Assembly: GCA_017853245.1 (NCBI GenBank)
Contig: JAFMJY010000010.1
Coordinates: 1 to 40,327, forward strand
Direction of reading: 5' to 3'
From: Burkholderiales bacterium
Lineage (GTDB): Bacteria; Pseudomonadota; Gammaproteobacteria; Burkholderiales; Usitatibacteraceae
Length of the DNA: 40,327 nt
Positions 1 through 40,327 of the stretch are shown here, in pieces. Position numbers and translations under genes: made by a program. The notes under the pieces were generated by a model, which saw only the letters and a list, made by a program, of their open reading frames with translations, was not told where the DNA came from and did not search any database. How positions within the stretch are numbered: position 1 is the first letter of the stretch; the number at the start of each line of letters is the position of its first letter.

Positions 1-103
1 GCGCAACGGAGTAGCCCGCGCGGGCGAGGTCGTGCGCTGCGGTAGCGCCCGAGGGCCCGCCGCCGACGATCACCGCGTCAAACACAGTCGCCGTCGCAGT
101 CAT
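1..103 (-). CDS. bchP: Geranylgeranyl reductase BchP (N-terminal fragment)
   Basis: Only the first 34 codons are present; the gene runs off the left edge. The peptide starts MTATATVFDAVIVGGGPSGA, whose GGGPSGA is the FAD dinucleotide-binding loop of the geranylgeranyl reductase family. BchP reduces the geranylgeranyl tail of bacteriochlorophyll to phytyl, the last step of bacteriochlorophyll a synthesis. The ATG (103-101) overlaps the stop of the upstream PucC-family gene as ATGA, so the two are probably translationally coupled. The fold alone would fit many flavoproteins; the name rests on position after bchG and the PucC-family gene, which is the usual order in purple bacteria. Confidence 0.85.
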   Translation of the reverse strand, partial: MTATATVFDAVIVGGGPSGATAAHDLARAGYSVA

Positions 104-1470
104 GCCCGGGCTCCTTCCAAATTGAGGGATGCGTTCGGCTCCGCAGCTTCATCGTCCTGTGCCGTATCGCCGACTTCACGGACTGGGATGCGCGCTGCAA
201 GCACCGCGGCGACGAAGAACAGCAAGCCTTCGATCGCGAACACGACGGCATAAGCCATCAACGGCGAGCCCAGCGTGGCGCGAGCGACATCCACCGCGAC
301 GGTGCCAAGAAACCCGCCAGAGCCAAATGCCACCGCCTGGGCCGCGCCCCACATGCCCATGCGCACCCCCTCGCGGGATTTCCGGCCCGCCGTGACCAGC
401 GCCATCATGGAGCCGATGGCGGCAATGGCGTAGGCCCCGTTCGCGAGCCCCAGGAAGAAGACCGACGCCTTCAGCGGCCAGGAGTCACCCACCAAGCCTG
501 CGACGGCCAGCCCCAGCAGCGCGAGGCCGGAGGCGATGCAGCCCGCGATGATCCAGCGGCGAAGGATCGACGCCCGCCCGCCCCGGCCGACGCCAGCCGC
601 GATCGCGATGAAGATCATGCCGGCGAGCACGCCGCCGTGCTGCACGCCCGAGAGCTTGGTGGACTCGCCCGGCGTCATGCCGAAGATCGCTCCGGCGAAC
701 GGCTCGAGGATCAGGTCCTGCGCGCCATACGCGAGCATCGACACAAAGATGAAAATCGTGAACCGGCGAGCCGCAGATTCCGCCCACACCTGCTGAAGCG
801 CAACCCGAAAGGGCGTCTTGGGCGCCGGGGCTTGCCTCTCGGCGACTGGCAGCGGTGGCCCAGCGCGCCCCTCGACGCCCCACACCGCCAGCAGCGTCAC
901 CGCCATGGCGATCACCGATACACCCGACGTGACCGCCACCAGCCGCGACGGCGAGTAAGGGTCGAGCAGATGGCCCGCCACGCCCGCCGTGACGGCGAAG
1001 CCGGCAATCATCATGACCCACACGATGGTTGCCGCCGGAGCCCGCCGGCGATCGTCGACGCGCTTGGCGAGCAGCACGAGCAGGTTGGTGCCTGCCGCGC
1101 CGACGCCAATGCCAATCAGGAAGAAACCGAGCACCGCCAGCGCGATGCCCGCCGAGAGCTCCGTCGACATCCACGCCGTGGCCATGGCGGCCACCACGCC
1201 GCCGGTGGCCAGCACCGCCATGCCGCCGAGGATCCACGGCGTGCGCCGGCCGCCGACATCCGACCCGTGCCCCAGCCGGGGGCGCAGAAACTGCAGCGCG
1301 TAGTGCCAGGCCACGAGCGCGCCCGGCAGCATCGCTGGCAGCGTCAACTCCACCACCATCACTCGGTTGAGGGTCGACGTGGTCATCACCACGATCGCGC
1401 CCAGCGCGGTCTGGACGAGGCCGAGGCGGAGGATGCCCAGCCAGCCAAGAGGGGGCATCGCGGCACTCAT
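100..1470 (-). CDS. PucC-family membrane protein (ORF428 type) between bchG and bchP
   Basis: This 456-residue, very hydrophobic protein has about twelve predicted membrane spans and belongs to the PucC/LhaA branch of the major facilitator superfamily. The signature TLNRVMVVEL lies near residues 32-41, matching TLNRVMIVE in the two other members in this window. The ATG at 1470 overlaps the bchG stop (ATGA), and the frame's longer upstream extension lies wholly inside bchG, so the short start is preferred. Family members deliver or shield bacteriochlorophyll during light-harvesting complex assembly. The member placed between bchG and bchP (ORF428) is widely conserved, but its precise job is less clear than that of LhaA or PucC. 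The short hydrophilic C-terminal tail is acidic. Confidence 0.88.
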   Translation of the reverse strand: MSAAMPPLGWLGILRLGLVQTALGAIVVMTTSTLNRVMVVELTLPAMLPGALVAWHYALQFLRPRLGHGSDVGGRRTPWILGGMAVLATGGVVAAMATAWMSTELSAGIALAVLGFFLIGIGVGAAGTNLLVLLAKRVDDRRRAPAATIVWVMMIAGFAVTAGVAGHLLDPYSPSRLVAVTSGVSVIAMAVTLLAVWGVEGRAGPPLPVAERQAPAPKTPFRVALQQVWAESAARRFTIFIFVSMLAYGAQDLILEPFAGAIFGMTPGESTKLSGVQHGGVLAGMIFIAIAAGVGRGGRASILRRWIIAGCIASGLALLGLAVAGLVGDSWPLKASVFFLGLANGAYAIAAIGSMMALVTAGRKSREGVRMGMWGAAQAVAFGSGGFLGTVAVDVARATLGSPLMAYAVVFAIEGLLFFVAAVLAARIPVREVGDTAQDDEAAEPNASLNLEGARA

Positions 1471-2384
1471 GACGCGACCGCGCCGCCGTGGCCCAACGCG
1501 ATCGCGGTGGCGAGCATGCCGAGCACGAACAGGCTGACCCCCGTGGCGTTGTACCAGGGGGCGAGGCCGCGCGGGTCGCGCAGCAGGCGCGCCATGCAAG
1601 CCACTTGTGCCACGAGCGATGCCGTCACCAGCGCGGCGCTGAGGCCGTGGCCCCCGTGCGCCAGCAGCGCGATCACGCCCACCTGCGGCACCGCCATCAT
1701 CACGCAGGCCACGCGCGCGGCCCGCTCCGGGCCCAGGCGCGCGGGCAGCGAGCCCACACCCAGCGCACGATCGCCGGCGAGCGACTTGAAATCGTTGAGC
1801 GTCATGATTCCGTGCGCTCCGGCGCTGTAGAGCAACGCCACGAGCAGCACCCGCATATCCGGTATCGCTCCACCCGCCAGTAGGGATGCGCCAGTGAGCC
1901 AGGCGAGTCCTTCATACGACATCCCGCAGGCCGCATTGCCCCACCAGCCGTTCTGCTTGAGCCGAACGGGGGGTGCGCTGTACGCCCAGGCGAGCAGCAG
2001 CCCGAGGCCAGCCGCCGCGAGGACAAAGGGGCCCAGCGCCGCCGCCAGCGCAATCGACAGGGCTGTCCAGAGCAGCGCGAGGTAGAGGCCCCAGCGGCCG
2101 GGGATGCGGCCCGAGGGGATGGGTCGGCCCGGCTCGTTGATGGCGTCCACGTGCCGGTCGAACCAGTCGTTCACGACTTGACTGGTGGCGCAAAGCAGCG
2201 GCCCCGCCAACAGGATGCCGAGGATCACGAGGTGCCAGCGCCCATCCGGCGAAATGCCCGACGACACGACGCCGCAACCGAATGCCCACATGGGGGGAAA
2301 CCACGTGACCGGCTTCAGGAGCTCGACAATGGCCCCCGGCGAGGGGAGGCCCAGGGCGGCGGGCGGGGCTGCGGCGCGGGTCAT
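1467..2384 (-). CDS. bchG: Bacteriochlorophyll synthase BchG
   Basis: This 305-residue UbiA-family membrane prenyltransferase esterifies bacteriochlorophyllide a with geranylgeranyl diphosphate. The aspartate-rich motif that binds the Mg-diphosphate is clear: N72-D73, D76 and D80 in NDWFDRHVDAINEPGRPIP. A second motif, NDFKSLAGDR, lies in the C-terminal half. There are several hydrophobic membrane spans. Length fits the family (about 300). It heads a tight minus-strand set: its stop overlaps the start of the PucC-family gene, which in turn overlaps bchP. An 83-base gap separates it from ppsR upstream. Confidence 0.95.
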   Translation of the reverse strand: MTRAAAPPAALGLPSPGAIVELLKPVTWFPPMWAFGCGVVSSGISPDGRWHLVILGILLAGPLLCATSQVVNDWFDRHVDAINEPGRPIPSGRIPGRWGLYLALLWTALSIALAAALGPFVLAAAGLGLLLAWAYSAPPVRLKQNGWWGNAACGMSYEGLAWLTGASLLAGGAIPDMRVLLVALLYSAGAHGIMTLNDFKSLAGDRALGVGSLPARLGPERAARVACVMMAVPQVGVIALLAHGGHGLSAALVTASLVAQVACMARLLRDPRGLAPWYNATGVSLFVLGMLATAIALGHGGAVAS

Positions 2385-2467
2385 GGGGCCACGTTAATAC
2401 GTGACACCCGAGACCGTCAATTGAGGCTTACATCCGCTGCCGATGCAGGTGACCCTGGCGCGATGCT

Positions 2468-3889
2468 TCAGGCGTCGCCGTCCGCTCCCCGTTCGCCCAA
2501 CCCGTACCGGCGCAGTTTCACGTAGAGGCTCTGGCGGCTGAGGCCGAGCATCTCCGCCGCCGACGCCCGATTGTCCCGCGTCAGTTCCAGCGCCGCCTGA
2601 ATGCACAGCCGTTCAATCAGGTCGGTGGATTCGCCCACGATCTCGCGCATGGGCACCCGGCCCACGAGCTCCTTGAGTTGCGCTACCGACCGGGGCACCG
2701 TCGACTTCGCCGCGGCAGCCGGCTCCGCAGGCAGTCGGCGGCCGACGTTGCGAATGACGAAGGCAAGCGCTGGCGGGTCCGTCGACGGCACCGAGGCCGC
2801 CGAGATCTCCACCTCCGCCGCCACGCCGTTCTCGCCGCGCAAGGTCGTCGCGAACAGCCGAACGCTCCCGTGTTGCCTGAGGTTGGTGAGCAGCACCTGC
2901 AGGTCCACCCCCGGGCGGCCGAGCCAGCGATCGAGCGACTCGCCGCGAGCCTGCTCCTCGGAGGCCAGCTGGGCGAGTTCCTGGAACGACGGGTTGGCAA
3001 GCATCACGTGACCCTGCATGTCCGTAAGCACGAACGCGTCGGGCGATTCCTGAATGGCCGCGAGCATCGTCGCCCGGCCCTTGGGGTCCCTCGACGTCGC
3101 CGCGGCAGCAGGCAGGGTGAGACGCACGAAGAAAGCCGCCGATTTCTCATGGCGGAAGAGCGAGGCCGTCACGTCACACTCGCCCCGGCCCGCCGCCAGC
3201 CGGACCCGAACATCCTCGGCCTTGCCGGAAGTCCGCGCCGACGAGATGAGCGCAGCGACCTTGTCCGCATCGAGCGCGTCGAAGCACTCCGCAAAGGACC
3301 GGCCCACGACGCGGCTCACGCTCTCGCCCAGAAGGAGGCCGACAGCCGGGTTCGCCTCGGCCACTTTTTCGCCGGCAGCGTCGACCACGAGGATGGCTTC
3401 CGACGACATCTGGAACAGCAACCGGTAGCGCGTCTCGACCTGGCGCAAGCGCCAGTAGTCGCGCTCCATCGACTGCTGGGCTTCGACCAGCCGGGCTTGC
3501 AGCGCGGCCAACGCCCGCAGGTCGCGGCCGATGGCAATGACCTGGCCCTTGGTGCCGACCCGGAGGGCTGAATAGAGAACCGGCACGTCGGCACCGTGCA
3601 CGGAGGGATGGTTGACGTGGCGCCCCTTCGTGGCTGCGCCGGGGGCGGCATCGCGCAGCAGCGCCTCGACCTTCGGGCGGCTCTCCGGGGTGACCGTGTC
3701 GATCCAGGGTTGGCCGACCCACTTGGCGTATCCCTCGCGGGACAGCTCGTCGCTTCCAAAGGACACGTCGCGGATGACGCCTTCGCGATCCATCACGAGA
3801 GCCACATCCGCGGCGGCAGCCAGAAGGGACGCCGCCTGCTCAGGCTGCAGCCCATCGAGCAGTTTGGCGGGGGAGGCGAACGGCTTCAC
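2468..3889 (-). CDS. ppsR: Transcriptional repressor PpsR/CrtJ
   Basis: PpsR is the aerobic repressor of bch, crt and light-harvesting genes. It binds TGT-N12-ACA operators as a tetramer. Visible here are a first PAS region (about residues 12-120), a Gln-containing linker helix (125-150), a second PAS (about 152-260), a third PAS (about 272-385) and a C-terminal Fis-type helix-turn-helix (about 432-463, with SAAEMLGLSRQSLYVKLRRY). Cys429 in ERLCIQAALELT matches the redox-active cysteine before the CrtJ HTH; C202 and C238 are the others. No ATG lies in the expected place. The reading frame extends upstream into aerR, but the GTG at 3889 gives 473 residues, close to the family's ~465-470, so it is chosen. 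The ribosome-binding site is weak. Confidence 0.93.
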   Translation of the reverse strand: MKPFASPAKLLDGLQPEQAASLLAAAADVALVMDREGVIRDVSFGSDELSREGYAKWVGQPWIDTVTPESRPKVEALLRDAAPGAATKGRHVNHPSVHGADVPVLYSALRVGTKGQVIAIGRDLRALAALQARLVEAQQSMERDYWRLRQVETRYRLLFQMSSEAILVVDAAGEKVAEANPAVGLLLGESVSRVVGRSFAECFDALDADKVAALISSARTSGKAEDVRVRLAAGRGECDVTASLFRHEKSAAFFVRLTLPAAAATSRDPKGRATMLAAIQESPDAFVLTDMQGHVMLANPSFQELAQLASEEQARGESLDRWLGRPGVDLQVLLTNLRQHGSVRLFATTLRGENGVAAEVEISAASVPSTDPPALAFVIRNVGRRLPAEPAAAAKSTVPRSVAQLKELVGRVPMREIVGESTDLIERLCIQAALELTRDNRASAAEMLGLSRQSLYVKLRRYGLGERGADGDA

Positions 3890-3974
3890 GAAAGACGGGT
3901 CGGTTACGGTTGGCGGGAGCGAAAAGAACAGGCGCTCCGGCGGGCGCGCATTATGCGTATTGACGGGCGCGCCG

Positions 3975-4832
3975 TCACGCCATCGGCACGTCCACGCCCT
4001 GGGCCAATCGGCGGGTTGCTTCCTGGACAGCCAGGCGGGCGTCGGTCGACACCCAATCGGCCGGCAGGCTTGCGGCCACGTCCGGCTGGGCGTCAAACAG
4101 CCGGCCCCCGGCGAAGATCAGCACGTCCGGGTTGCAGCTGCTGCTTCGCACGGCCTGGATGCAGGCGCGGGTCGTGGCCAAGCGCGACTCCGTGGCAAGA
4201 GAAAGGCCCACGGCGTCAAACGGCTCGGCCGCCACCCACTCTCGCAATTCCTCCACCGAGGCCGGAGCGCTGCCCGACACCTCCCACCCCGCGCGGCGGA
4301 AAAAATCGCCGAGAACGGCAGCGCCGAAGATGTGACCCTCCCCGGGAACCGGAACGAGTAGCGCCCGACGCGAAGACCGGCCCCGGCTTGGCACGGGCGG
4401 CACGACGGTACCCAGCGTGCGAAGGGCTTCATGCAGGCGGTAGAGCCCGAGCGTCACCTCGGCGATGTTGCGGTCGTCGTCGACCCATTGCTCACCCAGC
4501 CGGCGGGCCGCGGGGCCCAGCAGGCCCAGGCTGATGTCCTCGACCGGGATGCCCCGCCGAACAAACCGGAGCACGAAAGTGCTGGCGGCGTCGTGTTCCG
4601 CTGACAGCGACAGGGCCGCCAGCTCCTCTACCGCGCCCACCGGGGGTTGCCACTGCCCGGCCGATGTGGGCCTGTCCCGCCCGTGAGCGCCCACTAACAA
4701 AGGGATGATCTCGACAGCGACCGTGTGCTCCAGCACGGGCTGAAGTCGGTCGATGGAACCCGGCGGCGAGGCGGCGGCGTTCCGGCTGCCGGAGCTTGAG
4801 CCCCCCGGAGGCGCCTTGCGAATCCCGGTCAT
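3975..4832 (-). CDS. aerR: B12-binding photosynthesis regulator AerR/PpaA
   Basis: This 285-residue protein combines a helical segment (about 70-145) with a cobalamin-binding Rossmann-type domain (about 155-270). Key marks are W116 in GEQWVDDD, H134 in YRLHEALRTLG (a candidate cobalamin ligand by comparison with AerR) and the motif PGEGHIFG (163-170), the AerR/PpaA form of the DxHxxG loop of B12 proteins. In Rhodobacter, AerR binds cobalamin in the light and relieves CrtJ/PpsR repression; PpaA acts as an oxygen-dependent activator. The gene sits just upstream of ppsR, as in other purple bacteria, and is divergent from bchF. The first 28 residues are low in complexity and may be dispensable. 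Confidence 0.92.
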   Translation of the reverse strand: MTGIRKAPPGGSSSGSRNAAASPPGSIDRLQPVLEHTVAVEIIPLLVGAHGRDRPTSAGQWQPPVGAVEELAALSLSAEHDAASTFVLRFVRRGIPVEDISLGLLGPAARRLGEQWVDDDRNIAEVTLGLYRLHEALRTLGTVVPPVPSRGRSSRRALLVPVPGEGHIFGAAVLGDFFRRAGWEVSGSAPASVEELREWVAAEPFDAVGLSLATESRLATTRACIQAVRSSSCNPDVLIFAGGRLFDAQPDVAASLPADWVSTDARLAVQEATRRLAQGVDVPMA

Positions 4833-4909
4833 TCGATTTCCTTCCGATGCTGCGCCGCAGCACTACGGGCACACCCTGCCAAGGCGTCTGGCGGGGCGCG
4901 AAGGCTTCC

Positions 4910-4938
4910 TTATTAGTCCTGACGGGAAGATCCGTCAA
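4910..4938 (-). promoter_or_regulatory. Candidate sigma-70 promoter of aerR-ppsR
   Basis: Read on the minus strand, TTGACG (4938-4933) is followed after 17 bases by TAATAA (4915-4910). Transcription would begin about 70 bases before the aerR ATG. The -35 element carries the same GTCAA half-site that recurs in the neighbouring PpsR-like operators, so autoregulation by PpsR is plausible. This is sequence pattern only; other -35 choices exist in the same AT-rich patch. Confidence 0.4.
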
Positions 4939-4949
4939 TCAGATTTATC

Positions 4950-4965
4950 TGTCAACTCGATTTAA

Positions 4966-4967
<2 letters not shown>
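4950..4967. promoter_or_regulatory. PpsR-like operator 1, aerR/bchF region
   Basis: TGTCAACTCGATTTAACG fits TGT-N12-ACA except for the last base (ACG). The identical ending occurs in the second operator upstream of bchC, which supports a real variant. It lies between divergent aerR and bchF and shares two bases with operator 2. Confidence 0.6.
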
Positions 4968-6802
<1,835 letters not shown>

Positions 6803-6812
6803 GGACGTCCGC

Positions 6813-8397
6813 GTGCAACTGACCCTCTGGACCTACGAAGGCCCGCCCCACGTCGGCGCCATGCGCGTGGCCACTTCGATGAACGATGTGCACCTGGTGC
6901 TGCATGCGCCTCAGGGGGACACCTACGCGGATCTGCTGTTCACGATGATCGATCGCCGCTCCGCGCGCCCACCGGTCAGCTACACCACATTTCAGGCCCG
7001 AGACCTCGGCGGGGATACCGCCAACCTGGTGACCTCCGCGATCCGGGAGGCCGTGGATCGCTTTCAGCCCAAGGCGCTGCTCGTCGGCGAGTCCTGCACG
7101 GCCGAGCTGATCCAGGACCAATGCGGCGCCCTGGCCCGGGGAATGGGGCTCACGCTGCCGGTAATTCCGCTCGAGCTGCCGGCGTACTCCAAGAAAGAGA
7201 ATTGGGGCGCGGCCGAAACCTTCTATCACCTCGTTCGCGGCCTTCTGGCAGACCGGGTGCCAGCACCCGGTGCCGCCCGGGAACCCCGGCCCGCCGGCAG
7301 GCGACCACGGGCCAACCTGCTCGGACCCACCGCGCTGGGCTTTCGCTGCCGGGACGACGTGGAAGAGATCGCGCGGCTGCTCGCTCGCATGGGCATCGAG
7401 GTGAACGTCGTGGCTCCCCTTGGCGCGAGCCCCGACGACATTCGCCGGCTGCCCGAGGCGGATTTCAACATCGACCTGTACCCGGAAGTTTCCCGAACCA
7501 CCGCCGCCTGGCTGGAGCGGGCCTTTGCGATGCCACGCACCCACGTCGTGCCGATGGGCGTTGGCGCCACCCGCGATTTCATTCGCGAGGTCGCGACGCT
7601 CGCAGGCGTCGATGCAGCGCCCGTTCTCGCTGCCGAGAAGGCCGGGGATCGCGCGCAGCACGCCTCCGCCTCGCGCGCACCGTGGTACGCGCAGTCCGTG
7701 GACTCGACCTACCTCACCGGCAAGCGCGTCTTCATCTTCGGCGACGCCACCCACGCCATCGCTGCCGCGCGCATCGCCTCCGAGGAGATGGGCTTCACGG
7801 TTGTCGGCCTTGGCACGTATTCCCGCGAGTTTGCCCGGGACGTGCGCGAGGCCGCCCAGCGCTACGGCCTCGAAGCCCTGATTACCGACGACTACCTCGA
7901 CGTGGAGCGGGCCGTGGCCGAGGCGGCCCCGGAACTCGTGCTGGGCACGCAGATGGAGCGCCACATCGCCAAGCGGCTTGGCGTTGCCTGCGCCGTGATC
8001 TCGGCGCCGATTCACGTCCAGGACGTGCCTGCACGGTACAGCCCCGCCTTCGGCTTCGAGGGCGCCAACGGGCTGTTCGATGCCTGGGTCCACCCCCTCG
8101 TGATGGGCCTCGAGGAGCACCTGCTGCAGATGTTCCGCGACGACTTCGAATTTCACGATGGCGCCGCCGCCTCGCACCTGCCCCGCTCCGGTGGCCAGCG
8201 CGCCCCGGAGGGCAACGTGGCCGTGCTTGAGCGGCCCGTCGAGTCGCCCGCCGCGGCAGGCGACCCTGTCTGGACGCCCGACGGCGAGAAAGAACTGGGG
8301 AAGATCCCGTTCTTCGTGCGTGGCAAGGCTCGCCGCAACACCGAACGCTTCGCGCGCGAGCGCGGGCTTGCGCAGATTTCCGTCGAGACCCTCTACG

Positions 8398-8423
<26 letters not shown>
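6813..8423 (+). CDS. bchB: DPOR subunit B, BchB
   Basis: BchB is the partner of BchN in dark protochlorophyllide reductase. The 536-residue product starts with GTG at 6813 ([20 protein letters not shown]). This start places the unusual cluster ligand aspartate exactly at D36 (HAPQGD), as known for BchB, and GAGGACG lies five bases upstream. Conserved parts include [13 protein letters not shown] and, toward the middle, [12 protein letters not shown]. The C-terminal part (about 480-536) holds the small protochlorophyllide-contacting domain. The end overlaps the bchH start by 26 bases. Confidence 0.96.
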
Positions 8424-13045
<4,622 letters not shown>

Positions 13046-13046
<1 letters not shown>

Positions 13047-13747
13047 TGCGCTCCGCCACTTACGAATCCCGGCGCGGCGAGCTCGAAACCTATTTCGACC
13101 GGACCGCGGCCGATGCATGGGCGCGCCTGACGTCTGACGCGCCAGTGAGCCGCATCCGCGCTACCGTGCGAGCGGGACGCGACACCATGCGATCGACGCT
13201 GCTCGACTGGCTGCCGCAGGACCTCCGAGGCCGGCGGGTGCTGGACGCCGGCTGCGGCACGGGCGCCCTCGCGGTGGAAGCGGCGAAGCGGGGCGCGCAA
13301 GTCGTTGCAGTCGACATCTCCGGAACCCTCGTCGGGCTGGCGAAACAACGGGCCCCCGCGATCCAGAGCGGCGGCAACGTCGAGTTCCTGGTCGGCGACA
13401 TGCTCGATGCCTCGCTTGGCACGTTCGACCACGTCGTGGCGATGGACTCGCTGATCCACTACGACGTGGGCGACATCCTGCGCGTGCTGTCGACGCTCGC
13501 CGCGCGCACGCGCTGTTCCATGGCCGTCACTTTTGCGCCACGAACGCCGGCGCTCGCTGCCCTGCACGCGGTAGGGCGGTTGTTCCCCCGCGGCGATCGG
13601 GCGCCCGCCCTGCAGCCGGTGGCGGAATCCGCGCTTGTCGAAGGGGTGCGTGGCGAGGCCGCGCTGGCGGGCTTTCACCTCGGCCGCTCTCAGCGCGTGA
13701 GCCGGGGCTTCTACACGTCCCAGGCGCTGGAGCTGGTGGCTCGGTGA
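13046..13747 (+). CDS. bchM: Mg-protoporphyrin IX methyltransferase BchM
   Basis: BchM methylates the C13 propionate of Mg-protoporphyrin IX using S-adenosylmethionine, giving the substrate of AcsF. The 233-residue protein has the class I SAM-binding motif VLDAGCGTGALAVEAA (about 65-80) and the acidic second motif VVAVDIS. The early segment LETYFDRTAADAWARLTSD is typical of BchM/ChlM. The start overlaps the bchL stop; the end overlaps the lhaA GTG start as GTGA. Confidence 0.95.
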
Positions 13748-15171
13748 GCCTGCTGCGCGCCATGGCCCAGGGATGGAAACGCGTGGGAACGCGCTGGCTG
13801 CCCTTTGCCGATGCCGCCACCCCAGACCTGCCGCTCCCCCGCCTGCTGCGGCTCTCCTTGATTCAAGTGTCGGTGGGCATGGCCGCAGCGCTGCTCATCG
13901 GAACCCTGAATCGGGTCATGATCGTGGAGATGGGCGTGTCCGCCGCGCTCGTGGCAGTGATGGTGGCGATACCGCTGCTCATCGCGCCGCTTCGCGCCGT
14001 TGTCGGCCATCGGTCCGACCATCACCGGTCGTATCTCGGCTGGCGGCGGGTGCCCTACATCTGGATGGGCACGCTCATCCAGTTCGGCGGGCTCGCCATC
14101 ATGCCCTTCGCGCTGATCCTGCTCTCCGGCGATACCCGGGGCCCGGAGTGGATTGGGGCCACGGCAGCGGCCCTCGCCTTTCTTCTGGTCGGCGCTGGCC
14201 TGCAAACCACCCAGACGGCAGGGCTCGCGCTGGCAGCCGACCTCGCCGCGCCCCCGTCGCGCCCGCGAGTCGTGGCGTTGATGTACGTGATGTTGCTCTT
14301 CGGGATGCTCGGCGGCGGGCTCGCCTTCGCGATGCTGCTGGATGCATACACGCCGGTGCGGCTCATCCGTGTCGTTCAGGGCGCCGCGCTCGCCACGATG
14401 GCGTTGAACCTTTTCGCGCTCTGGAAACAGGAGCCCCGGGATCCCTCGCGCACTCGCCCGTCGATCGAGCGCCCCGACTTCCTCGCGGCCTGGCGGGCGT
14501 ATCGGCAGAGGCCGGGCGCCACCCGGTTTCTGCTGGCCACTGGCCTGGGAACCGCCGCGTTCAGCATGCAGGACATCATTCTCGAGCCCTATGGCGCAGA
14601 GGTGCTGGGGCTCGGCGTCGGCGCCACGGCGTCGCTCACCGCGCTCTCGGCGCTGGGTGCGCTGGCCGCCGTGGCCCTCGCCGCTCACGCGCTGTCGCGC
14701 GGCATCGATCCGCTTCGCCTTGCCGGGGTTGGCGTCATCGCCGGCCTCGCCGCTTTTTCCGCCGTCGTCTTTGCCGCGCCGCTCGAATCCTCCGTGCTCT
14801 TTCGAGGTGGCACCCTGCTGATCGGTTTCGGCGGCGGTTTTTTCTTCGTGTCGACCCTCACTCACGTGATGGGCATGGAAGCGGCAGGCCTCAGTGGCCT
14901 CGCGCTAGGCGCCTGGGGCGCCGTGCAGGCCGCGGCCAACGGCCTGGCCGTTGCCCTGGGCGGGGTCCTTCGGGACGTCGTTGGCTCGGCCGCCAGCGTC
15001 GGCCTCCTCGGGCCCGCGCTCGCCGACTCCGCGACGGGATACAGCTTTGTCTATCACCTCGAAATTGCCTTGCTGTTCGGCACGCTCGTGGCGCTGGGGC
15101 CGCTCGTTCATTTGCGACGAGCCTCGACGCCTTCCCCTCACCGCTTCGGGCTCGCCTCGCTTCCCGGCTAG
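13744..15171 (+). CDS. lhaA: LH1 assembly factor LhaA (PucC family)
   Basis: This 475-residue, twelve-span major-facilitator-like protein belongs to the PucC/LhaA family and is named LhaA from its place between bchM and puhA, where the LH1 assembly gene sits in other purple bacteria. The start is GTG at 13744, overlapping the bchM stop. The N-terminal block WLPFADAATPDLPLPRLLRL and the motif TLNRVMIVEMGVSA are nearly repeated in the second paralogue at 18982. The protein aids insertion of bacteriochlorophyll into, or oligomerisation of, the LH1 ring in the membrane. Confidence 0.92.
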   Translation: MSLLRAMAQGWKRVGTRWLPFADAATPDLPLPRLLRLSLIQVSVGMAAALLIGTLNRVMIVEMGVSAALVAVMVAIPLLIAPLRAVVGHRSDHHRSYLGWRRVPYIWMGTLIQFGGLAIMPFALILLSGDTRGPEWIGATAAALAFLLVGAGLQTTQTAGLALAADLAAPPSRPRVVALMYVMLLFGMLGGGLAFAMLLDAYTPVRLIRVVQGAALATMALNLFALWKQEPRDPSRTRPSIERPDFLAAWRAYRQRPGATRFLLATGLGTAAFSMQDIILEPYGAEVLGLGVGATASLTALSALGALAAVALAAHALSRGIDPLRLAGVGVIAGLAAFSAVVFAAPLESSVLFRGGTLLIGFGGGFFFVSTLTHVMGMEAAGLSGLALGAWGAVQAAANGLAVALGGVLRDVVGSAASVGLLGPALADSATGYSFVYHLEIALLFGTLVALGPLVHLRRASTPSPHRFGLASLPG

Positions 15172-15201
15172 CCCGCCGTACCCACGCCACAGGAGGTCCT
15201 C

Positions 15202-15987
15202 ATGGAAACCGGCGCCATCACGCAGTACATCGACGTTGCCCAGGTCGTTCTTTATCTTTTCTGGCTGTTCTTCGTCGGCCTGATCCTCTATTTGCGGCGG
15301 GAGGACAAGCGCGAGGGCTATCCGCTCGTGTCGGATCGCACCAACCGCACCTCGCGCGTGCAGGTGGTGGGCTATCCCGAGATGCCCGACCCGAAAGCCT
15401 TCACATTGCACGACGGCTCCACCGTGATGGCGCCTTCGGGCAAGGCGGAGTCGGGCGACATCAAGGCAAGGCCCATTGGCGCCTGGCCGGGCGCGCCGCT
15501 GGAGCCGACCGGCAACCCCATGCTCGACGGCGTTGGGCCCGGCTCCTATGCGCAAAGGGCGGACGTGCCCGACATGACGCTCGAGGGAACACCGAAGATC
15601 GTTCCCCTTCGCACTGCGCCCGATTACGGGCTCGAAGAGCGCAGCCCCGACCCGCGCGGCATGAAAGTCGTTGGCGCCGATGGGGCCATCGGCGGCACGG
15701 TTTGTGATGTCTGGGTCGACAAGTCCGAGCCGCAGGTTCGCTTCCTGGAGGTCGAGGTCAGCCACGGCAGTGGCAATCGCAAGGCCCTGCTGCCCATCGG
15801 CCTGGCGAAGGTGAATGCGTGGCGCAAGGAAATCCATGTGCACTCGATACTGGGGCGCCAGTTCGCGGATGTCCCGGGCCTGAAGCATCCGGATCAGGTG
15901 ACGCTCCTGGAGGAAGAAAAAATCTACGGCTACTACGGCGGCGGCAAGCTGTACGCGACGCCGGGCCGCCTCGGCCCCTGGTTGTGA
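15202..15987 (+). CDS. puhA: Reaction centre H subunit PuhA
   Basis: PuhA caps the cytoplasmic face of the L-M reaction centre and channels protons to QB. The 261-residue protein has a short periplasmic end, one membrane helix (about residues 12-31, VAQVVLYLFWLFFVGLILYL) and a PRC-barrel domain covering the rest. Family landmarks are REDKREGYPL after the helix, GVGPGSYAQRAD in the middle and YGYYGGGKLYATP near the end. AGGAGGT at 15191-15197 is a strong Shine-Dalgarno, suggesting higher translation than its neighbours. The stop overlaps the puhB GTG. Confidence 0.97.
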   Translation: METGAITQYIDVAQVVLYLFWLFFVGLILYLRREDKREGYPLVSDRTNRTSRVQVVGYPEMPDPKAFTLHDGSTVMAPSGKAESGDIKARPIGAWPGAPLEPTGNPMLDGVGPGSYAQRADVPDMTLEGTPKIVPLRTAPDYGLEERSPDPRGMKVVGADGAIGGTVCDVWVDKSEPQVRFLEVEVSHGSGNRKALLPIGLAKVNAWRKEIHVHSILGRQFADVPGLKHPDQVTLLEEEKIYGYYGGGKLYATPGRLGPWL

Positions 15988-16649
15988 GCGCTCCCGTGCA
16001 TGAGCACGAGTTCGAGCCGGTGCCGGGGCTGCCGGAGCGGCTTCCCCCCGGCGAGCGCCTGCTGTGGCAAGGCTCGCCGGAATGGCGCGGCATTGCCCGT
16101 CGCGTGTTCCACCTCGACCTGCTGGCCGTCTACTTTGCGGGGCTCGTGGCGTGGGCGGGGCTCGACGCCGCCCGTGCCGGGGGCATCGACGCGCTGGTGC
16201 CGGCGGTCATCGTGCCGCTCACGCTTTCCCTCGGCGCGCTCGCGATGCTCGCCATGCTGGCGCACCTCACCGCGCGCTCGGCGGTGTATTCCATTACGTC
16301 CCGCCGGGTGGTGCTGCGGATCGGGGTCGTGCTCTCGGTGACCTTCAACATTCCCTTCCGCCGCATCGCGTCGGCCGACCTGAAGCGATTCCGGGACGGG
16401 TCCGGCGACCTCGCGCTCACCCTCGGCCGCGACGACCACATCGGCTACCTGCACCTGTGGCCCCACGCGAGACCCTGGCGGTTGGGGCGCCCCCAACCGG
16501 CACTGCGCTCCCTGTCCGACGTCGAAGGGGTCGCCTCGATCCTGTCCCGGGCGATGATGGCCGCCGACCCGTCGGTCGCAATAAGTGCAGAGCCGAGGGA
16601 TGCCCGCGGGCTCGACGCCGCGAGCGCCTCTCTCGCCGGCGCCCGCTGA
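15984..16649 (+). CDS. puhB: Photosynthetic complex assembly protein PuhB
   Basis: PuhB is a membrane protein needed for efficient reaction-centre assembly in Rhodobacter. The predicted 221-residue product begins with GTG at 15984, overlapping the puhA stop (GTGA); an internal ATG-like start is not in frame nearby. LPPGERLLWQGSP (about residues 20-32) is the family's cytoplasmic PH-like (bPH2) signature. Hydrophobic spans occur at about 45-65 and 72-92, followed by YSITSRRVVLRIG. The C-terminal 25 residues are variable. Confidence 0.92.
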   Translation: MSAPVHEHEFEPVPGLPERLPPGERLLWQGSPEWRGIARRVFHLDLLAVYFAGLVAWAGLDAARAGGIDALVPAVIVPLTLSLGALAMLAMLAHLTARSAVYSITSRRVVLRIGVVLSVTFNIPFRRIASADLKRFRDGSGDLALTLGRDDHIGYLHLWPHARPWRLGRPQPALRSLSDVEGVASILSRAMMAADPSVAISAEPRDARGLDAASASLAGAR

Positions 16650-16661
16650 GGATGTCACGGC

Positions 16662-17117
16662 ATGGCTGAGCTGGTCGCCGCGCAATCGCCCCGTGTCGGG
16701 CCGCCGCTGCTCGTCGGGCTGCTGGCCCTGGGCGTGGTGGCCGCAGTGGCAACGGCTCGGCTCGCCGGCGTCGATCCGCGGCAGGCCATCGACGCGCCAG
16801 CCGTCGCTACACGCTCGCTCGTGTTCACCGACGGGGCGGACGGCAGCATCGCCGTGGTCGACGCCCGCACGGGCTTGCTCGTCCACACCGTGGCGCCGGG
16901 AGAACAAGGCTTCATCCGAGGCGCCATGCGGGGCCTCGCCCGGGAGCGAAAGCTGCGCGGCCTGGGCGCCGAGTTGCCGTTTGACCTCGTGGCGCGCGCC
17001 GATGGGCGCGTCACGTTGCTGGATCCCGCAACCAGCCGCCGCATCGACCTCGAATCCTTCGGCCCCGACAACCTCGGCGCCTTCATCCGACTGTTGACTG
17101 AAAGGAGCAACCCATGA
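16662..17117 (+). CDS. puhC: Photosynthetic complex assembly protein PuhC
   Basis: PuhC is a single-span membrane protein that promotes reaction-centre/LH1 levels in Rhodobacter. This 151-residue protein has one hydrophobic helix (about residues 15-35) and a small periplasmic domain containing [17 protein letters not shown] and [17 protein letters not shown], both typical of the family. It lies 12 bases after puhB, and its stop overlaps the acsF start as ATGA. Assignment relies on these motifs together with position. Confidence 0.92.
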
Positions 17118-18178
17118 GCGCCACCGTCGCCGGCCAGGCCCCCAACGAGGCCACCCGCCGCGCCCAACAGGACACTGTCCTCACGCCGCGCTTCTACACC
17201 ACCGATTTCGAGGCCATGGACCGCATGGGGGTGGACGGCATCCGCAAGGATTGGAACGCGTTGATGGCGGAGTTCGAGCGCGACGACAATCGCGGGCACT
17301 TCCAGCGGCCGCGCGACATGGAAGCGGACTATTCCAAGCTGCCGCCGGGCCTATACGAGGAATTCACCGACCTGCTGATCAGCTCGGTGACGTCGGAGTT
17401 CTCCGGCTGCGTGCTGTACACGGAGTTCAAGAAGCGGCTTCGCAACCCCGACCTTCGCATGCTCTTCGACTACATGGCCCGCGATGAAGCGCGACATGCC
17501 GGCTTCATCAACCAGTGGCTGCGCGACTTCGGCATCGCCGTGGACCTGGGCTATCTCACGCGCGCGAAGAAGTACACGCACTTCCAGCCCAAGTTCATTC
17601 TCTACGCCACCTATCTGTCGGAGAAAATCGGCTACGCACGCTACATCACCATCTACCGCCAGGTGGAGCGCCATCCGGAGCTGCGCTTCCACCCGATCTT
17701 CCTGTGGTTCGAGAAGTGGTGCAATGACGAATACCGCCACGGGGAGGCGTTCGCGTTGATCATGCGGGCCCATCCGCAGCTCCTCTCGGGCTTCAACCGG
17801 GTATGGATTCGCTTTTTCCTGCTGGCCGTGTTCGCGACGATGTACGTGCGTGATCACACCCGCCCGGAGCTTCACAAGGCGCTCGGCATGGCCACGTCGG
17901 ACTACGACATGCAGGTGTTTCGCATCACCTCGGAAATCACCCGCCAGACATTCCCGATCACGCTCGATATCGACAACCCACGTTTCAAGGCAGGCCTCGA
18001 CAAGCTCTGCCAGGTGTCCCTCGCCATCGATGCGGCCAAGGCAACGGGCGGGCTCCTGGGGGGAATCAAGCGCGCCGGGCTGGTGGTCGTGGCAGCCACC
18101 CTGTTCCTTCGCCTGCTCGCCTTGCCGGTCAAGCAAAACCACCTTCCCGAACAGGTGCGGCTCGCCGCAACCTGGTAG
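17114..18178 (+). CDS. acsF: Aerobic Mg-protoporphyrin monomethyl ester cyclase AcsF
   Basis: AcsF is the diiron, oxygen-dependent enzyme that closes the isocyclic E ring of Mg-protoporphyrin IX monomethyl ester to form (divinyl)protochlorophyllide. The 354-residue protein carries two ExxH iron-binding motifs, EARH (125-128) and EYRH (206-209), in a ferritin-like helical core. The anaerobic radical-SAM cyclase BchE is not encoded in this window, so this part of the cluster favours synthesis in the presence of oxygen. GAAAGGAGC (17099-17107) precedes the start. The gene lies inside the puh block, between puhC and puhE. Confidence 0.96.
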
Positions 18179-18186
18179 GCGACGGC

Positions 18187-18969
18187 ATGGAAGCCCATGT
18201 CCTGCCCGCCATCGCCACCGTGCTGGTCTGGTGGGGCGCGACCGGGACGATCCTCTACCTCGACCGCCTGCCGCCTCACACGTTTCGGGCCAGCCTGCTG
18301 GCTGCGACGGCGATCCTCGTCGCGAGCCTGCTGCTGCTGCACGGCACTCGCGATGACGCGAGCCTTGCGGGCGCTTACCTCGCCTTCGTGGGCGCAATCG
18401 GCGTATGGGCGTGGCAGGAGGTCGGTTTTCTCCTGGGCTACGTCACCGGGCCCCGACGGTTGCCATGCCCGCCAGGCTCTCGGGGCTGGAACCGGGCTCG
18501 GCTCGCCTTCGCCACCATCCTCCATCACGAAATCGCTGTGGTGCTCCTGGCGGCAGCGGTTGTGTACGCGACGTGGGGAGGCGCAAACCTGACCGGCCTG
18601 TGGACTTTCCTCGTCCTCTGGGCCATGCGGCAGAGCGCGAAGCTGAACCTCTTCTTCGGTGTGCGCAACCTCGGCAGCGAGTTTCTTCCCGGCCACCTCG
18701 ATTACCTGCAGACCTACTTTCTCCGCCGGCCGTTCAACCCGCTCCTGCCGTTCTCCATCCTCTTGCCGGCCGTGGCGGCGGGGTGGGTGTGGCACGCAGC
18801 GCTGGCTTCGGCAGACGGGGCGCAGAGCGCCTCGCTCTCGATCATCGGCACCCTGCTTGCCCTGGCGGCGCTCGAGCACGTGTTCATGCTGCTCCCGCTG
18901 TCGACCCTCGGGCTCTGGCGGTGGGGAAGCGACGCCACCGGCGCAGCGCGCGCCGAGGGCCGCCGCTGA
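18187..18969 (+). CDS. puhE: PuhE (DUF3623) membrane protein
   Basis: This 260-residue integral membrane protein has about seven or eight hydrophobic spans and the family segments WAWQEVGFLLGYVTGPRR and HEIAVVLLAA. The stretch MRQSAKLNLFFGVRNLGSEF is highly characteristic of PuhE. In Rhodobacter, PuhE loss changes bacteriochlorophyll output and slows recovery of photosynthetic complexes; the biochemical role is unknown. It begins eight bases after acsF with a weak ribosome-binding site and is followed 12 bases later by the second lhaA/pucC-type gene. Confidence 0.9.
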   Translation: MEAHVLPAIATVLVWWGATGTILYLDRLPPHTFRASLLAATAILVASLLLLHGTRDDASLAGAYLAFVGAIGVWAWQEVGFLLGYVTGPRRLPCPPGSRGWNRARLAFATILHHEIAVVLLAAAVVYATWGGANLTGLWTFLVLWAMRQSAKLNLFFGVRNLGSEFLPGHLDYLQTYFLRRPFNPLLPFSILLPAVAAGWVWHAALASADGAQSASLSIIGTLLALAALEHVFMLLPLSTLGLWRWGSDATGAARAEGRR

Positions 18970-18981
18970 GGAGGCCGTGGG

Positions 18982-20388
18982 ATGAACGCCGTCACGCAGC
19001 GGATGATGCAGTGGTGGGTTGGCCTGGGGCCGCGCTACCTGCCCTTCGCCGATGCGGCAACGCCGGAAGTTCCCCTAAGCCGACTGCTGCGGCTCGCGCT
19101 ATTCCAGGTGTCGGTGGGCATGGCGCTGGTGCTGGTCGTGGGCACGCTCAATCGCGTGATGATCGTCGAGCTCGGGGTGTCGGCAACGATCGTCGCCGTG
19201 ATGATCTCCTTGCCGGTGCTGTTCGCGCCCTTCCGGGCCTTGATCGGCTTTCGGTCCGACACGCACCGCTCGGCGCTCGGCTGGCGACGCGTCCCTTTCA
19301 TCTGGCAGGGCACGCTGGTGCAGTTCGGTGGCCTCGCGATCATGCCGTTCGCGCTTCTCGTGCTGTCGGGTGGTGGCAATGCATCGAGCGCCCCGGCGTG
19401 GGTGGGTCCGCTGGCTGCAGGCCTCGCGTTTTTATTGGTCGGCGCCGGCCTTCACACCACACAGACCGCGGGGCTCGCGCTGGCAACCGACCTCGTGCCC
19501 CCGGAATCGCACCCGAAGGTGGTGGGCCTGATGTACGTGATGCTGCTGACAGGCATGGTGGCGAGCGGCCTGCTCTTCGGCGTGCTCCTCCAGGACTTTT
19601 CCCCCGCAAGGCTGGTGCAGGTGATCCAGGGGGCGGCGGTTGCCACCTTGGCCCTGAACATGGTGGCGCTGTGGAAGCAGGAAGCGCGACGGCCGGGCCG
19701 TCCCCAGGCCCACCCGTCGCAGGCGGACTTCCGGGCGGCGTGGGCTCAGTTCGCCAGGCAACCCGACGCGACCCGGCATCTGGTCGTGCTCGCGCTCGGC
19801 ACCTTGGCGTTCAGCATGCAGGACGTTCTTCTCGAGCCCTACGGCGGCGAGATCCTGGGCATGAGCGTGAGCGGCACCACGCTCCTCACGGCAGCGCTGG
19901 CCGCCGGCACGCTGGTGGGCTTCGTCTGGGCCTCGCGCTTGCTGAGCTCGGGCGGGCATCCCTTCAAGCTCGCGCACTACGGTGCGCTTGGCGGCATTCC
20001 GGCCTTTGCGTTGGTGATCGCAGCGGCCCCCTCCCAATCCGCCCTGGTCTTCGGGTGCGGCGCCTTTTGCGTGGGACTGGCCGCTGGCCTGTTCGGGCAC
20101 GCGACACTCACCGCGAGCATGGCGCTGGCGCCTACGGAGCAAAGGGGCCTCGCGCTCGGCACGTGGGGTGCGGTGCAGGCTACTGCTGCCGGCGTCGGCG
20201 TAGCGATTGGCGGCATCACGCGGGATGGCGTCGGCGCCCTTGCCGATGCAGGCGCGATCAGCGGATCGACTTACGGCGCAGCGACGGGTTACCTGGCGGT
20301 CTACGCGCTGGAAATGGCGCTGCTGGCTGCGGCGGTGCTCGTCGTCGCGCCGCTCGCGCGGTCAGGCTTGCGCACTCACCAAGCCTGA
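18982..20388 (+). CDS. pucC: LH2-type assembly factor PucC
   Basis: This 468-residue, twelve-span protein is the third PucC-family member in the window and is strikingly similar to LhaA at 13744: both share (Y/W)LPFADAATP, a TLNRVMIVE motif and QFGGLAIMPFAL at the same places. It is named PucC because LH2 genes (pucBA) lie just beyond it on the other strand and LhaA is already assigned; the reverse naming is possible. PucC proteins shepherd bacteriochlorophyll into the LH2 antenna. GAGGAGG (18969-18975) serves as ribosome-binding site. Its stop codon abuts the A-run of the opposing terminator. Confidence 0.85.
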   Translation: MNAVTQRMMQWWVGLGPRYLPFADAATPEVPLSRLLRLALFQVSVGMALVLVVGTLNRVMIVELGVSATIVAVMISLPVLFAPFRALIGFRSDTHRSALGWRRVPFIWQGTLVQFGGLAIMPFALLVLSGGGNASSAPAWVGPLAAGLAFLLVGAGLHTTQTAGLALATDLVPPESHPKVVGLMYVMLLTGMVASGLLFGVLLQDFSPARLVQVIQGAAVATLALNMVALWKQEARRPGRPQAHPSQADFRAAWAQFARQPDATRHLVVLALGTLAFSMQDVLLEPYGGEILGMSVSGTTLLTAALAAGTLVGFVWASRLLSSGGHPFKLAHYGALGGIPAFALVIAAAPSQSALVFGCGAFCVGLAAGLFGHATLTASMALAPTEQRGLALGTWGAVQATAAGVGVAIGGITRDGVGALADAGAISGSTYGAATGYLAVYALEMALLAAAVLVVAPLARSGLRTHQA

Positions 20389-20397
20389 AAAAAACGA

Positions 20398-20428
20398 GGG
20401 GGTCGAAGCCCGCTGGGCCTCGACCCCC
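20398..20428 (-). terminator. Intrinsic terminator after pucBA
   Basis: A nine-base stem, GGGGGTCGA (20398-20406) with TCGACCCCC (20420-20428), is extended inside by GCCC/GGGC across one mismatch. On the minus strand it is followed, after three bases, by seven U residues (complement of 20388-20394), the layout of a factor-independent terminator for the pucBA transcript. No U-run follows on the plus strand, although the stem may also slow the oncoming pucC transcript. A smaller stem (ACGCCC/GGGCGT, 20434-20455) lies between it and pucA. Confidence 0.85.
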
Positions 20429-20460
20429 GAAAGACGCCCTGCCTGCGCGGGGCGTGGAGG

Positions 20461-20673
20461 CTACTTCTTCGCAGCCGGTGCGGCGGGCGCGGCGGGCGCC
20501 GCAGCCGGAGCCGCGGCCACTGCCTTCTTGTTTCCCTTGATGAACGCGGGAAACCAGTCGGAGTGGCTGAGCACGGCAGAGTGCACGGTCAGCGAAATGA
20601 TGGCGACACCGGCCAGGAAAGCAGGCAGGCCCACGGTCGGCTTGACGACAAGCCAGATACGTCCGTTGTTCAT
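20461..20673 (-). CDS. pucA: LH2 (peripheral antenna) alpha polypeptide PucA
   Basis: This 70-residue antenna chain has the LH2 alpha pattern: a polar start (MNNGRIWLVVKPTVGLP), one membrane helix, the bacteriochlorophyll ligand H31 and the end motif LSHSDWFPAF. The last 25 residues are an Ala/Pro/Lys tail, as in the LH2 alpha chain of Rubrivivax. Counting from Met1 matches the Rhodoblastus acidophilus alpha chain without gaps up to residue 45, placing Phe44 and Ile45 where B800-850 complexes carry Tyr44 and Trp45. Those residues hydrogen-bond the acetyl groups of B850, so a blue-shifted complex is predicted. GAGGAGA lies upstream of the ATG. The gene is 13 bases after pucB and ends at a strong terminator. 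Confidence 0.92.
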   Translation of the reverse strand: MNNGRIWLVVKPTVGLPAFLAGVAIISLTVHSAVLSHSDWFPAFIKGNKKAVAAAPAAAPAAPAAPAAKK

Positions 20674-20686
20674 GTCGTCTCCTCGC

Positions 20687-20842
20687 TCAGTTGAGCCACG
20701 GTGTGTAGATGTAGGCGAGCAAATGCGCGCCCGCGGAGATCAACCCGAAAAGGCGCGTTCCCTCAATCACCTTTTCGTGCAGCTCCTCGGATTCCGCCAG
20801 GGTGAGCCCGGTCGGCCATACGCGGTCTGGATCGTCTGCCAT
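20687..20842 (-). CDS. pucB: LH2 (peripheral antenna) beta polypeptide PucB
   Basis: A 51-residue antenna chain. The N-terminal VWPTGLTLAESEELHE is typical of LH2 beta rather than LH1 beta. H22 lies in the LHEKV segment at the membrane edge. H40 in SAGAHLLAYIYTPWLN is the ligand of the B850-type bacteriochlorophyll, with aromatic residues after it. AAGGAGT sits upstream of the ATG at 20842. It follows pufC by 136 bases on the same strand and precedes pucA; no convincing promoter or PpsR-type operator is visible in the gap, so read-through from the puf operon is likely. Confidence 0.92.
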   Translation of the reverse strand: MADDPDRVWPTGLTLAESEELHEKVIEGTRLFGLISAGAHLLAYIYTPWLN

Positions 20843-20933
20843 TGATGACTCCTTCTTCGAACTGCTGCTGCTCGTGCTGGACCCGCACGGGGGTTGCAGG
20901 GCTACCATCGCCGCTCGCAATCGGGCACCACGC

Positions 20934-20962
20934 GGGCGCGAAGCTCGTCCGCGCGAGCGCCC
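20934..20962 (-). other. Possible hairpin between pufC and pucB
   Basis: Just after the pufC stop, GCTCG/CGAGC (20943-20947 with 20954-20958; loop of six) is extended by GGGC/GCCC (20934-20937 with 20959-20962) across a five-base bulge. No U-run follows it in either direction, so it is not a standard terminator. It could protect the 3' end of processed pufC mRNA or tune read-through into pucBA. The remaining gap bases (20843-20978) show no other clear signal. Confidence 0.35.
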
Positions 20963-20978
20963 TGACTCGTCGCTCCTC

Positions 20979-22061
20979 CTAGCTGCGCCCTCCCTTGCGA
21001 AGCGCTGCCGCAGCCGTGGCTGGCGGGGCGCCTCCGAGGGCAGTGGCGTAGTCCGCGAGGACCGGTGTTCCGTACAAAGGCTTGTAGGCGCCCTGATGGC
21101 AGGTCGCGCAGTTGGCCTTCGGGGCATCGCCCAGCGGGCCCTTGCGATGGGTCGGCAGGGCGCTCGCCAAGGGTGCGAGATAGCCGTTGTTGATCTCGCG
21201 CACCATTCGAATGCCATGCCATGCCGTCACGCGCTGCGGCGTGCTGTTTTCCCAGTCGCCGAAATTGCGTGAGTTGTGGCAGAAGGTGCAGTTCACCCCC
21301 AACCCATCGGACATGTGCATCATCAGGCCGTAGGTCTTCTCGGTGCGGTTGAGGGTGTCGACGTAGCCGGTAGGAAGAGCCGTCGTCGCGGCGACGCGAA
21401 TCGATTCGCCCGTGCCGAGGAAATACGGCGTGAAGGCGTCCTGGGGTAGCGTCGACCACGCGACTGCGCGCACGGGGTTGTTCTGCCCCACGCGATTGCC
21501 GAGGGAGCCGCCCTGCGGGCCCGGAGGGCGCTCCGCGACCCAGACGTTGGCCGGCACCTGCTTGCCGCGGTGACAGGTGTGGCAGGTGACGCCCGCCCCG
21601 GGGTTGCCCGAGCTCGCCACGTGCTGCTTCCAAGTGGCGTTGATGTACTGGGTCATCTGGATCATCCGCCGCGAGACGACCTTGGTGTACTTCTCGTCGG
21701 AGGCGAGGTTCGCCAGGTTGTGGCAATAGCCGCAGCCCTCGCTCTCGGGTGCTACCCAACCAGTGATCGCCACCATCAGGCGCGTGAACTCGGCGGCGCT
21801 CAGGTCGCCAAGCACGGGGACGTTCTGGTAAATCGTCTTGGCCGCCGGCGTCCCTTCCCCTGCTGGTGGCAGCGCAGCAGGCGCGACATTGACGTCGGCC
21901 TGGGTGGCGAGGTGACGCGGGTTGTAGACCTGGCCCATCGCGGTGCCGCGGTACCCGCTTTGCACGTACTCGATGGGCGGGCGCTCGCACGCCGAGAGCA
22001 CCAGCACCGCAACAGCCAGCGCGGCCCCTCGAACGAGTTGGCTCGGGCGGTACGCGCTCAT
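20979..22061 (-). CDS. pufC: Reaction-centre tetraheme cytochrome c, PufC
   Basis: PufC is the periplasmic cytochrome subunit that re-reduces the photo-oxidised special pair. The 360-residue precursor has an N-terminal hydrophobic helix (about 11-24) ending in a lipobox, LSAC, with C25 as likely lipid anchor. Four CxxCH heme sites are present: CGYCH (110-114), CHTCH (160-164), CTFCH (258-262) and CATCH (318-322). The C-terminal 30 residues are Ala-rich and variable. The ATG overlaps the pufM stop as ATGA; the open frame upstream lies inside pufM. A full tetraheme subunit fits betaproteobacteria such as Rubrivivax. Confidence 0.96.
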
Positions 22062-23035
22062 TTCACACCTCCCATCAGGGTGGCGGGGTCGACGACGGGC
22101 GGGTACACCGCGGGATAGGCCGGCGCCACGCCATGCTTCACCGCCCACAGGTACCAGTTGTCGACCACCGTTCCGGTGAGCAGGATGCCGATGCCGCCGG
22201 TGAGCGTGCACAGCACCGCACACCACCAGGCCCAGCGGTGGATGGACTCCATCGTGGCGTTGAACCCCATGGTCCAGCGCCAGAACAGGGCTGCGCGCTC
22301 GGAGGCCGTGCCGCGATCGACGATCTGCTCGACTTCGCGGTCGCCACCGAAACGGGTGACCGACAGGATCGTGCCGGCGTGCATCGCGAAGAGCAGCGTC
22401 GCGCCGTACAGGAACGCGATCGAGAGCATGTGGAACGGGTTGTAGAAGAGGTTCCCGTATCGCAGCGAGAAGGCCGCCGTCCAGTCCAGGTGCGGAAAGA
22501 TCCCGAAGGGCACCGCCTCGCTCCAGCTGCCCATCATGAGCGGGCGAATGAAGCCCAGCACGAGGTAGAGCCAGATCGCGGAGGCGAACGCCCACGCCGT
22601 GTGCGGCCCGATGCCCAGTGCCTTCGAGCGCTGGTACATGCGCACCCACCAGAGCAGGATCGAGACGGTGAGGAAGAAGCCCGCCATCAGCCACCACCCG
22701 CCCTGGTTGAGCGGCGGGATCTTGAGGCCGTACTCGGCCGCGGGGGGCTCGAGTGCCAGCCAGGGCAACAGGCGGATGAACTGCACCGGGTCCCAGTTCA
22801 CCGAGGCCAGCATGTTCAGGCCGATGATGTTGAAGGCGATGAGGCCGAAGACGAGTGAGAAGACGCCCGTGGTGCCGAGGTAGATCGGCCCGATCTGGGC
22901 GTCGCCGAACCAGCCGGCCCAGTAGTTGAGAAAGGGCTTGCCGCTGCGCTTCCAGATCCCGCCAGGCAGCGCAACGCCCGGGTAGATCGGCGGGCGGACC
23001 TGGATGCGGGTGAGGATGTTCTGGTATTCAGCCAT
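22058..23035 (-). CDS. pufM: Reaction centre M subunit PufM
   Basis: PufM is one of the two core membrane subunits carrying the special pair, quinones and non-heme iron. The 325-residue protein has five membrane helices and typical segments: [20 protein letters not shown] (30-49), [14 protein letters not shown] with the special-pair histidine, [14 protein letters not shown] and [20 protein letters not shown]. Asp45 corresponds to position M44 of Rhodobacter sphaeroides, where Rhodobacter has Asn; it appears paired with an Asn at the L213 position of PufL here. The start follows the pufL stop by 12 bases. Confidence 0.97.
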
Positions 23036-23047
23036 GGGTCCGCTCCC

Positions 23048-23872
23048 CTATCGCCAGACAGGCAGGTTGAGCCACCAGGTCCACCACTCCGGCCAACCGC
23101 GCGTCCAGAAGGGGCCCGACAGGACGATGCACACCGCGCTCCAGAACCCGGCGCTGAGGGCCAGGAAATAGCCGAGACGGTGAATCCCGAGCGCGCCGAT
23201 CGAGTAGCCGATGGCATCCCGGAAAAAGGTGTTCTCGTGCTCGGCGCCCTTCACCACCTCGCCCTTGCCGGGGTTGGCGGCGCCGAGAATCAATGAGCCG
23301 TGCAGCGCGAGCGCCAGCGTCGTCGTGAAGAAGAACGTGATCGCCAGCATGTGGGCCGGGTTGTAGTGGAAGTGCAGGTACTGGTAGCCCGTGTTCGACA
23401 CCCAGTCGAGGTGGCTCAGGATTCCGTAGGGGAACCCGTGACCCCAGGCGCCCATCAGCACCGGGCGGATGACGACCAAGGTGAAATAGGCAAAGACCGC
23501 CATGCCATACGCAAAGGGCACGTGAAAGCCGATGCCCAGCTTTCGGCATATCTCTACCTCGCGCAGGAGCCACGAGACGAAGGCGCCGAGCGCGCAGATC
23601 GTGATGATCTGCCACAGGCCGCCCGCCTTCAGCGGCGCGAGGCCCAGGCCGTACTTGATGTCGGGCGGCGCGATGTTGATCTGCCAGAGGTTCCAGGTCG
23701 GCCCTTGCGAGGCTCCCCAGACAATGAGGGCGGTGCCGACGAAGGAAAAAAAGATCGTCGTCACGCCGAAAAAGCCGACGTAGAAGGGCCCCACCCAGAA
23801 GTCGAAGAGGTCGCCCCCAACCAGGGTGCCCCCTCGAACCCGGTACTTCTTCTCGAAACTCAGCATCGCCAT
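23048..23872 (-). CDS. pufL: Reaction centre L subunit PufL
   Basis: This 274-residue, five-helix subunit carries the active electron-transfer branch. Histidines H154, H174, H191 and H231 correspond to Rhodobacter L153, L173 (special pair), L190 and L230 (iron), with an offset of one. E213 matches Glu-L212 on the QB proton path, but the next residue is Asn214 where Rhodobacter has Asp-L213; see PufM for the compensating Asp. The start [15 protein letters not shown] is chosen for its family match and GAGGAAAGG upstream; Met3 is an alternative. Confidence 0.97.
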
Positions 23873-23916
23873 CGTCGAAGCCCTTTCCTCGTCATTTCAG
23901 CGTTTCAGCTGACCTG

Positions 23917-23935
23917 GGCGCGCGAGCCGCGCGCC
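23917..23935 (-). other. Hairpin in the pufA-pufL intercistronic region (pufL-proximal)
   Basis: GGCGCGCG (23917-23924) and CGCGCGCC (23928-23935) form a perfect eight-base GC-only stem with a three-base loop. It stands between the larger hairpin at 23938-23982 and pufL. Confidence 0.5.
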
Positions 23936-23937
23936 TG

Positions 23938-23982
23938 CCGGTGGCGGGGGCCAGCCAGCCGGCCAGCCCCGTCGCCCACCGG
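23938..23982 (-). other. Large hairpin in the pufA-pufL intercistronic region
   Basis: In mRNA sense, a ten-base inner stem (GGGGCUGGCC with GGCUGGCCCC, two G-U pairs, loop GGCU) is extended by an outer stem in which CCGGUGGGCG pairs with CGCCACCGG, one G being bulged. It lies directly downstream of pufA. In Rhodobacter, hairpins at this place block 3'-to-5' decay and make pufBA mRNA more abundant than pufLM, giving excess LH1 over reaction centres; the same role is inferred here. No U-run follows, so termination is unlikely. Confidence 0.7.
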
Positions 23983-23993
23983 ATGCGCTGCGA

Positions 23994-24176
23994 CTACTTC
24001 ACGGGGGCCGGTGTCGCCTGCGTTGCCGCGGGGCGTTTCGTGGCCGGGCCGTCGAGCCAATTGAAGCGGTCCGTGCTGAGCAGCACGAAATGGATCACCA
24101 GCGCGAGGCCGAACAAGAAGGCAAAGAGCGCCACCAGGGTCCTGCGCGGATCGAACAGCAACCAAACTCGCCACAT
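23994..24176 (-). CDS. pufA: LH1 antenna alpha polypeptide PufA
   Basis: A 60-residue core antenna chain with the LH1 alpha signature [12 protein letters not shown], one membrane helix, the bacteriochlorophyll ligand H29 and W40 in STDRFNW, eleven residues after the histidine, which hydrogen-bonds the pigment acetyl group. A short Ala/Pro/Lys tail follows. AGGAGAG precedes the ATG; pufB ends ten bases upstream. LH1 alpha and beta form the ring around the reaction centre. Confidence 0.96.
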
Positions 24177-24186
24177 GATTTCTCTC

Positions 24187-24423
24187 CTATGCGATGAAGG
24201 CGTATTGGATGAACGAGGCCATGCGCGTCGCCTCTTCGATCACCGAGCCGGCGGCATAGCCTCCGGGGCCGGGGAACCAGGGACGCCACTGCCACACGAG
24301 GAAGTGCGCGACGATCGCGATCACGAGGAACACGATGAAGCTCGTCACGAACAGCGCGTGGAACTCCCGCGCTTCCCGGTCGCTGAGGCCCGACAAGGAC
24401 TGACTCTTTTCGCTATCTGCCAT
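24187..24423 (-). CDS. pufB: LH1 antenna beta polypeptide PufB
   Basis: This 78-residue chain has the LH1 beta core: [17 protein letters not shown] with H22, one membrane helix, the pigment ligand H40 and the aromatic motif [17 protein letters not shown]. About 22 residues follow this motif, so the C-terminus is longer than in Rhodobacter; the tail is mildly amphipathic. AAAAGGAGGT (24440-24431) seven bases from the ATG is one of the strongest ribosome-binding sites in the window, fitting high antenna output. The 165 bases between bchZ and pufB hold no pufQ-like gene and no obvious operator; a puf promoter may lie there or inside bchZ. Confidence 0.94.
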
Positions 24424-24588
24424 GGATGACACCTCCTTTTTGGCCTCTCGGCCGTTGACGCGCCACTCCCGCGCGACAGGGATTGCCGTGGCTGGCTGCA
24501 CCACTGCGATGACCACCATCCAACAAGGCCGGACGGATTTCCGGGGAGCGGTGCACGGGCGCACCCTCCCGCGATACAAGCCGGGCGC

Positions 24589-26043
24589 TCATACGGCAGC
24601 TCCGGCGGCGGCGGCGTGTGACGCCTCCACCCGTTGTGTGTCGACCTGCTCTTCGCCCGCTGCCCGGGCATCGCGCTCGATGCGATCGCGCAGCCGCTTG
24701 GCGGCCGAGATGCGCAGCAGAACGGGCTGCGCGTCGACGAGGGCATCGAAGCGCGCCTTCGCCTCGGGGGACCACGGGAGCTCCACGTGCGTCCGCGCGG
24801 GCGTGGCCTCGACCCGGTCCATCTCGCTCGCGAGGGGCAGGATGTGGAAGAGCGAATCGAAGAGGGCGTTGCAGTACTCCTGCACCACGTAGGTGGCGCC
24901 GGCGTAGCCCATGAATGGGGTGCCGGTGTGGCGGCGGATGATCGCGCCCGGGAATGAGGCCGGGATGTAGGCGCTGCGCGCGCCGCACTCGGCCGCGTAG
25001 AGCCGCTCGTTGTAGCTCCCGAACAGCACGGCAGGTGGTTTCTCCTTCACGAGCCGACGCACTTCCGCGTTGTCTGTCTTGGCACCGGCGAGCCGGGACA
25101 CGGCAAAGGCGCAGGGCAGGCCAAGCTCATCGGCAAGGAAATGCTTGAGCCCGCGGGTGTACGTTTCATTTGCCACCACCGCAAAGCTGGCGGTGCCGAA
25201 GAAGTCCTGGGTGACGCTGCGCCACAGATCCCACAAGGGCTTCAGCGTCGTGTGCTTCTCGCGCTCGATGAATGGCTCGGGATCCAGTCCCAGCAACTCG
25301 CCGAGGCTGCGCAGGAACAGCGTCGTGCTGTGCAGGCCGATCGGCGCCTGGAGGTAGGGCCGGTCGAGGGCCTCGCAGAGGGCTCGGCCGTATTCCCGGT
25401 ACAGGCAAATGTTGGCGTCCGCGTCGGCGAGCTTGCGCACGTCCGCCAGGTGCGAGCCAAGCGGGAACACCATGTTCACTTCCGCGCCAATGCCCTCGAC
25501 CAGGCGACGAATCTCGGCCACGTCGCTCGGCGTGTTGAACATGCCGTACGCCGGCCCGATCAAGTTCACCCGCGGCTTGGCTCCCTCGGGCCGCGGCGCC
25601 GGGGCGGGAACGGGCCCGCGCTTGTAGCCGTATTCAGTCCAGAGCCATTGCAGGGCGCGGTTGGCGCATTGCCACTGGTCCTCGTCGATGGTGCGCGGGA
25701 GGAACCGCTGGATGTTGGTGCCCTCCGGCGTGACCCCGCCGCCGATCATCTCGGCGATCGAGCCCGTGACCACGACTGCCGGCAAATCCGGGTCGAGCGT
25801 GGCGTGGGCGCGCTTCATGGCGCCCTCGGTGCCGTCTCGACCCAGCTGTTCTTCGGCGAGGCCCGTGACGACAATGGGCAGCTCGTGCGGCGGCAACGCG
25901 TCGGTGTAATGGAGAACCGACGTGACGGGCAGGTTCTCGCAGCCCACCGGGCCGTCAATGACGACCTGCAATCCCTTGATGGCGGTAAAGACGTAAACCG
26001 CCCCCCAATAGCCGCCCGCCCGGTCGTGGTCGAGAATCAGCAT
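24589..26043 (-). CDS. bchZ: Chlorophyllide reductase subunit Z, BchZ
   Basis: BchZ forms with BchY the catalytic component of chlorophyllide a oxidoreductase, the nitrogenase-like enzyme that reduces ring B and creates the bacteriochlorin system. The 484-residue protein has C35 in [10 protein letters not shown], the single cluster ligand contributed by this subunit. Other conserved blocks are [20 protein letters not shown] and [16 protein letters not shown]. The C-terminal 60 residues resemble the light-independent reductase tail and end in a variable Ala-rich stretch. Start and bchY stop overlap as TGATG. Confidence 0.97.
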
Positions 26044-27569
26044 CAGATCATCTCCTCGGCCTTGCGCTTCTTGGCGAGCTTGATCACCTGGCGCTTGTAG
26101 TTCTCACGGAATTCGGGGCGGTCCTGCGGCACGTCCTGCCAGACGCCAGCGGCATGCCCATCGCCCACGCCCTCGAAGAAGGCCTTCATGGCGTCGAAGC
26201 GGCCTTTATTGGCAATCGCCGCGTTGATCACCTGCGCGAGCGAGCCCGCGCCAGCAACACCCATGAGCGGGCGCGCGGAAATGAGGTTGGTGAAATAGAG
26301 CCCCGGGATCGCCGCCTGTTTCGCCGCCTGCACCACGGGCGTCGTGCCAATGGCGAGGTCCGGCTGGTATTCATGCATTGCCGCGAGGTCTTGCTCGAGG
26401 CTGGCTCGGAACTGGACCGGCACGCCCTTCGCAGCGAGCCACTCGCGGTCCGCCTCGTTCCACGGCGTGCGCGGGCAGGCCGTGCCGACGTAGCGCACGT
26501 CCGCGCCGCTTTCGACGAGCAGACGGGCGACCAGCAATTCTGATCCTTCATAGCCGCTCAAGGTGATGCGGCCGCGCACCGGCATCTTGGCGAGCGCGCC
26601 ACGCACGGCCGGAAGAATTCGGTTCTTGGCCTCAGCGATTTGCGCAGCAGGAACGCCGACGGACTCCCCGATGGCCTGTAACCACGCTTCGGTGCCATCG
26701 TGGCCCACCGGGGCCGAGCCCACGACCTTGCGGCCTGCGGCCTCGAACTCGCGCACGCTTGCCGTGTAGAAGGGATGGATCGCGGCCACCGTTGCGCAAT
26801 CCAGCGCGGCATAAAGCTCGCGCCACTCGCGCGTCGGCACCACGGGCCCCGCCGCGAGGCCCAGGGGCTCCAGCATCATGCCGATGCCCATCGGGTCGGC
26901 CGGGAACATCTCGCCCAGCAACGTCACGGTCGGCTTGCTGCTGCGGCCGGCGCGGGGAGCTGCCACCGGGCCAGCCTCGGCTTCGTTGCGGGCATAGCGC
27001 AACATGGCGCCCGCCAGCACATCCTTGGCTTCCGCGTGCGTGGGAACGCCGAAGCCGGGGACGTCGATGCCGACGATGCGCACGCCGTTGATTTCCTTCG
27101 GCAGCAACTGCAGTGGCACGCCGCTCGCCGTCGGCACACAGAGGTTGGTCACGACGATGGCGTCGTAATCCTCAGGCTTCGCCAACGCGTGCACCGCCTC
27201 CCGGATGTCCTCGAACAGCTTGCCGGTCACCAGCGTCTCGGAGTTGAACGGCACGTAGCCCACCGTTCGACGGGCGCCGTAGAAATGGGACGTGAACGTC
27301 AGGCCATATACGCAGCAGGCCGAGCCCGAGAGCACGGTGGCGGTCCGGCGCATGCGGAGCCCGACGCGCAGCGACCCGAACGCCGGGCACATGGACTGCG
27401 GCTGGTCGTGCGGGCCCTGGGGGTAATCATTCGCAAACTGCGCCAGGACGTCGCTCTTGCCCGCCGATTTCGCGGCTGCAGCCAGCTCGTCGCGGCCGGC
27501 GTGGCAGCCCAGCCCGTCCGTCTTGAGGGCGGCGGGGTTGGCGATGAAGGTGTCGTCCGGGGGCGCCAT
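26043..27569 (-). CDS. bchY: Chlorophyllide reductase subunit Y, BchY
   Basis: BchY pairs with BchZ in chlorophyllide a reductase. The 508-residue protein carries C61 (SMCPAFGS), C86 (SGSACCVYG) and C144 ([10 protein letters not shown]), matching the three BchY cysteines that, with C35 of BchZ, hold the [4Fe-4S] cluster. [11 protein letters not shown] near residue 20 is also conserved in this family. The ATG at 27569 lies five bases beyond the bchX stop and has GTGGTCTAC rather than a clear purine-rich leader, so translation may depend on coupling. Confidence 0.96.
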
Positions 27570-27573
27570 GGGG

Positions 27574-28590
27574 TCAGGCGTTGTCGTAGACCACTTCGAG
27601 CGAGGGCTTCACCACTTCCTCGCGGCCCATCATGTCGGCCATGGTGGCGGGCTGGAGCACCACGTCGCGCCCGACGGTGTCGCCACTGAAGAGGCCGAGC
27701 AGCTGGTCCTGGGAGAGCGGCGTCGGGCGCACGGGCGGAGCCTCGGCGACGTTGGTCGCCAGGGCCGCAAACAACGGGCCCCACTGCCCCTCGGGACGGC
27801 CGATGATTTCGTAGGCCGCGCTCTTGCGACGGATGTCTTCGTTGGCAGGGATCGCCGCGAGCACGGGAATGCCCGCCTTCTTCGCAAAGGCTTGGGCCTC
27901 GCCGGTGCCGTCATCCTTGTTGATAAGAATGCCCGCCACGCCCACGTTGCCACCGAGCTTGCGGAAGTACTCCACCGCGGAGCAGACGTTGTTGGCGACG
28001 TAGAGGGACTGCAGGTCGTTCGAGCCGACCACGATCACCTTCTGGCACATGTCGCGGGCGATCGGCAGGCCGAAGCCGCCGCAGACCACGTCGCCCAGGA
28101 AATCCAGCAGCACGTAGTCGAAGCCCCAGTCGTGGAAGCCCAGCTTCTCGAGCAGCTCGAAGCCGTGGATGATTCCGCGCCCGCCACAGCCCCGGCCGAC
28201 TTCGGGCCCGCCGAGCTCCATGGCGTAGACGCCATCGCGCTTGAAGCAGACGTCGCTGATGGTGACGCTCTCGCCGGCGAGTTTCTTGCGGGAGGACGTT
28301 TCAATGATCGTGGGGCAGCTGCGGCCGCCGAAGAGCAGCGCCGTGGTGTCGCTCTTGGGGTCACAGCCGATGAGCAGCACCCGCTTGCCCTGCTGCGCCA
28401 GCATGTAGGACAGGTTGGCGAGCGAGAAGCTCTTGCCGATGCCGCCCTTGCCATAGATGGCGATGATCTGGGTCTTGCTGGTGACCGGGCCGGTGGCCAC
28501 GGAGGGGGGCTCCTGGGCCGCCTCTGTGCGCAGGAGGTCCTTCAGGGCGAACTGGACGGCAGCGGCAGGCGCCGGGCGGGCGTCACTCAT
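27574..28590 (-). CDS. bchX: Chlorophyllide reductase iron protein BchX
   Basis: BchX is the NifH-like ATPase that passes electrons to BchY-BchZ. The 338-residue product has the P-loop GKGGIGKS (47-54), the segment CDPKSDTT (76-83), and cluster cysteines C135 (GRGCGGRG) and C170 (DVVCGGFG). The start MSDARPAPAAAVQFALKDLL overlaps the bchC stop as ATGA; the longer open frame upstream lies inside bchC. BchX and BchL (12138) are paralogues serving the two consecutive reductases of the pathway. Confidence 0.97.
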   Translation of the reverse strand: MSDARPAPAAAVQFALKDLLRTEAAQEPPSVATGPVTSKTQIIAIYGKGGIGKSFSLANLSYMLAQQGKRVLLIGCDPKSDTTALLFGGRSCPTIIETSSRKKLAGESVTISDVCFKRDGVYAMELGGPEVGRGCGGRGIIHGFELLEKLGFHDWGFDYVLLDFLGDVVCGGFGLPIARDMCQKVIVVGSNDLQSLYVANNVCSAVEYFRKLGGNVGVAGILINKDDGTGEAQAFAKKAGIPVLAAIPANEDIRRKSAAYEIIGRPEGQWGPLFAALATNVAEAPPVRPTPLSQDQLLGLFSGDTVGRDVVLQPATMADMMGREEVVKPSLEVVYDNA

Positions 28591-29525
28591 GGGGCAGACC
28601 TCCAGTCGAGAATCATCTTGAGACAGTTGGGATCGGTGAATGCCGTCTGGTACGCGCGTGGCGCATCGCCCGCGGGTTCCCGGTGCGTGATCAATCCGTC
28701 GAGGCTCAGCGCGCCGGATTCGGCGAGCCGAGACACGGCCTCGAGGTCCGAATCGCGCCACTGGGCAGCGATGCGCAAGCGTGCCTCGCGCATGAACGCG
28801 GGCGCGAAAGCGAACTGAATGGGCGCGTCGTAGAAGCCCGCGAGCACGACTTCGCCACCGGGGGCAAGGCGCGCGATCAGGCTATCGAGGAGCGACGCGT
28901 CACCGCTCACGTCGCACATCACCGGGTACATGCGGCGCGAGTCGGCTGCGGGATCGGTCACGTCGTAGCCCTGGGCCCCTTCACGCCGGGCGGGCTCTCT
29001 TTCCCATACCGTGGGTGGTTCCGCGCCCAACGCCACGGTGATGCGTGCAATGAGGCGGCCCAGGACACCGTGGCCCACGATGAGTTGCGGCGGCGCCTTG
29101 CCATCCGCGATGGCGTGGTGCGCCGTGGCGGCCAAGGCCAGCAGGACGCCCTTCTCACCCAACCGCTCCGAGACGGGCACGACGCGCGAGTGAGGAACGA
29201 CCAGGCGTGAGGCAGCGCCCCCGAAGAGGCCGCGCACGTCACCGAAGCATCGCGCGCCGGGGACGAACACCCGCTCGCCCACCCGTCGCTTCGTAGCAGG
29301 GCCCGCCATGGCGATCCGCCCGACCGTCTCGTAGCCCGGAACCAACGGATACCCCATGCCCGGAAACGCGGGCATCGACCCGCTCCACAGCAAGCGCTCG
29401 GTGCCCGTGCTGATGCCGCTCCATTCGACATCCACGACGACGTCCTCTTCGCCGGCGTTGGCGAGCGGCAAGCGACTGAGAACCAGTTCGCGAGGCCTTT
29501 CCAGGACGACTGCCGTAGCTTCCAT
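28587..29525 (-). CDS. bchC: Bacteriochlorophyllide dehydrogenase BchC
   Basis: BchC oxidises the 3-hydroxyethyl group of bacteriochlorophyllide to the acetyl group. The 312-residue protein belongs to the medium-chain dehydrogenase family: an early GISTGTERLLWSG segment, PLVPGYETVGR (about 58-68), and a cofactor-binding region around LIVGHGVLGRLIAR. The ATG at 29525 (MEATAVVLERPREL) is preferred over an in-frame ATG 17 codons upstream, which would put the coding region into the operator region. It heads the bchCXYZ-puf-puc series, with its own promoter under two PpsR-type sites. Confidence 0.95.
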   Translation of the reverse strand: MEATAVVLERPRELVLSRLPLANAGEEDVVVDVEWSGISTGTERLLWSGSMPAFPGMGYPLVPGYETVGRIAMAGPATKRRVGERVFVPGARCFGDVRGLFGGAASRLVVPHSRVVPVSERLGEKGVLLALAATAHHAIADGKAPPQLIVGHGVLGRLIARITVALGAEPPTVWEREPARREGAQGYDVTDPAADSRRMYPVMCDVSGDASLLDSLIARLAPGGEVVLAGFYDAPIQFAFAPAFMREARLRIAAQWRDSDLEAVSRLAESGALSLDGLITHREPAGDAPRAYQTAFTDPNCLKMILDWRSAP

Positions 29526-29591
29526 GCATCCCCTTGAATGCAACCGACGCCCGGCGCGGACCTCCGCGCGGGCCACCCGGAATACGGGTCT

Positions 29592-29609
29592 TGTCAGTTT
29601 AGACTGACA
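29592..29609. promoter_or_regulatory. PpsR operator A upstream of bchC
   Basis: TGTCAGTTTAGACTGACA is an exact TGT-N12-ACA site with perfect seven-base inverted arms (TGTCAGT/ACTGACA). It covers the predicted -10 box of bchC and lies exactly eight bases from operator B. Confidence 0.88.
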
Positions 29610-29623
29610 TTAGCAAATGTCAA
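29596..29623 (-). promoter_or_regulatory. Predicted sigma-70 promoter of bchC
   Basis: On the minus strand, TTGACA (29623-29618) is followed after 16 bases by TAAACT (29601-29596), which matches four of six -10 consensus bases. Transcription would begin about 65 bases before the bchC ATG. Operator B covers the -35 and operator A covers the -10, matching the classic bchC promoter arrangement in Rhodobacter. Confidence 0.6.
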
Positions 29624-29635
29624 TTCCATGTTACG
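29618..29635. promoter_or_regulatory. PpsR operator B upstream of bchC
   Basis: TGTCAATTCCATGTTACG fits TGT-N12-ACA except for the final base, the same deviation as operator 1 at aerR/bchF. The eight-base spacing from operator A equals the spacing across which CrtJ/PpsR binds cooperatively at the Rhodobacter bchC promoter. Confidence 0.72.
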
Positions 29636-29636
29636 G

Positions 29637-30779
29637 CTAGTGGGTCTGGCGGGTTGACACCAGAACCCCGGTCTGGAGAGGCAACCGGGTCGGCAGGGAT
29701 CGCGTGCCCGTGAACCCCGCCCCCCCGAGCAGCGCCTGCAGCGACTCGCGCGACCGCGGGCGACCATGGCCCATGGCCAGCAAATAAAAGCCGAAATACG
29801 CATCTCCGGTGGTTTCAGCACCGGGCGCCTCCGCCATCGGCTCAGCCACCAGCAGAACCCCGCCGGGCGGGAGGACGTCGTAGGCTGCCCGGAACAGCCG
29901 GCGGACCACGTCGTCGTCGTGGTCATGCACCACCCGGACGAGGCTGATGATGTCGGCGCCACCGGGAAGGGGATCGGCCTGAAAGCTGCCTCCCACGGCG
30001 GCTGCACGGGCGCCCAGCCCCGCGTCCCTGAAGCGGTCGCTTGCGAGGCGAGCGACGGCAGGCAGGTCGAAGAGCGTCACGCGCAGGTTCGGGTGTCGCT
30101 TTGCCACCGCTGCCAGGAAAGTGCCGTCGCCGCCGCCGACGTCGAGCAGGTGTCGGTGGCCCCCAAACGGGTAGGCGGCAAGAATCTCCTCGGTGACCAG
30201 GGGCTGTGTGGCAGACATGAGCCGGGTGTAGGCCGCCACCCGCTCGTCCGGGAGCGAGGCTTCCCCCGGGTCGCCGTAGGGCCAGAAGTCCGCCAGCCGC
30301 GTCCGACGACCCTCCCCCCGCAGCAGGGCGACCGGGTCACCCAGGTCGGCGTACACCGCGGCGTGATGCTCGACCATCGCCGACACGGCGGCGTTGTCGA
30401 CCATCGCGGCGCCAAGTGGCCCCAAGCCATACGACTCGGCCCGTCGCCGCTCCACCAACCGAAGCGAAACGGCAGCCCGCAACAACCGCTCGGTAGCCTC
30501 CCGGGGGAGCCCCAGCTTCGGGGCCAGCGCCTCGAGCGGGAGCGGGCCTGCCGCCAGATGATCGAAGACTTGCAGGCGGACGCAGGCGAGCAGGACCTGG
30601 GAGTAGACGAAGCCGGCGCAAAGGTCGAATAGCGCCCGGGCCCGGCGGCGAGCGATGGGCCGCGTGAGGGGGAAGGCCGCAGCCCAATTGCGGAATGCGG
30701 GCTGGGTCAGGAGCCGGTCGCGGAATCCGGGCCAGCCTCCGGAAAACAGGGTCACGGGGTGACGGAGCGTCCCTGCCAT
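29637..30779 (-). CDS. crtF: Hydroxyneurosporene/demethylspheroidene O-methyltransferase CrtF
   Basis: CrtF adds the methyl group to the 1-hydroxy end of acyclic carotenoids, giving methoxy carotenoids of the spheroidene or spirilloxanthin type. The 380-residue protein has the N-terminal dimerisation region of plant-type O-methyltransferases (FDLCAGFVYSQVLLACVRLQ, 51-70) and the SAM-binding loop LLDVGGGDGTFL (211-222). LVRVVHDHDDD carries the conserved His-Asp pair region of the family. It begins 19 bases after crtE, and its stop lies beside PpsR operator B of bchC, so crtEF mRNA can read into bchC. Confidence 0.94.
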   Translation of the reverse strand: MAGTLRHPVTLFSGGWPGFRDRLLTQPAFRNWAAAFPLTRPIARRRARALFDLCAGFVYSQVLLACVRLQVFDHLAAGPLPLEALAPKLGLPREATERLLRAAVSLRLVERRRAESYGLGPLGAAMVDNAAVSAMVEHHAAVYADLGDPVALLRGEGRRTRLADFWPYGDPGEASLPDERVAAYTRLMSATQPLVTEEILAAYPFGGHRHLLDVGGGDGTFLAAVAKRHPNLRVTLFDLPAVARLASDRFRDAGLGARAAAVGGSFQADPLPGGADIISLVRVVHDHDDDVVRRLFRAAYDVLPPGGVLLVAEPMAEAPGAETTGDAYFGFYLLAMGHGRPRSRESLQALLGGAGFTGTRSLPTRLPLQTGVLVSTRQTH

Positions 30780-30798
30780 GCCCCGGGATGGGCCGGGT

Positions 30799-31668
30799 TC
30801 AGGCGGCCCTCAGCGCGACGCCCGCCGGGAGCAGCCCCCGCGCCTCAGTAAGCACGTGCTCACGTAATTGCTCGGCGCCCGGACAAGGTGGAATGGCCGC
30901 GAGCGTGCCTGCCAGCAGTGACTCGAGCTTGCTCACGGCCCCGTCCAGGCCATACTCCCCGGCCCCATTGGGGCGGCCATGGGCCGCGTCCTGCCCGACA
31001 GGCTTGCCGAGCAGCGCGGGGTCGCCCACCACGTCCCGGATGTCGTCGGCCATTTGATAGGCCTCCCCGAGGCGATCCCCCAGGAGCCGCCAGGGCTCGG
31101 GGCTCGCCCCCGCCGCTGCCGCGCCGGCTTCTGTCGCGGCGGCGAACAACGCCCCGGTCTTGGCCCGCTGGTATTGGCTTAGTGTGACGAAAGGCTCGCA
31201 TTCCCACGCCTGCCCCGCGACGATCCCGTGCGGCGTCCCGACGGAGCGGGTCACCACCGCCATCAGCGGGGCGAGCCTGTCAGGACGGCTCCGGCAAGCC
31301 TGCGCGAGGGCCTGAAAGGCGAGCACGATCAGCCCATCACCGCCGAGGACCGCCAGCCGTTCCCCGAACGCCTTGTGCACAGCGGGCTTCCCCCGCCGAG
31401 TCGCCGCGTCGTCGAAACAGGGCAAGTCGTCGTGGACCAGGGAGGCGCAGTGGAGCATCTCGATCGCGATGGCTGCGCCGTCGGCCACGGCGGGCGCATC
31501 GTCCCCGCAGGCCCGCGCCACGGCGAGGCACAGGCGCGGTCGGATTCGGGCTCCCCCGGGGAAAACGGCGTAACGGATCGCCTCGCCCAAACGGGGTGGG
31601 CCGTCGGAGGCCTGGGGTCCGGCGAGAAAGGTCGACAAGGCCTGTTCGATTCGTTGCAAGTCGCTCAT
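30799..31668 (-). CDS. crtE: Geranylgeranyl diphosphate synthase CrtE
   Basis: CrtE makes the C20 precursor for carotenoids and for the bacteriochlorophyll tail. The 289-residue protein has the first Asp-rich motif DDLPCFDD (80-87) and the second, DDIRDVVGD, in the C-terminal half, with GGKR-type residues replaced by GGARIRP near residue 38. The ATG at 31668 is chosen because MSDLQRIEQALSTFL is a normal family start and AAAGGA precedes it; the open frame further upstream crosses the divergent crtD. The control region shared with crtD holds two exact PpsR-type sites. Confidence 0.95.
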   Translation of the reverse strand: MSDLQRIEQALSTFLAGPQASDGPPRLGEAIRYAVFPGGARIRPRLCLAVARACGDDAPAVADGAAIAIEMLHCASLVHDDLPCFDDAATRRGKPAVHKAFGERLAVLGGDGLIVLAFQALAQACRSRPDRLAPLMAVVTRSVGTPHGIVAGQAWECEPFVTLSQYQRAKTGALFAAATEAGAAAAGASPEPWRLLGDRLGEAYQMADDIRDVVGDPALLGKPVGQDAAHGRPNGAGEYGLDGAVSKLESLLAGTLAAIPPCPGAEQLREHVLTEARGLLPAGVALRAA

Positions 31669-31690
31669 GGGATCCTTTCCGCAGTGCCTT

Positions 31691-31708
31691 TGTAATCTTA
31701 AAAGGACA
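31691..31708. promoter_or_regulatory. PpsR operator A, crtE/crtD region
   Basis: TGTAATCTTAAAAGGACA is an exact TGT-N12-ACA sequence in the 103-base divergent gap. Its inner bases are less symmetrical than those at bchC. Confidence 0.7.
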
Positions 31709-31715
31709 CTATATG

Positions 31716-31733
31716 TGTCAGCTAATATAGACA
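31716..31733. promoter_or_regulatory. PpsR operator B, crtE/crtD region
   Basis: TGTCAGCTAATATAGACA is an exact TGT-N12-ACA site. It is seven bases from operator A, so the pair resembles the cooperative twin sites upstream of bchC. Convincing -35/-10 pairs for crtE or crtD could not be fixed by eye in this AT-rich gap. Confidence 0.8.
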
Positions 31734-31771
31734 TATGGCCCGAGAGGGTCAATCGGAAGGGGCCGAGCCGA

Positions 31772-33274
31772 GTGGCGAAAACGCGGGTGGTGATCACTGG
31801 CGCAGGAATGGGCGGCTTGGCCGCCGCGATCCACCTCGCGTCCAAAGGAGCCGAGGTCACGGTCTGCGAGCGCGCGCCGACTCCCGGCGGAAAAATGCGG
31901 CAAGTCTCGGTTGGGGGGGCCATGATCGACGCGGGGCCCACCGTCCTCACACTCAAAGGCGTATTCGAGTCGCTCTTCGACGACGCGGGCGAGACGCTCA
32001 GCCACCACGTCCGCCTGCTGCCCTGCTCGACCCTCGCCCGGCACGCCTGGAGCGAGTCCGCGCGGCTCGACCTGCATGCGGACCGCGCTGCGTCAGCCGA
32101 CGCCATTGCCCGGTTTGCGGGGCCTTCCGAAGCGGCGCGTTACCTCGGCTTCTGCCGCGACGCGGCGCGAACCTGGCGCGCGCTCGAGGGGCCGTTCATT
32201 CGCCAGCCTCACCCGAGCCTCAAGCGGCTGCTCCTCTCCTCCGGCGCTTCAGGCTGGTGGGCCCTCGGGCGCGCCAACCCGTTCGCCTCGATGTGGCGCG
32301 CGCTCGGCAGGCACTTTCGCGATGCTCGCCTGCAGCAACTCTTCGGGCGCTACGCCACCTATTGCGGCTCGTCGCCTTTCCACGCGCCGGCCACGCTCAC
32401 GCTGGTCGCGCACGTCGAGCAAAGCGGCGTGTGGCTCGTGGAAGGGGGCATGTACCGCCTGGCCGAAGCCATGGCTGAGCTGGCCGAGCGCCAAGGCGCC
32501 ACGCTGCGGTTGTCGACCGAAATCCGCTCCGTCGACGCGCCGCGGGGCCACGTCCGCGGCGTCACGTTGGCCTCCGGTGAGCAACTCCCCGCCGAGGCGG
32601 TGATCCTGAATGCGGACGCGAGCGGCGTGGCGGCAGGGCTCCTGGGCGTTGCGGCAGCCCAGGCGGTCACGCTGCCCCCGCGACGCGAGCGCTCCCTTTC
32701 CGCGGTGACGTGGAACCTCGTGGCTCGCACGAAGGGCCTCGCGCTGCATCGGCACACCGTGTTCTTCTCCCGGGATTACAAGGCGGAATTCGACGCGCTG
32801 TTCGAGCGACGCGAAGTGCCCCCCGACCCGACGGTCTACGTGTGCGCGCAGGACCGCGGCGACGAGCCGGGGCCATCGCCCGACGAGCCCGAGCGGCTGT
32901 TGTGCCTCGTCAATGCGCCGGCCGACGGCGATACCCCGGGGCGCGACCCGGCGCGGGCCGCTCGCAGCGAGGCCGCCGCGTTCGCGCAACTCGAGCGCTG
33001 CGGGCTTCAGGTCGAGCGCGACCCGCGGTCCATGCACGTGACGACGCCGCACGACTTCGAGGGGCGTTTCCCGGGAAGTGGCGGGGCCCTGTACGGCATG
33101 GCGTCCCACGGTTGGCGCTCGGCCTTTCAGCGGCCCGGTTGCCGCACGCGGCTGCCCGGCCTGTACCTCGCAGGGGGCAGCGCGCACCCCGGGCCGGGCG
33201 TGCCCATGGCGGCGCTCTCGGGGCGCATGGCGGCGGAGGCCGTGCTATCGGACCTCGCTTCGACACGCCGGTAG
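31772..33274 (+). CDS. crtD: 1-hydroxycarotenoid 3,4-desaturase CrtD
   Basis: CrtD introduces the C3,4 double bond into 1-hydroxy carotenoids before CrtF acts. The 500-residue product starts with GTG at 31772 (VAKTRVVITGAGMGGLAAAI); AAGGGG lies about nine bases upstream, and no ATG fits. It has the FAD-binding loop GAGMGG near residue 10, followed by the acidic end VTVCERAPTPGGKM, and the C-terminal phytoene-desaturase-type motif LYLAGGSAHPGPGVPMAALSG. CrtI at 39240 is a relative, but lacks the crtC neighbour. The end overlaps the frame of crtC. Confidence 0.93.
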   Translation: MAKTRVVITGAGMGGLAAAIHLASKGAEVTVCERAPTPGGKMRQVSVGGAMIDAGPTVLTLKGVFESLFDDAGETLSHHVRLLPCSTLARHAWSESARLDLHADRAASADAIARFAGPSEAARYLGFCRDAARTWRALEGPFIRQPHPSLKRLLLSSGASGWWALGRANPFASMWRALGRHFRDARLQQLFGRYATYCGSSPFHAPATLTLVAHVEQSGVWLVEGGMYRLAEAMAELAERQGATLRLSTEIRSVDAPRGHVRGVTLASGEQLPAEAVILNADASGVAAGLLGVAAAQAVTLPPRRERSLSAVTWNLVARTKGLALHRHTVFFSRDYKAEFDALFERREVPPDPTVYVCAQDRGDEPGPSPDEPERLLCLVNAPADGDTPGRDPARAARSEAAAFAQLERCGLQVERDPRSMHVTTPHDFEGRFPGSGGALYGMASHGWRSAFQRPGCRTRLPGLYLAGGSAHPGPGVPMAALSGRMAAEAVLSDLASTRR

Positions 33275-33309
33275 CGCCGGGCGGCTACGCCTGGTGGTAC
33301 GTCGACGCC

Positions 33310-34212
33310 ATGAGCGACGACGGTCGGAACGCGCTCACGATCATCGCCCTGATCGGAAACGTCTTCTCGCCCTACTACGCGCGACGACGCCGACACGGCA
33401 GCGCGGAAGCGCTGGACCACGTGGCGCTCAACGTCGCCATTTACGGCGACGGCGCCCGCTGGGCACTGACTGAGCGCGGCCGCGACGACCTCTCGCGGTC
33501 ACCACATCGCTTGCGCATCGGCCCGAGCTCCGTCCATTGGGATGGCCGGCAACTCGCGATCGACATCGACGAGTGGTGTGTTCCCGTTCCCCGGCGGGTG
33601 CGGGGCCGCGTCCTGCTGACACCACTTGCGTTGACGGACTTCGAGGCCGGGCTCGACGCCGAAGGGCTGCATCGATGGCGGCCGATCGCGCCATCGGCAC
33701 GCGTCGACGTGACCCTCGACACACCCTCGGTGCGCTGGGCGGGCCACGGCTACTGGGATTCCAACGCGGGCGGGACGCCCCTCGAGGACGCTTTCGACGA
33801 CTGGGACTGGATGCGCGCGCCGATCGGCCGAGAAGCAGCCGTGACCTACGACGTGCGGCGCCGCGACGGCAGCGCCTTCAGCCTTGCGGCGCGCTTCGAC
33901 CCGACAGGGCGCGCGACACCGTTTGCACCGGCCGCTGTCGTGACCCTGCCCACAACGGCCTGGGGCATCACGCGTGACTGTCGAGCCGATGACGCTCACG
34001 GAGCGGCCGTGTCGAGAACGCTCGAGGACACACCGTTCTACGCGCGCTCCATGGTACGCGCCACGCTTCAAGGCGCCGAGGTCATGGCTGTGCACGAAAG
34101 CCTCGACCTGCGGCGTTTCCGGTCCCGCTGGGTGCAGGCGTTGCTGCCCTTTCGGCTGCCGCGCGCACTGCGACCTCACCCGCAAGGGCCACACGCAATG
34201 CCGATAGAATGA
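33310..34212 (+). CDS. crtC: Carotenoid 1,2-hydratase (hydroxyneurosporene synthase) CrtC
   Basis: CrtC adds water to the end of neurosporene or lycopene to give the 1-hydroxy carotenoids used by CrtD and CrtF. From the first in-frame ATG (33310, MSDDGRNALTIIALIGNVFS) the product is 300 residues. Family-like sequence, FDTPVAPGGYAWWYVDA, continues in the same frame upstream, overlapping the crtD end, but contains no ATG, GTG or TTG. Either translation starts at this ATG, or a rare start or coupling with crtD is used. Later landmarks are GHGYWDSNAGGTPLEDAF and DWDWMRAPI. The gene ends seven bases before bchI. Confidence 0.88.
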   Translation: MSDDGRNALTIIALIGNVFSPYYARRRRHGSAEALDHVALNVAIYGDGARWALTERGRDDLSRSPHRLRIGPSSVHWDGRQLAIDIDEWCVPVPRRVRGRVLLTPLALTDFEAGLDAEGLHRWRPIAPSARVDVTLDTPSVRWAGHGYWDSNAGGTPLEDAFDDWDWMRAPIGREAAVTYDVRRRDGSAFSLAARFDPTGRATPFAPAAVVTLPTTAWGITRDCRADDAHGAAVSRTLEDTPFYARSMVRATLQGAEVMAVHESLDLRRFRSRWVQALLPFRLPRALRPHPQGPHAMPIE

Positions 34213-34219
34213 CCTCGCC

Positions 34220-35308
34220 ATGCCGAAAACCGCTCCCCCAAAAGCCCAAACCCCCGCCCCGCGAGCGAGCGTGTCGACGATGACGCCATCCTCGAAACGC
34301 GCCTTTCCGTTTTCCGCCATCGTCGGGCAAGAGGAGATGAAGCTCGCGCTGCTCATCGCGGCCGTGGACCCTTCCGTGGGTGGCGTGCTTGTCTTCGGCG
34401 ACCGCGGCACCGGCAAGTCCACTGCGGTTCGCTCGCTCGCCGCGCTGCTGCCACCCATCCGCGTCGTGGAGGGCTGCCCCTACAACTGCGACCCCACCGC
34501 GACAGCGCTCGCCTGCGAGCGCTGCAGCCACGGCGCGCGCCCGCGAGGCCACGCGGCGCCCGTGCCGGTCGTCGACTTGCCTTTGGGCGCGACCGAAGAC
34601 CGGGTAGTCGGTGCGCTCGACATCGAGCGCGCCCTCGCCAAGGGCGAGAAGGCCTTCGAGCCTGGCATGCTCGCCCGAGCCAACCGCGGCTTTCTCTATA
34701 TCGACGAAGTAAACCTGCTCGAGGACCACCTCGTCGACCTGCTGATCGACGTGGCAGCCTCAGGCGAAAACGTGGTGGAGCGCGAAGGCCTGTCGGTACG
34801 TCATCCCGCCCGATTCGTGCTGGTGGGCAGCGGCAACCCGGAAGAGGGGGAGCTTCGCCCCCAGCTGCTCGACCGCTTCGGGTTGTGTGTCGAGGTGAAG
34901 ACGCCGACCGACATCACCGAGCGCGTGCGCGTGGTGCGCAGGCGCGATGAATTCGAGCGTGAGCCCTCAGCCTTCCTCTCCTCGTGGCAGGCGGAGGAAG
35001 ACCAGGTTCGCCACCGCATTCTCGCCGGCCGCAGGCGCCTCGGAGGCACGGTCGTCCCGGATGAAACACTCGAGAAGGCCGCCCGGCTGTGCTTGCGCCT
35101 CGGCACCGACGGCCTGCGGGCGGAGCTCACGCTCACCCGGGCTGCGCGCGCCTGCGCTGCGCTCGATGGCACGAAGCGCGTGGGCGAGAGCCACCTGCGG
35201 CGCGTCGCCACTCTGGCGCTTCGCCACCGTCTGCGCCGGGACCCGCTAGACGAGGTGGGCTCCACGACGCGTATCGAGCGCGCCCTCGCGGAACCGCTCG
35301 ACGCATGA
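34220..35308 (+). CDS. bchI: Mg-chelatase ATPase subunit BchI
   Basis: BchI is the AAA+ motor that, with BchD, drives Mg2+ insertion by BchH. The 362-residue protein has Walker A GDRGTGKS (60-67), a Walker B in GFLYIDEVNLLEDH, and the segment GSGNPEEGELRPQLLDRFGL that is typical of BchI/ChlI. The N-terminal 30 residues before FPFSAIVGQ are Pro/Ala-rich and unconserved; an in-frame ATG at 34280 would remove most of them. No clear ribosome-binding site is visible for either start. The stop overlaps bchD as ATGA. Confidence 0.95.
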   Translation: MPKTAPPKAQTPAPRASVSTMTPSSKRAFPFSAIVGQEEMKLALLIAAVDPSVGGVLVFGDRGTGKSTAVRSLAALLPPIRVVEGCPYNCDPTATALACERCSHGARPRGHAAPVPVVDLPLGATEDRVVGALDIERALAKGEKAFEPGMLARANRGFLYIDEVNLLEDHLVDLLIDVAASGENVVEREGLSVRHPARFVLVGSGNPEEGELRPQLLDRFGLCVEVKTPTDITERVRVVRRRDEFEREPSAFLSSWQAEEDQVRHRILAGRRRLGGTVVPDETLEKAARLCLRLGTDGLRAELTLTRAARACAALDGTKRVGESHLRRVATLALRHRLRRDPLDEVGSTTRIERALAEPLDA

Positions 35309-37071
35309 GCGATCGCTCGGGGAGCGAGCCATCCCCCTGGGAACGCGCAGCGCTCGCTGCCTCGCTGCTGGCGGTTGACCCCATCGGATGCGGCGGCGCC
35401 GTGCTGCGGGGCACAGCCGGGCCCGCAAGGGACCGATGGCTCGCCCTGGTGCGAGAGCTCTCACCCGCCGGCGCGCCGTTCCGGCGCATCCCGCCTCGTA
35501 TCGCCGCAGACCGCCTGCTGGGCGGCCTCGACCTCGCTGCAACGCTGCGGTCGGGAAAGCGTGTTGCACAGCAAGGGCTGCTCGCCGAGGCCCACGAAGG
35601 CTTCGCCGTCCTCGCCATGGCCGAGCGCGTCGAGCCCGGCGTGGCGGCGCAGATCGCATTGGCACGCGAGGCCGGGGAAGTGGCCCTGGCGCGCGAAGGC
35701 GTCACCGCCCGCACGCCGTCACGTTTCGCGCTCCTGGCGCTGGACGAGGGCATCGACGACGAGGCCGTCGCAGCCTGCCTGCGGGACGGGCTCGCGTTTC
35801 ACCTCGACTTGGAGGGTATTCGCGCGGCGGAGACTGGCTGGCGTTGGCATACGGCAGCGGACGTTGCCGAGGCGCGAGCGCGGCTTCCCCGGGTCGAGGC
35901 GGACGAGGCGGTGATCGTCGCGCTATGCGAGACCGCGGCCGCATTGGGCATCGGCTCCCATCGGGCGGAGCTCCTCGCCTTGCGGGTGGCGCGCGCGGCC
36001 GCCGCGCTGGATGGCCGCTCGCGGGTGAGCACGGATGACGTGGTGCTCGCGGGGCGCCTCGTGCTCGCCCCTCGCGCAACAGCCGTCGTGCTGCCCCCCG
36101 ACGACGCGCAGGCGCCTGAGCCTGACAGCCCGCCCGAGCAAGCGGAATCGCGCGAGACAACGAGCGACCCAATGCGAGAGGAAAGCGATGAAGCCCGCCC
36201 GCTCGACGACGTCGTCCTGGAGGCGGTGCGAGCCGCGATCCCCGACGGGCTGCTCGCGCGACTGCAGGCGCTCGCAGCGCGTGGCGCCGTGTCCCGCGGA
36301 ACAGGGCGATCCGGTGACGAGCGTCGATCCACGCTGCGCGGGCGTCCTGCGGGAACGCGAGCGGGCCGGCCCGGGGCGAACGGGCGTCTCAGCGTGATCG
36401 ATACGCTGCGCGCCGCAGCACCCTGGCAGCGGCTCCGTCGGCCGGTAACGAGCCAGGGCGACGCGAGCCTTGCGTTTCATCCCGACGACTTCCGCATCCG
36501 TCGGTTCAAGGCGCGCACCGAAACCACGACCATATTCGCAGTGGACGCGTCCGGCTCGGCCGCGCTGCATCGGCTTGCGGAAGCGAAGGGCGCTGTCGAG
36601 CTGCTGCTCGCCGAGTGCTACGTGCGCCGTGACCGCGTCGCGGTCGTCGCCTTCCGCGGCCAGCGTGCCGAGCTGCTCCTGCCCCCCACGCGCTCGCTGG
36701 CGCGCGCCAAAAAAGGGTTGGCCGGATTGCCGGGCGGCGGCGGGACACCGCTCGCCTCCGCGCTCGACCTCGCGCGCCAACTCGCCGATGCCGTGGCTCG
36801 CCGCGGCGGAACCGCGAGCCTCGTCGTGCTCACGGACGGGCAAGCCAATGTCGCGCGCGACGGCTCGGGTGGTCGGCAGCGCGCAGGCGACGAGGCGCGC
36901 CAGGCTGCGCGGCTCCTGCGCGCAACCGGAACGCGCAGCGTGGTGATCGACACGGCATCCCGGCCGCAGGCGCTTGCTCGCCAGCTCGCCGACGACATGG
37001 GCGCCCGTTACGTGCCTTTGCCGCACGCGGGCGCGAGGGCCATCTCCGAGGTGGCGCGACTCTCCAGCTAG
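35305..37071 (+). CDS. bchD: Mg-chelatase subunit BchD
   Basis: BchD is the adaptor of Mg-chelatase. The 588-residue protein has an AAA+ domain with an eroded Walker A (GGAVLRGTAGPARD, about 28-41), an acidic/proline linker around residues 270-300, and a C-terminal von Willebrand A domain with the MIDAS elements DASGSA, GGGTPLASAL and LTDGQAN. This matches the family plan. The start overlaps bchI. The stop TAG (37069-37071) sits in a CTAG that also contains the stop of the convergent gene on the other strand. Confidence 0.94.
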   Translation: MSDRSGSEPSPWERAALAASLLAVDPIGCGGAVLRGTAGPARDRWLALVRELSPAGAPFRRIPPRIAADRLLGGLDLAATLRSGKRVAQQGLLAEAHEGFAVLAMAERVEPGVAAQIALAREAGEVALAREGVTARTPSRFALLALDEGIDDEAVAACLRDGLAFHLDLEGIRAAETGWRWHTAADVAEARARLPRVEADEAVIVALCETAAALGIGSHRAELLALRVARAAAALDGRSRVSTDDVVLAGRLVLAPRATAVVLPPDDAQAPEPDSPPEQAESRETTSDPMREESDEARPLDDVVLEAVRAAIPDGLLARLQALAARGAVSRGTGRSGDERRSTLRGRPAGTRAGRPGANGRLSVIDTLRAAAPWQRLRRPVTSQGDASLAFHPDDFRIRRFKARTETTTIFAVDASGSAALHRLAEAKGAVELLLAECYVRRDRVAVVAFRGQRAELLLPPTRSLARAKKGLAGLPGGGGTPLASALDLARQLADAVARRGGTASLVVLTDGQANVARDGSGGRQRAGDEARQAARLLRATGTRSVVIDTASRPQALARQLADDMGARYVPLPHAGARAISEVARLSS

Positions 37072-39194
37072 TGCAGCGCCTCGCCGGGAGCACGGACATG
37101 CCCGGGATCGGATGCCGCGCTGCCCACCAGCGCGAGGATCTGCTGCGCAAGCTCCGCTGCATGACGCGAGGAAAATCCAAGGCTCTCGAGCGTGCGCGAG
37201 GCATCGGCCCCGGGCCTGGAATGAGCCGACGCGTCGGCGTCGCCACCGGCGCCGATCGAGGAGAGGAGGATGAACCCGAGCGCCCCGAAGCCGTCGAGCC
37301 GCGGGATGACCTCGACCCGCAGGGCGATGCAGGCCTGGCTCGCACCACCCGCATCAACGGGCAGCTCACCCACCCAACTTTCCCGTCGCTCGAGCATCGA
37401 CTCGACAAGCGATTGCGCTGCCGCCGACGTGCCGAACGCCGAGCGCAGGTCTGGCAGCGTGAGGTCGGCCTGATTGGGCAGGGTGAAGTTCCGGCGGAAA
37501 GCCTGGTTCACGAAACGCACGCAGCCGCTGCCATCCGCAATCAGGATGCCCTCGTCGGAGCCCTGTAGTGCCCGGCTCAGTCCTTCGAGCCGATCCTCCA
37601 TGAGGAGGTAGCTCATGGAGCGCACTTGCATCGAAACGTCCCGCAACGCCACGGCAACCGCTTTCGCCGAAGCCACGTCGGCATGGGACCAAGGGCGACT
37701 TCCGAGGCCCGCGAGTTGGCCCCCCTTGGATGGAACTCGGATATCGCGGGCCGCCTCGCGTCGAAACCACAGCAGGAACTCGCCTCCCGGCCGCGACAAC
37801 TCCACCGCCAACACCCCCATGCGTTCCTCGCCCTCATTCAGGGTGCCGGGGAGGCCATTCGGCAGTGAGTCGCGCGCCATGACGCCACCCTGCATGGGCT
37901 GCGCGGCGAGCCACAGGGCCAGGCCGCGAAGCGCATCGTCCGAGGGCGCGTGTCCCGATCGACGGATCTGACCCTCGGAGAGGAGCGCCAACCCGTCGGC
38001 GCCCACCAGCGCCAACAGGTCGCGCGCATCGTCGAGCACGGTCTCCTGCCAGAGGCCGCCGGCGAGCGTCTGGGCGAGGAGGTGCTCGTCGAGTCGACGA
38101 ATCGTCGATGCCGACGCCACCTGCGCAAAATTCTCGATGACGGCAACTCGCGCCGCGACCAGGTCTGCAACGAGGTCGCACGCCTTGTGCAGCGCCGGGG
38201 GGAGCGGGCGCGGATGCGGGTGATAGCCAGCCACGACGCCCCAAGGCTCGCCTGAGCGCTCGACCACGCTGACGAACCCCGCTCGCGCGCCTGCATCACG
38301 AAAGTGTTGCCGCAACAGGGGCGAGACCGACGCGAGCAAGGCGCGCGCCAGGTCGGGCGGGCTGCCCATGGCCTCCAGCAGCGGTGGAACGAGGGGCACA
38401 TCGGCCGCGGCGACGTCGGCAACAGCGCGCACCCGCGCAGCGAAACCGCCCTTCGGCGCCGAGCCCAGGGCATCCAGGTCGGGGAAGCCTGCGCCCAGCC
38501 AGGGATCGCAGGGACCGACACGGCTCTCTCCCACCACCTCGCCGACACCGGAGTCCGCCAGGCGGTACACGATCACCCGCTCGAAACCGGTCAGTTTTTG
38601 ATAGAGGACCGCCGCACCAGCGGCGAGCTCGCTCAGGCGAGTGGCGCCGCCGACGTGGCCGATGGCCCCGCCCAACGCGTTCGCCAGGTCACGGGAGTCG
38701 GAAGCGGCGTCGGGCAAAGGGCACGGTACTGCCTCCAACACCACGACGCCATCGCGGGTGCGGTGAATCGAGCCTGCCACACCCCGAGCGCCACTGCGGA
38801 GGGCCCGGGTCGCGCAAACAAATGGCGTGGGCGTCTCGCCGACACGCTCTCGCATGCGCAAGCGAACCTGGGACGCGAGGTCGCCCCCGAGGATGTCAAG
38901 CGACTCGCCAACCAGCGCGGCCGATGGCACGCCCAGCAGCTCCCCGGCGTTGGCGCTCGCTTGGCGCACGACGCCCGTCGCCCCATCCAGAATGAAAACG
39001 GCGCCGTGCGGCTGCACCCGCGCGGGCGCGCCGGACGATCGGGTTTTTGTGCCCGGCCCCGCGCCCCCCCGCGCCGCCGTGCCCTCGGACTTTTTCATGC
39101 CCTGCGCCCTTTGAAGAAGGCTTTTGCGGATCGTCCAGCGGCGTGGGATTGCTGTCAATGTCCTCCGCGGCTCGCCCATCTCGAGGACCAACAA
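37068..39194 (-). CDS. Phytochrome-like photosensory protein lacking chromophore-binding residues
   Basis: The 708-residue reading frame shows a bacteriophytochrome plan: PAS (QPHGAVFILD at 61-70, then QASANAGELLG), GAF (about 185-355, LTGFERVIVYRLADSGVGEV), PHY (about 370-525, with GGEFLLWFRREAARDI at 470-485), then another PAS (about 535-650) and a short helical end. There is no histidine kinase. The cysteine normally found before QPHG is absent (first Cys is 127), PASDIP is replaced by PDLDAL, and the SPIH histidine by SPLL. Biliverdin binding is therefore doubtful. The start is uncertain: Met1, Met6 (39179) or Met33 (39098). The gene faces bchD and diverges from crtI. By analogy with Bradyrhizobium and Rhodopseudomonas, a role in PpsR control is possible but inferred. 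Confidence 0.8.
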   Translation of the reverse strand: MLVLEMGEPRRTLTAIPRRWTIRKSLLQRAQGMKKSEGTAARGGAGPGTKTRSSGAPARVQPHGAVFILDGATGVVRQASANAGELLGVPSAALVGESLDILGGDLASQVRLRMRERVGETPTPFVCATRALRSGARGVAGSIHRTRDGVVVLEAVPCPLPDAASDSRDLANALGGAIGHVGGATRLSELAAGAAVLYQKLTGFERVIVYRLADSGVGEVVGESRVGPCDPWLGAGFPDLDALGSAPKGGFAARVRAVADVAAADVPLVPPLLEAMGSPPDLARALLASVSPLLRQHFRDAGARAGFVSVVERSGEPWGVVAGYHPHPRPLPPALHKACDLVADLVAARVAVIENFAQVASASTIRRLDEHLLAQTLAGGLWQETVLDDARDLLALVGADGLALLSEGQIRRSGHAPSDDALRGLALWLAAQPMQGGVMARDSLPNGLPGTLNEGEERMGVLAVELSRPGGEFLLWFRREAARDIRVPSKGGQLAGLGSRPWSHADVASAKAVAVALRDVSMQVRSMSYLLMEDRLEGLSRALQGSDEGILIADGSGCVRFVNQAFRRNFTLPNQADLTLPDLRSAFGTSAAAQSLVESMLERRESWVGELPVDAGGASQACIALRVEVIPRLDGFGALGFILLSSIGAGGDADASAHSRPGADASRTLESLGFSSRHAAELAQQILALVGSAASDPGHVRAPGEALH

Positions 39195-39221
39195 AGTTCA
39201 CGACCCGTGGCGTCAAGCCCC

Positions 39222-39230
39222 TGTTACACT
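39222..39230 (+). promoter_or_regulatory. Possible extended -10 promoter for a leaderless crtI mRNA
   Basis: TGTTACACT combines an extended -10 TG with TACACT (39225-39230), four of six consensus bases. Transcription would begin about 39237-39240, at the crtI ATG itself. No good -35 at normal spacing and no Shine-Dalgarno is visible. Weak evidence. Confidence 0.3.
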
Positions 39231-39236
39231 TTTGTC

Positions 39237-39254
39237 TGTATGGATGCCGTGACA
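39237..39254. promoter_or_regulatory. Possible PpsR operator over the crtI start codon
   Basis: TGTATGGATGCCGTGACA is TGT-N12-ACA, with the right arm TGACA matching the best sites in the window and the left arm only TGT. It begins three bases before the crtI ATG. A single site without a partner is weaker than the twin sites elsewhere. Confidence 0.4.
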
Positions 39255-40327
39255 TTTCCTCCCCGATCGGGCCCGTCGGCACGTGCCGAGCCCCGCCGGC
39301 CGCACGCGGTAATCATCGGCAGCGGTTTCGGGGGCCTGGCAGCCGCCATCCGCCTGGGTGCGCGCGGCTACCGGGTCACCGTGCTCGAGCGCCTCGAGCA
39401 ACCCGGCGGCCGTGCCTGCGTCTTCAAGCGCGACGGCCATGTTTTCGACGCCGGCCCGACGATCGTCACCGCGCCGTTCCTGTTCGAGGAATTGTGGTCG
39501 CTCTGCGGCCGCCGCTTCGCCGACGACATCGACCTGCGCTCACTCTCCCCCTTCTATCGCATCCGCTTCCACGACGGCGAAACGCTGGACTGCTTCGCCG
39601 AAGCAGACCGCATGCGCGCCGAGGTCGCCCGCCTCTCCCCGGGCGACGTCGAGGGGTACGAGCGGTTCATGGCCGCCAGCGAGGCCACTTACCGGGTGGG
39701 ATTCGAGCAACTGGGCCACGTGCCCTTTGACTCGTGGCGAGACATGGCGCGCGTCGTCCCGGCGATGATGCGGCTGAAGAGCCACCTGTCGATCCACAGT
39801 CTTGTCGCCCGGCACGTGAAGAACGAGCGGCTGCGCTTCGCCTTGAGCTTCCACCCGCTTTTTGTCGGCGGCAATCCGTTCAATGTCACCTCCATCTACG
39901 GGCTGATTGCGCACCTGGAACGCCGCCACGGCGTGCACTTCGTGATGGGGGGCACCGGGCGGCTCGTGGCCGGGATGGTCTCGCTCATCGAGGGCCAGGG
40001 CGGGCGGTTGCGCTGCAACGAAGAGGTGGTTCAGATCACGCTGCGCGGCCAGGCTGCGACCGGCGTGCGCCTCGCTTCCGGCGAGTTCGTCGCCGCCGAC
40101 GTGGTGGTCTCGAACGCCGACACGGCGTGGACCTACAAGCACCTGCTGCCGCCCGAGTCGCGCAAGCGGTGGACCGACAAGCGCATCGACCGCGCGCGCT
40201 ATTCCATGGGGCTCTTCGTCTGGTACTTCGGGACGCGGCGGCGCTACCCCGATGTGGCGCACCACACCATCCTCGTCGGGCCGCGCTACCGCGAGCTGCT
40301 GCACGACATCTTCGAGCGCAAGGTGCT
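39240..40327 (+). CDS. crtI: Phytoene desaturase CrtI (N-terminal part)
   Basis: The gene runs off the right edge after 362 codons. CrtI desaturates phytoene to neurosporene or lycopene, feeding CrtC and CrtD. The FAD loop HAVIIGSGFGGLAAAIRLGA (from about residue 22) and the following TVLERLEQPGGRACVF, DAGPTIVTAPFLFEELW and FHPLFVGGNPFNVTSIYGLI are typical of CrtI. The reading starts at ATG 39240; the next in-frame option is GTG 39249. The expected C-terminal motif is beyond the window. It is divergent from the phytochrome-like gene; crtB usually follows but is not visible. Confidence 0.93.
   Translation, partial: MDAVTFPPRSGPSARAEPRRPHAVIIGSGFGGLAAAIRLGARGYRVTVLERLEQPGGRACVFKRDGHVFDAGPTIVTAPFLFEELWSLCGRRFADDIDLRSLSPFYRIRFHDGETLDCFAEADRMRAEVARLSPGDVEGYERFMAASEATYRVGFEQLGHVPFDSWRDMARVVPAMMRLKSHLSIHSLVARHVKNERLRFALSFHPLFVGGNPFNVTSIYGLIAHLERRHGVHFVMGGTGRLVAGMVSLIEGQGGRLRCNEEVVQITLRGQAATGVRLASGEFVAADVVVSNADTAWTYKHLLPPESRKRWTDKRIDRARYSMGLFVWYFGTRRRYPDVAHHTILVGPRYRELLHDIFERKV

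Follow-up and report, generated by a model that had tools for sequence, protein, structure and literature searches.

A phytochrome predicted to be light-blind in the photosynthesis gene cluster of a Burkholderiales bacterium

The DNA analysed here (hereafter the window) is a 40,327-nucleotide stretch of contig JAFMJY010000010.1 from a Burkholderiales bacterium (GCA_017853245.1), and contains a photosynthesis gene cluster in which a phytochrome gene, phy, is located (Table 1). The phy frame is uninterrupted over 708 codons (37068-39194, minus strand). Translation probably starts at the ATG at 39098 and not at the TTG at 39194; the sequence AAGGG lies 8 nt upstream of this ATG, the QPHG motif follows 28 codons further on, and the position is close to the N-terminal starts of the homologues. 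The frame is not a random one: its product matches its nearest homologue found, the phytochrome of another member of the order (genome G203), at 37% over 667 residues, and its codon use (GC3 0.80) falls inside the range of the neighbouring genes, at the low end.

Table 1. Features of the window. Domain residue numbers refer to the 708-codon frame of phy; helix names follow PMC6899989.
Feature	Position	Strand	Remarks
ppsR	2468..4096	-	TIGR02040 521.5 bits; only copy in the genome above the family cut-off
AerR/PpaA-like B12-binding protein	3975..4832	-	PF02310 41.7 bits; the long ppsR ORF runs into it with its upstream extension
bchD	35089..37071	+	Family match from codon 82; convergent to phy, stops overlap by 4 nt
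Phytochrome (phy) CDS, predicted light-blind, from the likelier ATG	37068..39098	-	676 aa; frame extends open to TTG 39194
Shortened HOS-like end	37122..37250	-	hJ' and hJ gone, hK-like helix retained (alignments)
Output PAS (PAS9-like), residues 537-648	37251..37586	-	Pfam PAS 32.1 bits; 46.4% to G203
Best-conserved segment, hI and output PAS start, residues 510-560	37515..37667	-	73% identity to G203 within 525-554
PHY and subsequent long helix hI, residues 366-536	37587..38099	-	Pfam PHY 80.2 bits
PHY tongue remnant, residues 486-501	37692..37739	-	22 residues including PRxSF gone
GAF, eroded bilin pocket, residues 186-354	38133..38639	-	PDLDAL 38466-38483; SPLL 38313-38324; H290 to Y 38223-38225
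N-terminal PAS, residues 57-160	38715..39026	-	PAS_2 38.4 bits; QPHG retained, Cys gone
crtI	39240..40327	+	Divergent from phy; truncated by contig end

Contamination through mis-binning is unlikely, as tetranucleotide use in three 13-kb pieces of the window correlates with that of the genome's own contigs (11 of at least 9 kb out of 17 stretches, one apparently masked) at means of 0.66-0.72, compared with 0.70 among the own contigs and 0.17-0.60 with other genomes. The pufM gene was found in none of the seven other genomes of the genus, and Rfam gave no match at gathering score across the whole window. Five copies of the PpsR box TGTN12ACA are present against 2.65 expected, and the copy at the start of crtI means little, as 12 of 100 shuffled sequences also reach five.

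An earlier note, made by reading the sequence alone, had proposed a PAS-GAF-PHY-PAS plan without a kinase, and both points are borne out. The Pfam PAS_2, PHY and PAS matches all exceed their cut-offs, while GAF (15.1 bits) falls below its own (22.4). The order PAS, GAF, PHY is nevertheless present, as the alignment to the best solved-structure relative, RpBphP1 (4gw9; 236 bits; residues 57-646), spans all three domains. With its PAS9-like output and neither Pfam nor sequence reading indicating a kinase, phy has the domain composition of the type 3 bacteriophytochromes, the group of RpBphP1. An AlphaFold2 model built from a three-row alignment reached a mean pLDDT of only 44.8 and was not used for conclusions.

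Phytochromes are defined by their pigment, and the residues that hold it are largely missing from phy. Alignments corroborate the absence of the Cys before QPHG, as well as the replacement of PASDIP by PDLDAL and of SPxH by SPLL in the GAF domain. Among 64 other phytochrome loci the bilin Cys is kept in 61, absent in one (L163) and without an aligned residue in two. The pocket Asp, D207 in DrBphP numbering, still stands within PDLDAL, and it is the sole residue that phy retains among DIP, Y216, H260, Y263 and H290. Where 11 intact homologues share an invariant residue, phy carries the changes M174I, Y203F, I208A, P209L, Y216G, R254A, Y263H, M267A, T272G, C289G and H290Y, and only 6/21 invariant pocket columns are retained. 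The altered tongue that had been suspected is likewise real: 22 residues are gone relative to both 4gw9 and G203. A window Arg aligns to the PRxSF Arg column in one alignment and falls in a gap in others, but PRxSF is absent regardless. Locus L160 shows a gap at PRxSF in the 64-locus alignment, but its own sequence reads PRRSF.

The enzyme that supplies the pigment is missing as well. Searching with the PF01126 heme oxygenase family gave no match in the genome carrying phy (98.7% complete), in contrast to 11/11 tested genomes with an intact phytochrome. Of 14 intact loci searched, 13 have bphO next to the phytochrome gene, and the flank of the fourteenth (G1270) stops at a contig edge; none of the three Cys-less loci has it there. 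In G203, as in the window, the phytochrome is convergent with bchD and the genome holds one ppsR above cut-off, but there the bilin residues and tongue are intact and bphO lies between bchD and the phytochrome, a junction that in the window consists of overlapping stops. Light-blindness of phy is thus strongly supported at the level of sequence, since pocket, tongue and heme oxygenase have all been lost. It is very improbable that phy still acts as a photoreceptor by holding bilin non-covalently; equivalents of D207, Y176, A212, R222, S257 and V274 do remain, but the Cys, the equivalents of I208, P209, Y216, R254, H260, Y263 and H290, the tongue and a genomic PF01126 heme oxygenase are all gone.

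PMC6899989 and PMC3899966 describe RpBphP1 of Rhodopseudomonas palustris and BrBphP1 of Bradyrhizobium as bacteriophytochromes acting on PpsR2. These two proteins and phy share the PAS-GAF-PHY-PAS9-helical end arrangement without a kinase, and control of photosynthesis genes, as exerted by the former, is predicted for phy. Unlike them, phy lacks the bilin Cys, pocket, tongue, heme oxygenase and HOS helix hJ, and is accompanied by a single ppsR. The output of a PAS domain plus a short helical end that had been described was confirmed, with the addition that the end has lost its first helices: in the alignments hJ' and hJ of the two-helix HOS are missing and an hK-like helix remains. PMC6899989 reports that RpBphP1 fails to bind PpsR2 (RpPpsR2) once HOS is removed. 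Of the suggestion that phy is a light-blind partner of PpsR, the light-blindness is supported, and by descent and context a partnership is possible, but hJ, a part of the HOS on which RpBphP1-PpsR2 binding depends in that source, is lost. The AerR/PpaA-like protein, the other partner suggested, is associated with phy only by its place in the cluster. With half the hairpin gone, this counts against phy being a PpsR-directed regulator.

The rates at which the domains of phy change bear on whether it is maintained or decaying. In branch-length fits made without the near-duplicates G359 and G303, the GAF end branch of phy is 2.42 (1.78-4.04) versus 0.21 in G203, while the N-terminal PAS is not accelerated (0.89 versus 0.87). 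Such domain-specific rates are unlike neutral decay, which would be expected to load all domains equally. Residues 525-554 share 73% identity with G203, compared with 38% between G203 and the remaining homologues in a sliding-window comparison whose mean also omits the two near-duplicates. In substitution-only neutral simulations from G203 codons, a stop arose in 97.7% of copies at 0.1 changes per site and in 300/300 at 0.2. That phy is a late relic, decaying without its pigment enzyme and not yet hit by a stop or frameshift, is therefore unlikely: 708 codons are free of stops, codon use stays within the neighbours' range, the N-terminal PAS is unaccelerated and hI and the output PAS are the best conserved parts. 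A relic would, on the other hand, fit with phy being found in one genome only, its long branch (1.5-1.8), the half-deleted HOS and the retention of only 75/159 invariant columns, where intact rows left out singly keep 159 of 159-186 (G359 and G303 being counted here and in the 64-locus and second-lineage comparisons). Based on these sequence comparisons decay of the single window copy is disfavoured; a recent loss of function following a long functional blind phase could still apply.

Phy is the sole phytochrome of its genome at E <= 0.001, and genome searches identified no close relative. Further scans yielded one distant phytochrome among genome contigs and one distant match among viral contigs, and none of 59 plasmid records covered 80% of the query. 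Because the majority of genome searches assessed only a small number of candidates in each genome, under E limits of 1e-30 to 1e-40, additional Cys-less copies may have escaped; the match G226:C29 was left out for want of a locus, while G1398:C34, likewise without one, was read from its genomic region and included.

A further phytochrome without Cys and tongue is present in the photosynthesis clusters of genomes G1592 and G1398 (genus g704), starting a few nucleotides behind ppsR2. Selection can be gauged for the G1592/G1398 gene, though not for the window copy, which lacks near relatives: a dN/dS of 0.225 (0.180-0.286) places the G1592/G1398 gene under purifying selection, and its GAF domain has a low value of 0.133. 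It apparently arose separately, with a single clade of the window copy and this lineage rejected in an AU test (p-AU 0.00015) in which the group was named after the trees had been seen and the window copy forms a long branch. As in the window, I208/P209 and PRxSF are lost along with the Cys, and bphO is absent from approximately 40 kb around the gene. In contrast to the window, HOS is intact, D207, Y216, R254, H260 and H290 equivalents are kept, leaving more of the pocket, and an intact phytochrome with bphO occurs elsewhere in the genome. With these features retained, the second lineage supports a similar loss, not an identical state or function.

The GAF and PAS folds commonly serve as ligand sites, and phy may alternatively be a redox or small-molecule sensor in which the altered GAF or a PAS binds heme, a tetrapyrrole precursor or flavin, or makes use of cysteines, with the signal passing via hI to the output PAS. 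We consider this rather unlikely. Four cysteines of phy (ORF residues 158, 229, 558 and 622) have no counterpart in the 11 intact homologues, and the second-lineage GAF is constrained despite the missing Cys and tongue; against this, no domain of phy evolves faster than its GAF, which is more in line with relaxed constraint, and no ligand motif was noticed in phy besides one Cys-Pro pair. BphP4 of R. palustris CGA009, to which phy had been likened, reportedly lost its bilin and senses redox through redox-active cysteines, coupled to a histidine kinase. Both would be pigment-less bacteriophytochromes of phototrophs, but phy has no kinase and has also lost the tongue and pigment enzyme. The redox proposal found no positive support: although four of six phy cysteines are lineage-specific, only one Cys column is common to the second Cys-less lineage.

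There is about an even chance, in our estimation, that phy descends from a PpsR-linked bacteriophytochrome of the RpBphP1 type and has been maintained as a regulator independent of light. In this lineage bphO, the pocket for bilin and the pigment-reading tongue have disappeared, while the N-terminal PAS, hI helix and output PAS would have remained constrained. The protein would most likely be a dimer locked in one signalling state, whose effect on photosynthesis regulators, PpsR being the likeliest target, may be set by protein amount or by a non-light input. Two further observations run counter to such a regulator: the output PAS (end branch 1.01 versus 0.26) has evolved about four-fold faster than that of G203 (ratio 3.85, 1.31-94), and the count of retained columns does not clearly single out the pocket (6/21 versus 69/138 elsewhere).

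More tentatively, phytochromes of such clusters may repeatedly have become pigment-free regulators: the Cys, the tongue and the heme oxygenase gene next door would go, the pocket would erode, and selection would keep the protein as a constitutive or ligand-sensing partner of PpsR, with at least two origins in this order. This possibility is weakened by the second lineage, which has kept several pocket residues and still encodes a heme oxygenase at another genomic site. A search of titles and abstract openings of the open-licence literature returned no description of a chromophore-less PpsR-linked phytochrome. If two lineages keep the scaffold without attachment site, tongue and adjoining pigment enzyme, the scaffold's own role in PpsR control would become visible, and such proteins would be natural single-state variants of BphP1, a protein of near-infrared optogenetics. 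With ppsR2 beside the changed gene and selection that can be measured, the G1592/G1398 pair makes the question directly testable.

The window spans all 40,327 bases of contig G000:C161, part of a 2.75 Mb assembly (genome G000; 98.7% complete), and harbors a photosynthesis gene cluster comprising bchG, ppsR, a gene for an AerR/PpaA-like B12 protein, bchF, bchN, bchH, bchL, puhA, puhC, acsF, puhE, pufL, pufM, bchC, bchX, bchY, bchZ, crt genes, bchI, bchD and the start of crtI. The phytochrome gene is located on the minus strand between bchD and crtI, comprises 708 codons without a stop (an ATG at 39098 being the likelier start), and shares 4 nt with the end of bchD, the two stops overlapping. 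It encodes the sole phytochrome of G000 at E ≤ 0.001. The cluster also encodes three PUCC-family proteins and contains PpsR-type boxes (Table), the total of the latter across the window being no higher than chance. A pufM gene is found in 0/7 other genomes of the same genus and in four genomes (G008, G013, G015 and G022) of another genus of the family.

Table. Positions of cluster features and of the phytochromes of a second lineage.
Feature	Sequence	Position	Strand	Remark
PUCC-family (MFS-type) protein	window	100-1599	-	
PUCC-family (MFS-type) protein	window	13744-15171	+	
PUCC-family (MFS-type) protein	window	18982-20388	+	
TGTN12ACA PpsR-type box	window	29592-29609		near bchC/crtF
TGTN12ACA PpsR-type boxes, pair	window	31691-31708 + 31716-31733		near crtE/crtD
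Cys- and tongue-less phytochrome	G1592:C22	about 301098-303188		L165/L166
Cys- and tongue-less phytochrome	G1398:C34	about 88132-90226		L167/L168

The best structural match of the translated product is RpBphP1 (4gw9; 236 bits; residues 57-646). Its degenerate state, proposed in the earlier note, was confirmed against eleven intact homologues from its order, of which ten have adjacent bch genes and one (G284) lies next to ppsR. The window protein keeps 75 of the 159 columns invariant among these, while in leave-one-out comparison the intact sequences keep 159 of 159 to 186. Of the invariant columns in what we take, from DrBphP, to be the pocket, 6/21 are kept, against 69/138 elsewhere, so that, by count, the pocket is only somewhat more affected than the rest. 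The PHY tongue, including PRxSF, is gone, as are helices hJ' and hJ of the helical end (HOS; hJ', hJ and hK in PMC6899989). Altered are the equivalents of DrBphP C24, M174, Y203, I208, P209, Y216, R254, H260, Y263, M267, T272, C289 and H290, while those of D207, Y176, A212, R222, S257 and V274 are retained; the PDLDAL motif thus still holds the pocket Asp. Residue 158 belongs to a Cys-Pro pair (EAVPCPLP) between the PAS and GAF domains, a possible heme-binding motif, with Cys in 0/11 intact homologues.

The source of the pigment appears to be lost as well. A heme oxygenase profile (PF01126) was searched for in fifteen genomes, with matches in all eleven that encode an intact phytochrome and none in G000 or in G008, G013 and G015, members of the window's family with pufM and no phytochrome match. 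By tblastn with the enzyme of G203, the genome with the nearest homologue, the heme oxygenase gene (bphO) adjoins the phytochrome in 13/14 intact loci; in the fourteenth (G1270) the flank stops at a contig edge. The G203 order is phy-> <-bphO <-bchD <-bchI, and that of the window bchI-> bchD-> <-phy, with no gene between bchD and phy. Loss of bphO at this junction would be the simplest history, taking the ancestral order from G203 alone.

As judged from sequence, the window copy is not decaying uniformly: domain rates differ, and a pseudogene should gain similar change everywhere. With topology fixed, two near-duplicate rows left out and 40 column bootstraps (5th-95th percentiles), end-branch lengths for the window and G203 were 2.42 (1.78-4.04) versus 0.21 in GAF, 1.32 versus 0.30 in the PHY core, 1.01 (0.73-1.34) versus 0.26 in the output PAS and 0.89 versus 0.87 in the N-terminal PAS. 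The best conserved stretch between the two (residues 525-554, from helix hI after PHY into the output PAS) shares 73% identity, while G203 shares 38% with other homologues; in the GAF pocket (residues 225-329) this is reversed (20-37% versus 60-77%). In substitution-only simulations from G203 codons, stops arose in 97.7% of copies at 0.1 changes per site and in 300/300 at 0.2. That the output PAS, too, evolves faster than in G203 and that half of the HOS is lost nevertheless show some real relaxation in these parts.

Window-type phytochromes are rare in the genomes searched. Besides G000, 1/60 relatives encodes a phytochrome at E ≤ 1e-5 (G055, with Cys in both copies). In the phylum- to family-level counts, which include the window wherever it was sampled, phytochromes occur in 27/399 genomes of the order (E ≤ 1e-30) and, at E ≤ 1e-40, in 1/369 of the class (the window itself), 7/398 of the phylum, and 2/98, 6/12 (alignment as query), 29/399 and 2/67 of the families of G203, G180, G341 and G403, respectively. 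Among 64 phytochrome loci other than the window, near-duplicates counted separately, the bilin Cys is present in 61, L139 and L164 having no aligned residue and L163 lacking Cys. D207 and R254 are retained in 64/64; P209, Y263 and Y176 (except L163), H260 and Y216 (except L030) and H290 (except L116) each in 63/64. Odd pocket or tongue residues despite Cys occur in L030 (H260Y with Y216F), L116 (H290G) and L019 (S468D).

Locus L163 led to genus g704, whose genomes G1592 and G1398 each encode a Cys- and tongue-less phytochrome inside the photosynthesis cluster, directly behind a second ppsR (ppsR2); in G1592 an in-frame GTG lies 4 nt past the ppsR2 stop. These proteins lack Cys, I208/P209 and PRxSF, and their HOS is intact. 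Unlike the window protein, they keep the equivalents of D207, Y216, R254, H260 and H290. No heme oxygenase is found in roughly 40 kb around them; each genome has an intact phytochrome with bphO elsewhere, which, with the retained residues, makes their blindness less certain. Between G1592 and G1398 the Cys-less gene is clearly under purifying selection (dN/dS from an in-house Nei-Gojobori script over 665 codons: 0.225; 0.180-0.286), with values of 0.354 for PAS, 0.133 for GAF, 0.361 for PHY, 0.135 for hI plus output PAS and 0.172 for HOS, compared to 0.190 for the intact phytochrome, 0.159 for ppsR2 and 0.082 for ppsR1.

On phylogenetic grounds this selected form apparently arose separately from the window copy. 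The pair falls within an eight-row group including intact sequences (100/99; position inside poorly supported), the window groups with G203 (100/100), and a single clade of the three Cys-less phytochromes is rejected (p-AU 0.00015, to be read with caution given the long window branch and a group defined after inspection of the trees). Of 145 columns invariant in fourteen intact rows, 79 are lost by the window, 58 by the pair and 47 by both (hypergeometric P 1e-7, on columns that are not independent, as the tongue went en bloc); shared losses include Cys, Y203, I208, P209, Y263, M267, T272 and PRxSF.

By its sequence, the window phytochrome is in all probability a pigment-free descendant of PpsR-linked phytochromes, and the earlier interpretation as a light-blind PpsR or AerR partner, a redox sensor or a binder of another ligand is supported in part. 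The protein may alternatively sense redox state or a ligand, a less probable reading. Four of its six Cys occur in 0/11 intact homologues; the two proteins of the second lineage contain eight and seven Cys, which coincide with those of the window in a single column, and no redox pair common to both emerged. As described in PMC6899989, the HOS helices of RpBphP1 are freed in the light state and then hold PpsR2, which is not bound without the HOS. With pocket and tongue lost, the window protein would be unable to follow this cycle. The intact HOS and adjacent ppsR2 suggest that the G1592/G1398 protein may be a PpsR2 partner, not light-dependent in the usual way. Shared origin and context suggest that the pigment-free window protein may regulate the same genes, presumably through another contact (output PAS or hI), as half of its HOS is lost. 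More boldly, and tentatively, cluster phytochromes may repeatedly have become pigment-free, selected partners of PpsR; the pocket residues and heme oxygenase kept by the second lineage lower the odds of such repeated conversion. Light control of PpsR may rest with AerR, the gene for which is said in PMC6199135 to occur in all sequenced purple photosynthetic bacteria.
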